The notes under the pieces were generated by a model. The model was not told the origin of the DNA, did not search any database, and saw nothing but the letters and a program-made list of their open reading frames with translations. A DNA stretch of 64,000 bases, taken from Coptis chinensis (lineage: Eukaryota; Streptophyta; Magnoliopsida; Ranunculales; Ranunculaceae). The DNA lies in assembly GCA_015680905.1 (NCBI GenBank), contig CM027382.1:22045501-22109500 (forward strand), read 5' to 3'. A program made the position numbers and the translations under genes. Below, in pieces: positions 1 to 64,000 of the stretch (positions are counted from its first letter, which is position 1; each line of letters starts with the position of its first letter).

Positions 1-900
1 AGATGCCGATGCGTTTCGGCTTTCGCTGGTCTCCAGTGTGGACCGCTTCCTCGGTGAGAACTAGTCGCAACCCATTTTATAAGGAGAATAATATGGTTGT
101 TCTCCTTTTCGGTTTTATAACTAGCACTTTGGGACTGGTTATCCCTTGTGGGATAAGGCAGTTCCAACAGATGGCAGTCAGATGTAAAGGTATCGGGCGT
201 GGGATTTCTGACACATTCTTGCATATCCAGTATGCACCAAGAAAACAACACAAGTATCAGCGAACAGATACACCAGTGTATAAAAGGCATGTTACACACC
301 TCATTACCGCCTATAAGCTAGTGGGTGGGACTGTTGCCTGATGTCCCAAGGCCCTTTCCAAGCAGTTGGAAGCCCTTCTTATGACAATACATCGACGATT
401 CTCGACATTACTTGTAATAGGCAATGATATATAACTACTAAGCAGATCAAGTAAAGATTTAGATTTTTGAACCACTATGAACAAGAAGTAAAATCTCAAT
501 GAAGAAATTAAATCCGAGAGGGCATCTTCATCGTCAATGGCTATATCCTAGGAATTAAGCACCACGGCCGTTGCTCATTTCCGGTGACCGACCACGACTC
601 ACACAAATGGGGAAAAAATGGCTTGTGAGAGCACACGAGATTTCACACAACAACAAGTTAATAATTATAATAAAATAGAAAAGTAAACACATGCATAGAC
701 GTCCAGAATTAAGTGCATTAAAAAATCCATCCCCTAAATAACTAGGCACCAAAACTCATGAAGAAGATTGAAACTAAAGTTTTCCTTTCCATTTCCTCCG
801 AATTGATCAAAGATGTATGAAAAAGCTCTCCCGAAAGTAAAATGTGAGTTCATTGAGAGTAAAATGTTTAAAGTTCTCAAACTACATTACCATTGAGAAC
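1..900. other. No recognisable gene
   Basis: Open frames are short and match nothing I recognise. The stretch lies downstream of the minus-strand CACTA genes, so it may hold that element's 3' flank. I looked for the CACTA end matching the one at 9839 (CACTACAACAG) and did not see it, so the element probably extends beyond the window or has lost this terminus. Confidence 0.4.
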
Positions 901-904
901 CTCC

Positions 905-2440
905 ATGAATCAGTAGCATCCAAGCCTCCATCCTAGCTTGAGCGGCCAAAACCTCTTCCAATTTAGTTCTTTGGGATACCATTTCAAAGAAAATGAGCTC
1001 GTCATTACGTTTTTTTAGCTTCCTCACCCTCGTCCCTTTGTACTTCCTCTTCAAAGACTACTCCTTTGCACTTCCTCCTCTAAGTGAATGGATCTCATCC
1101 TTCTAGCTGATGGTGGCATGACACCATGCCCAAGGCCTTTACAATATCCAGATCTTACACCCAATCTTGTACTAAAAAATTTCATCCTCGGTCTTTTGGC
1201 TCACCACCATACGCTTGAGACTCAACTTTAAGTTGTCGATCCGTTCGTAAGTTTAAACTAGGGATAAATATATGAAATTAAAGTGCAATGGTAAAAGCAA
1301 GTAAGAGTCATTTAACTTACATAATTTTCCGAGCTACAGGACTAGTCCATCCCTTACTACTAAAGTGGGTTCGACGGTAGAATTCAATCTTTCCCCGGTT
1401 TGTTGGGTTTCAGAGTCGCTATTTGAAAAATATTTGAAAACGATAATTTATTTTAAATAATAGTACACAACTCCAAAGCAACATAAATTATGTAAATAAA
1501 AAATATACCGATTCCTCAAGAAATGTAGAAATGACTTTGAACCAAAGACAATGGTTTGTTGAGAGCTTTTGCCGATTATTTGAATTTACTTTCGCTAATT
1601 TTCTAAAGTAAAATGAATATTGTATTACAAGTTGTATTTGAATAATATAATCATATAATCAGTGGCTCATTGGACTCAACTTTGAACTAAGATGGGATAA
1701 ATGTAAAGAGCTGCATTATTGCCTAATCTCAAGTCAAGAGGAAAACAAAGGGTCTCAGCCTTAATATAAAAAAATTAGAACAATCCTTTCCTTGGAACAT
1801 AGCCAAACTACCACTTCAACCTCAAAAATATAATTATATCCTCTTCTAGATTTCCTTAATTTCCTCAAAACATATGAAACCAATCACAACAATAACCAGC
1901 CAACAATAACCATTTAAAGGAGACTAATAAGTAAACTATCATACCTTGAAATCTTCCCTTCGAAACCAATCACAGCAAGCATCCCATTTATCTTGCGCCA
2001 CGCCACTATAAGGATTTCGTCGTACACCAGTGCATCATTTCCAAAACGCTTTATAGTGCAAGTGAAGAAGACACCTATATCCTCTTAAGCGCTCCCCTAA
2101 TATCTTGTCCACGACGTACTTCACATGTGGAAGTTGCATATCCACATCAAACTTGTCCTACAAGAAATGCATTACAAAGTTACAAGGAATCATTCCGATA
2201 TGCCATGCAACTAGAATAAAAACTTTATTACCTTAATGTGATCGCGTAATGGTCCTCTCACATCCTCTTCCACTTTATCCCAATCACTGCCGTGTAAGAG
2301 GTCCATGTTGTCGCTACTACTCTCCAATCTCCCTCACGAATTGAGTACTCCACCTTCCCACAGGTCTTGCATGATCTTTGTGGATCTCTATCCTAGGTTT
2401 TTGACCAGTAGCAGCTTTGTAATCAATGAGTTTCTTATTC
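905..2440 (-). pseudogene. TNPA-like protein of CACTA element 1
   Basis: Pieces of the CACTA accessory DNA-binding protein can be read on the minus strand. Around 2244-2440 is a segment with HARPVGRWSTQFVREIG. Around 1925-2160 is DKFDVDMQLPHVKYVVDK followed by a region ending WFRREDFKV, which resembles the plant Transposase_24 (Ptta/En/Spm) domain. Around 905-1020 is a hydrophilic, coiled-coil-like C-terminal tail (QRTKLEEVLAAQARMEAWM). AT-rich introns probably separate the blocks. At least two in-frame stops occur within the matched blocks, so I call it a pseudogene. In En/Spm this protein binds subterminal repeats and holds the transposon ends together. Confidence 0.65.
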
Positions 2441-2979
2441 ATAGCCTTGCCTCTTTTTTTTCTTAGTTGGAGCTGTTAACAAAAACATTCATAAAAAAAA
2501 GAAAAAAAGATGCCTAGTCTTTTATTATTGAACTATCCAATGCATTAAACAAACCAAAATATAATCTTATTACCAATACTTGATGTGTTCACTTCGCTAA
2601 CGCTGACATTGGTTGTGCTCTCACTTTCGTCGAGTTACACGGCGCCATAGCTATACATGAAAACTTAAATTTGATAAAAAACAATTGATATCAAATGGCA
2701 CATAATCTAAATATAATAATAAAGCACATTAAAAGTCATATATAAAAAAATTAATATAGCATTAAAATGGAGAGTTTCAATTCTTAATATATAAGCATGT
2801 ACCTGACTTAGCACGAAATAGATCCAACAACAAAACTATCACTTAATGTAATGTAATCCAAACAACCTGTCCTAGATAGAATATGCTTTAACGCTTAATG
2901 TGAATGCATGACATATATATATAGATATAGATATAGATTACCAACATACAAAATGGATAATGAAGTTTTTCATTAACAT

Positions 2980-3789
2980 TCAGTCAATGTCTGTATCATC
3001 ATCACTGGATACGACATGCTCCTCTTCAGAACAATACTCTATTAATGTGTCATCTATTTCATCATCTTCCTCGTCAATAATGAAATTGTTATCGGTTTGA
3101 TGACTTTCCATAGCAGCCACGACCACATTAGCATCAACTTCGTTTGGGTCCAAATCCTCCCTATCTAGACGTATGGGTGTGAATGGTGCATTTTGAACCC
3201 CGCTGCTGCTTGCTTCATGAGTTTGATCAAGTTGGACATTGTCGATATTCACCCCAACTTGCTCTTCCTGTTGATATGCTACATCACTACATGCTACTTC
3301 TTTCTCTGGAACATCAAACACGTTTCGAGGCTTTGTCTTTTGCACAACTTTCCAACCAACACCTAATTTGGTATCATCGACGTAAAAGACTTGACATGCT
3401 TGCGTGGCTAAGACAAACTGGTCTTCTTTATACCACATCTTGGAGCCATTAATACTAGTAAAGTGACCATCCGTTTGAATCCCCGTCCTTCTATTACCAA
3501 CATCATACCAATCACATTTGAAAAGATAAACTCGATTCCCAAATAGATAACTAACCTCAAAAACATCAGTTAACACACCATAAAAGTCAATCTCTTCTCC
3601 TTGGTGTTCCCCTTTTACTTCAACACCACTATTTTGGGTTCGGAGATTTTTTTCTAGATCCTTGGTGTGAAACCTAATCCCATTAACAATGCATCCGCTA
3701 TACCGTTTCACACGTTTATCAGGCCCACATGCCAATGAATATAATTCATCTGTCGCTTCAGAGGAGTTCTCACTGCGCAATACTTGCAT
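2980..3789 (-). CDS. DUF4216 segment of CACTA element 1
   Basis: An open frame of 269 residues has the arrangement typical of the DUF4216 domain found in plant CACTA transposase genes: an N-terminal NSGVEVKGEH stretch, then FYGVLTDVFEVSYLFGNRVYLFKCDWYDV, then a QVFYVDDTKLGVGWKVV motif, followed by a very acidic tail (EEDDEIDDTLIEYCSEEEHV). It lies directly downstream of the transposase body on the same strand and is probably a late exon of the same gene rather than a separate protein; the ATG at 3789 is simply the first in frame. The frame is uninterrupted, unlike its neighbours. Function is unknown. Confidence 0.75.
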   Translation of the reverse strand: MQVLRSENSSEATDELYSLACGPDKRVKRYSGCIVNGIRFHTKDLEKNLRTQNSGVEVKGEHQGEEIDFYGVLTDVFEVSYLFGNRVYLFKCDWYDVGNRRTGIQTDGHFTSINGSKMWYKEDQFVLATQACQVFYVDDTKLGVGWKVVQKTKPRNVFDVPEKEVACSDVAYQQEEQVGVNIDNVQLDQTHEASSSGVQNAPFTPIRLDREDLDPNEVDANVVVAAMESHQTDNNFIIDEEDDEIDDTLIEYCSEEEHVVSSDDDTDID

Positions 3790-4099
3790 CTATTCATAAA
3801 ATTAGTACACCAAATTAGGAAAACATAATTAGCATATTATCCAAGTTCATAACCATTGTATAAAAAAGTAGCAATACGAGCTCTTACACGTTTTTGAAAC
3901 CAACTAGGAAACAACATTTCTTGTTTCTCATGTAAGTTGTGTGAGCTTTGCATTTCAAGCTCTGTCATGTGTTGACTGCATGCATATCAAATATATATAA
4001 ACTTAATAACTCAGAGTAGTTGATGATGATAAAAAAAGACTCGGTAAGCTAAATGCAATAAAACTTACTCTAAATATGTTGAAATTTCTTCAGAATTAT

Positions 4100-6706
4100 T
4101 CAACACATAGTAATGAGCCTTGGCATAGTCCTTTGGATCAAGAATGGAACTTGTATAGGCTCCCAAAGGCTGAACATTCGTGTGAAAAAGGAAATCCAAC
4201 CTGTTGATTCTCATTACCACCATCATAGTTTCGTTTCTTCACGATTGAACCGAAGTTTCAACTCCTTGAAGATACATGGAGCAAAACGTGAGACATTCGG
4301 TGTCTACATACGCTTTCAAAGAATTGAACCTTCGGGCGAGCTTTATTTGAACATATTGTTTTAGCGTGTGTAGATAATTTTTTATATATAACACACATGT
4401 AATATATATATAGTAAATAAAAACTTGAACATGCTAATTTCAAATTAAATAAATTACAAACCGTAAACCTCACCTTTCAATAGGATACATCCACCTATAC
4501 TGCACTGGTCCTCCAAGTATAGCCTCACGTGGCAAGTGGATAGCCAAATGGACCATTACATCAAAGAATGCAGGAGGAAATATTTGTTCGAGCTTACAAA
4601 GTATCACCGCAATGTCCTTTTCCATTTTCTCTAATACTTCCAATTTTAAAGTCTTGCAACATAACTCTTTAAAGAACATTCCCAACTCAACCAATGCAAT
4701 GGCTACATCATTGGGCACAAAACCACGTATTGCAATTGGAAGAAGTTGTTGCAAGAGCACATGACAGTCATGACTTTTCATTCCTGTTATCTTACCATCT
4801 TTAGCATTTGCACATCTAGAAATGTTAGATGCATAGCCATCGGGAAACTTCACCGACTTCAACCACTCGCAAAAAGATTTTTTCTCTGAAGATGACAATG
4901 TGTAGCATCTTTGGCGGCATTACAAACTTATCACCTCTTGGGATTAGATGCAACTCTTTTCTTATACCCAATGCGCCAAATCTAACCGAAGCTTTTACTG
5001 AATCTTTTGTTTTGCTATCTATATCTAACAATGTCCCCACTACATTGTCACAGATGTTCTTCTCAACATGCATAACATCCAAGTTGTGTCGAGCTTAAGA
5101 GTGTCCCAACACGGTAACTCAAAAATATGCTTTTCTTTGTCCAATTCAACTCCATCTCAAGACGCTTTCTTCTTCTTGTTAGCGGCGGCTTTCCGAATTT
5201 CTGAAGAGGTTCTACATAGTTCACTGTGATAACAATTCATCCCTAGACAACTCGTAGGTGGCAACCTGCTCTCCCTATTTCCATCAAATAAGTGTTTGCC
5301 ACGAAGTTCTCCAAGGATGCCTTGGCTGCAGAAAACGACGATTGGCCATATAACACAACTTTCGCCATTCTTTAAATACATGGAAACGTATCCTTGTTAC
5401 AATTAGGGCAAGCCGGTTTCCCTTTCGTGCTCAAACCGGATAAATTACCTAGTCTTTGGAAAATCATTTATAGTCCATAACACCGCAAAGATGCAACCGA
5501 AATGTTTCCTTTGCTAACGCATCATACGTCTCCACCCCATCATTCCATAACTCTTTTTAGTTCATCAATCAAAGGTCGTAAATAGACATCGATATCATTC
5601 CCAGGCGATGTAGGCCCGGGATCGATGAGTAGGCACATGAAGGTGAATGGTTCTTTCATACACTTCCACGGTGGTAAATTATACGGCATAACCAGTACTG
5701 GCCACATACTATATTGGCTGCTCATATTCCCAAACGGGTTAAATCCATCGCTTGTGAGACCAAGGCGAACATTGCGAGGATCATTGGCAAACCACTCATG
5801 TTCCTTGTCAAAATCACCCCAAGCTTTAGAATCTGCTAGGTGTCTAAGTACGTTCTCCTCATGCTCAAGTTTTTCTTTATGCCATCTCATATCTGCAGCA
5901 TTAACCCTCGACATGAATAGCCTCTTGAGCCTTGGTTTAAGTGGAAAGTAACGCAACACCTTCTGTGGTATTTTTTTAGTCTTGCCTTCGAAGACTTGAT
6001 ACCTCGGCTCATTACATTCTGGACAATTTTGAAGATTTTCATTTTCTTTCCAAAACAACACACAATCATACTTGCATGCATGGATTGAGATATAACCAAG
6101 TCCCAAGTTACGCATTAATGCCTTCACCCTCGTAATGGGACTTTGGGAGTGTCTCACCTTCAGCAATATTGCTTTAATCAATTGGAGAATCATAGTGAAT
6201 GATTTGTTACTCCAGCGATTGATTATCTTCAAATGAAGCGACTTCGACACAATCTAACTTTGAAGATTTACAACCCTGGATACAAAGGTTGGCGTGCTTC
6301 ACTCAAAAGTTCATCAAATGGATCTATATTACCTCCTCGATTCCCTATGTTCCACATTAGGCACCAGATTATCAATGTGTATTGGAGCCTGCAAATCTTC
6401 AAACATGTCATCCAGTCCATCAAACTGTACCCCTTCACCAACATCATCGTCATCATCGTCACTTTGTTCCTCATAGTCTTCTCCATGAAAAACCCAACGG
6501 GTGTAATTCTTGTCCATGCCGTAAAGGTCTAGATCGTCTTTTACCTCGTCGATGTGCTTATAATTCCTATTTTTGCATTGTTTGCATGGACATCTAGTCC
6601 TGCCCATTCTGTCTATATGACCACGAGCAATCTCAACAAAATCTATAATTCCTTTTTTATAGTCAGGCCTAAACCTATTCGGCGATTGCATCCAACTCTT
6701 ATCCAT
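4100..6706 (-). pseudogene. TNPD-type transposase of CACTA element 1, broken
   Basis: It starts at 6706 with MDKSWMQSPNRFRPDYKKGI and a CPCKQCKNR cysteine cluster, typical of the transposase-associated domain. The frame 6250-5540 matches the Transposase_21 core, with GLTSDGFNPFGNMSSQYSMWPV and PGNDIDVYLRPLIDEL, which contain likely catalytic aspartates. Around 5082-4825 is the conserved LDVMHVEKNICDN motif. Around 4898-4470 is a DUF4218-like region (CHVLLQQLLPIAIRGFVP, HLPREAILGGPVQYRWMYPIER). The domains occur in the canonical order but in different frames, with several stops and frameshifts, especially between 5520 and 5080. The enzyme would cut at the CACTA termini; this copy looks dead. 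Confidence 0.85.
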
Positions 6707-9540
6707 TTCTAGTAATCAAAGAAGAAAACATGAATCAAGTATGTTGCACCTTTAATAAATATGGCAAAGGAAACATATCTCACCAAAGGAAAAAAAAAAT
6801 ACTTGTACACGTCACATGGTGGAACAAAACAACACTACTAGATTAAAATGAGGAAAAAATATCGCAGTCACTCGATCTATTATCATACTTAAGCTGGTAT
6901 GAATAATTGAAACTATCAGATAAGGACAATTTGACTTCTTTGCAATCCACAATATAACTTATATTTGACTTGTTGCATCCAAATTTAATCATAAAAGGTA
7001 AGAAATGTATATATCTTATTTATATAGTAGCTCTTCATGACTACTTCTCAAGCTAATCCCTAATTCCTTTTTGATACGCTGGACAAAACCTATTTGGCAA
7101 TTGCATCCAACTCTTATCCATTTCCGTGTTCCCTACTACGAGATAATAATTGTACATCACAAAATAAGAAAACCCAAACATTTAAACTAACCAAGGACAG
7201 TCCATTAACAATCCAACTTCCTACACCACTATTGATAGAAATTAATTTAGGCATGCATATAAGAATATACGAACAATTACCAGAAACAATGTGTAATTTA
7301 ACTTCACAAAGTGGTCTTGTATTCAAGATTGCATTCAATCAAACTTCTACTGTCCTTAAAATGCATACACATGATAGAAAGATTGAAAAGCAACCAAAAT
7401 TAGAGAAAAAGGGCCAGCAATTATCACTGTAACTCGGTTCTAATACATAAGTCATCTTAGCAAGCATGCACACACGTTACGGAAACCAGCATGCACACAC
7501 GTTACGGAAACCAGCATGCACACACGTTACGGAAACCAGCAAGCACATAATTCACCCATAAGCTCATTGTATATAACTATGGCAGTTTACAAAAACCAGT
7601 TTTTTTCCAATAGTTATGGCAGTTTATTAGATTTACAACTTTTTCAATCAAAATAGAAATAGTGAAATTAAATACACTACAGTAGAGGAAATCTCATTGT
7701 ATATAACTAAACCAAGTGCCTAATAAGAGTCTGTTATGGTGGAGATGCAAGTGCAAGTGCAAAAGGGGATTTAGTGACGTCATGTTCAAATTTCACTCCT
7801 TAGGTTCTTATAAGAACAAAACTGAGAGGACAGATGATCCTACAAGCAGCAAATGCTTGTAGCTGATGATCCCATCAACTCAAAAGAAAAAAAAAAATCC
7901 ATCAAGTTAATATGATACAGAATAACAAAATTACAAATACTAAAAAATGCTAGCAAGATGATTCGGTTACATGGTATGTGACAGTGAAAACCAACGAACA
8001 ATTTTCTACACCAATAACTTGGCATACTTGAAGTAAAATAAATTTAACGGATATAAAGTAAGGATAATCAAACAAAGAATTCAATAATGAAAAACCAAAC
8101 ACCCAACAAAATAATCATACAACAAAACAATGATAAAAAATCAATCATACTAATAAATTAACGAAAATATTACAAAGAAATTTATTAGAACAAAAACATC
8201 AAGGGGAATTGTGTATAGAAACAGTGGAGAGAACCTCAATTCCTGTAGATAAACACTAAAAAAAGGTAAATAAATTACGACTAGGGGATAAGAGAGAATG
8301 GAATATATCTAAAGTCAAGGATCTTGCTGATCATGGAAGGATGTATGCAAGTATATGTTAAAGAACTCCCAATCAAATAGTCCAATTCAATTGATGAATT
8401 GACTTAGAAAATTGGGATTCCCACGGTTCTGGTTTGTTTGGCCAATTCTATTTCCATAAGATGAATTCTACTACTTCAGTAGCTTAGTACGATAATTTGA
8501 TATCCTGTTCTGTAAGTCTTGTTTGGTTTCCTGGCTGGTCTTGTTTTAGAGCATATGTCAATGTTCTGAAACACAAAAGGATGCTTCCTGGGTTATCTCT
8601 ATCCGAGTGGCCTAATTTCGTTACTATTAGTTTTACTCAATGTTGCACGGACGCGGACGTAGACACGGCGACTCGACTATATCTCAAAAAAATAGGACGC
8701 GGTGGCAGTTTGGACGCGGAAATTAAATAATATTAATATATATATTTTAATAACAAAACAGTATAAACTAATTCATTTATGTATAATAAATTCATGAGTA
8801 TTAGAAATAAACATCGATGAGCTCAAGATTAACTCATTCTCAAGATTAACTCGCCTCGTTCTTTAACTCATTCTCGATATAACTCAAGTTTAGCACACCC
8901 GGACATCACTTCTCAATGTCTCGACTCTATTCACAACACTCGCCACCTCCTTTCCTTCATTCCAACAGCCCATGAACAAAAAGAAGAAAAACAGACCATT
9001 CCTTCAACTTCTTCACTTTCAGACTCTTCTACAACTTCTTTCACTCTATCACTACATTATGTTTTCTGAATTTCTAGTTCTTTAGAAGTAGCGATTCTAG
9101 TATACTATATTACCAAAGATTCGAGTTTGAAGTAATAACCAAAGCTTCAAACTTTAATTCCGAAAAATACAAAACCAAAAATCAGAACTTGAAGTATATA
9201 ATTTCTAAATTTAAATGACGTACCTGTCGAGAATCAGTAACCAAAGAAATGGCTTTTAGCAATTTGAATAAACAATTTCTGTGGTACACTCGGCCTCCTC
9301 AGTCGATGAAGAATGGTTTTTCGGTTTTGCTTTTCCTTTTTTTTATGAGTAGCGCGGTAGTTTCTTGACTTTCTTTTATCGGGTAGGGTTTATTTTGGTT
9401 TCCCAAATTGTTAGCGAGGTGACCGCCAAAATAATTCCTACCTAAAATCATCCCGCCCAATAATCGTTATTCACGACACCAATGGCGCCAATTTCAATCG
9501 CAGAGAAAAATAGAAATTGGGTGAAAAAGGAAATTGTAAT
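6707..9540. other. Non-coding leader of CACTA element 1
   Basis: There is no gene I can support here. The stretch is AT-rich and separates the transposase start from the subterminal repeats. A short second copy of the transposase start region (GCATCCAACTCTTATCCATT) lies at about 7097-7121, duplicating 6684-6708, so this part has been locally rearranged. GC-richer lines near 8645-8710 (GGACGCGG motifs) are not recognisable as a gene. Confidence 0.45.
7463..7550. repeat. 25-bp tandem repeat, three copies plus a partial
   Basis: The unit beginning AGCATGCACACACGTTACGG is repeated head to tail at 7463, 7488 and 7513 with no visible difference, then decays at 7538. The perfect identity implies recent amplification inside the CACTA leader. 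Confidence 0.95.
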
Positions 9541-9839
9541 ATTAAATTTTTAATGCCAAAAGGCGTTGCATGCCAAAGGTAAAATACTTTTTTGCGACCA
9601 CTGCGCCGTAGTTGGTACTCAATTTTTTCATTAAAAATGAAATTTCAGTTAAACAAAAAATTTAAACAAATGCTTTTGCAACGCCAGCTAGCGTCACACT
9701 AGTTATATCCCCATCAGGTGGTACTAATAAGACGGAAACGTTTGAGCAGCGCCATTAGGCGTTGCAAATGCTATGCTTTACCAACGAAAAGTAGGCGTTG
9801 CAAAAGGTTGCGTTGTAACAGATCCCTTCTGTTGTAGTG
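9540..9839 (-). repeat. CACTA element 1 terminus and subterminal repeats
   Basis: The terminus reads CACTACAACAGAAGGG on the minus strand from 9839. Copies of GGCGTTGCA or its complement TGCAACGCC occur near 9551, 9677, 9752 and 9793, with a degenerate one near 9809. This layout (a short CACTA terminus plus about 300 bp of short motifs in both orientations) is diagnostic of En/Spm elements. Confidence 0.85.
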
Positions 9840-10620
9840 TATAGTTCTATGATTCAGAGTATCATTTCCTATTTGATCCCTTTGAATTCCATATTCGAAG
9901 TTGCGATCGGATCTATTCATTAAAAAGAATTGATTCGATATATTTCTTATGTACCCATGGACTTGAATCAGATTTTGGATCAATCTATATTGATTGACTG
10001 CCTTCATTATGTTGTTGCTAGCAAATACCACTATTTTTGGTTTTGGATCTTCCAAAGCATTCCCGCAGGAGATCGGACCAATTTTTTTCGATCCTTCGAT
10101 AAAAAGATTCATTCTTTTCATAAAAATAGGAGGTAGAATCAATAAAGATTTCTTTTTCGATTCATCCCTCGAGTTGAATACCTCATTCAAGAATTTTTTT
10201 TGATCCAATCTGTAGGAATCAATAGAAAAGGCAAATCCCTTTATGATACACCGATCCGCTCGGTTATTGATAGAGTTAATAGATCCGCCATTTCTTGAAA
10301 TCTCTCTTCTGATTCAAAATCGTGGTGCAACGTGTATCCTCCCTTGTTCCGGTCATGGAATAGATGAAATAAATCAAAAAATGAATTTTGGTTTAAGAAT
10401 GAAATCTTATTGGAACTGTCCATATCCGGTTCATCCTTCGGAACCATATCACATCCCGGATCTGAGCGGTTGGATGCAGAGCCTTCCACATCCCCCAGCT
10501 CAGAACGTTGGGACGCCAAGTGATTTGTGTCACCCAACTCAGAACGTTGTGATGACAAATGATTTGCGTCACCCAACTCAGAGCATCTAGATTGCGTCAC
10601 TCCTCTAGCCATCCTCGGAT
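9840..10620 (-). pseudogene. ycf2: Nuclear copy of chloroplast ycf2 (NUPT)
   Basis: On the minus strand, 10600-10241 encodes a ycf2 stretch ([20 protein letters not shown], then [11 protein letters not shown] and [19 protein letters not shown]), and 10208-9850 continues with [50 protein letters not shown] and NDTLNHRTI. These are consecutive parts of the same ycf2 region. A frame change lies between the blocks around 10210-10240, so it is not functional. In plastids Ycf2 is part of an import-associated AAA-type complex. The piece ends abruptly at the CACTA terminus; the right limit, near 10620, is where the match fades and is uncertain. Confidence 0.9.
10490..10590 (-). repeat. 39-bp tandem repeat inside the ycf2 copy
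   Basis: A unit encoding a 13-residue SQRSELGD-containing motif is repeated about three times (CACCCAACTCAGAACGTTG recurs near 10529 and again, slightly changed, near 10568). Such in-frame repeats are known in ycf2, so they may have been inherited from the plastid gene rather than formed in the nucleus. Confidence 0.7.
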
Positions 10621-11815
10621 CACCTCCCCAGAACGGTGTTCAGCAGATCCTCCAGCCGACCTAGCCGCCCCAGAATGGCTATCACCAGCACCTCCAGCCT
10701 TTTTCCCTCCAGAAACAGGTGCTTTCTTTTGGCTCTCCCACTCCATGGCAGATTCCGAGCTAGAATCAGAGATAACAATTGCAGCTTTGCGAGCCCATGC
10801 CTTTTGCTCCAGCCTCTTATGGTTGATCTTCTCTCCCCCGTGCCTCTTAAAATAATGCGCAACCTCCCCCAACAACGCTTGTTTCTCCTCCAAGCTCAAA
10901 CAAGCAAACCTTTTAATAACACCGACCTTAGTACGAAAAGGAATATTGATCTCTGCAAAAACAAAAGAAATAAATTAGAACGTCCAAATTATGATATACC
11001 ATACACACATTACGACCTACCAGGCAACTTTATAGCCTGATTTTCAATCCCCAAACCAGGAGGACAATATCTACCCGTAGCCAACAACGGCCTACGACTC
11101 CAATCCTTCTTACTCACCCCCACAATAATAGGAGATTAACCCTTAAAAACATGAAAACTGAAATTCATAGCACCCAACCTCCTCACAACAAAGTGCTCCA
11201 TCACATCCGATAAACAAATGTTATTGCCCCTGTCATTCAACAAGTCTAACACATGGAGAATCCTCCAGCTCTTCCCCACGAACTGAAAAGGGGCTTTCCC
11301 CAAAAAGTTCAACACCTCCACAGTAAGACGGGAAAAGGCAACCTCATTCCAGCCTTCAACTATCCATAGTAAACAACTACTCCTCCACCCCAAGGAACGT
11401 AGTCACTATGAAACAAATTCCTCTCTCCCCGCAGGTCGTACATAACTAGGTCGGACTCCACCCAGCCAAACTCCTCCCTCAAAGCTGCATAACAATCCTC
11501 CGACTTAGGCTTCCTCACATCCACCGTCTCCAACGATGAAGACGATGAAGCCTTATCACCACTACACACCCTCTCCTCAACTTCTTCATTACTTACCGTT
11601 CTCTCTCTCCATTTATCAACTTCCACCTCACCACTCAAACTATCACTGGTAGCAGACATTACGAGGTCTAAAATTAACAAAAGAGAAAGATTTGCAAGAT
11701 CAAAAGACACACCTAATACCAAAGAAGGAAAAAGTCTTTTTTTGTTGTTTCTCTCTTTTCTTCTTCCTTTCGCTATGGGTTTTTTTTCTCTTTGTCTAGA
11801 ATGAGAACTGAGCAA
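10600..11815 (-). mobile_element. Antisense gene remnant of an LTR retrotransposon (fossil)
   Basis: Minus-strand reading frames (starting near 11815 or 11661) encode a serine- and acid-rich N-terminus and then a domain with EVAFSRLTVEVLNFLGKAPF, SWRILHVLDLL and NICLSDVMEHFVV. The same layout recurs in the frames at 33.8-34.2 kb. It resembles the plant 'putative gypsy type transposon' family. Immediately to the right are a polypurine tract and an LTR-like region in plus orientation, so the gene is antisense to the retroelement, as known for the Tat/Retand/Grande group of Ty3/gypsy elements. It is broken and looks old. The family assignment is inference. Confidence 0.5.
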
Positions 11816-12067
11816 GCAAAATCTCCCAAAGTCAAAAACCCCTCAACTGCCCCAAACCTCAAGAACACAAAAATGTTTCGTGTTCCCAAAACCTAAATCA
11901 TTACTCGCCCACAAATCGTCGTATTTTTGGGCCCACGAATCTAGCCCAAACAGTTCCCACACATTACCCAAAACCTAAATTCAAAACAAAATAGCTGTCA
12001 GACACGTGTTTTCAAATCTTTACTTTTTAACCGTTCTTTCTCCACGCAACAGCTGTCCAAAGAACGA

Positions 12068-12640
12068 ATAAAAAATAAAGGGAGTTGTGTAAATACCCTC
12101 CGTTCCACACTACAGTACACGTGTCCACATAACAGGTCATCCTCTTTCATAACCGAGCAAGGTCGTCCAACACCCATCAGAGTGTACCCAACGACCCAAC
12201 ACCCAGGTCGTCCAAAGCATCAGTTATAACCATTTATGGAAGGATATCAACTAGCGCAATCTCAGAGCTCAATCAAGGAAACATTAACTTTATAACAGCA
12301 CATTAATGGTGAATCATCAAGATAGCACACAAGGTGGATCTACACTTCATAACGGTCCAAAGCAGATATGGAAAGTCAACTCACACGCCTATAAATAGAG
12401 ATAGATATGATGAACTCATAAAGCTTGATTCAAGTTTAGCCCGAGAAACTTGATACGTAGGCAACTCTTATCCCAAGAAGAGTGTAGCCATTCCCAATTC
12501 TCCATATCATCAGGTCGTTGTCCAGTAAATACAACATCTACAATTTCACAGGAAGTACCAAGTATACCTCCAAAGTCAGAAATCAAGGGGTAAAAATTGT
12601 AGGGGCAGTCAAACAAAAGAGTTGGACTACATTCCTTGGT
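12068..12640 (+). mobile_element. Probable 3' LTR with polypurine tract (fossil)
   Basis: A purine run (AAAAAATAAAGGGAG) ends at about 12084 and is followed by TGTGTAAATACCC, a plausible LTR start at 12086. A TATA box (CCTATAAATAGAG) lies at about 12391. The right end is not defined because sequence of CACTA element 2 begins near 12650. A short CAGGTCGTCCAA-type repeat occurs at about 12160-12215. A second LTR is not seen in the window. Confidence 0.45.
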
Positions 12641-13221
12641 TAAAACTACCACTACAAAATGAAAAAGTATCTCCTTTCAAGAACATTGTTGATGGTCCAT
12701 CTTTTACAGCAGTGTCATATAACAAATACACAGCAAATGTGTATGTTTTTTATATGTCGGATTCCGAATCAACGACTACAACACAGAATAGTGGGGTTTC
12801 CATGAAGGTTGTGACTAGTTTTAGGGCAAGCGCCAAGGATATGAACCTTATTGATGATGAAGTCACTTACTATGGAGTTGTCAAAAGAATTCTTGAACTT
12901 GATTATGTAGAATTTAAACAAACTATGTTCTACTATGATTGGGTGCGCATTGATGATAAAATAAATAGTTGCACAGTTGATCCTGATACGAACTTGGTAT
13001 TTGTAAATCTTGGGAGGTTCATGAGGAATACAAGTGAGGTTGACGAGCCCTTTATTCTTGCTTCTGTAGCTAAACAAGTCTTTTATTGGCGAGATTTGAG
13101 TAGAGATAATTGGTATGTTGTCTTGGATGCTCCAAAGAGGTTGAGTCAAGAGATAGATGCTTATGAAAACCCTTTGTCAACAACTCTAATTGAGGACGTT
13201 CTAGAAGTTGCAAAAGACTAG
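12622..13221 (+). pseudogene. DUF4216 segment of CACTA element 2, 5'-truncated
   Basis: A frame of 199 residues matches the layout of the domain at 2980-3789: FTAVSYNKYTANVYVFY, then TQNSGVSMKVVTSF, YYGVVKRILELDYVEFKQTM, FYYDWVRID and AKQVFYWRDLSRDNWYVVLD. The first 20 or so residues, from the ATG at 12622, look like flanking sequence read through rather than part of the domain, so the true protein start has been lost. The rest is open. It is the last visible part of a CACTA transposase-type gene whose catalytic portion is absent here. Confidence 0.75.
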
Positions 13222-13590
13222 ATTTAATCTTAATGAATAATCTTTTTTTTATGTTGATGAATAATCTTAATTGAGGACGTTCTTAGGAAACTTATCAATG
13301 AATCGTTTTTTTTTTTATGGTTGATATTTCTGGGAAAGCTTTTTGGAATTGGGTATCTTTTGTTTCTGTTCATTTTTTCCAATTCTCAACATGGTACAAG
13401 TGAGTTAAACAGTATGGTTTGAACATCTTGGGTGTTCTCTGTCTAGTGTTTTTTTTTTTTTTTTGTTTTTAGTTTTTTCTTCGAGCGGTGCAACATATAA
13501 TACATGCTACATCTATTCCATGTTTTATTTAATTTCATCGCCTTAAATTTTAACCATTTTGTTGAACTTTATATTTAGGTAAAAATAAGT

Positions 13591-16448
13591 CATGTCAGAA
13601 GCATCTGAAGCAAGTGGATTTGAAGCAAATGAATCTGAAGCAAGTGAGACGACGACAAAACCAAAAGATAAAGTAACATTTTTTATTTGATTATTAATTT
13701 TTTATTTAATAACGTAAGTTTGGCAGCATGCGAAAAATGAATAGATCCGTGTGTCAGATACATCTCACATAATGTTTTGAAGTATGGATTGTCATTGCTA
13801 CATAGTTCCCGGTCCAAAGGGTGTATATATATGCCGCCAATCAGACCCACCACTGTAAAATGAATTGATTATCAGTATCCATTTTGTTTTGTTAGCAGTG
13901 ATCTTACATTCTATAACATGAGAAAGATTGGTTTATCAATAGTTTATCAAATTATACAGTTTCCTAGAAATTAATAGTAGACCGGGACCCCTGATTCTGG
14001 CTACTAGTTCAGTTGTTTGAAAATGACTGACTTCAAGTCTTCGTAGAAACTTCCTGGAATTTTAGCAGTGATTCTTTGGTATTGCGGATATTAGCACTGA
14101 TCTTACATTCTATAACATGAGAAATATGTCTTTTGTGTGGGATGGCTCTATCCTACCGCATGATAACTTTTCTTGCCTTTTGTTTGAAAATGACTGACTT
14201 CAATTAACCAGGCTGTGGCTGAAAGATCACTGACAAATAAGTCATTGGAATTTGCATCCTCACACTGACATGTTTTAGAACAGAAAATATCACACTGACA
14301 TGTTTTAGAAAAGAAAATATCATAACATCACTTTCTATCAGGAAATCAACCTGTAATAAACCATTTTATGTTATCCTCCGGAACCAATCAGACTGGTCGA
14401 AGATTGGTAGTTTTCTGATTGATTTCTTTGAAGCGTATTGATATCGCTAATCTCTGGTAAATGCGGAAGAAGTGGTCATTATATTTTCTTCTTGAATTCT
14501 TTTTTACTTTAGCAGTCCCAGCTTATGGTTATAATATATATATTGAGCATGTACTATGGTTTCATGCCTTCTATTTTCTTACACCCTGTGCTAAAAGTTG
14601 GTCCCAGCTTATGGTTATAACAGTAATTTGTTCTTTTTTGACTTGCTGCTAATCAAAATTGAAAAGCCAAATCAGAAGTATGTGTTGCTGCAGTAAGTGT
14701 AGTTAATCGAGTGGCCCAATCCACTTGGGATTGGGTGTTCACCCATTTTTTCCTTATATACGTGCATAATCATGTCGTGTGCGCCATGTTATTTATATAA
14801 GTTTAGCTCACCAGTCACCACTGGCGGACCTGCACACCTATTATAATTTTGATCTGGGCTACCACGAGGATATCCCTATAGGGATGAGTGTTTCGAGATC
14901 GTTGGGTCCGAAAATCAAAAACAAAAAGGAAGAGAGAAAATATGGATTTGTTTTTTATTTTCGGAACGGTCTCGACTGGCGTCCCTATAGGGATATCCTA
15001 ATGTGTACTCTGTATCACCTGTGGACTGTACCTTGATTTTTATGAAACTGAATACAAGAAGCTAATAAATTATAGCTTCGTTAGACATTTTGGACTACAA
15101 GTAGCTAGAGTTTATAGCTATCTATTGTGATTTTTCTAGTAGTGAAGCTTTTCTGGGTCCTACTTGTACTTAATCGGTTGCTAATTAATCCACTTAGGTC
15201 CAAGATTTCAAGTGGAGTTTACTGATGATGGACAAGTTACTAGACAATATTGAGCAAAGTATGCACTATAGTCGGGCAGGTGGCTAGGACACACTGCCCA
15301 CCTATGTACAAAGACTGGGCAGAGGTTCCAAATTTAACAAAGGATGTTTTGTGGAAGAATGTATTGGTAAGTGCAAGTCACTCCACCTGATTTTATTTCA
15401 GTAAACATTTTAATTTGTATTGTATCCAAATTTTTTTACTAATGATTTTGACATGTCCAATTTCCAAGAAGAAATTGATCTTCCACTCATCCGAAAAGAA
15501 TGCACTCTTCGTAAGCTTAATACAGCTTGGAAGCATAAAAAATATGAACTTCGTCAGGTGTATGATAAATTTCCGACAAGTGCAGAGCGAAAAAGAAATG
15601 TTCCTATCAAGGTGAAAAAGGAAGAATGGGAGGCATTCATCGACGTGCTCAACAGAAGAGGATAAAACCAAGCGATTCAATGGAAAGTTAGCAAGGGAAC
15701 AAATGAAGAACCCACATACAACTGGTTGAATGGGAGCAGTTCCAGTTATTGAGCAGTTGGTAAACATCTATTTAATGCCATAAAATTATCATATGCACTC
15801 AACTATTATTAGCCTTTATCTACATATTTGTTTAATATGTTACAAAAAAAAATAGCCCAATTGGTGAGGTTTCAAGGACAGAAGGATATGTGGCCATCCA
15901 TATGAGGAGAGATGGGAGTTGCATCAATTTTGAAACGAAGCAATCTCTTGTAAGAGACAACGAGACATTTATATAGTAATTGCTTATGTTTGTATGACCA
16001 TGTATTACGTACTTAAGAAATGGTGACTTTGATTTCTTTTGTAGGAGGAAATTGACAGACTTGTTAGCAATGAGCCTGATATAGTAGAAATGGATCTAGA
16101 CAATGATCTTGTTGCTTTGGTGTGATGCTTCTTCCCATCTTGTTTTATTTTTTCTAGTGGGTTTTCTTCAAAGTTCTACCTAAACTTTTGTTTTCTTAAT
16201 AGGTTATTGGTCGTGATGGAAGAAGGCGTGTTCATGGTCTAGGTAGTGGTGTCACTAAGACTGTTTACCATGCTTCAGCTCCTTATAAGGAGATTGCTCA
16301 AAGAGAGAAGAGAGCGCGTGAAAACAGTGAGTCAGGTTATGAGGCGATCATGGCGAGACTTGATGAAGCAGACAAGGCTCGCAAGATACTTGAGGATGAA
16401 GTTGCAGACCTTAAGCGACAATCTTCAGGGCTTGGAAATGCATCTTAG
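13591..16448 (+). pseudogene. TNPA-like gene of CACTA element 2
   Basis: Exons can be picked out in order: 13591-13672 (MSEASEASGFEANESEAS start), about 15195-15245 (PRFQVEFTDDGQVTRQY), 15300-15366 (MYKDWAEVPNLTKDVLWKNV before a GTAAGT donor), 15430-15760 (ECTLRKLNTAWKHKKYELR, KVKKEEWEAFIDVLN), about 15860-15950 (GEVSRTEGYVAIHMRRDGS) and 16045-16448 (EIDRLVSNEPDIVEMDLDND, GRRRVHGLGSGVTKTVYHAS, ending in a coiled coil RLDEADKARKILEDEVADLK). This matches the plant Transposase_24 protein with its GLGxGVTKT motif and C-terminal coiled coil. A frame change near 15650 and a stop near 15240 break it. It would bind subterminal motifs. Confidence 0.75.
14867..15000. repeat. 134-bp foldback element (MITE-like)
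   Basis: The two ends are inverted copies: AGGATATCCCTATAGGGA at 14867 and its complement ending at 15000. Similarity continues inward through (T)CGAGA-CGTT and CCGAAAAT-AAAAAC, giving arms of about 55 bases and almost no loop. The stretch lies in an intron of the TNPA-like gene. I see no clear target-site duplication, so the superfamily is unknown. Confidence 0.8.
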
Positions 16449-17750
16449 GTAATAATTTAGATAAAAGGTCTGTAGCACTTCTCTTTTCTTGTAGTTCTGT
16501 AGCTTGGTAAAAATCCTAAAACTAACCGACTTCAAACAACTGTGATGGGGGAAGACCTGCAAGATGTTTATTCATGCTCTGAACAGCTCTTTGAGAATCT
16601 GTAGCTACCACCACCTTTTGTTCAATCAGTTTGCAACCTTGTAGGCCTGCTAGGTTAGCTTTTAATTCTTGAATAGGACAGACCTTGTACCACTCTCACC
16701 TGTCAGTAATACTTCTCCAGCAGAGTGTCTGGTTGCTCCTCCCATTCCACACCTTGAGCTGGAGATGTGTCTGCTGTGTAGATAGGCGTAATCGCAAATC
16801 CTTATATAGTATGAGCATAAGTATCTACTATAGCTCGCCGTTTATACTATCAGTTGAATGTTGGAGTTAATTTAGGCCTTCGGGTTAAGATTATTGTGTT
16901 TATATAGGCGTCTACAAATTGTGATGATAGTTAGACGTCTTAGTATTAACTTGATATGGGTATGCGCAGGTTTGTATTACCGCCTTTACTAAGTCAAATC
17001 CAAAAGACGGGGGTTATAGAAAAAGTGACTTTCTGATACCGCCTTTACTAACTCGACTTATTAGTCTGGAGTAGTATCTAAGCCATTAAGACCCGGGTCA
17101 TTTTTCGGTTTTAAGACATTCGTCAATTCGTAGCGTTCAAATCCTGCCTCTGAACCCTCACTTGACAAAGAGCCTTGATGAAAGACAAACTGAAGGTCCC
17201 CAACATTCAAACCTGCTGCTATGGATTCGGGAATACCTAGGTACCTGCCTGCTTGCGGATCCTATCAATCAACAGATGGGAGTATCCAAGACTATTATCA
17301 CCACGAGTGTGTGTGTTGGGGGGGTAGTGTCCTGTTAAAGTTAGTCTTGGTGAAAATCAGAAGCGAAAGTAGAAATGGAAATAAAAATTACAGTAACTTG
17401 AAAAATAAACAAACTCAACGTACATATGCACAAATAATACATTTTCACCCCAAATAATTTAAGTATACCATTACATAGTTAAATTTGCCCTTCCATTTTT
17501 CAGATGAGAATTGTGTGAAAACGTCAATTGAAAGTACAAACAGAAGACTGCTATACCTCATGAGTTGGGAGAACTTTTTGTACTTCCTCATAGTGAGCTC
17601 ATGAAACTAATAATCCTGACAAACAAACTAGTGGTTTCAACACAAAAATGGCCACCACAGGAATTAAAAAAGCTTTCCAGGCTGCTACATTCCACTTCTC
17701 ATCATTGCACAGAAGTCCTCGTATAGTAGTTGATCCTTCCATCCTGTTGG
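16449..17750. other. No supported gene
   Basis: This AT-rich stretch within CACTA element 2 has only short frames. A direct repeat of ACCGCCTTTACTAA occurs at about 16980 and 17039. I see no domain. Confidence 0.4.
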
Positions 17751-18662
17751 GTCAATATGGTGAGTGGACATGGTATACTGGAGAGAAATTTCTAAACTTT
17801 TGAGACAGAATACTTACATTGTCACTGTCCACCTCTGCTATTATATCCCTAATAGTTGCCTCATCACCCATTCCATGATCTTTCATGGCTGTTTCCAGTT
17901 CATCTATAGTGATAAACTTGTAAAAAAATAATGACAACTCATAATGAAATGTACACTGTAAAACAAAAAAAAGTTCATCAAACAAGGAGAACTAGAATAG
18001 TGAGTAAAAATGCTATTTATAGATAATATTCATGACTCGTCCAAGTTGCTTTTGAACAGTGGTAACATACTGTCTATTCTCTAACTCACTTGCGACCACA
18101 GCCTGTCTCAAAGATATCCTGGTTTTATTATTTTTTTGTTTTATGTTGGTGTTTAGACGGGGAGGTGGGATAAATAATTTTGGCAGAAATTTCATCATGA
18201 TTCCATTTATAATTTTTAACATCTTTCACGGCGAAAGTAGAGAGCTGACAGAACTGAGTAGCAACAACAATCTGTGAATCATTAAGGGCCTATGTGTGCA
18301 TGTCTTTATGCATTTTATCACTGAAAAAAGGAATGTCAAAAATTGGTTCATAGATATGACGAGCATATCCAGCTACTGGAGTGACAGGCCCATGATTTGC
18401 AAATGACGGATGAGAAAGCAAGCAGTACATAAATAAACAAGTAGCATACTTACCCACTGTTATCTTTATTAAAATACTGGAATGTTGTATACAGATGCTC
18501 ATCTCTTTCTAGCCGGTGTCCTAGGACGTCATAAGCAGATAGCACGGTGGCTGATGACGATGTAGTTGGTAACAGAGTTATGCAAAGAGAACTGAGAATA
18601 AACAAAATCAGTGGAGACATGGTTGTACTATTTCTATTACCATTGTATACAAGATACAACAA
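17750..18662 (-). pseudogene. Calcium-dependent protein kinase EF-hand fragment joined to an unrelated signal-peptide exon
   Basis: Two exon-like blocks lie on the minus strand. Block 1 (18662-18453) encodes a hydrophobic signal-like N-terminus (MSPLILFILSSLCITLLP), then SAYDVLGHR, then LERDEHLYTTFQYFNKDNSG. Block 2 (about 17910-17820) encodes [20 protein letters not shown] and [17 protein letters not shown] onward matches the third and fourth EF-hands of plant CDPKs, interrupted after DNSG where CDPK genes have an intron. The kinase domain and the first two EF-hands are absent. The leading 30-odd residues are not CDPK; they look like the start of a secreted protein, possibly of the DUF538 type. 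This is probably a chimera captured by CACTA element 2; I cannot tell if it is expressed. Confidence 0.65.
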
Positions 18663-19196
18663 TTACATGCAGTTCTCTATTAAATATGGTTAAATAGAGG
18701 ATTGGGTACAAGAAGAACACAGCTTCTGCATGATTCAAACCATACAGCAAAAAAACTGAATACTATACAAGTATGTGATGATAGTAAGTATGTCACAGTC
18801 TATCACGTATTAGTATTGGTGCTGCGAGCGAGCGCAGGTTAGTATTGGTGCTGTGATTTTTAATGAAATGTTGAAAGTTTGAGTACTTTGTGATATTGGG
18901 AATTTTGATTCTCTTGGGATTGTTTTATGATTTGGTCATGTGGGTATGTTGAATTTTTTAGGATAGGTGACTTTAAGGTTTGGTTTCAATTTGCAATGGT
19001 ATGAATTTTTTTTGTATGTCTATTTCCTATATGTTTTGGTCATTGTGATGTTTCTAGTCAGTGAAGATTAGTTGTTGAGTTTGTATCATGTCTTAGATTG
19101 AATAAATGATATAGTAAGTAATCATCTCTATATTCATTATTCTTTTTGAATAACCTATATTAACTTCATTGTTTTTTCTTATTTACTTAGGAAATA

Positions 19197-19462
19197 CAAC
19201 AATCACTAGTTCGTGATGGTTCTCGCAATATCCGACCTCAATCTACAACTTGTCACTTGAAGAGTTTCATAACAAAGACTGTGGTTGCACTTGGAGAAGT
19301 ATGCACCTATTTAACGACACCTCCAAGTTCGTATAATGTCCAAATCGATGAGATACTTGATGATTTTGCACCGTTGTATGAAGGAGATGGAAGACTTGGA
19401 GATATTGTGCTTGGTGACATGATTACTTGGCCAAAAACTTACGTTTTTTTTGCATGCAAGTA
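19197..19462 (+). pseudogene. C-terminal CACTA-associated block, cut by the LINE
   Basis: After an acceptor-like TTTACTTAG, the plus strand reads LVRDGSRNIRPQSTTCH and later VQIDEILDDFAPLYEGDGRL and DIVLGDMITWPKTYVF. This resembles the block ending in AWPK(x)LV that precedes the Ulp1-like part of some plant CACTA second proteins. The frame runs out within a few codons of the LINE 3' end (TTTTTTTTGCATGCAAG then LINE sequence), so insertion apparently truncated it. Confidence 0.55.
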
Positions 19463-19547
19463 GGGATATTTTATTACTTATTAAAAAGAATGTTACATCG
19501 AGTGAGAAGGAGTACAGCTATAGAGAGACTAAGTTAATGCATCCAGT

Positions 19548-19901
19548 CTAGCTAAACCGGTAATAAGGCCTATATGGGCTTTCGATGGCCTTGATGTAAC
19601 TTGGTCTAGTTGAGCTCCAAAGAGTCTCGCCTTGGATCAGAGAAGATCCTCTCTTTGCAACAGCATCAGCGCCAAAGTTGGCCTCACGAAAGGTATGGGA
19701 CAGACGCCAGTGCACAAGCTTTTGTGTTGCTATAACCCAACAAGCTTTAAGAAACCAGGGCATGTTGCCTCCACTGAACGCCTTAATCGCTGCGGTTGAA
19801 TCGCTCTCAATCCATAAGTGTAACCATCCCTTGCCAATTGCTACTTCCGCTGCTAAGACAATTGCAAAACACTCCGCGTCAAAATTGGTGGTGACCCCCA
19901 A
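19548..19901 (-). pseudogene. LINE RNase H domain
   Basis: The 117-residue frame (starting GVTTNFDAECFAIVLAAEVA, then WLHLWIESDSTAAIKAFSGG and HTFREANFGADAVAKRGS) is the plant RNase H (RVT_3) domain found at the end of L1 ORF2. Acidic residues in AECFA and WIESDS fit the active-site positions, and the final NFGADAVAKRG motif is conserved. It is separated from the reverse transcriptase by the inserted repeat, so it can no longer be part of one polyprotein. Confidence 0.8.
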
Positions 19902-19967
19902 ACCGTAGGCTTGAACGCCTAGTACTTGGGCCTCATGGTTCCGAAAGACAATGCTCGCGCCACCAAT

Positions 19968-20672
19968 TGATAAAAGGGAAAACGATAGTTTTACCTACGA
20001 ATAAGTTACGAGACTCAAATGCAAGTAAAACTAGAACTAATTTACACTTATGTTATCAAAGTTTTCTACACTCTCGATGCTATTGCACTAAGTGAAGTAG
20101 AGAATTCGTTCCACTCCTAGTTCTTCAGAATTCAATACTAACTACAATTATCGGTTCTACCAAAGTCGTGAGAATAATGATTATGTAACTATGCTAACAA
20201 CGATTGAAATGACATAATCGAAATGTTCTAAATACTACGATGGCAATTCAAATACTAAGGTTCGAATCTAGATTAAGAATTAGGGGAATTTGATTTCACC
20301 TTGAATTCAACTTAATAAACTAGCATAGATTGTTGTAATCCAATTCTTACGTTCTTACGATAAGAATTGATCATTCTAATCCCTAATCATTCATGGCAAT
20401 CTCTACCAAATAATGATTAGCATGTGAGGAAGTTCAACATATTCTCATGGCTAATCAACTACCTTCTAGAGTGGAATATAATCTTACAACTATTTCTACA
20501 CTACACAATCAAGTTTTCATCAAGGCTTCCTCAAACCCCTCTAATGGAGGTTTAGCCTTGATTCATAAAACTATCATTTCTATATGAATTTGAGCAAGAC
20601 ATGATATAAGGATTATAAATTTACTATATTGATCTAATCAAGAATTCAAATCTAAATTAACAACTAAGAAAT
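19968..20672. mobile_element. Truncated copy of the TGATAA LTR-like repeat (fossil)
   Basis: It starts TGATAAAAGGG and is collinear with the first 700 or so bases of the complete copy at 53620-55106: shared AGTAAAACTAGAACTA, the TTCGTTCCACTC block and CCCCTCTAATGGAGGTTTAG. The second half is missing, and the LINE resumes at about 20673. It replaces the segment between reverse transcriptase and RNase H of the LINE. It is clearly diverged from the other copy. Confidence 0.75.
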
Positions 20673-22434
20673 TTAGCCTGCATATATGAGCTCCATTAAC
20701 TTTTCCCTGTGAGAAAAATCCAAGCAAGTTTCATGAGTAGGGCTAGATTCAGTCGCGAAGTTCCTGAGCCCTAGCCCTCCTTCCTTGAGAGGTTTGCAAA
20801 CCTTTTCCCATTTAAGAGCAATTCCTTTCCTAACCGTGGGATCCCCCGACCAAACAAAATTCTGTATAGCTGCTTCACAGTCTTTGATACACTTTGAGGG
20901 CCGTTTGTATATGGACATGTTATACACTGGGAGACTATTGAGAATTGATTGGGCCACAACCACCCTACCCTGAAAAAAAAAAAGCATTCTTCCGGCCCAA
21001 CCACTTGCTCTTCTCTTCACTTTATCCACCAAGAGTTGTATACTAGCTCGAGTTATTCTACCTTTAAAAAGTGGAGTGCCCAAGTATTTCTCAGGGAGAG
21101 AACCTTCAGAGATATCAAAAAGTTCTATAACTTTAGCTTTCTTGTCCCTATTCATAACACCAAGGAACAACTTGCTTTTAGACTGGTTGAAATATTAGCC
21201 GGCGGACTGCTCATAGGTGTTAAGCAAGTGTTTAAGAAGCCTAAGGCCCCGTATGCCTCCATTAGCGAATATGAAAACGTCATCCACGAACAAAATGTGG
21301 GTGGGGCTAGGGCACTTGCCCGCTGCTGTCATATGCTTTATCTTGCCAAAGTAAAATAACCCATTCAATGCTCTACTGAGGACATCTTCCGCTATATGAA
21401 AGAGGATGGGGGATAGGGGATCCCCCTGCCTGAGACCTCTACCAGTCTCAAAGAAACCACATGGACCACCATTGATAATAATAGAGATATTAGCACTTTT
21501 GGAGAAGAGTGGAAATCTAGGAGCACCATTGGTTGCAGAAGCCAAACCTTCTAAGTACTTCTAGCAGGAACTCCCAACTAATAGAATCAAAAGCTTAAGT
21601 AATGTCAAGCTTGATGTCGACGTTGCCACCCCTAGTCTTCTTGTCCAATTCATTCACCATTTATGAGGCAAGAGTAATGCCCACTGTGCCTATTTTGCCT
21701 TGAATAAAAGCCAGCTGTTCTCCGCTAATGATCTTACTCACAATGGATTTAATCCGCAAGGAAAGAATCTTAGTAATAATCTTGAATAAGAAATTACTAA
21801 GGCAGATAGGTCGAAAATGATTAACTTCAACAGCATTTGTAACTTTCGGTACTAGGACGAGAAAGCTAGAGTCCATGCCCTTGGGGAGGACATTATCTCT
21901 AAAGAAAGAAATGATTGCATGACTGATGTCCTGTCCAATGATACTCCAGAAGGTGTGATAGAAAATGCCTTGGAAGCCGTCGGGCCCCGGAGCACTGTTT
22001 GCATCCATAGCGAACACCGTATCTCTGACCTCATTTTTGGTTGGCATGGCTGAAAGTGTAGCATTATCTTCCACTATAACCAAGTTCGGAATCAAATTCA
22101 TCATAACTTCATCCATCTCTACTGGTTGGTGCTTGTACTTTTCCTGATATTCCTCTACAATAAACCCCTTTATATGGTTTTGTTGTGTGAGAAAGGTACC
22201 TTCTCTGTTCTTTATTTCAGTGATTTGTGCTCTTGCCTGTCGCATTTTGATGGTGGCGTGAAAGTACGCCGAGTTTCGTTCACCGTGTAAAGCATCTGAG
22301 ACTCTGGATTTCTCCTTTGCCATGGTAGTAAGAACATTTGTAACTTCCTCAATTTCCGATGCCTTATCAAATTCCATTTGTTGTAAAGTGGAATCTGTAG
22401 GGTCATGCTCCTGATCTAGCAGAATCTGATCCAT
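20673..22434 (-). pseudogene. LINE reverse transcriptase domain
   Basis: The minus strand reads, in order, REGTFLTQQNHIKGFIVEEY, then SAPGPDGFQGIFYHTFW, NHFRPICLSNFLFKIITKIL, IISGEQLAFIQG, then ETGRGLRQGDPLSPILF, HILFVDDVFIFANG (the catalytic FxDD retained), then LPEKYLGTPLFKGRI and GLGLRNFA. This is the non-LTR reverse transcriptase with its thumb-like tail. At least two frame changes (around 21545-21660 and 21195) break the frame. LINE-encoded enzymes copy their own RNA into nicked chromosomal DNA. Confidence 0.85.
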
Positions 22435-22488
22435 TTCCTCTTCAAGGCGCTTAAGATGCTGGGATTGATTACCAAAGACTTCAAAACT

Positions 22489-23340
22489 CTAGCTTTTCAA
22501 CTTTTGCTTCAGCCTTTTCAGTTTTTTTACGACTTTCCTTATAGGCACATCATATAGGGGCTCGTTCCAGCTGTCCGCTACCACCTCCCTAAGAGTATCA
22601 TGAGAGAGCCAGGTCTTTCTGAACCGAAATGGTATGTTGTGGGGCTTAGGAATGCAAGTGTTCCAGCCCACAATTGGACTATGATCAGAGAGCTTTCGTT
22701 TGAGAATTTTGCTCCTCCATCCTACATTTCCTTTCAACAAATCTTGGTTCACCAACATTCTATCTATCTTCTGAAGCATACGTATGCTACCCCATCTCTT
22801 ATTACACCAAGAGTATTTAAATCCCGAGGTGGTGGAATCAATGAGAGCATTCAAGTGGATAAAATGATTGAAGTCATCCATAGCCGATATACACGGAGTT
22901 CCACCCCCTTTCCTTTCGGCTATTGAAGTAACAATATTGAAGTCCCCTATCACTGCCCAAGCTTGTCCACTTGTACCCAGCAGAGAAAGCTCCTGCCAAA
23001 GCTGACGACGAATACCATAAGAACTGCTTGCATGCACAAAAGTTAGAAGAAAATTTCCCACTTTTACTGTAATCTGCTGCTGGGATAAATTAACAAGGGT
23101 AGGAGTCATACCCTCCCTAAAGAATAACCATATATTGCCTACCCTGTGAGGGGTGTTATTGTGATAGAAAATCGCACTGAAACTGTGTTTACTCAACAAT
23201 GGCGGAAGCACGTTTGGTGACTTGATAAAAGGTTCCGCTATACAGAGAAAGTTGGGGTGGTGAGATAAGACAAGCTCCTCAATATGGTACCAAGGTTCCT
23301 GTCGTTTGACTCCCCTAGCATTCTAGTACAATGTATTCAT
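22489..23340 (-). pseudogene. LINE apurinic-type endonuclease domain
   Basis: The frame 23211-22489 contains FVHASSSYGIRRQLWQELS, VIGDFNIVTSIAERKGG, KIDRMLVNQDL and LSDHSPIV, which are the conserved GDFN and SDH motifs of the exonuclease-endonuclease-phosphatase fold used by LINEs to nick the target. Upstream, around 23320, ARGVKRQEPWYHIEELV extends the domain across a stop. It joins the reverse transcriptase on the same strand with a further stop near 22489. Confidence 0.8.
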
Positions 23341-23399
23341 TTGCGGGTTGATGAATTAGCCTTCTCCCTGGTGCTCGGTGCAGACAAATTCTGCACCTG

Positions 23400-25118
23400 C
23401 CACTTAGGCTTACATCCTTTCTTTCAACTGGCTTGTGCCTCATCCTGTTCCACCTGATCCGCCCAATTCATTTGTAGTAGAAAATCAACTTCCTCAAGAA
23501 CCCAAAACCTATTTGGAGAGGCCAAGTTATATTCTTCAGAATCTTGATTCATTCTAACTTGTGGGTCAGGTGTAGTGGTCTCCTTGGCCTTTGCTACATC
23601 AGGTTCAGCCAATGCCGAAGGGGAAAGCAAAACCTCTGTAGCTGTCGTCAATGTTCTAGCTGTGAGTAACTCATCTCTTTCCTAGTTGCGATGCTCAGAT
23701 CGTCCATCCCCATTCACAGTTGCAATATCACCTGCTATGGAGTCGGTCTGGGCATCATGGAGGTGTAGTGCCACAGCTCTTCCAACCGACCCAATCCTAC
23801 TCTCAACAATACCAAATACACAAGGTTCTCAGGCAGACTCTCCAGCCGAGATGGTTGGAAGAGCTTCTTGTCGACCTTAGACAGCTACCTCCTTGCCATG
23901 ACGTTGTTCAGAAATGGCATAGTGGAGCATTGGGTCCAGGTTGTTACCTTGATCCACTGCGTTCTGGCATGCTACTGAGCCCATGGTGCCCTCGACCTCA
24001 ACATCTAGATTTGCTATTAGCTGCTCTGTCACTGATATTGACTGCTCTATCAGTGGCCTCATCAGTTGGTCCTCGTCCCCCACCAAACCCATAAAACCAG
24101 TTCGAACCGCAACCGGAGCTTTCGGAGTTTTTTCTCTGCTAGGTATTCGCCCCTTGTCAACTAGTCTCTCTGGCATGCTTTTTTTTCCCACGCCTCCGGA
24201 CAAATTTCTCTCCCATTGGTTAGGTGGTTGTAGTAACATCCACTACCACCTCCTTATCCTTGTTTCCTTGCCCGTTGTTTCTTTGCATATCACTACGGAG
24301 CTTCCTACATTCCGTAACCAAGTGGCCCACAATTTTGCAGTGGGTGCACATTTTCGGTAGTTTGCTAACCTCTACCGTTTGACAAAATTGGACGTTTTTA
24401 GTCCTGACATAAATTTGATTGGGAATAGGTTCCAACAGATCAACATCCACCAAAATCTTGGCATAGTATCCATATTCCCTATTCAAAGTTTTCTCATCAA
24501 TCTCCATAGGATAACCCACTCCTCGGGCAATAGACCTAAGAGATTCTAGCTCCCAGTATTCCTGCCCCAGTCTAGGCAGTCTGATCCAGACAAGTGCGTG
24601 AGATTGACGTTGGCTGTCCGGATTGAAGTTTGGCGTCCACTGACTAATTCTCATAGGAATTTTGTCAAATTGCCATGATCCCTTCGCTCAGACCTGTTCA
24701 AATCCTCAGGTTTTGAAAATCTCAAAAATAAGTAACCCTTTCCTATAGGGGTAATGAGACATTCACTGGACGTCTGCCATAGTTTCTTAGCTAGGATACG
24801 CACCCGTTCCAGTGTCACCTTTTGTAAATCAATCTTACCCACCAGACAATGTTTGCAAAAGAGAAGACCTTTTTCATAAGTTGTTTCCGATATTGTGATT
24901 GCAGGGTACTCCCCCATCCTCTCTGGATTTGGAAGCTCCGTCATTTCCATTGGTTGTTGGATATGTTTAGTTGCAGCATCAACATATGAGATTCTGTTTG
25001 AGCCCATCAAAGGAGCTGCTGCATTACTTCTAGGTAGATTATCTTGTGGAGCGGCTGGAACTGTACCTGAAACCATAGGCATTGGCGCACTGGGATTTTC
25101 CAGTTCATAGAGATTCAT
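23400..25118 (-). pseudogene. LINE ORF1 (DUF4283 plus zinc knuckle)
   Basis: It starts at 25118 (MNLYELENPSAPMPMVSGTV) and contains KHCLVGKIDLQKVTLERVRI and GKGYLFLRFSKPEDLN (DUF4283). The next frame, from 24654, has ALVWIRLPRLGQEYWE and the CCHC-like knuckle CTHCKIVGHLVTEC. A low-complexity proline/acid-rich tail is split across frames down to about 23400. These are the hallmarks of the RNA-binding ORF1 of plant L1 elements. A frameshift lies near 24650 and others follow in the tail. Confidence 0.8.
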
Positions 25119-25124
25119 TCTTGG

Positions 25125-25335
25125 TACCTTGCGAACTCACACTCTCAGAAGTGGAGGATTTTATCGTGAAGGAAACCAAGAGAGAGGTAGCTATCTTGGG
25201 CGAACTTACACTATGAAGCAGTGAAGGATTTTACCAGCCAAAGAAAGCTAAAAAGAATGCCTTCCCGAATGCGCACTCTGAGGGAGTGTGGGATTTCAGC
25301 GAGAAAGCGCAAGGCACAGACGAAAAGGTGAAGAG
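25125..25335 (-). repeat. Diverged tandem monomers in the LINE 5' UTR
   Basis: Three related blocks, each with a GCGAACT(C/T)ACACT-like start followed by a GTG(G/A)AGGATTTTA-like core, occur at about 25130, 25198 and 25267, a period of roughly 68 bases. Tandem 5' monomers act as promoters in some L1 elements; that role here is inference. Confidence 0.55.
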
Positions 25336-25421
25336 CTCGATATCGCTAGATTTTTTCCTAAAAAGGAGGGAAAACGAGATGCAGAAAGGATATGTGCTAT
25401 TCACTTACTATTTTTTACTAA

Positions 25422-26167
25422 GAGTTTATGACTATTTAATACTACGAACTTTCGTTTTTTTTCTTAAATGGTACCCGAACTTTGTTTCTCGCATATTCGT
25501 ACCACGAAGTTTCAATTTAATACATCAGTTAATTTTCCATCCAATTTCACTAACGGCGTTAGCACTATTCACGCAGCCCTATTCACGTGAACAGTGTTTT
25601 TTTCAAAATTTGAAAAAACACTATTCACATGAACAATTTTTAAAAAAATAGAATCTTAAAAATTAATTCTTTAATGAAAAATAATTAAAAAACACTATTC
25701 ATGTGAACAGTGTTTTTACTATTTACGTGCACAGTGGGGTTTTTTTTTTTGTAATAATCTAATTTTTAAGATTGATTAAAGATTATTACAACAAAAAAAA
25801 AAAATCTATTTACGTGAATAGTAAAAACACCGTTCACATGAATAGTGTTTTTTTATTATTTTTCATTAAAGAATTAATTTTTAAGATTGATTAAAGATTT
25901 TTTTTTAAAAAAATGTTCACTTGAATTTTTGAAAAACACTGTTCACGTGAATAGTGTTTTTTTGTTTTTCAAAATTTGATTTTTTGAAAAAACATTGTTC
26001 ACGTGAATAGTGTTGTGTGAATAGTGCTAACGCCGTTAGTGAAATTAGATGGAAAATTAACTAAGGTACTAAATTGAAACTTCGTAGTACGAATAGGCGA
26101 GAAACAAAGTTCGGGTACTATTTAGGAAAAAATGTGAAAGTTCGTGGTACTAAATAGTCATTAACTT
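25422..26167. mobile_element. 746-bp Mutator-type MITE with 9-bp target duplication
   Basis: Long terminal inverted repeats of about 135 bases are visible: the left arm starts GAGTTTATGACTATTTA and runs through ACTAACGGCGTTAGCAC; the right arm is its complement, ending TAGTCATTAACTT. Between them are repeated palindromic ATTCACGTGAACAGTG-like motifs, making almost the whole element self-complementary. TTTTACTAA flanks both sides (25413-25421 and 26168-26176), a 9-bp duplication as made by Mutator-like transposases. It has no coding capacity. It inserted in the LINE 5' UTR. Confidence 0.85.
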
Positions 26168-26769
26168 TTTTACTAAAAGCGGTAAAGAAATGGAGCATAG
26201 GATCACCAAAGTAGGTTATGTTATCTCGCTACCATGGTCCCCTTTTTTGGTCCCCATTTTTTTCTCTCAAGCTTTCTCTCGCATCAATACTTTTAGCCAA
26301 AAAATTACGTGGTTTTTCATTGATCGATGAAGCTTTTAAATTGACAAAAACTTATCTTCTTTTGGCGTGCCTTGTAAATCCAAGTACATAGTTGTTTTTT
26401 GGTCTTTGGATAGTGTTTCTAGCTAGCTATTGAATACTTGAGCAACAAGATCGACTTCAAATATTTTGGTATTTTGTCAAACTTCAAGTTTTATAGTATA
26501 TGGTATTGTAATGTAAACAATTTGGATGGAATGATAAATATAAGGATGTTTTGGTACTTAAGTTTGATTATGGTTTCTTAATTATAGTGCAGTTTGAATT
26601 TAAATTATTTAGGTAGCCAATCATATTGAAGCAGCAGGTGGATCCGATAAATTAGATTTTCAAATACTCTACTGTCATTAGCCATCTGCAATAAGGAATT
26701 GAAACTATTCAGTTTCGTGTTTTGATCGAGCAGGACGCAGCTCTAAATAGTGCGAAGCTGTTATTTTAA

Positions 26770-26978
26770 ACCCTAAACCACGGCCATTAGCCGTCCACAA
26801 AACTCATTTCTTGACGGTTACTAGCTGTCTTTGTATTTCAAATAATGGACAGCCACTAACCGTCGAGAATCAATACCACGACATTTTTAACAACGGCTTA
26901 TGAGACAGTCAGTAACCGTCGAGATTGACCAATCTCGACAGATATAAGCCGTCCTAAATCAACCGTTTTGACATAGTG
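26770..26978 (-). repeat. Terminus and subterminal repeats of a CACTA element
   Basis: Short motifs of the type GACGGTTA(G/C)T(A/G)(A/G)C and its complement (CCGTCGAGA, GCCGTCC) recur at least eight times, followed by a terminus CACTATGTCAAAACGG read on the minus strand from 26978. This is the likely 3' end of CACTA element 2. Confidence 0.7.
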
Positions 26979-28740
26979 AACGCTATGAATTCTGATTCCA
27001 TAGTAGACCTTGCTATGCACGTTTGCTATGAGGATTTCCTCAAAATTTATGCATCTCTCCTACAATAAAACACCACATTTGATGTCTTTTGAGTAATGCT
27101 TCAACAAATTTCTAATTTTGAATTGATTTATTCAAGGAGATACATAATCCCCCACATTTTTCTAATTTCTCGTGACAAAGTTAATAAATTAGAAAACCAT
27201 TTATATTAGATATATGTTTTTCAAGTGAGACGTTTTGTTAAAGAATGTCACATATCATTCATATAGTGTCTAAACACTTCTAAGACCTCAATTTGCTTAC
27301 AAGTATGTTGACATTCACAAGAATGAATAGTCAACCATTTAATTAGTTCTTTTTTTGGTTATTGGTTATGTTCACAAAGAGTCACAAAAACTCCAAATCT
27401 TGAACTTTATCTTACCAACAGGCCGGTGTCTTGTTCGAAGTATCTTGGTTTTGCTTCCAAGTGTTTGCTTTTCCAAACAGTCGCACCTTTTCATCAAGTT
27501 CACTTTAATTTCACCCATGTTCAATGAACCATCTTTGTTTAAACCCAAACCATATGGCGCCAAGACCATTACAAAGACCATGGTGGTTATTTAAGTTATT
27601 GAACGTCCATTAAATTGGACACAAACTAGTATGCTTCAAGCACTTCATCGATGCAAATCGACTTTCCATTCAATCAGTGCGTGAACCATTCCCTTCTTTC
27701 ACATCTCTTCAAACGGATTGAAGGAATTTCGAAGGTCACCTTAGCATTCATACCAAAATATAATTTATGAGTGTGTAATTAACTAGAAATACATACCTGT
27801 CCCATCGCATGGAAAGATCATAGTGATGAACTATGGCAAGAAAACGTTTCTGCCACATATCAATCTTTGACCACCGCTTCTCAACGAAACGTGAACAAAA
27901 CATTTTTGTCTTGTACTTGTTAATCAAACCATGAGATGGCGCCAAGACTCCAGTCTCAAGTGTGAATTACTAAAGTGTCAAGAAACTCTTTGCTTTGAAC
28001 GTCACCTGCAAACTTGCAATAACTAACAAATCGATCTCCATGTGAGTCAAACTTATATATACTAAACACATGTCATCCCAATTGCCACTTGTCTCTTGAA
28101 TTGGTTTGGGTTATTAACAAATTATAACTGCCTTAAATCCAACCGACACATTGTCTTCTGGTGAAGACCACATGGCAAAACCAATAGTACTATAGCAAGG
28201 TTTTATGTTCTTCTCCCTCCAAACAAATTGTATGCACATGAACATGAACCGTTCCCACCTTATACACGTTTTCGACTGACATCTAGGAAGATGGCCACGC
28301 AACTGCCAAAATATATTTTTTGAATGTGTAATTAACTAGAAATACATACCTGTCCCAATGCATGGAAAGATCATAGTGAGAAAATTATAAAACAAAAGGT
28401 TTGTACTGTTTGGTGATTGGTAAAGAGTAAGTACATTTAAGTTGTATATTCCTAACAACTTAAGACATATTTTTCCCCTCATGGTGCTTAAAGGTTGATG
28501 AGAAATTGTCTCCTAAGATAGAATGGATTTCTTTCTATATAAAGCTAGCACTATAATTCTACAAAATCAGCGAACACAGCATAGTATTTGATTAAGAATA
28601 GAGGGAGAAGAGAAAGATTAGAAAATGCGTGATCTGGTGTATCTTTCTCTCCAAATTCATCCACTATTTATAGGTGAGAAGTGCATTTTCAAAACAGCAC
28701 AGTGACTCTTTGAAAAAGTTAGGCACATCTTTGAAAAGTC
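26979..28740. other. No supported gene; internal direct repeat
   Basis: A block containing GTGTAATTAACTAGAAATAC and CATGGAAAGATCATAGTGA occurs twice, at about 27754-27825 and 28315-28380, each preceded by CAAAATATA. Minus-strand frames near 27945 and 28302 are reminiscent of degraded transposase sequence but I cannot assign them. A TATA-like TATATAAAG occurs at about 28539. Confidence 0.5.
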
Positions 28741-28744
28741 ACAT

Positions 28745-28915
28745 GTTTCGAAATGGAGCACTATTTCGGCATAAAATACTATTTTGAACCAGTGCCTATT
28801 TCAAAATATCGCACCATTTCGGCATAAAGCATTGTTTCGAACCAGTGTCTATTTCGTAATGTCGCACTTTTTCAGTATAATGCACTGTTTCGAACTAGTG
28901 CACTCTTTTGAAAAG
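28745..28915. repeat. Tandem repeat of about 53 bp, three diverged copies
   Basis: The pattern TTTCG(A)AAT-CGCACTATTTCGGCATAAA-CACTGTTTCGAACCAGTG recurs at about 28747, 28799 and 28852. The copies differ at several positions each. Confidence 0.8.
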
Positions 28916-29055
28916 ATTTTTTTCTCTTTACATACTATTTCAAGTGAAAGTGATTTCATCTCAAGTATGGTAACTTTGGAGACAAATTACTCATTCATAT
29001 CTTAATAGATTTGTGCAAATCTATTATTTTTTTAACAAAAACCATTTCAGTTTTT

Positions 29056-30216
29056 ATACAATGCAACAATGCTGGAGCGGATTTTGTCCAATGCTACGGT
29101 GACATTCTAGATCCTCTTTATGTACCCCATATGGTTCGTGATTTTTTTACTCTCAATGGCACGATCAATTATGATGGTCTATATCAACCGTTGCTTTCAA
29201 TTCAAGTTACCCAACCGCTGATGGCATCATTTCGGCATTTTACGAACTCATGGTCTGAAATATCTAGAAGCAATTGTAGTTATATGATCCCACGTTTGCT
29301 TTTTCTCAATCGTTGGTTTTTCAACGGTACCAATTCACTGATTCGAATTCCAGCCTCATGTTTCGAAAAATTGACCACATCGTGTGCTTTGCCCCTACTC
29401 GAGAAACGGATTTTTGATTTCACACCCTAAAATATTGCTAAACTTGAAACAAAATCAAGATATCAAGACATCAATATCTTCTTTTTTAATTGTACTGGCG
29501 CACGTGTTGCAAGCTGTCACACGTGAACACAATCTTAATTCTAATCAAGAAATAAGTTAGAGTGTTTCTACAGCAACACACACTTTGAACCGAATTTGTG
29601 AACACAATGATGTGGCAAGCAGAGAGACCTTGATTTGCAGTACTTCTTTGAGAAATACACACACACCCCTTGCCTGATGAGTGCCACGTCATTGTGTTCA
29701 CAAGTTTTGGTTCATTTTGTGTGTTGCTAAAGAATTTTTGAATAAGTTATCGGTTATTAATGGGTTATAGGGGAAATTTGACTCTCTGTTACGTAAAGAC
29801 TACTTTGGTAATTCTGTCTATTGGGATATTGTGACAACAAAGGTTGGTGAGTTGATGAACCGAGACATCAAATTCGCAGTTGAGTTGTTGAGCCAAGTGG
29901 TTGACTTGCATACGGGCGCAAAAAATTGCAATGCTAGGGAAATTTGGGTGAAAAAACCGGCAATACTTTGCATTCAAGAGTTGGAAAGTCAAAATCCAAT
30001 TTTGACTACAGGATGTTCCGCAAGGTTTAATATGTACGGAAATGATTTTGGGTGGGGGGCCTCATTGGGATGCGAAGTGGGTGTGGTAATAAGTTTGATG
30101 GAAAGATAACTATTTCTCCGGGTGCGACTAAGTATGGATGTTGAAGCCTGTCTTTCTCCTAAAGTATTAAAGGAAATGGGAGAGGATGATGAGTTCATGT
30201 GGTTTGTCTTGGCTTA
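29056..30216 (+). pseudogene. BAHD acyltransferase pseudogene 1
   Basis: The plus strand reads NNAGADFVQCYGDILDPLYV, NYDGLYQPLLSIQVT, then FTNSWSEISRSN and LFLNRWFFNGTN, then (about 29500-29780) VLQAVTREHNL and YRLLMGYRG, then KVGELMNRDIKFAVELLSQV and NMYGNDFGWG with a final GEDDEFM. Aligned by eye to the copy at 48352, it lacks about the first 100 residues, and the HxxxD catalytic segment is damaged (only an out-of-frame ADG remains). The DFGWG motif survives. BAHD enzymes transfer acyl groups from acyl-CoA to alcohols or amines. Multiple frameshifts and a MITE (29560-29740) interrupt it. Confidence 0.85.
29560..29740. mobile_element. 181-bp MITE in the BAHD pseudogene, 9-bp target duplication
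   Basis: The inverted repeats read CAGCAACACACACTTTGAAC from about 29571 and, on the other strand, TAGCAACACACAAAATGAAC, continuing into TGTGAACACAATGA. AATAAGTTA flanks both sides (29551-29559 and 29741-29749). The flanking BAHD codons continue directly across the element. A Mutator-like origin is most likely from the 9-bp duplication. Confidence 0.85.
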
Positions 30217-32632
30217 GAACACTAATTAGTTGTTTTACTTACTTGACAGTCAAAATCTTGCGAGTGGACTAGTCTGAAATCTGATGCCTGGTCAATATTG
30301 CATTCACTTTCTATGTCATTATGAAGTTTATGCATTTGCCTTGGTAACAAAATTACACATTTACACGTACATTTTCTAATACATAATTGGACTATCATAG
30401 TATCATCCTAGCTCAGTTCAATTATAATTTTTATTCTCTATGAAAATGTCTAAATTTATTCTAAAGGATTATTAGGATATTACACCAAGTTAATACTTGG
30501 CCCTTTAGTTAGGATAAGAAAAGAGGATGGTTTTGGTTGTTGTTAATGGCTGCACTTCATGAGGATGAAAATGCCTACGTATCCAGTCTGTGTATTGGAA
30601 GTGGTAGTGAAGTTTGAGTTAGTAACTCAGGTTAGGGTTAATAACCAGACTGGAATCAAGCCACACGTAGTTCTTGGGGGTAGCTTTTATAGGCATTGGA
30701 AGTGTGCATCGGATGAGACACGTGTGGTGGTATGGACAGGTGTTAGGTTGTTTAGACTGGCATAGAAAGGATAAGGTCAAGGCTGTAATGATGGTAAGAG
30801 TAGTGCTATAGTGGCGCCGTCTGTGGCCTGATGTTAATGATAGCAATGATGAGAGTGGCAGGTGATGATGTCACGAGATGCTACTGAGTGACGAGTGCCC
30901 GAGCATAGTGATAAGTGCCTGAGTATAGTGAGGAGTGCTAGAGCATAGTGACGAGTGCCCGAGTGATAAGTGCTTGAGTATAGTGATGAGTGCCCGAGTG
31001 ACGAGTCCATGTATGCTGGAGCCGAGTCGGGTTGGTGGCCTGGAGTTGATATGATTGACTTGGAGTAGGAGGTCTCTTACATATCCCTTTCTCATTAGTA
31101 CATCGTTGAAAAAGACGTGCTGACGAGAAATTCAGAAAGAGTCAGGATACGTCATTGGATGAGACATTCTTCTGTGATTGACGAAGTAGCCAAGGCCTCA
31201 GTGGTTGTGTGGAAATACTGAGCAAATAGAAAATGTATCCCTCGGTTATTGTAGACCGTAGGTGCGGCTGTTAGCCCTCAGTGTGGAATTTGAGACGTGG
31301 CGCATTGATCTTTCGGAGGGCGTGATTTTAATTTGTCCCTTAATTGTTGAGCATTGTTTGCAGTGTGATACTTTTTGAAGTCGTTGTGAGGGCGTTTAGC
31401 ATATGTCACCAAGAGTTAGGTAGTTGGTCTACTTGGATTTGGGATTTGATTGGTGGAGCACATAAATTAAAATCAAGCCCTTAGTGATCAAAAGTTGTTG
31501 GATTGACCTGTATGTCAAAAGTAGTGAGTAAAGATTTGTGACTAAAATATGAACGAAAAATAGAAATGTTTTAGCCTGGATGTCAACGACATATCCATAT
31601 TCACTACATCTTGATTTTATGAAGGATTGAGAAAAATCTACACCTCAGTCATCACATATCATTTTTAGTGGAATGCTCTTTGAGGCCGTTGTGATGACGC
31701 TCAGTATGGATACCAAGAGTCCATAGTTGGATTTTGTAGTCATGCGTTGATGAGGCCGTTGTAAGGGCTCTCGGCATATGGATTGTGAAATTGATTTCAG
31801 AGTGTATAGATTAAAGCCAAGCCCTCAGTTATCGAACATTATGTATACCAAAATGTCAAGACATTGCTGGTAAAAAATATAAATGAACAAATAGATATAC
31901 GTATGTAGTATTGCATGTTAGATGCCCTGAGCAAACAATATTGATTAAATAGTAGGTGTACTCCCTGAATTGTAGCTGCTAATGGACGAGCTGGACAAGA
32001 GAGAAAACGAACTAGTGAATGTCTTGAAGAAAGATGAGTGTGCGAGTCATTGAACCAGACGAGTGCGCGAGTCACTAAGCTTGGCGAGTGTTTGTATGCC
32101 TAACGAGTGTGTCTAACGAGTTATTGAGTCAGACGAGTGGGTCTGAAGAGTCATGGGGTCTTACGAGTGTGTCTGACGAGTACCCGTATGTCTGGCTTCT
32201 TGATCATTATAATATTGAGATGGCTTGCAAATGGCCTCAAGAAACGCATAGGTCTTACGAATTGCTTTAGTATAATATGAACTGGAGGGCGGCTTACGAA
32301 GAATTGCTTTTGAGCTGGAGCGGGCTTATGAACTTCCTCTATAAATAGATAGGACTTAAAAATTGCCTATTAGTGCTTGCATAATGAGAAAAGGAGGGGT
32401 CTCAATATGCCATAATCCTTCACTCGTCGGGACTACTATATGCAGAGTGATGAGAAATCAATTTATAGGGTCACCCATGTTGTAATTGGGAGGTGAGTTT
32501 CTACAAGTCGAGTTTCTGTAAGTTTAGTTCGAAATCGCAAGTTGATATATATAGAAATGATATCCAAGTTCTACAAATTTGTTTTTGCAAGGTGTTCCAA
32601 ATGAGGTTGTGAGCGTTGCTGCTAAGTCAACA
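30217..32632. mobile_element. Degraded LTR-retrotransposon sequence (fossil)
   Basis: There is no coding domain. TGGCGCCGTCTGTGG at about 30814 looks like a retroelement primer-binding site. Imperfect copies of a GAGGCCGTTGTGA...CACCAAGAGT unit occur near 31378, 31681 and 31751, and a GACGAGTG(C/T)... motif is repeated many times at 30885-31010 and 32035-32185. These look like LTR or leader repeats of an old Ty3/gypsy-type element. Confidence 0.4.
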
Positions 32633-33176
32633 TGTTGGGATGGGCCGAATGGGCCTTGATATTTTGGCAACCATTTGCCGAAATGAACTAACCAAAATTT
32701 CAGCTAAACTTTAAAACATAGTTAGGGTTTAAAAGAGAAAGTGTGAGACAAAATTGGTTGCTAAGGTTTGAGATTTGGTGCCTCTCTTGAGAGCTTTGTT
32801 CATGCCTAAACTCATTGGTAGTTATCTACGCAATTGGTTATTTGTTGATGAGAGATTTGTGATGCCATAAGAAAGGGGAATTTGGGGGTTCTATTGAACT
32901 AAGATGAGTGTATAACACTATTTGATTCTCTTTCAATTGGAGCTTCTCTTTGGTTGTGGATTAAGCGCAAGCCAAACCACGTAAATCTTTGTCTCTCTTC
33001 TCTTGGTTGTTTGTTTGAATTTGGTGAGTAGTTTACATTTTTTACTACTTATTTACGAGTTATTTAGTTGATTTCATACATTGTAGTTGTGGGCTGATGC
33101 TTCTACCACGTTTGATATTGGTTGTTCGCTTCCATTGCATTGGGTTGGTGTGCTTCATAGGTTTTAGGGCACAACA
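32633..33176 (+). mobile_element. LTR (5') of a retrotransposon, with primer-binding site (fossil)
   Basis: It begins TGTTGGGATGGGCC and ends GGGCACAACA, giving TGTTG...CAACA ends and a length of 544 bp. TGGTATTAGAGCCA starts at 33180, three bases beyond, matching the usual primer-binding site complementary to the initiator methionine tRNA. Only a short internal piece (to about 33500) follows. The partner LTR is not in view. Confidence 0.65.
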
Positions 33177-34321
33177 AATTGGTATTAGAGCCAAAGGTTC
33201 TACCTTGGCATAGTTGGTGGTTGTTTGTGGTGGAAGTTTGGTTGAAATCAAATATTTTGGTTCCATTGGTTGTTTCCGCATTGGTATTGTTTGAAGAAAT
33301 TCTCAATATGGTGTTTCTTTGGTTGTTGGTGTTTGGGTGTTATGGAAATTGAGAATGTGACAAGTATGTCAAATTCTATGGTTGTGACTCCTATTGTGGT
33401 GGTTGATATCGAGAGTTTAGATGGAAACATGTTTAGGAGGCAAGCCATGCAAGGCAAAGGAGGATACGAGAAAGGGAAGATCGTTTGAGGAATTTGTTAA
33501 AGGAGATTGAGTGGGAGTTGGCGACTGACCCATTTTTTGAAGAGCTCGGTGTCTGAGTACATAGAGAGGTGCGCGATAGTTTGAGATATCAGGAAGGGGA
33601 ACATTGATTTTAGGATTCCCTTCTTTATCAGCCCCAGTCTTAATATTGACAGTTTCTTCAGTCCCTTCTAGAAGTCTGAGCACTTTCTCGGAGTTCACGC
33701 GAGCTTTGGCAAAATGAGGGAGAAGTACTGAAAAGACGCAAAGAATAGTGATATCAGATATGGGATTTCCGAGGTATAAAGAGTGAAAACAAATCAAATG
33801 GAGGACATACCTACGGAGTTGAAGACTTGATGTTTCAAAGGAGGATTTATTGGGCTATCGGCGCTTTCCCATGTACCCATAACAACAATCGGATATTTGG
33901 TCCACTCTTTGTCGCTCTTACGGTTTTTACGAAGGATACCCCTAATGTTTCTTTGGGTATGTTTTTTGGGATAAAAATATCCGATAATCTTTTCACAAAA
34001 TCGATAGTGCATAAGAATATCGGATAGCCTGATTCGGTCAGCTTCATACCTATTAGGGGAAAAGTGGCTATTGTAATAGTTGCAGACAAACATCAATCTC
34101 CAGAAGTTACCCATACCCTGACCAGGGGAAATATTCAGATGGCTCAGCACTTCACGGTCGAGATCGGATAAAGGAAATCTTAGTCCAGCGGCGAGTTGGC
34201 CAACAGTAACAATGATTTCGTCTATGGTACCACTCTGACACTAAGTAAAAGCCCGAGTACCAGCATAATGTTGTAAATAAAGGGAGGAGGGAATTTGATA
34301 GGTGGCTTGAACTAAAGCTAG

Positions 34322-34510
34322 CACTACACCATAATAGGATATTTGCAACACGCACCTTTTTTGCTTTGCAACGGTTATTTACCGTTAGTAAGTTACCAAC
34401 GCTATATAAGCGTTAGCAATGTTGTAAAGCATTACTTTATTTTTTTGAATTTCTGGAATTAATTTCCAACGCTTGAAAATCGTTTGGAAAGTGTTATAAA
34501 TTCAAAAAAC
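34322..34510 (+). repeat. Left terminus and subterminal motifs of the Pack-CACTA
   Basis: Terminal CACTACACCATAATAGG is followed by the dyads GCAACGGTTATTTACCGTTA (34377), CCAACGCTATATAAGCGTTA (34399) and CAACGCTTGAAAATCGTTTG (34469). Confidence 0.85.
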
Positions 34511-34774
34511 CAAAACAACATCGAAATTTCGAAAAAAGAAATCGCACTCGGTATGTAAAAATAGAAAACCTCTCTTTCTCTCTCACAGTCGCTAGGTTAG
34601 GGTTTTCTTATCTTTCTCTCCTTCAACCCCTCCTCCTCTTCCCTAGAACAATCACTTCCTACCTTCTTCTTCCTTCTCTAATTTCCAACAAATGGATTGT
34701 GTTGAAACCAATCCATCTCGTCTTCTAAAAAAAAATCTTGACAGAGCTCGAAGCTAATAATAATAAATCAATCA

Positions 34775-35393
34775 ATGGCTAGAAAATCATCAATCTCTTC
34801 CTCATCATCCAATAATCGTTGGAGATATATTCACTCATCTTATTATCTGAAACGTCCTAAACGATTAGCTTTCCTTTTCATTTCATTCGTTTTCCTCACT
34901 TTCTTCGTTTGGGATCGACAGTCTCTCATCAGAGAACACAAGGTAACACTTTATTCTTCTTCTTCTTTATTATTATTATACTTTTAACTAATTAACATGA
35001 TTATTGATTGGCAGGCAGAGATGACCAAATTATCTCAAGACTTTCTTCGATTGTAGAATCAGCTGCAAGAATTTAAATCTGCTTCAGGTGAAACTATGAT
35101 TACGAATGTTGAAATGATATGATTCGAGAGGGAAAGTCAAAGAAGCTATGTTCATGCATGGAGGATGAAAAACTTGGGGGGGGATGAAGGTTTAATTTGT
35201 TTTTCTTTATTTCCAATTACTTAGACTACTACTTCTTCATCATGTTCAATCTTCTTGTTTGTAGCCACGGACGAAGAATGGTGTTAATAGCTTTGGCGGC
35301 CTTGGACAACTTTGATAGACTCTCTTGATACACTATACATTATGGGGTTAGATGAGCAGTTCCAAAGGGCTAGAGAGTGAGTTCCACCTTTCT
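34775..35393 (+). pseudogene. MNS1: Alpha-1,2-mannosidase I (MNS1/MNS2) 5' exons, captured
   Basis: Exon 1 (34775-34942) encodes MARKSSISSSSSNN, then the membrane-anchor block YYLKRPKRLAFLFISFVFLT and WDRQSLIREH, as in Golgi class I alpha-mannosidases that trim Man8/Man9 N-glycans. After a GTAACA donor, exon 2 (about 35014-35098) encodes AEMTKLSQDF and NQLQEF with one in-frame stop. A third block (35105-35150) has VKEAM and HAWR in different frames. Around 35280-35393, NSFGGLG and LDTLYIMGLDEQFQRARE are separated by a frame change; a GTGAGT donor follows. The catalytic (GH47) core beyond this is missing, replaced by TIM21 exons. A further MNS1 exon lies at 38450. The symbol could equally be MNS2. 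Confidence 0.85.
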
Positions 35394-35489
35394 ATTTTAG
35401 AGCTCAAAATTAGCAAGGGAATCATCTCATCTTGTTTATCTCATATTGATAGTGATTGCTCAACAGGAACCCATATTGTTGTTAGAGGA

Positions 35490-37490
35490 AGGCACATGAA
35501 GGTGAGTATACTTAGTTTGTTGACTCCAAATCAATTAAATAAATGTTATGGAGGCATCCCCAGACATCCTTGTCTCACCAGATCTCTTGCATCTAGTTCT
35601 GATTCCCAATCATCCAGGCGAACCAAACAATGGTATGAAACTCAACTTAACGCATGGATAGTGTCGATTTTTGTTCCACGGTTTGTGCTTGTATTGCTTT
35701 CGGTTTAAATCATTCAAGCTAGAATACCATTGCCTCTCATTATACATTGTTTTTGTAATTATATTTGCAAAGTATTACTATCTAATGATACAAGTAATAA
35801 TCTAAGTTCGAAGTTACGTAATATGTGACTTGGGTTCTCTAATCTTTGTCCTCCTCGAGTCTATTGCAACGAGTCTAATCTGATGATTCTATGAAAATTG
35901 TATTTTATTCTTTTCTGTTCCATTTGACACAGTGTTTGCATAGTTAGAACTAATAAACGTATTTTCTTCTCTTGTTTATCCTGTAGAAGCAAAGAAAAGA
36001 CATCTCTACAGTTGATAATCCCTTTGATGCTCTGACGGACAATATTCCCGAGAAGCCAGTGACATTTACAGAAGGAGCCTTGTACAGTCTTATCATACTT
36101 GCTGGGCTTGGTGTTGCTACTGTCGCAGGATATGTTGTTTTTAAAGAGCATATCTTCCAACCAAAAGAGTGAGTATATTGTATTCCTTTCCCTTGAAATA
36201 TCTTTTGTCTAAATTTTGGGCGTCAAGGAGTTGATTATGGATTAAAATTTAACTACAACCTCATCACTCCTTTTAGGTACAAGGTTTATGGGAAGGCTCT
36301 GGAAAGGGTACAAGATCACAACCCAACTTGAGGCCTAACATGGGGACCCAAATGAGACTTTTAAAAACAATCAAAAGTCTTGGAGGCTTCTTTGGTTGAA
36401 ATTGAAATTAAAGTCCATGTTTTCAGGGGCCTTTACGAGGCCTTTCGAGAGTGTAGTAGGAGTTGCCTATTTTCCCTTAAGGATTTATATAGTGAGGATT
36501 CCTTGAACTTAACATGGATAGTTCTAAACGGTTGGGGGTGGGGGGATTGACTTTTTTTTCAGCCTTATTTTATCGCATTAAATTTTATTTGTTTTCTCAC
36601 AATGGTGCTTTGAACTGATTTTTCATCTGCTGAGTACTTGTGGCAGAGTGAAATTTCTTATCTCTCCGAGGGTTTCTTGAGTTTGATTTAATTCAACGTG
36701 CCCTAAAGGGTGTAAAGGTGTAGTGTAGACTCTACCACATTTGCATGCAATCAAAGCTCAACTTTTATTCTGTTTAACATTTCCTGAATTCAGGCTCAGC
36801 TGGATAATAATGAAGTGCTAAGATAGTACCGCCAGTGTCCTCTTTTTGTTTAGATATGTATTATAAAATATTGTCATGTGCTAAATCACTAACTAATCTG
36901 TTATAATGCTGTGCCACCAATTTTATACTTACCTCTAACTCCTTCCGTAATGGAAAAGAGTTATAAATGTTGTAATGTGCTGAATCACAAAATAATCCGT
37001 TATAATGCTCCGTGTCATCAGTTTTATATGTGCCTCTAACTCCTTCCGTAACGGAAAAGTTTCGCTCTTTATTTATGATGATTTCCTTTTCTTATCTCTT
37101 ATCAGGTTCGAGCGAGAATTGGATCTCCTATTACGGGCTATGGTCAGGAAAGCAGAAACCGAGCTGCTCGCCAAAGGATTCCGAACAGGAAATGGGCTGA
37201 CGAAGAGGGTGTTGAGCGAGTCGAGGTAACCTCTTACGAGATACCGTTTCTTATAACTTTGATTTTGAAGGTTCATCTCCCTTGCAATAAATATAGCTCA
37301 CCAACTCATTTTGTGTGTGCAGGTTAATTTCTATATACGTGGACCTCATGGAGCTGGTATGGTTTTTACAGAGATGTTCAACGACAAGGCGGACAAGCAG
37401 TGGAAGTTCACTTACTTGATCGTGGAGATCAAATCGCCTTGTCCAGCACAACTGATGCTGGAATCTTACGTCCCAGATTTGAGTGGTTGA
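35490..37490 (+). pseudogene. TIM21: TIM21 gene copy, captured
   Basis: Exon-like blocks: about 35500-35638 (a possible presequence, CLTRSLASSSDSQSSRRT), 35987-36168 ([20 protein letters not shown], then a membrane segment [20 protein letters not shown] and KEHIFQPKE before GTGAGT), 36277-36325 (YKVYGKALERVQDH), 37107-37226 ([20 protein letters not shown], then EEGVERVE before GTAACC) and 37322-37490 ([28 protein letters not shown], ending SYVPDLSG-stop). TIM21 is the inner-membrane subunit of the TIM23 mitochondrial import complex. The exons are well preserved and mostly in frame with GT-AG borders; the third exon lacks an obvious donor at the expected place, and I did not identify a start codon. 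It sits between MNS1 exons in the same orientation. Confidence 0.85.
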
Positions 37491-38445
37491 GATGGGAACC
37501 TAACGATGAGCAAATGAAAGTGTGAAACCGCTATACGTGATCTCCTTATCTGGTAAGTTCGTTCCATTATTGGTTTATGTTGTAGTGGGCTTTTCTGTGT
37601 ATGCATAGGGGTTCCCTGTATTTACTGAACCAAGTCTTGAGTCTTGACAATTGCGCATTTGAGTTCATCTGGTACGAGTTCGATAGATCACTCTTGAAGG
37701 TGATACAGTTTTGACTATAGACTCATTGATAAATTTTGGTGTTGATGCAGTAGTTCTGCTATATCAATATGATAATCATTTACTGATAAAAAGAGCATCC
37801 TGAACCCTTGTACCCCAGTAACAGACAGTGAAAAACTTGAACAGAGTTTTAATTCTTTTGTTTAGAAGATAACATATAAAAACAAAGTTGCACAGTTACA
37901 ATGCCAGATAGTGTAAGAATATTGAGTAACTGATAAGAAGGCCGTGTCCATAGTTGCTGCAATGCCAATCCAAGCTAAAAACCCATGTGACACCAAATTT
38001 GATGAAGAAACTCTTCAGTTTTGTAGGTTGTGCCTTCTTAGACTAATGAATCAACAATGACAGGTTCCATTATTTAATTTTTTTGTACAAATAATTTTCT
38101 GATCTTTGGATTTTGAGGGTATTTTCTTCAACACATGAATCAAGTGGTTGTAGACCGTCTGCTTCAATTTTTGTCATGTAGAGCCAACAAAATATAGTCT
38201 ACATCTTTAGGGCGACGTTTGAAAATTAAAAAATGAGTTGCTTTACATCTTGTTGCTAAACTTTCATACTGCTCACCTTTCATACCGTACCTAGTATTTT
38301 TCTTTAGGGCCTGATGTTATAAGAGAAGATACTTTTACCATTTTATGATTAGTGTTTCTGTACATTCTGTTACTCACCTTTCATACTGCTTATGTTCTTG
38401 AGTGTTGACTAATGAGTAATGACCTTGATCACATGCAGCTTTTAC
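37491..38445. other. No supported exon in the Pack-CACTA
   Basis: The stretch between the last TIM21 exon and the late MNS1 exon is AT-rich, with no frame I can assign. It looks like intron or 3' flank that was carried along with the captured genes. Confidence 0.45.
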
Positions 38446-38449
38446 AAGT

Positions 38450-38503
38450 ACTTGCTTAAGGTCTGGATACAGGGGAACAAAACTGAAGCGGTAAAGCATT
38501 ATA
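38450..38503 (+). pseudogene. MNS1: Late exon of alpha-mannosidase I, captured
   Basis: After an ACATGCAG acceptor the plus strand encodes [18 protein letters not shown], then KHYR, followed by a GTGAGA donor. This matches the [23 protein letters not shown] region in the GH47 catalytic domain. It lies about 3 kb downstream of the N-terminal MNS1 exons, with TIM21 between, so the middle exons of MNS1 are missing. The frame here is intact with both splice sites. Confidence 0.8.
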
Positions 38504-39229
38504 GGTGAGAAGCTCTTTCTTTGGTCATCATATCTTTGTGTTTTCCTTTTTGCTGCTAATGATTTCTGCTTTACCAATCAAATGGAGCAAATGCATCTAT
38601 TACTCTTTTCCTTATGAAACTAATATGCATGATATCAACATAATATCTTTTGATTTTGGGAATATGTCCCTATTGCTTCAAATTTTGGTCATCATTAGTA
38701 ACAAAATGTTCATACTTTTTAAAATAGAATAGTTAGGTACATAGTTTCCTTTCCTGTGGTTGTCTCTATTATATCTGTAAATAATGCTACACCATATGAG
38801 ATCATTTTTGTTTCATTACTAACAAAGTACAACTCTTTCTTACTCTTTTTTTATCTACAATTTCTCTGCCCCATTTATCTCCGTGTTTGAAACTAATGTC
38901 TTGATGACTAGATGCTTCTAGTTGGGTGTCATGGTTAGAGAATCCACATTATTTGCTCTATATATTATTATTGGATACAAGTGTTTGTTTGAAAATTTGA
39001 ATTTCACTTGGTACAAAGTAGGTCGACCTGCTCTATACATTGTTATGTTCCGACCCCTTCTTTTTAGAGTTATGTTGGGTCCATGGCTTGCTAGGTTTAT
39101 AGAAGCGGTGCTTTTGTTTATATAAAGTGTTTCAAAGCCTTTTAGAATAGCTAGATAGATCATTTTGTTGTCGTTCAATGTGTTGTTCAATGTGTTGTGT
39201 AGGGTATCAATTTGATGGAAGGAAAAGCA

Positions 39230-39500
39230 AGAAGCAGACCAAAATAACTGCTCTCCAATCAAATGATCATAATCACCTCAAGCTCCTCGTCAAGGGAAAA
39301 GTTTAAAATTCCACCCTCTATTTTCTCATTTGTTCAACTTCTTACTTTCTTTAGGTGGATTTTCAAATATTTAATTAATTACATGAGTTTAATTAGTACT
39401 ATCGTATTTCTAAATTCATTATTTGTTTTGTGAATTTTTAGGAATTAGATGGACTTTGTGGAGCCGCATTAGGATTTATAGTGAGTGAAGCCATCACCAA
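39230..39500 (+). other. Unidentified exon-like stretches in the Pack-CACTA
   Basis: Around 39240-39302, QTKITALQSNDHNHLKLLVK is open, and around 39442-39490 ELDGLCGAALGFIVSEAI follows an AG acceptor-like TTTTTAG. The composition is more gene-like than the surroundings, but I do not recognise the source. Confidence 0.25.
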
Positions 39501-39876
39501 TACTTGGTATTGCAATGATTCGAGATTGCTTGGAAAATTGTATTGAATATGTTACCCTTATTTGTAAATATGAATTTGTAACTTTTAGAAAATATTTTGA
39601 AGTTATATTGTATACATGGTTTAACGAATATCCTATTTTTTTCAGTATTTTGCTTGTGTTTGCTATTATTTACTTGTCAAATGGTATGAAAATGCAATGG
39701 GAACTTTATCATGGAATTGAAATGTTTGTTTCAATATGAAAATTAGATGTTTGTTTCAATATAGGACAAGTAGTGTTATTTTTGCAGGTTAAGTGCGTCT
39801 TAATAAAATGGGGCAGATTTAGCTGGTTGCTACAAAATTGGTTTTTTTTTATTATTATTATTTGCAACCCATCAGC

Positions 39877-40222
39877 AACGGTTCATAACCGTTACAAATT
39901 TAAAAACATTGCTAAAATTTTATACGAAATAGGCATAAACAAGCGTTACAAATAATATTTGCAACGCTTAAAAACCGTTGGAAAGTTTTTCTTGCAACGG
40001 TTAATAAGCGTTGGAATTTTTTGTTTGCAATGGTCAATAAGCGTTGGAAATTTTAGTTTGCAACGGTTAATAACCGTTGGAAATTTCTGTTTGCAACGCT
40101 TATTAACCGTTGCAAAAATTTCCAACACTTTACCCAGGCCATATTTGCAACGCTTAAAAAGCGTTGCAAAAATTATTAGTAACGGTTTTTTGCCGTTGAA
40201 AATAGCCTGTTATGGTGTAGTG
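39877..40222 (+). repeat. Right subterminal array and terminus of the Pack-CACTA
   Basis: About eight dyads, such as CAACGGTTAATAACCGTTG and CAACGCTTAAAAAGCGTTG, recur at about 36-38 base spacing from 39877 to 40200, followed by the terminus GGTGTAGTG at 40222. In En/Spm such motifs bind TNPA. Confidence 0.9.
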
Positions 40223-41275
40223 TAAGTTTGGTCGCTTTATGAAAAAACCACAAAGTCCGTCGCACCATTGACTGGTGTCTTCGATAGTATCGTGTTTAGA
40301 TTCAGAATCACCGGTTTCAAAGTGGTGTCTTCGATAGTATCGTGTTTAGATTCAGAATCACCGGTTTCAAAGGGATGGCAGGGAATGCTTTCTACAACAT
40401 AAGTTAGTTCCCACGAAATCTGAGGCCGAGATCGAGTGGTCAAAGTGGAAGCAAAGTTTTGGCTATGAGGTGTATCGTCAGGAAGTATATCATCAGAAAG
40501 GATATCATCCGATATGGTATCCTCATAATGGAGGCTATCATTAGAGATGGTATCTTCACTGGTCATTGAAACGACTATACACAAAGAAGGGATGACAAAG
40601 GTATTTTTAATATCGTCAATTCAAGATTTACAAAGCATTATTAGCAGCATGATATTAGAGTATCGGCAATGTCGATATAAAAGTTGAATTATTGAAAATA
40701 CCGATGTATATATATATATATATTGGAATAACATAGTGTTGGATTATCGGAAATATCGTGATATATGCCGATAGTTAAGCCATAACAAACAAAAAAATAC
40801 AAATAATGTTATGAATAAAAAGATTCGAACTTTTATATGTTTTGAAGTTTAAAGTAGTAATGTATGTCACTGCATAAGCATTAGCACACAAGCACATGCA
40901 GATTTAAGGGATTCAATTGAAAACTAAAGTTAAAACAAATTGTTGTATCTATTATTACTAAAGTAAGTATTTCAATGCATGTTTTAGAAAGATTAACGAA
41001 GTGCAGGACGAAAGAACGTACCTTATGGGTTGCAAGAGTGATGGGTTTTCAAGAGAATGAGATTAACCTTATGGAAAGTTGAAGAAGAAGAAAACTAGAG
41101 TTTTGTGTTTGGAAGCGTACGAAGAAGCTAAAGAGGGAGAAACGGTTAAGGTTTAAATTTATAATATTAAAACATTGGACCGGGTGGCTATTTGGGCCCG
41201 ATAGTTTTCATATCCATTATCTGATATAACCGCTTCTCGAAAAGTTGAAATTTCAAATGAAAATTTCAAGATTTC

Positions 41276-41720
41276 GAGAGGGGGCGATGTAGTGGGCAAA
41301 TATCATACTCATAGATATGTTTCTTTCAGTATTTTAAAACTTGAGATATTAGTATAAGGGTCAATATCTCGATAAATGTCAGGGATATTTGAAATGTTTT
41401 GCGCATGCATAAGGCGGGAAAGAGAATAGAAAGAGGAAGGACACATGGCGAAAGCAGGTTGGGTCAAAGGCATTTGGGAAGACTATAAAAAGGTTGGATG
41501 AAGAAGAAAATGATTCATTCAATTCAGATTACAAAAAACTGTATAAACATGAGAGAGAAAGAGTAAACTATAGAGAAATTGTAACAAACTTTATCATCAA
41601 TCAATAAACACATCGCTTATCTTCATCTTTCATTCATATCTTCATCATGAATTGTGTGAACTAAGAACATTAATTGGAAGTAAGTGTTCTTGGCAATCTC
41701 AATATATATATATATATATA
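41276..41720 (+). mobile_element. 3' LTR with polypurine tract (fossil), interrupted by the Pack-MULE
   Basis: A purine tract (GAGAGGGGGCGA) is followed at 41288 by TGTAGTGGGCAAATATC, a typical LTR start. A TATA box (GACTATAAAAAGG) is at about 41481 and a polyadenylation-type CAATAAACA at about 41603. The right side runs into a TA repeat and the Pack-MULE terminus. The tract-LTR order shows that the retroelement is in plus orientation, so its gene on the left is antisense. Confidence 0.6.
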
Positions 41721-41917
41721 GGGATACAGACATTGAAGTAACTTTGTAGCCACATTCAGGGCCGTAATGCTGAATCCCAAACCATTCATCTGGTGCAATC
41801 CAACGGATGTGACCAAAATTTGACCGAAGCAATCGCGAGTTCTAAATCACGAAATATGGGAGGGTATTTTAGGAAACAAAATTTGACGGAAGCCAAAAAT
41901 AGAATTTTCTCTCCAAA
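41721..41917 (+). repeat. Left terminal inverted repeat of the Pack-MULE
   Basis: It begins GGGATACAG and shares long runs with the complement of the right arm, for example CATTCATCTGGTGCAATCCA and GACCGAAGCAATCGCGAGTT. It ends about 75 bases before the HGH1-type ATG, so transcripts of the captured gene could start in or near this arm. Confidence 0.9.
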
Positions 41918-41991
41918 TAGAATCGCGATTGCTCTCTCCTCTCTCTTTGTCTCTGCTGAGAAATCGAAAACCTCAAAACCTTTATTTGCCA

Positions 41992-42436
41992 ATGGCGACT
42001 GAGCTAGAAGAACTCCTTCAATTCCTTTCTTTCCCTTCTCTACAAGTAACTTCCATATTACTCTCTTCTCTTGTCACTTTTCAACTAACCATGAAAAAGA
42101 ACACATCTTTTATTCTCTTTCTTCGTTGCTTTTTACTTTGTTAATTGAATTTCATTTTTATGTTTTTCCGTAAAGAAGGAGTCGTTGATATAGTGAGAGA
42201 TTTGACAGGTTTTGAAGATGGATTGCAAGCTCTTACGTACTATTCTCAGATTGTGTTTCCTTCACTGTCTTGTCTCTTGGCTGAAAATAAGGTGCCCATT
42301 TCATTCTGTAATTTCATAATAATATATGTATGGGCTACTAAAATTTTTTTCTATGTTTCAGGAGATTTCAGAACCTGCAGCTCAAGCTCTTGTCAATCTA
42401 TCTGAAAATTCGGAACTATCAATAAAGATGATTGAA
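41992..42436 (+). pseudogene. HGH1: HGH1-homologue 5' exons, captured
   Basis: Exon 1 (41992-42045) encodes MATELEELLQFLSFPSLQ before a GTAACT donor. Exon 2 (42176-42291) encodes EGVVDIVRDLTGFEDGLQAL and LSCLLAENK between AG and GT borders. Exon 3 (from 42362) encodes EISEPAAQALVNLSENSELS and IKMIE. This is the start of the armadillo-like HGH1 protein (DUF383/DUF384), a chaperone cofactor for translation factor eEF2 in yeast. Reading frames and splice sites are intact through exon 3, where sequence changes to homoserine kinase. The initiating ATG context suggests it could still be translated as a chimera. Confidence 0.85.
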
Positions 42437-42765
42437 TATGAGTATTGTATGGCTCTTCATAAGAGTATTGTCTGGCAAGCCATGAGCTCTGCTTATATGT
42501 TTAATTATTACCAGCAATGTATGGCTCCATTTGATAAGGACTTGTTTTTTGTTCTTGTTAATCCTGAATTTGAAGCCCCAACGAAGAAAATGAGGGCGGT
42601 ATTACCGACTGAAATCAGTATGAAGGAACATATTTGGAACAGTAGTTAAGCAGGAGCGTTGGTTGCATCAGTGCTTCAAGGAGATTTAAGAGTATTGGGT
42701 AAGGCAATGTCATTGGACAAGATTGTTGAACCCAAAAGAAAAAGGCTTGCAACGCGTTGTTGTTA
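42437..42765 (+). pseudogene. HSK: Homoserine kinase fragment fused in frame to HGH1
   Basis: The HGH1 frame continues through about 95 unassigned bases into FDKDLFFVLVNPEFEAPTKK and MRAVLPTEISMKEHIWNSS, then a stop at 42649; beyond it the same frame reads AGALVASVLQGDLRVLGKAM and SLDKIVEPKRKR. This is the GHMP-type homoserine kinase of threonine synthesis (plastid), region VLVxPEFEAPTKKMRAxLP. The N-terminal ATP-binding half and the C-terminal GAGPT part are absent. The join inside one open frame makes a two-gene chimera of about 190 residues if spliced as described. Confidence 0.85.
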
Positions 42766-43970
42766 AAGGCAAGTGTCAATAACTTGTCCCCTGTTGTTAC
42801 TCTGCTTTGCATTTGAACAGAGTTCTTAACTTCTTTTCAATAATCTAGAACCTTATAGACCGCTTCAGATTGGTATGCTTTACTTTGACATATTTTTGTT
42901 GTCTCTCATTCAAAATTGAAATGGCACTATGTTTCCTATTAGATAGTCATCTGCGTAGAAATCACATTGTCTAAGATGTAGAACTTTCATTGTTCATTAA
43001 CTAAATGTTGCCATTTTTGGAAGTTAGGGTCATCGGTTTGGTGGTTTAGTGGTAGTTCTTGGCTTCAATCGACGGAATGCCGTTGTAGGTGGCAAAATAG
43101 GTTAAGTTGTTCGGGTTGACGATAACCTTGTTCATCGTTCATTAACCGAATGTTACCAGTTTTTGGAAGTTAGGGTCATCAATTTGGTGTACTTTTTGCT
43201 TCTTCGTCGTTGTAGGTGGCAAAATAGGTTAAGCTATTAGGGTTGATGATAACCTTGTCAATGAATTGTAAGGATGATTGGAGTATTTGCAACATGTAAA
43301 ACTGGACTTTATAATCGTGTGACGTGATTTGTTTAGTTAGTAGACTAATGCCTCTCGAATGAGTGCTTTCGATTAATTTGTGAATGTGGCTTAATTAATT
43401 GCGGCATGAATTGTGGTGTAGGACACGATTATAATTTATGAGCAGGTATTTTCTTCATAAATAATAGGAACTGCCTATTCTCATGTTTTTAATGTCAAAA
43501 AAATAAAAAGTCGATTAGAGAAGAATAACAGTTATGTTGTGATAATTAAATTATTTGAAAGTTTTTGTCGGACCGTTAGTTGAATAGAAAGATCATAATA
43601 GCATCTCTGGTGGACAAAACTACAAAGTGAATGGTACAACTAAATTTGGGTATATCGCTACACGTTTCACAATCTTTTCTCGCAAAGAGATATTTGGAAG
43701 GTGGAGCTTTATTTATTTATTTATTTATTTTATTTGGTTAAGTTGGGTTTTACGGACAAACATTCTCCATCAATTCAAGTGCTAATAGACAAAATTTGAA
43801 ACGAAGAAAGTGATTGGAAAGACAGAGACCATTAACACCATTAAGCATAGTTTCATAACTATATTCTCAAGGATCTGTTTCATTCTATGAATTAAGTTGC
43901 TCGTGTGTTTCTTGCTTCCCTATGTGACGAAAGTACCTATTTTGAGTTTATTCCAATTCAAAGGTATCTT
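42766..43970. repeat. Intergenic part of the Pack-MULE with a tandem duplication
   Basis: No gene is recognised. Two copies of a block holding GGAAGTTAGGGTCATC, GTTGTAGGTGGCAAAATAGG and GATAACCTTGT lie at about 43019-43132 and 43160-43260. A (TTTA)n microsatellite is at about 43710-43735. Confidence 0.6.
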
Positions 43971-44560
43971 CTCCCCGCAGGTTAATCAGATTGTTAATCC
44001 ATTCAAGCACGGTTCTGAGAATCCATTCAAGCAAAGACTAGACTCAAAAAAGCTGCAGGATGGGGTGTGATGGTTAGCCATCGAAGTGGTGAGACAGAGG
44101 ATAATTTTATTGCAGATCTCTCTGTTGGCTGGCAAGTTTAACGGGACAGGTTTGAATATGGTTCTCCTTAGCCCGGTAGAAATGTTTTGTAATTTTCTTG
44201 AGAATGTTGAGTTGATTTTTTTTTTTCTTATTTTTCTCTTACAGATAAAAAGGTGCTCCCTGCCGGAGTGAGCGGGTGGCTAAGTATAATCAGGTATTTC
44301 TCTCTTTCCTTTTTGTAGTTGCTGGCTTATCTATGTAAAATATGAAAGTGGCATAGCTTTTCCTGGTTCTACATATGCTAGTTATATCTTTTCGTACTAC
44401 CAAAGCACAAATACGTTGAGAATGCAACAAAGTACATTTGGTCATGTATACTCTACTTGTAATCTTATTTAATGATCTTCAACTTTGATGCAGCTTTGGC
44501 GCATTGAAGAGGAGCTTGGGAACGTCGTTATGTTGGTGAAGCTTTCAGGATCTCCTTAGA
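43971..44560 (+). other. Unidentified exon-like blocks in the Pack-MULE
   Basis: After a CCCCGCAG acceptor-like site, [20 protein letters not shown] is open until a stop near 44070. Around 44487-44560, after GATGCAG, LWRIEEELGNVVMLVKLSGS is open. These look like exons of a further captured gene or genes, but I cannot name them. Confidence 0.3.
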
Positions 44561-45735
44561 AAATACTTGGATCACACCTAAATTTTTTTATCTTAAAAAT
44601 AATGCATTGAAGCAAATTCACCACAAGGTTGAGAATGGAAACCAATGATTACCTTCGATCTAAAGCAAGTTTTTCAGACATTAGAAGTTTTGGGTGCAGC
44701 CAACCGGCTTATATAGGATTTTGATGAGGGACCTCTAGGGGTGAGGAAATCATGTTCTTTTCGGTGTTTGAATAATCTTTTTCGGGAGGGATCGAGAGAT
44801 ATTTTTCTTGATTTAAGAATCTTGTTTCCATTTGTATTTGTTTTGGTTAAAATGTAATGGTATAATGTTGAATGTGATATGTGTAACCTGTATCACGGAC
44901 CTCAATTCCCTTGTTTTTTAAACAAAGTTGTTTGTAGTTTCTTGTTTGTGAATTTCTATTGCTGGTCAAGAACAAAATTTAAAAAGTAGTTCTGTAAACA
45001 TCGGGTAAATGTTTCTTGTTTGATTTGATATGCACCTCGTTTGCCAAATTTTGATTTTATCTATCCCGAAATGCTTATAGACATCCTCTAAATTCTTCCC
45101 GCTTTCAACTTGGACAAGAACGTGACCATTTTTTTTAGGTAAAGACAGGACGCGTTATTTGTAAGAAATGAATGAATACGTCTTGGCATGATCACTCAAT
45201 CTATGTCACTGTGACCTAAAAAACGTACTCACCTTTGGGTAATTGGATACAAGTCAAGTTTGTCAAAATCCTCAATAGCTATTATGATGGGGAGACACGC
45301 TGACAATTTTAGGCTGGTCAAGTGAACGACGTTTGTAGACATCACGACCCTATCATGTTAGAATGGTCGAAATCGTGAATATTTTTGAGCCATGTATATA
45401 TAATTCAATATACTAATTTTATACCTCATGGTGATTTATAGTTTGTGTTTTTGGTATTCTTTGCCCATTTTATTATACTAGCCAAGACGAAAAAAAAAAT
45501 TACGGAGGAGAACTTAAAAGTTTTAGAGTTGGCTTGCTTTTTTAGGATGCTTTCGGAACTTCAATTCATTAGGTAATTAGCTCCAAGCATGTCCGTGTCA
45601 ATGTCCGTGTGTAATCTACTAAGTTCATATTCTTTTGAAATCCCTTTTAAGTGAACTATACCAACATAGCGACTGCCAATATCACCATGAAACGAATGCA
45701 CTTACTTATCCATCACATGCAATCAATAATGATAA
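44561..45735. other. No supported gene
   Basis: AT-rich interior of the Pack-MULE without assignable frames on either strand. Confidence 0.4.
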
Positions 45736-45959
45736 TTCTAACAGACCAAAAAACAAAACATGAAGAACGGACAAACTGACTTAGAATTAATCTCTAAATA
45801 ATTATACCAAACCAAACACGCACAGGACATATTATGTGATATGATGTTCCCTAGAGGACCTATAAAACATCTACTGTCATTGTCACTATCACTGTAACCT
45901 GTAGGAATACTAACAAGTAAAAAAGCACAAGTTAACATAACAAAACACAAGTCTCTATT

Positions 45960-46318
45960 GCATGCAAGTTCACAAAAAACGCAACGAATGGAGTTTTCGA
46001 CTGCTTCTAAGAAAACATCATCAACTTCGATTGTTTGCAGGAAATCAGCATCTTTAAAGAAGATTTTAATAGCATTCTCCTTCATATATGCTGCCGCATC
46101 AGGGCCACCATGACCATCAAACACCCCAAAGAAAGCACTTGGAGTTGGGCAGCTACAGATTGACCCCAAGTACGAGGATAAGTCATCAATCTGAATGTGT
46201 TCATCTTCCATATATCTCCGCAGACCAATATAAGCATAGCTACCAGAACGGATGGTACAAATTGTAGATCGGAACATTCAATGGTGCCATCAGGGATGGA
46301 GTCAGTAGGCTTCGCTTC
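45960..46318 (-). pseudogene. Protein phosphatase 2C fragment, captured
   Basis: After an acceptor (GTTCAG at 46324-46319) the minus strand reads EAKPTDSIPDGTIECSDLQF and VPS, then with a small frame change IRSGSYAYIGLRRYMEDEHI, FFGVFDGHGGPDAAAYMKEN and VDDVFLEAVENS. RxMED and FDGHGG are the first metal-binding motifs of PP2C phosphatases; the sequence is closest in memory to the clade of Arabidopsis PP2C22/PP2C49. Everything after the first quarter of the catalytic domain is missing. It lies on the opposite strand to HGH1-HSK, downstream of the ATG2 exon, so the two could be parts of one chimeric transcript. Confidence 0.85.
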
Positions 46319-46333
46319 CTGAACAATAAACAA

Positions 46334-47860
46334 CTAAGATCAGTCATCTTTTCCTAGATACCTAAACAAAGATCAATTAACAACTCGCCATAAAGCATCC
46401 TATCCACTTCATCAATCTATAAGCATAAACAAGGAAAACACTAGTGTCCAACACAGTTCACAGAGAGTTTCACTGCTTGGGTAAATTATAGTTTTTCAGG
46501 GCATCATGTTTACATTCATTATTCAGCCTTAACAAACAGTTCTTGACAAATTGTATCTTCATAATGATGCACAACATCACCCTGTCCTAAAAAATCATGT
46601 TTGTCATGTTAAACAGTATTGGAGGCTTGAACAACAATCTTCTACAAATTGCAGAAACTTTTTACTAAAGTATCTTCACAATCTGGGCTTTCTCTATTTT
46701 ATATATTTTCAATCAAAATTTTGCAGCAATTACAACCATCATAACCTGCATTCTACAATGTACTAAAATTACTGAAAATTTCATAACTAGAAACTACGTT
46801 ACTTTGATACCCAAGAAAAGATTTATAGTAATGCATGACTCAAACTAACAGTGTAATGCCTTGAACAAACGAAAATATTAAAATCCCACAGATAACATAA
46901 CATAGAAAGAACCTGAATTTGAATTAAAATCCTAAAACTAACAATATCTACACGAAAACCCAAATGAAAGAATTTGAATTTTTAAGTTGAGTCTTCATAG
47001 CTTATAAAATCACTGAGCTCATAAACAGGGATGATGAAGCTGAAAAAAAATGAAAACTGAACTATTCTGATAAGACAAAACAACTAACATCACTCTCTTT
47101 AAGCATTATTTTCGAATCACAAAAGAAAAAGAGAAAATGGAAGTCTCATACAGTGCCTTTTCACTCTTAAGTATAAGTTGATCATTCTCCCCTAGTTGTG
47201 GATTTCACTTCTTGTTGGAAACTAGAAGTACACTACTACTTTTAATTCGCTCGTGGAATCTTGCAACTCAGACAATTCTTATTTTTCCTATGGCATGCCT
47301 TATCCAACTACTTTTAGACTGTCTTTGTCCGCACTTCAATCTCTTGTACAAGGTGATATCCAAAGAAAATGTATCTATCCTTTCATTTTCCGAATTCAAT
47401 CTCCTACTTGTCAAGTGTGTGTGGTGGAGAGTGGGTTTTATCTTTAGGCTCGCTGAATTTTCGTGTCCTTTGTGAAAACAAAAGATAACATGGGTCGCAA
47501 AACCAAAGTTTCACACACTCTACACTAATGTCACGCCTCCTAAGAAAGAAGCTACATAGTTAAACATGCGGTTAGGCAGATTCTTATTGAAAAATAGTTT
47601 ATCAATCAATTATGATTATTCATGAACCTACTCTCCTCTCTTTCTCAACGATGTCTCTCTCCTCTCATAAAATCTCACAGGCAGTTCAAAACACCTAGTT
47701 GTAAAACAAGTCTTAACTCACAAACTCGTTCTTTCATCAATAACGCCCACAAACAAAAACTCTCCTTAAAAAATTCAAAATTTCCAACAATTCTCACACA
47801 CACATACATAAAATCAAAAGCCCAGACCCAAATTCACAATTAAAAAAATATATATCATAC
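46334..47860. other. No supported exon
   Basis: This AT-rich stretch lies between the PP2C and ATG2 fragments; it would be intronic if the two are co-transcribed on the minus strand. An open plus-strand frame at 47253-47447 is not recognisable. Confidence 0.4.
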
Positions 47861-48004
47861 CTTTTGGTTGATATAATCAACATTAAGAGCTAGGTCGGTA
47901 AGTTGAAGAGTACCATAACCAAGTTGAACATCAAGTTGTTCTAAATCAAGATCACCAAGTATATACTGCCCTAATTTCTTCTTCAAATGAATCTCCTTTA
48001 TGGA
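47861..48004 (-). pseudogene. ATG2: ATG2 first-exon fragment, captured
   Basis: The minus strand reads IHLKKKLGQYILGDLDLEQL, then DVQLGYGTLQLTDLALNVDY and INQK, followed by a GTATGA donor at 47860. This is the N-terminal chorein-like region of the autophagy lipid-transfer protein ATG2 (KKLGQFILGDIDLDQLDVQL in plants). The usual ATG2 start and the preceding residues are absent, and no in-frame ATG is evident, so it is a fragment. It lies within 70 bases of the right inverted repeat, mirroring HGH1 at the left arm. Confidence 0.85.
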
Positions 48005-48067
48005 TTGCACACAAAAAATTTTGTTTTTGCTTTCTCCTTTATAGATTTTGGAGAGAGATCGGTGAAA

Positions 48068-48253
48068 TTGGAGAGCAAATTCTATTTTTTGCTTCGGTCA
48101 AATTTTGTTTCCGAAAATACCCTCTCATATTTCGTCATTTAGAACTCGCGATTGCTTCGGTCAAGTTTTTGTGACATCCGTTGGATTGCACCAGATGAAT
48201 GGCTGGGATTCACTGTGCCCAGAATGTGGCTACAGTGCCTGTGGCTGTATCCC
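48068..48253 (-). repeat. Right terminal inverted repeat of the Pack-MULE
   Basis: Inverted copy of the left arm, ending ...CTGTATCCC at 48253. Point differences and small indels from the left arm suggest some age since insertion. Confidence 0.9.
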
Positions 48254-48351
48254 TCCCCGTATATATATATATGAGTCTGTGGACTCCGGGTGTGCAAATT
48301 GCTAATCATACTTGGTAGCTTGAGAGTTCAAACCAGGAAAGTAAGAGAAAA

Positions 48352-49711
48352 ATGAGTCCAGCTGATGTTCAATACATCTCAACCTACAGAGTTCGACCGC
48401 TGAACTCCAACAAAGAAAGTGGAAAGATTCCTTTAACACCATGGGATCTCACTTTACTTCCAGTTCAATACATTCAAAAGGGAATTCTTTTTCTCAAACC
48501 ACAATCCAGACAAACCAAAGAAGAACAAGCATTTCTTGTCGATCAGCTCAAGAAGTCCTTAGCTCCAACACTCGACTTTTTCTTCCCTTTAGCTGGTCGC
48601 TTAGCTATGGAAAAACACAAAGATGATTCCATTTCATTTTTTATCAAATGCAACGACCAAGGCGCCAGTTTAGTTCATGCACCAGCTGAAGTTTTGGTCT
48701 CGGACATACTTGATCCGGTCTACGTACCTCCGGTAGTATACAGGTTTTTTCCTATTAACTATGCGACAAATTATGACGGACTACGTCTACCTTTACTTTC
48801 CATACAAGTAACTTTCTTGATTGATGGTATATTCATTGGGTGTACCATGAACCATTCAGTATGTGATGGCTCGTCTTTTTGGCATTTCATGAATTCATGG
48901 TCTGCAGTAACTAGAGGTGCTAAGAAAATCTCACGTCTTCCAGTGCTCGAGCGTTGGTTCCTTAACGCAGCCGAATGCCCCATTCGTTTTTGTCGAATGA
49001 AGATCAATTCATCGAACACTACACTCAGCCACCAGTAGCTGAAAGGTTTTTTCCGTTTTACACGTCAAGACCTTGCCAAACTCAAAGCCAAGGCTAATAA
49101 TGAAATGGAAACAACCACGATCTCCTCTCTACAAACATTGTTAGCACATGTATGGAGAGCTGTAACGCGTGCAAAAAATCTCAATTACAATGAAGAAGTC
49201 AAGTATCGGGTATTGATTGGAAATCGCGCTAATTAACCCACCATTACCGGATGAGTACTTTGGTAACTCAATTCAACTTGTGACTGCAACAGGTAAAGCT
49301 GGTGAGTTAGTTGAAAGAGGGTTGGGTTGGGCAGCATGGTTGTTGAATCAGACCATAACGTCACATAATGATTCGGAGGTCCGGAGTTCATGGGAAGCTT
49401 GGATGAAGAAGCCTCTATTGATGACACGTAGTAAAGCAGCGACTGGTTTGATCACTGGGAGTTCACCAAGGTTCAATGTGTATGAAAATGATTTTGGGTG
49501 GGGTAAACCTATTGGGGTGCGAAGTGGGTGTGGTAATAAATCTGAGGGGAATATATCTGTTTATCCTGGTCCAGTTGAAGGGAGTGTCGAAATTGAAGCT
49601 TGTCTTTTGACCAATACATTGAAAGCTATGGGTGAGGATTTGGAATTTAGTGTGTATGCCAAACAGTTATTATTTTTATTTTCCTTTTTTTTTATCAAAT
49701 CAATTAGTTAA
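48352..49711 (+). pseudogene. BAHD acyltransferase pseudogene 2, nearly full length
   Basis: It starts at 48352 (MSPADVQYISTYRVRPLNSN) and contains LTPWDLTLLPVQYIQKGILF, FFFPLAGRLAMEKH, DILDPVYVPPVVY, the catalytic HxxxDG as NHSVCDGSSFWHF, LERWFLNAAECPIRF, then in other frames EDQFIEHYTQPPVAERFF, LQTLLAHVWRAVTRAKNL, INPPLPDEYFGNSIQLVTAT and NVYENDFGWG, with VEIEACLLTNTLKAMGED near the end. This is the clade of At3g50280-like uncharacterised acetyltransferases; the acyl acceptor is unknown. Three frame changes (about 48997, 49047 and 49225) break it. The C-terminus runs into a repeat shared with 59.5 kb. Confidence 0.9.
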
Positions 49712-49830
49712 TAATTGAAATAAATAGATAATTAAGTGTTCCTTTTATTCTCTCCACAAATTCTTGCAGTTCTCTTACCTCTGTCTCTGTTCCTCTTCTC
49801 CACTTCTGTCTCTCTCTCTCCATCCTCTAT
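49695..49830 (-). repeat. Inverted copy of the left arm of the 59.5-kb hairpin
   Basis: TCAAATCAATTAGTTAATAA and the following CT-rich block (TTCCTCTTCTCCA...) correspond, in reverse complement, to 59480-59612 (TGGAGAAGAGGAACGGAGAG ... TATTAACTAATTGATTTGAA). The two places are about 10 kb apart. Confidence 0.7.
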
Positions 49831-50012
49831 TTTTTTATCATCATTTCTAATAAGAGCATTTGCAATGCAGGGGAGTATGAGGGGTTTGTGACTATAGTCA
49901 CCAGTTTTTGGCAAAAGTAGTTGTGCAATGCAGTGGTGAATACCTAGTGACTATTTTCCCCAATTGATTTCAAGCTGAAACTTTCCACCGAGATAGTAGC
50001 TGACTTGTTAAC

Positions 50013-50132
50013 TTTGGACGGGATCTTGGATTCCGTTTGGATTACAAAACTCACCAGACGGAATCCAACATCCCGTCTCGCTATATTTCTTTTTTTCCAG
50101 ACGGAATCAAGCATCCCGTCCGGAGTCCTAAC
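50013..50132. repeat. Left subterminal palindromes of the Harbinger element
   Basis: Three copies of the AGACGGAATC-n-ATCCCGTC dyad at about 50019, 50058 and 50100, shared with 55172-55230 and 58364-58450. Confidence 0.9.
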
Positions 50133-50286
50133 GGCTAGTTCACCAACGGTCAGAAAGTCATAACGGTCAAAATAAAAAAATTTGATATATATACAAAATT
50201 TGTTTCATTTCATCTCACACTTCCAACAATCATTTATCATATTTCTTCTTCTTTAAAATCAGTTCTTCAAAAAAACAAAATATCAA

Positions 50287-51405
50287 ATGTCATCATCTCA
50301 AGCAAGTGGTAGCACTCAAGCAAAAGCAAAAACTCACTTTAGCATGTCCGAAGATCAATCTCTATGTCTTGCATGGATAAAAATTAGTGAAGACTCCATT
50401 GTTGGTGCTTTCCAAAATGCAAAAGGATTTTGGAATCGTGTAACAAACGAGTTCAATCAAGCACGTGGGTCGGATAGGTCTTCCGATTCAATTAGCGGTA
50501 AATGGAAATATATTTCAAAAATGATGAATAAGTTTGTTGCAATTGTGAATGCGGTGGAGGCTCAACATGCAAGTGGTACAACAATACAAAGCCGAGTAAT
50601 TACAACTTTGTAAATTTGGAATTTATTGATTATCTTAGTCTTAGTCTAATTATTTCCGCCTTAGTCTAATTATCTTAGTATATTTATTATTTCCATTTTA
50701 GTCTTAGTCTAATTATTATCTTAGTCTATTTATTATTTTAATTTAATTATCTTAGTCTTAGTGATTATTTTAGTCTAATTACCACCATTTTATTTTTTAG
50801 TTGTCCGAGGCAAGGATGACGTACCAACTACAAGAAAAAACGGTTTTTTCACTTGATCATTGTTACGTTATACTCAAGGATAATCCAATGTGGAGTAATG
50901 TTTTTGAGGCAAAGTCAAGCCACCCCACAAAGGGAAAAGGTCGCAAAAATGATGGTGAAGATTCAACTTCTAATTCACCAATTGTTGGTAGAGTTGAATT
51001 GGAGGGTTCTCAAGAAATAGAGCTTCTTCCTCTTGGATCGAAGAAAGCCAAGTCCAAGAGGAACCAAGAAAAATCAGTTGGTATGTTGAAGGGTTACTTT
51101 ACAAGTTTAGAGGATACATTTTCACAGGATGCAAATGAAGCACAAAAATACTTAGAACTTAGGGAAAGGGAACTTGCATATGGCCAAAGAACTGTGATGG
51201 TAAGAGAAGAAAAAATTCGGATTCAAAATGGAAAAAATCAAGTTTAATTGGAAAAAAATTAGCTTCAAAAGATGCAATATGAAGCTAAGATTTTAGCGAC
51301 CGATACAAGTGTCCTCCATCCCGATACCGCTTTTATAATCGAGCAACAACAAGCTGAAATACGTGCTGAATGGGCAAGGGCTAGAGGTGGTTCTAGCTCT
51401 AACTA
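50287..51405 (+). pseudogene. Harbinger partner protein (trihelix/NAM-associated type)
   Basis: Exon 1 (50287-50609) encodes MSSSQASGSTQAKAKTHFSM, then DQSLCLAWIKISEDSIVGAF and FWNRVTNEFNQARGSDRSSD with SISGKWKYISKMMNKF, the Myb/trihelix-like DNA-binding module. A GTAAAT donor and TTTTTTAG acceptor bound an intron of about 190 bases. Exon 2 (50801 on) encodes KDNPMWSNVFEAKSSHPTKG, GSKKAKSKRNQEKSVGMLKG and a charged coiled-coil region, the NAM-associated domain. One stop at 51245 and another at 51262 interrupt it before the end, EIRAEWARARGGSSSN. In Harbinger elements this protein brings the transposase into the nucleus and to the DNA ends. It is convergent with the transposase. Confidence 0.8.
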
Positions 51406-51419
51406 AGCTTATGTAATAT

Positions 51420-51890
51420 CTAGTATTTTATTTTAATTAAAGAACTATGTATTTTAATTAATGCACTATGCATTTTAATTTCACTGTCTTTGTAATTAAT
51501 GCACTATGTATTTTAATTTCATTGTATTTTTAATTAATGAACTATGTATTTTTATTTCACTGTTTTTTTTAATTAATGCACTATGTATGTTCTTTCCAAT
51601 ATAATTATTTTCATAGAAATACAAGTCAATAAAATTAAAATACATTGTAATATAGTTTATTAAAACACAACTCATTAAACACATAAGAACTTATTAGAAT
51701 TACATAGAAAATACATAGGAAATACATTAAGAAATACATAGGAAATACATTAAGAAATATATAAGAAATATATTAGGAAATACATAGAAAATACATAGTT
51801 CACGTTAGGAAATACATAGGAAATACTTTGGAACTTCATAGTTCACGTTAGGAAATAGGAAATACATATGAAATACACTTTCATTTACAT
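51420..51890. repeat. AT-rich short repeats between the two Harbinger genes
   Basis: ATTAATGCACTATGTATTTT-like units recur at 51460-51590 and GGAAATACATA-like units at 51700-51870, with no coding potential. This is the convergent 3' region of the two genes. Confidence 0.7.
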
Positions 51891-51894
51891 TTTA

Positions 51895-53375
51895 ATTTTT
51901 GCCTCCTTCTCCCTCCTCTGGATCCAACCAATTTGGATCATAAATTGGTATCGAATCTGCTGTTTCTTCAATGCCAGTCCAATTAAAAATATGCTCAACT
52001 AAGTCATTTTGAAGATTAGTATGTGTAACTTCATTTCTGATCTTATTTCTTGCTTCAATCATCTAATAGACAAAATGAAAACCATCATCTTCCTGAAAGA
52101 GCACAGGTATTGTTTCTTTCCTCTGACCTTTCCAATTCCAAACTCCACTTTCACGTTCACTCTCAACAATCATATTATGCATTATAATGCATGCCTTCAT
52201 TATGTCTCCAAGAACAACAACACTATGACAACGCGTAAAAGCCTTAACAATATGTCATCATGCCTGCAAAACTCCAAACATCCTTTCAACATCCTTTCTT
52301 GCAGCTTCTTGACGTTGAGTAAAGATCTTTTCATGCTTATTTCTTGGATAACAAATGGCTTGAACAAATGTGCCCCATTTTGGATAAATACCATCAGCAA
52401 GATAATATCCCATATTGTAGTCATTACCATTCACATTAAATGCAACAGCAAGAGCCTCACCTTGCTCTAATGATTCAAAAACATGAGAACGATGAAGCAC
52501 GTTAATGTCATTATGCGAACCTAGTAAGCCGAAGAAGCAATGCCAGATCCAACAGTGTTTGTCTGCAACGGCTTCAAGTACCAAAGTTGGTTCCTTCTTG
52601 TACCCTACATGTGTTCCAGCCCATCCAATTGGACAATTCTTCCACACCCAGTGCATATAGTTGATTGATCCAAGCATTCCTGGAAAACCCCTTGCCGCAT
52701 TTTCAGCTAATATCCTAGCAGTGTCTGTCTCAGTTGGTCGTCTCAAGTACTCTTCCTCAAACGCCATGATTATTGCCTTGCACCAACACTTCATAGATAC
52801 ATTTGCTATGGAATCTCCAATTTGTAAATACTCATCCGTTGAATCAGAAGAACAATCAGTTGCTAATTGTGCAACTGCAGCTAGTCCCTTCTATAACCCA
52901 AAAATTGCTTGCCGACCCAATCCATCCACATTGTCTTTAAAGTAATCGTCGAATGCTGCAACAATTTTCAACATATACATAAAAAGCTCTCTTGTCATCA
53001 TGTACCTTCGTCTAAACTTATGAGGAGACCACCTACAAGGTGTTGTGAAGTAATCCTTCATTATCTTTTGTTTACTGAAATCACCACCATCTCTAAACGT
53101 GTAATCTCTGCCCTTCACAGATCCACCGCGTTTGTCTGTATCCACATCTTCAATTTCAATGGCTGCTTGAGTCATTAATGCCCCAGTAGTGGATAATAAC
53201 TGCAACCTCCTCCTCCTCCTTCACCTCATCATATCATTATGCTCATCTCTTACTCTTTCCATGTAGTCATTTTCAGCGGAAGTATCAGAAGACGACCCGG
53301 TAAAACCAGAAGACGAACTATTACTACTAGATCCTCCCCCATAATCTTTGGTTAAATGCAATTCTTTCTTCTCTA
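51895..53375 (-). pseudogene. PIF/Harbinger DDE transposase, catalytic Asp changed
   Basis: The minus strand contains SKQKIMKDYFTTPCRWSPHK and FRRRYMMTRELFMYMLKIVA (N-terminal helical part), YLRRPTETDTARILAENAAR, GFPGMLGSINYMHWVWKNCP, LLGSHNDINVLHRSHVFESL, YYLADGIYPKWGTFVQAI and RKDVERMFGVLQA, then HIVKAF and a C-terminal tail ending DPNWLDPEEGE. This is DDE_Tnp_4. In active relatives the first catalytic residue is the D of GSIDCMHW; here it is N. The second Asp (SHNDINVL) and the Glu region (DVERMFGVLQA) are kept. Stops occur near 52890 and 52258. The serine-rich region near 53300 may be the N-terminus; start uncertain. Confidence 0.85.
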
Positions 53376-53619
53376 GACATTTTTTCTATTTTTAGCTTGG
53401 TTGTGGGGAAGAAGATGGTTGTTTGTTTGTTTGATCGAAAAGAAAGAAGAGTAAAACGAAATATGAAAGGTAAGGTCACATGTGATAGTTCGATTTTGGT
53501 CCACTCTCCAATTAATAACACATTTTATCATATTTTTGTTCACTCTCCAAGTGACAACACATTTTATCCAAATGTTTATCCAAATGTACCCTCAATAATT
53601 CCAATTTATGGGCCACTAT

Positions 53620-55106
53620 TGATAACCGTAAAAAGATTAGTTTTACCAATGACTAAAGCTCACGAGAACTCTAAACGCTAGTAAAACTAGAACTATTTTC
53701 GTATATCTAATTTATCAAAATTTTCTACTCTCAATCAAATTAAGATATAGTGAAGTAGGAAGTTCGTTCCACTCTTAGTTCTTTAGCATGCGATCGTTTC
53801 GTGTCAACTAATCAATCATAAGTCTAGTGAGAGATTTACGAGGGGAATTCTATACTACGAGGTGAATTCAATTAACAAGTTATGAATAACGAAATGAGAG
53901 AATGCTAAGGGTTTGAATCTAGATAAAGAATTAAAGGGAATTGAATCCACCTTAACTCGACTTAATCCTACTAACAAAGACTCGTCGTGATCCAAATTGA
54001 ATGCTTCACATATCAAAATAGTAATTCTAATCCCTAATTATACATGGCATTTCTACCAATTCATAACTAGCATGTGAGCGATTAAATCCATTCTCATGGT
54101 GAATTAATCGTTTCTAGAGTGGAATAATTATCACGACAATTTCTAAGTTTAACAAAGATCAAGCTTCATCAAGGCTTCTTCAACCCCTCTAATGGAGGTT
54201 TAGCCTTGATTCATACAACTATCATTTCCCATTGAATTAAAACTAGACATCATATAAAAATTCTATCTTTATGCAATTTGTCTAAACATTAATTGAAATC
54301 TTAGGTAATAACTAGAAAATTAATAACAAGTAATAAAGGAATTTAGATCTAAATAATTGTAAATGACAAAAAATCGAAATGAACAAGAATCTACTATTTT
54401 ATTTATCTAATGATGAAGAACGATGATTTAAGAGTTTAATCTAAAACAAGAATTGAATTGAAACTAACTTAATTAAAAATAACTAAAACTAGATCTAGAA
54501 TTATCTATAGTTTAGGTCTAATTAGCTACCATTAACAAAGAGCTAAGCTTTTGTTTTTATATGCTTCAGATCCAAAAATCATGCATGGGCTTGGAGCCAT
54601 GTTTTGGGCCAGAAAATCGGGCCCAAAACCCAATTCTTTTAGTCTGAAAAGGGCTCTTCAACTGGATTTAGCTTCAACAGACTTTTCGTCCACTTCTACT
54701 CCTCTGATTGGGTCAAGGCTTAGACCATTGGAAAGCTCTTTCCGAGCCGGTAGTTTTGACGTAAGGTAGGCCCAATTCCGAGGTCTGAGTTCAAAGATAT
54801 GGTCTTCAGAAGTTCTGCTGACTTTGTGCACTATTTCTGCCCGCGTGGACTTTGACTTTTCATCTTTTGACCGGGCTTTACAGAGGCTTTGTCTTCTTGA
54901 AAATTGGCATTTAATCACATAACTCCTTAGCAACCGACCTTTGCTCCTTTATTTCACTAAAGTGGCACATTTCTGCACATAATGGACTCTACTGCCTGAA
55001 ATGCATAAAAACACGTAATCAGTGTTAACTCTTATTTATTACTCACATAATTGGTCTAAAAGTATGATTGTTAAGGGGTTAAAACTACAGTTTTGGGCTC
55101 TTATCA
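53620..55106. mobile_element. 1.49-kb LTR-type unit (solo LTR or TRIM-like), 5-bp target duplication (fossil)
   Basis: It begins TGATAACCG and ends CTCTTATCA, with ACTAT on both sides (53615-53619 and 55107-55111). TG...CA ends with a 5-bp duplication indicate an LTR-type integration. On the minus strand it starts TGATAAGAGCCCAAAACTG. No internal region or second LTR is present, so a solo LTR is the simplest reading. A truncated relative lies at 19968-20672. It interrupts the Harbinger element and is therefore younger. Confidence 0.8.
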
Positions 55107-55164
55107 ACTATCCATAATTCCAATGTATGGAATAGGAAAAAGCGCAGAGGCATGGATTTTTAGT

Positions 55165-55240
55165 TACTAGACGGGATGTTACATTCCGTCTCAGTCTAAA
55201 AAGCCCAGACGGGATGTTACATTCCGTCTCGGTCTACACC
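55165..55240. repeat. Internal pair of Harbinger palindromes
   Basis: Two near-identical copies of AGACGGGATGTTACATTCCG at about 55171 and 55206. They separate the transposase part from the PMD gene. Confidence 0.9.
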
Positions 55241-55747
55241 ATACAGTATTCCTGTCATAACCTGTTAGAACCAAACCACCTGCTAAAATGAATAATATTC
55301 CATCAAAAAAAAATTCAGGTGCAACCAAGACATAGGAAATGAGTGAAATGCGAGGTCTAGCCTAACCTACGAACTTTTGGAATGAGTGAAATGAGTGAAA
55401 CGAGTGAAATGAGTGAAACGAATGTGAAATTTTTGGAAACATACGAACTTATACTTTGGAAACATACGAACTTATAATTTCTGATTTTTTTTTTGCCATA
55501 ACCTCATTTGTTTTATTGACATATTCATATCCAAAACCTGCTAATATACTTTGGAAATAATAAATAAGACAAACAACAATCATGAACAACACCCAAGTCT
55601 AACACAGAAACTCGGTAAAAAAACTAACTTATAATTTCTGAAAATTTTTGGACATAACCTCCTTTGTTTAATGACATATTGATATCCAAAACTCATCAAA
55701 GAAAAACCTGCTAATAAAACAGTCGTTACAAACAACAATCTCAAATG

Positions 55748-57006
55748 TCATAAGACAAGTAATGGCGCATAGCTATTACAAACTACAAAAAAATATCTAC
55801 TGAGACCTCCTCCCCTACGAGAAGGCTCAGTCAAATAGCTCTCCCCCCTACGTCGTTGTCGCCTCTCTAGTTGAGGTTGAGCTTGAGGTGTGGCACTTGC
55901 AGCATTCTCCAACTCTTGCACACGTCTCTGAAACTGCAAAGTTCAATTTCGCTCTTCTTGTAAGTACTCAAAACTGCGACGAGAGGACTCCATGAAGGAT
56001 ACATGCATGGCATAACTGAGAGAGCTGTAGTTAAGGAGCTCCGACCTTACTTCATCCTATTTAGCAAAACAAATGTATGTTAGGGGTTATAGTGAATAAT
56101 AATAATAATAAATCATGAATAAATTCAAATCATACTAACCTCGGCTAACTGCTCAAACTGTACGGACAAATCTGCTACCAATGCGGCATCTACTAGTGGA
56201 ATAAGTATCTCATATCTTGCCCCTGAGAAGTAATTATGCTCTAGTGCCAAAGGTCAGACTCATCAAATATCTGTGGAGTTCTTTGCAGCATCTGAATATC
56301 ATGAAACACCCTGGGCTGTGACTGTGGCAACTCCACTCCTTCTAGGAAATGAATGTCAGGCCTCAATGCTTCAGAAGTAACCCCTTCAAAATTGGTGCCC
56401 CAGTATAATGCACCTAGCAAGAGACCTTGACCAACCATCTTCCAATACAAGTCATAGTCTCCCGTAAAAATGAAAGTTGATGCGTCTGGCCAATCATTTG
56501 GGTTTGCCCTATAGTGTGAAAGAGCAGCAGGAAGAATATCAAAGGTTGTCATATCTATGGGTGGTGGGTAAGGTATAACAATCTTTCCAGATACTTGACG
56601 CCAACATCTGTCCCCAAGGTACCATGCAGTTACTGACCCTACAAGTATCATTCACCGCTGAGAAAGAAACCTTTCTCTATGACACATATAGGATAGTCTA
56701 CGGTACTTAGTGTTCTTTGAAACATCTGGAATATCCGCATAAGGAGTCTGAAATATGAAAGACTCGGCCAAGGGTTGCCACTCAATTCGGGTAGCTCCTA
56801 AAAGCTCAATCTGCTGACAAGTGTTATGAATATTATGTGATAGATCCTCATACCCCCTCTACCTACAATGAAGCCCCCATGCTTGAATACGTGGAATCAG
56901 GTCATGAGTCTCATTCTCTTCCAACCTCTTCAACACATGATGCATCACACGAAAATGTTCGTATTAAAATGTTCAATAGATAAAATACTAAATCAATAGA
57001 TAAAAT

Positions 57007-57047
<41 letters not shown>

Positions 57048-58020
57048 ATGTCAACATTAATAATTAGATAAATAAATGAAATGAAACAATAAATTAATAA
57101 ATAAGACTTACCGGTATAATCCAAACAAAGCCGCACAAATTGCCTTTAGCGGCTTTCGTCTCAACTGCGAGGTCTAGCCAGTGGTAAAGGTATGATAATA
57201 TGGATTGACCCCAGTCATAATCCCACATCCTCTTTACGTCTGAGACAGCGACCATCCACCCGATACGTAAATAACTATCAACGTATCCGAATAATACCGC
57301 ACCAACAAAGTAGAAGAGAAAGGCAAGTACATATTCGTAGATCGACTCCTCACCAATATGATAGTCTTTCGGCTTCTCCTTGAGCCTATTCAAGTATCTT
57401 GAAGTAAACCAACTCATACTTATAGCTCCTCCCTTAAATTGCTCAGCCGATAATCTCAAAAACCCGTCTTCCTCATCATCTTCTACCAAATCAAAACCTT
57501 TAAAGAAACTCATCGCCGTAGTAAAAACCTCTAAATTTTCATCAAAAGGAACGACATATCCATAACCAATTGGGATACCCGTGAGCATCGTGAAATCAAG
57601 AGGGGTAATCTCAAGCTCACCCCATGGGAAATGGAATGTGTGGGTAGTTTGCCACCACCGCTCAACTATCCCAAACAACAACGCTTAATCATTTTGTCCC
57701 AAATTAGAATTCAAAAAGTTCCCAAATGGTGTGGCGGCTATAATGTTGGTAACCGTGACAAAATTAGGATCCGTTTTTTATTTCATACAACGCTACCACG
57801 ACATAACATTTGAAATTGCACAACGCACTTTCCATAGGTGTACTTCCTACATTCAACCAACACGCAATACGATATAATTACAACTAATTTTTTTTTAAAA
57901 CAATGCAACAAATTCAAACTAATTACACAACAACAAACTTGATATAAACTAACATAAATAATAATAATTAACATAAAAAAAAAATCTAAAACTTACTTGA
58001 GACTCCGCCACTCAATTTGC
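55748..58020 (-). pseudogene. Plant mobile domain (PMD, MAIN/MAIL1-type) gene in the Harbinger element
   Basis: On the minus strand, about 57800-57690 reads TNIIAATPFGNFLNSNLGQN, a stop, then from 57681 FGIVERWWQTTHTFHFPWGE, ITPLDFTMLTGIPIGYGYVV, YEYVLAFLFYFVGAVLFGYV and DYDWGQSILSYLYHWLDLAV, the hallmark blocks of the PMD. After a short AT-rich intron, 56940-56650 has THDLIPRIQAWGLHCR, RIEWQPLAESFIFQTPYADI and KYRRLSYMCHREKGFF. The frame from 56651 has VGSVTAWYLGDRCWRQVSGK and HYRANPNDWPD. A glutamine/arginine-rich coiled-coil end is at 55939-55770. PMD proteins (MAIN, MAIL1) help silence transposons and keep the genome stable, and PMDs also occur in some transposons. A few stops suggest decay. 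Both sides carry the element's palindromes. Confidence 0.8.
57008..57045. repeat. (TA)n microsatellite
   Basis: A run of TA dinucleotides within the probable intron of the PMD gene. Confidence 0.95.
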
Positions 58021-58359
58021 TACGTGTCGGACCGATGTTGACGCTAATGGTGGGTGTTTCTCGATTTCACAACGCGGTGGAAAATTGAACCCACAAAAAG
58101 TTCAATTTCGTCCTCCTCGCCCACATTTTGCGTTCTTGATGACGATCCATTTTGCCCTTTTTTTTTTATATATTTTGACATTTCCAAACCATCGGAAATG
58201 CTCTTCATGTGGTGAGGTTGGTGGGGATGCATTTGGGGGTGGAGAAGTTATTAGGAATTGAAGTTTGAGAAAAAAAGTTGTTAATGGAGGCTAGAAAATC
58301 GCAATGGAGGCTGGGAAGAAAGTGAAAATGGAGCCTGTTTGCGTCTGTTCATATTGACT

Positions 58360-58515
58360 CATTACATTCCGTCTCGTTATAAAATACCAGATGGGATGTT
58401 ATATTCCGTCTCAATCAAAAACCTCCCGACGGAATCTAATATCCCGTCCGAAATATTTTATTCACCTTTGCATTGCACAGCTTCACCTTGTTTTTCACCA
58501 TTTAGGTGAAAAGAG
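58360..58515. repeat. Right subterminal palindromes of the Harbinger element
   Basis: ACATTCCGTCTCG (58366), AGATGGGATGTTATATTCCG (58389) and CGACGGAATCTAATATCCCG (58428) are followed by TTCACCTTTGCATTGCACA, which matches the complement of the left end region. Confidence 0.85.
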
Positions 58516-59475
58516 GGTTAATAAGTACTGAGGTGGCGGTGATAATAAAGGGGGGGATTAAAGTCCCTGTTTATTTACAGTGATGACCAACAAGTAGATA
58601 AAAAGCAGTGAGAAGCATGATGAGTACGTTTGTTATATAAAACATCGAAACCAGAACATTCACAAAACGATTAGACTGTGACTTCCTCGTAAGAGGAAGC
58701 TGGCAATTCCAATGACTTGAGCCGGCTTGGTTCAGTTGCATTACTTATTGATATGTTGTTTATTTATGGATAAACTTTGAGCCGGCTTTGGTTCTGTTAG
58801 TTATTGCGCCATGTCTTTTGTTTTTTACTAAATTGTTTCCTTTCTTTAGCAGCTTAGAAGCTAGCTTAGACACTCATCAATTGAAATAGCCGTGAATTCC
58901 ACTCTAGTTACAGAGGATAAACTTTGAAGGTCACCAGGACGTCCAGGAGCATTCAACATCACTACATCAGTTTAAACCTTCTATTCCAAATTTCAAACTC
59001 GCTGACATAGGAAAGTAAGAAGTACGTATACCGGAATATCAGCACACACTTGCACGTCGTTGACTGTTAGTATTTGCTTGTACGCAATGGAATTATACAT
59101 AGTGCCATGGGCTTGTATTTTGCTCTCTGGCTGATATAGCTTGCCCAAGGACATAAGAGATACGAACAAACAAATGGAAAGACATAGTCGGTGATAAAGC
59201 TCCTGCTAATGGCTAAAGCCTTATACAGTGAAGACAATATTCTAATGGATCTACTTGGGCATTTATATCACCCTCTGAAACATCAATTTTAGCCCGAATT
59301 GGCTACCTATGAGCACTTTATACTTTTTCGAAAAGTACAATGGACATTTTGGACTTCATTGCATGTAAACACGTAAAAACTAACATCCCATTCCTTTCAC
59401 AAAATACAAATGTTAGGTTACTACAGCAAACACCAGTGACTAAGGATAGAAAGAAAACAAAAGTTGTAGCAGAAG
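58516..59475. other. No clear gene; one unidentified short frame
   Basis: A short direct repeat TTGAGCCGGCTT(T)GGTTC occurs at about 58718 and 58777. On the minus strand at about 58860-58965, VVMLNAPGRPGDLQSLSSVT and RVEFTAISIDECLS are open to a stop; the composition is gene-like but I do not recognise it. The rest shows nothing. Confidence 0.35.
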
Positions 59476-59515
59476 AAACAATGGAAACAATGGAGAAGAG
59501 GAACGGAGAGGGAGA

Positions 59516-59610
59516 AAGAAGTTGGAGGGAATAAGTGGCAAGAAACTTGAAACTTGAATCTTGGGAAAAATTAATTTTCTACTTATTTCAATTATTAACT
59601 AATTGATTTG

Positions 59611-59680
<70 letters not shown>

Positions 59681-59775
59681 CAAATCAATTAGTTAATAAT
59701 TGAAATAAGTAGAAAATTAATTTTTCCCTAAGATTCAAGTTTCTATTTGCCACTTATTCCCTCCAACTTCTTTTC
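59516..59775. repeat. Large near-perfect hairpin around (AT)n
   Basis: The left arm (59516-59612, GAAGTTGGAGGGAATAAGTG ... AACTAATTGATTTGAAAT) is repeated as reverse complement at 59679-59772, with about 67 bases of AT between. The arms differ by only a few bases. Such a structure would extrude as a cruciform and is prone to assembly error. Confidence 0.9.
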
Positions 59776-59789
59776 AAATATCCTCCCTA

Positions 59790-59794
59790 AACAT

Positions 59795-59857
<63 letters not shown>

Positions 59858-59858
59858 T
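59790..59858. repeat. (AT)n microsatellite before the Helitron-like start
   Basis: A run of about 65 bases of alternating AT following CATCAAATAT. Confidence 0.95.
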
Positions 59859-60429
59859 AAAGCAGAGACCTTTAAAAGAGGATTTTCTCTCTCCTATGTG
59901 GCACTCTAATATGAGAGTTAGCCTTTTCTCTATCATATATGGCAATATGAAAGATAGTATTTTCTAATAGCCTATAAATTCCGCATGCATATGGAATCTC
60001 TTTGGAGAGTTTGAGTGTATTTCTAATTCTTATATTTGGAGAGTTTGAGTGTATTTCCAATTTTATATATTTGATCAAATAAAAAAATGCTAAAAAATAA
60101 ATAATTTGTAGAAAATAATTTCCTATTACTTAATCAAACACTTTTAGTGTTCCAATTCTTATATATTTGATCAAATAAAAAAATTGCTAAAAATAGGTGA
60201 TTTGTAAAAAACTAATTCTCTATTACAAATCATACAATTTTAGTGTCTATGATAAAGCACTAACTTATTTCAAATATATCCTTAACACAGCATCAAAACA
60301 TAGTTAAAAACAATTATACAAAAAATAACATCACAAAATATATAATAGAAAATGAAAATAATAATAATAATAATAACGGCAAAACAATAATGACAAATAT
60401 TTTAAAATATGTATAATACTGAATAAAAC

Positions 60430-61337
60430 TAACGTCAAAAAACAATTAATGGGGAACCGAAAACTGGATGCAAATATATCGAACTAACCTCAAATAATAT
60501 CTAACGAAAAATCGGAAACTGAATGTAAATGCAATCATTAAACAAATCTTAAAAAGTAATTAATAGAAAATCTAAATATAGATACAATTGCATTAAACTA
60601 ACCTCAAATAATAATTAATGGAAAATCAAAACTTGGATGCAAATACATCAAACTAACATCAAAAAATAATTGTCGGAAAATCGAAAACTGGATGCAAATG
60701 CATTGAGCTAACCCTCAAAGATTAAATTAACGAGAAATCGGAAACTAGATTCAACTGCATTAAACTAACCTCAAAGAAAAATTAATTATAAATTGGAAAC
60801 ATAATGCAAATGCGTGGAACTAATCTTAAAAAATAATTAACGAGAAATCGAAAACCGGATGCAATTGCATTGAACTAATCTCAAAAAATACACTAGATGC
60901 AAAACCTCAAGAAATAATTAACGGAAAATCGGAAACTGGTTGCAAATTCATTGAACTAACCTCAAACAATAATTAACAGGAAATCAGAAACTATATGTAA
61001 ATGCAACTTTATCAAATAATAAACGAAAAATTGGAAACTGGATGCAAATGCATTAAACTAATCTCACAGAATAATTAATGAAAAATCAGAAACTGGATGC
61101 AAATGCATTGAACTAACCTCAAAGAACAATTAATAGGAAATTGGAAGCAAATGTATTGAACTAACCGAAAAAGAATAATTAACGAGAAATCAGAAACTGG
61201 ATGCAATTGTATTGAACTGATCTCAAAAAATAAATAACGGGAATAGAAAATTGGATGCAACTGCATTGAACTAACCTCAAAATATAAATAATGGAAAATC
61301 AGAAACTGTATGCAAATGCATTGAACTAACCTCAAAA
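60430..61337. repeat. 55-bp satellite array, block 1
   Basis: The unit has the pattern GAACTAACCTCAAAGAATAA then TTAACGGGAAATCGGAAACT then GGATGCAAATGCATT, about 55 bases, and recurs continuously with many point differences; about 16 units fit in the interval. Confidence 0.9.
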
Positions 61338-61735
61338 TATAGTTGGGTTATATGTTATGGGAATATCTCGATAAGTATTGTTTTGCATTTAAAATGATGT
61401 TTATATTATTATGTCTTTCCATTATGATTGAGAACTCCTTGCTATTCGTAGTAGCTTCAATATATATTAACTTTTTCTTATTAGGCAATCTCATAAAACT
61501 TCAATCAAACTTCTATTATTAAACAACAAAATGAAGTTGAAGGGTTTTATCAAAGGCAAGTTATGTTTTTTTTAATGGAGAGTGAGGTTTTCACGTTATA
61601 AAAAATTTGGTTGAGTGATCAATATAATATCAATATATAATAGTTTTATATATTTGTAAATATTTTTCAGAATAATTAATATAACAACACCCAGCACCCG
61701 TTCGTAGATAATCTTTGAAGATTTCACATAATGAG
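61338..61735. repeat. Spacer unit of the higher-order repeat, copy 1
   Basis: It contains GTTTTGCATTTAAAATGATG, GCTTCAATCAAACTTCTATT (degenerate at its start) and CACCCGTTCGTAG. It is collinear with 63330-63690, about 1.99 kb downstream. Confidence 0.8.
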
Positions 61736-63329
61736 TCATGCATAATTTAAAGAATAATTAACGGAAATCGAGAACTGGATAATCTTCGATGATCCCACAT
61801 AGTAAATTAAACATAATTTATTTTTTTATGTCATGTTTGCAAGGACACTTCTGAGATGGATCTAACAATAGAAGTTTGTATTACACACCACATTGGATAA
61901 TTATAAGAAAATCAAAAAACTGGATTCAAATACATAAGCGAGCTTAATGAGTAATTAATGGGAAATCGGAAACTTTATGCAAATTGCATTAAACTAATAA
62001 ATGAGAGAATAACTAACGGAAATTATAAATTGGATGCAAATCTTTGAAAAATATTTAACGAAAAATCGGAAACGGTATGCAAATACATCAAAAACCTCAA
62101 ATAATAATTAATGGGAAACGAAAAATGGATGCAAATGCATTGAACTTAATTCAAAAAATAATTAACATAAAATCAAAACAGAATGCAACCGTGCATTGAA
62201 CTAACCTCATAGAATAATTGGTGGGAAAATCGAAACTAAATGCAAATGCATTGAAATAACTTTAAAGAATAGTTAGCGGAAATCGAAACCGAATATAATT
62301 GTATCGAACTAACCTCAAATAATTAGAAACTAGATGCAGATGTATTGGACTAACCTTAAAGAGTTATTAATAGGAAATCGGAAACTAGATCTAAATGCAA
62401 TGAACTAATCTCAAAGACTAATTAATGAAACATTGAAAAATAGATGAACTCTTGTTTGAACTAACCTAAATGAATAATTAACGGTAAATTATAAATTTGA
62501 TGTAACTGTATTGAACTAACTTCAAAAAATAATTAACGAGAAATCAAAAACTTGATACAAATGCATTGAACTAACCTCAAAGAACAATTAACATAAAATC
62601 TAAAATTGGATGCAACTGCATTGAACTAACCTCAAAAAATAATTAACAGAAAACCAAAAACTGGATGCAACTGCATTAAACTAAAATAAGAAATTAACTA
62701 ACGGGAAATCAGAAATTATATGCAAATGCATTGAAATAATCTAAAAAAATAGTTAACTAGAAATCGGAAGTCGGATGTAACTGCATCGCACTGACCTCAA
62801 AACATAAATGTTCACTTTTTTAGCCTTCTCACATTAGCAATTACGAGTAATTAGGAACCCAAAACGAAAGTGAGTTTATAAAAACAGACTCTTACATGTA
62901 TGCAAACAAATTATAAACTATCGAACTAACCTAGAAAAACAATTAACGGAAATCGAAACCTGGATGCGGATGTATTGAACTAACCTCAAAGAGTAAGTAA
63001 TTGGGATATTGGAACACGGATGCAAATGCAATGAACTAATCTCAAAGACTAATTAATGAAACATCGAAAACTTGATGCAACATCTTGAATTAACCTTAAT
63101 GGATAACTAACGGAAATCATAAATAAGTAGATGCAATTGCACTAAACTAACCTCAAATAATAATTGCTTGGAAATTGGAAACTTGATGCAATTGCATTGA
63201 ACTAACCTCAAAGAATAATTAATGAGAAATTTGAAACTGGATGCAACATACTACATTAAACTAACCTCAAAGAATAATTAATGAAAAATAAAAAACTTGA
63301 TGCAAATGCATTGAACTAATAATCCTAAA
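61736..63329. repeat. 55-bp satellite array, block 2
   Basis: The same 55-base unit as block 1, with roughly 28 units by length, and an irregular interruption at about 62800-62900. Confidence 0.9.
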
Positions 63330-63690
63330 ACATAGTATTATATGTAGGGAGAATAAATGTCTCAACAAATATAGTTTTGCATTTTAAATAGTGTTTATTA
63401 TAATTATTTTATTGTAATTGGGAATGTCTTGCTATTCAAGTAGCTTCAATATTATCTTCGTCATATTGGACATTCTCACAAAGCTTCAATCAAACTTCTA
63501 TTATTAAACCTAACAATAAAAAGAAGTCGATAAGTTTTATCAAGGCTTGGTGCTTCCTTTTTATAGAGAGTGGTCAAGAAATTTAAATGAGTAATTAGTA
63601 TAATTTTCATATCTCATAGCTATGCATAGTTGCTAATATTTTTTAGAATAATTTAATATAATAACACCCGTTCATAGGACACGTTCATGT
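63330..63690. repeat. Spacer unit of the higher-order repeat, copy 2
   Basis: It contains GTTTTGCATTTTAAATAGTG, AGCTTCAATCAAACTTCTAT and AACACCCGTTCATAGG, in the same order as copy 1. Confidence 0.8.
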
Positions 63691-64000
63691 GAAAAATCTT
63701 TTCAAGTGGGAGTAGTGTATTCTTTGAGGATATGGAAACAATCAATCTGTTTTAGTGATTTGTATACATTACATAACACTATTAAGTTAAGCGAATTGAA
63801 TGGTGATGATTTACCGCTAAATCACCATAAATCTAATAAAACTATTATACAAGCTAGATCGAGTTTAAAATAATTTTATTTAAAAATTACGGATTAATAT
63901 TCTAAACCACAATGTGAAGAGGCTATCTCAATTTGATCCCTTAGTTTCCAAGTACTTATGCACTATAATCGTTGCTCACTAACGTATTTCGATTTATTTT
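63691..64000. other. No recognisable feature
   Basis: AT-rich sequence with no gene or repeat that I can identify. Confidence 0.4.

Follow-up and report, generated by a model that had tools for sequence, protein, structure and literature searches.

The window, the whole 64-kb stretch of Coptis chinensis DNA analyzed here, contains an element of approximately 6.5 kb in which two inverted arms enclose fragments of five genes. On the plus strand, HGH1 exons 1–3 are followed by a homoserine kinase (HSK) fragment and the last exons of enolase; ATG2 exon 1 and PP2C lie on the minus strand. Intron boundaries are kept in several of the five fragments. The first-pass annotation had named HGH1, HSK, PP2C, and ATG2, all of which were found on the strands it gave. 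However, it overlooked enolase, and its count of four sources was wrong because the 3' part of enolase is a fifth source.

The HGH1 exons lie within 41992–42436 of the plus strand. Exon 1 (41992–42045) has the ATG, is followed by GT, and matches residues 1–18 of P0121 (IFM89_034282), an annotated C. chinensis protein. Exon 2 (42170–42291) has no AG before it, and its start is shifted against the Coptis proteins. Only part of exon 3 (42362–42436) is present, and the match to the HGH1 parent protein, P0137, stops at 42436. The HGH1 piece was identical to a C. chinensis protein at 59 of 63 positions over the part compared. Pfam did not recognize it, and a PDB search returned only designed repeat proteins and one weak match to SUS1; the name HGH1 rests on P0121 and P0137. 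A filler of approximately 90 bases (42437–42526, plus strand) without a Pfam match separates HGH1 from HSK, and carries the donor of an intron implied by P0121 that fits 42447–42575 exactly.

The HSK fragment (42527–42739, plus strand) matched NF002288 (1.2e-15) and TIGR00191 (3e-13), both below the whole-protein cut-offs, as well as homoserine kinases in the PDB. It has an in-frame TAA at the position of a Q in P0121. HGH1 had been described as running in frame into HSK, which holds only from exon 3 onward; exon 2 lacks the AG, its reading is shifted, and HSK is interrupted by the TAA. HSK adjoins the 3' part of enolase (42739–44559, plus strand), in which the frames are shifted, and the junction was placed within a few bases only, at about 42736–42741. 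The enolase part consists of an exon end reaching 42768 and exons at 43981–44135, 44245–44293, and 44494–44559, with boundaries set by eye from splice signals; its long intron (42769–43980) is of the GC-AG type. Enolase was supported by PF00113 (6.5e-13), TIGR01060 (9.6e-9, below the cut-off), PDB enolases, homologues, and tblastn. A 180-residue minus-strand reading across the long intron had no Pfam match.

On the minus strand, the PP2C fragment (45984–46318) is preceded by AG and matched PF00481 (1.8e-5). Its reading is split over two frames that change near 46250. The fragment was identical to the Coptis protein P0001 at 87 of 91 residues, and at 20 of 24 over the piece preceding them. The ATG2 exon-1 fragment (47862–47988) is followed by GT and matched PF13329 (8e-5) with a score of 21 bits, where the cut-off is 50; a PDB ATG2 chain was matched at E 0.11. 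Thus, fragments of the ATG2 first exon and of PP2C are both present on this strand as previously described, but in the ATG2 reading the upstream stop is followed by no in-frame start codon, and PP2C is frame-split. Matches to T2SSF (E 0.11), NAD kinase (E 0.15), a sorting motif (E 0.15), and a LysM model (E 0.023, below the cut-off) were set aside as chance. Rfam at the gathering threshold gave no matches on 41500–48500. The unassigned interior has 37 stretches of at least 38 aa without a stop, and the 10 longest of these gave no Pfam transposase match.

P0121 has the same HGH1-HSK-enolase junctions as the window copy in an open frame, and the two have in common two residues that differ from P0137. 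Because of these junctions and the open frame, P0121 represents a second copy of the window element, a different allele of it, or the same locus in an alternative version of the assembly. It displays HGH1-HSK-enolase as a unit and carries no information on the arms. Regarding the parents in the host, Coptis proteins were available for two of the five genes, HGH1 (IFM89_001262) and PP2C (IFM89_005559). In contrast, no Coptis-named HSK was present among the best 120 of 319 matches, and no Coptis-named enolase among the best 120 of 7996. The HGH1 and PP2C parent genes are probably on one chromosome, since the contig given for each is 97,686,796 bases long; to judge from the tag numbers only, they would be far apart there. 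The suggestion that the genes might be adjacent elsewhere as normal genes is disfavored, as the fragments are incomplete and their junctions fall inside genes.

The left terminal inverted repeat (41721–41916, plus strand) pairs with the right one (48068–48259), the minus strand of which starts CGGGGAGGGATACAG. In a gapped alignment of 41702–41916 with the inverted 48068–48272, 182 of 215 columns were identical (85%; 10 gap columns; E 1e-64), which confirmed the claim of inverted repeats of approximately 200 bp. The inner 140 bp of the arms (41777–41916 and 48068–48207) were 92% complementary. The outermost bases are unequal: approximately six bases (CGGGGA) in the right arm are absent from the left. 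No further copies of the arms were detected in the 64-kb window at E 1e-5. Exact arm patterns also had 0 matches in viral and in bacterial/archaeal sequence collections, a result that says little about plant DNA. The distance from the end of the left arm to the HGH1 ATG is 75 bases, and that from the right arm to the ATG2 homology is approximately 80 bases, in agreement with the first-pass annotation, in which both gene sets started no more than approximately 75 bases from an arm and faced inward.

Both ends of the element lie in TA repeats. The left run (41702–41720) adjoins the left arm and the right run occupies 48260–48272; they are two of the six runs of (TA)6 or longer in the window. Exact matches of 9, 10, and 11 bases between the flanks were all trivial inside the TA runs, and any target-site duplication is hidden because both flanks are (TA)n. 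An unreadable duplication, arms that are just 85% identical, and unequal outermost bases would also be expected if two independent MITEs flanked a field of gene debris by chance, the other way in which the earlier interpretation might have failed. We consider this very improbable. Neither arm has an inverted repeat of its own of 20 bases or longer, except for a 25-base one centered on the TA run, and the TA runs adjoin the arms on their outer sides only. Gene 5' ends also start 75–80 bases inside each arm, and HGH1-HSK-enolase forms a unit in P0121, although the arms are not represented there.

We concluded that the locus is likely a non-autonomous Mutator-like DNA transposon of the Pack-MULE type that is inserted in (TA)n, captured at least five stretches of genes, and has decayed here. 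Pack-MULE inverted repeats are usually 100 bp or more, and the arms of this element are long terminal inverted repeats of that kind. The Pack-MULE reading is the best fit to long arms beside fragments of host genes with parents elsewhere, while the superfamily itself is what we infer from this fit. Another superfamily with terminal inverted repeats, such as a Tc1/Mariner-like one with a TA target, might carry the same cargo: a 2-base duplication is indistinguishable from a 9–11-base one in TA runs, Pack-CACTA and Pack-Mariner elements exist, and, as stated in PMC8903248, multi-locus elements of rice made up a significant share (19%) for Pack-Mariners only. However, long terminal inverted repeats set MULEs apart from other DNA transposons (PMC3310237), the ends of the element do not read CACTA, and the TA-run site and GGGG arm end are common to MuTAnT (PMC4486113), albeit a weak likeness. 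Therefore, we regard another superfamily as unlikely. Capture by a Helitron around which arms were added is very unlikely. Multiple gene fragments are frequently found in Helitrons (PMC6431247), but those of the present element are oriented in opposite directions, beginning next to the arms. A hairpin followed by CTRRT was found 0 times on either strand of 41700–48280, which is a weak argument because only 0.14 were expected in shuffles.

As a Pack-MULE, the element would have inserted into a (TA)n microsatellite of the Coptis genome, and its interior would have been filled by copying at least five stretches of host genes. Copying from DNA is suggested because introns are retained. In whatever order these captures may have occurred, they would have placed the HGH1 5' end and ATG2 exon 1 beside the two arms, both facing inward. 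Mobility would require a MULE transposase in trans. Transcription from the arms, as putative promoters, may yield two transcripts, one of HGH1-HSK-enolase, in which enolase is out of frame, and one of ATG2-PP2C. These chimeric transcripts are only potential here because both chimeras are broken in the window copy, the lesions of which include the stop in HSK, the missing splice acceptor before HGH1 exon 2, and frameshifts.

Similar to the Pack-MULEs of rice and other plants, the element is non-autonomous and has long inverted arms with host-gene fragments inside; however, it has five parents and a length of approximately 6.5 kb. Most Pack-MULEs were 1–2 kb and none exceeded 7 kb in 2004, as cited in PMC6431247. 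Since multi-locus Pack elements have been published (PMC8903248, PMC4858842), the earlier description of several sources in one element as unusual was overstated; five parents represent the rich end of known multi-gene Pack elements. MULEs that target TA microsatellites have also been published (PMC4486113, PMC5907723), and insertion into (TA)n is shared with MuTAnT, Micron (rSaTar2), and gSaTar. MuTAnT also has GGGG at the arm end: its search mask is GGGGTTTGCTAGAACA, and the right arm here has GGGGAGGGATACAG after one C, whereas the arm sequences otherwise differ from the mask. Unlike the present element, the microsatellite-targeting non-autonomous families are short, with no host-gene cargo in the descriptions cited (PMC4486113, PMC5907723), and rSaTar1, 3, and 5 were termed non-Pack-MULEs (PMC5907723). 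Maize MuDR similarly has a convergent pair of transcription units, the promoters of which lie in its terminal inverted repeats, with inward transcription from both repeats (PMC3310237); however, these units are transposase genes, whereas host-gene debris occupies the present element, the arms of which have a putative promoter role.

Coptis is an early-diverging eudicot (PMC8172641), and no paper in the open-licence collection searched joined "Pack-MULE" with "Coptis". Should the arms prove to be those of a TA-targeting MULE, the element would link gene capture to that lineage. We also speculate, with considerable doubt, that the P0121 copy is open and possibly expressed as an HGH1-HSK fusion, representing an emerging new gene, with the window copy as its decayed sibling, both from a Coptis lineage of TA-targeting MULEs that repeatedly captured genes. 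P0121 is a chimera present in public databases under the name of a host gene (HGH1 homolog), by which gene counts are misled.

The inverted repeats that the first-pass annotation described as flanking the gene fragments are real. The two arms, at 41702-41916 and 48068-48272, form an inverted pair; their gapped alignment has 215 columns, of which 182 are identical and 10 are gap columns (E 1e-64 arm to arm; E 2e-61 in the comparison of the element with the window), and their inner 140 bp are 92% complementary. No third copy of the arms was detected at E 1e-5 within the 64-kb window. (TA)n runs adjoin the outer ends of the left (41702-41720) and right (48260-48272) arms. These are two of the six runs of (TA)6 or longer in the window, and no other run of at least five units was found in a scan of 41000-49000. 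The outermost arm bases are unlike; approximately six extra bases (CGGGGA) are present on the right arm and missing on the left.

Since long arms and host fragments with introns are combined with insertion in a TA run, the best reading of this sequence is a putative non-autonomous MULE. No transposase was identified in the 10 longest of 37 stop-free interior readings (at least 38 aa), which were scanned with Pfam. MuTAnT is described as inserting in TA runs (PMC4486113), as are satellite-targeted MULEs of guayule and rice (PMC5907723). The MuTAnT arm mask begins with GGGG (PMC4486113), and the right arm likewise has GGGG after one C. Many microsatellite-targeted insertions in PMC5907723 lack a target-site duplication; therefore, a missing duplication would not count against this type.

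On the plus strand, the HGH1 start codon (41992) lies 75 bases inward of the left arm. Coptis HGH1 proteins align with exon 1 at 41992-42045, exon 2 at 42170-42291, and a portion of exon 3 at 42362-42436. Approximately 90 bases with no assigned source separate exon 3 from a homoserine kinase (HSK) fragment beginning at 42527, which matched NCBIfam homoserine kinase models (1.2e-15 and 3e-13, both under the whole-protein cut-offs, as expected of a fragment) and PDB homoserine kinases (from E 1.1e-7). Four source genes had been claimed; however, a fifth, enolase, was overlooked. An HSK/enolase exon end junction lies at approximately 42736-42741, followed by a 1.2-kb GC-AG intron (42769-43980) and three further enolase exons (43981-44135, 44245-44293, and 44494-44559), with boundaries read by eye. 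The enolase part matched Pfam Enolase_C (6.5e-13), was recovered in tblastn with Macleaya and Ranunculus enolases, and matched 67 distinct PDB sequences (E 0.1 or lower), the best 60 of which were all enolases. The chimera tail KRLATRCC derives from the enolase exon end read out of frame after HSK. At the site of the intron with the GC donor, Macleaya enolase has KAS and Ranunculus enolase a gap, which suggests that the intron is old and misread in some annotations. An imperfect direct duplication (42986-43258; start-to-start spacing of 127-146 bases) also lies within this intron.

On the minus strand, a fragment of ATG2 exon 1 runs up to a GT at 47861; it matched Pfam ATG2_CAD (8e-5, scoring 21 bits where the cut-off is 50) and a PDB ATG2 chain (E 0.11), and its reading has no start codon downstream of the preceding stop. 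A PP2C exon preceded by AG begins at 46318 and matched Pfam PP2C above the cut-off (1.8e-5) and C. chinensis PP2C (IFM89_005559). Since the ATG2 exon end and PP2C exon start both fall at codon boundaries, the predicted splicing would keep the frame; a frame change near 46250 in PP2C would break the product.

The retained introns indicate that the fragments were captured from DNA, not RNA. FoSTeST refers to template switching. It has been proposed as a capture model, as has gap filling (PMC8277862), and either may have acted here.

The window's copy is a pseudogene array. The splice acceptor AG ahead of HGH1 exon 2 is absent and the start of this exon is shifted relative to Coptis proteins, HSK is interrupted by a stop, PP2C is spread over two frames, and enolase is frame-shifted, as read by eye from the sequence.

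Two parents have close Coptis proteins. PP2C is identical to IFM89_005559 at 87 of 91 residues beyond the frame change and at 20 of 24 residues ahead of it. HGH1 exons 2-3 are identical to C. chinensis HGH1 (IFM89_001262) at 59 of 63, a count that leaves aside the damaged beginning of exon 2. The contig given for each of these two proteins is 97,686,796 bases long. Matches of this kind point to Coptis as the probable host. No Coptis-named HSK was present among the best 120 of 319 matches and no Coptis-named enolase among the best 120 of 7996 scored matches; in a comparison with six proteins, the HSK fragment reached an identity of at most 47/54, with the stop scored as a mismatch.

The most informative match is another C. 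chinensis protein, IFM89_034282 (150 aa; named HGH1 homolog), whose listed contig is 114,376,183 bases long. It has the same order as the element (HGH1-filler-HSK-enolase), its implied intron fits window 42447-42575 exactly, and its last part is the same as the window at 61 of 62 residues, the lone difference being Q for a window TAA. Both read SELSIK where the parent has SEISRK, sharing two residue changes; two other changes among the 63 compared HGH1 residues occur in the window alone. IFM89_034282 and the window's copy are thus descendants of a single element that was already assembled. IFM89_034282 may come from a separate insertion, or it may be a different allele or assembly version of the element's locus.

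This layout is already known, and five parents place the element at the rich end without a new principle. Multi-locus Pack-TYPE elements are described in PMC8903248, with locus number rising with element width; among rice elements, Pack-Mariners alone had a significant multi-locus share. Multi-gene chimeras in maize transposons are discussed in PMC2773423. Inward transcription from both terminal inverted repeats (TIRs) is described for MuDR in PMC3310237, as are promoters in TIRs that serve Pack-MULE interiors. No published count of five-parent elements was found in the parts of the Pack-element literature consulted.

The element lies directly upstream of a BAHD-type acyltransferase (48352-49711, plus strand; PF02458 7.2e-43 and 5e-23 for two parts), which begins approximately 90 bases past its right end and has a frame change between 49038 and 49217. 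A second, degraded BAHD piece lies at 28954-29430 (plus; PF02458 5.4e-5, 22.5 bits against a cut-off of 22.7), with a BAHD-like reading also at 29771-30109. The window further contains plastid ycf2 DNA (9771-10313, minus; PF05695 1.4e-64), remnants of a tnp2 (CACTA-type) transposase (5540-6253, minus), a weak reverse transcriptase match under the cut-off (21661-22488, minus), a Plant_tran transposase (PF04827; 52258-52890, minus), and, at 57094-57684 (minus), a protein with the plant mobile domain (PF10536).
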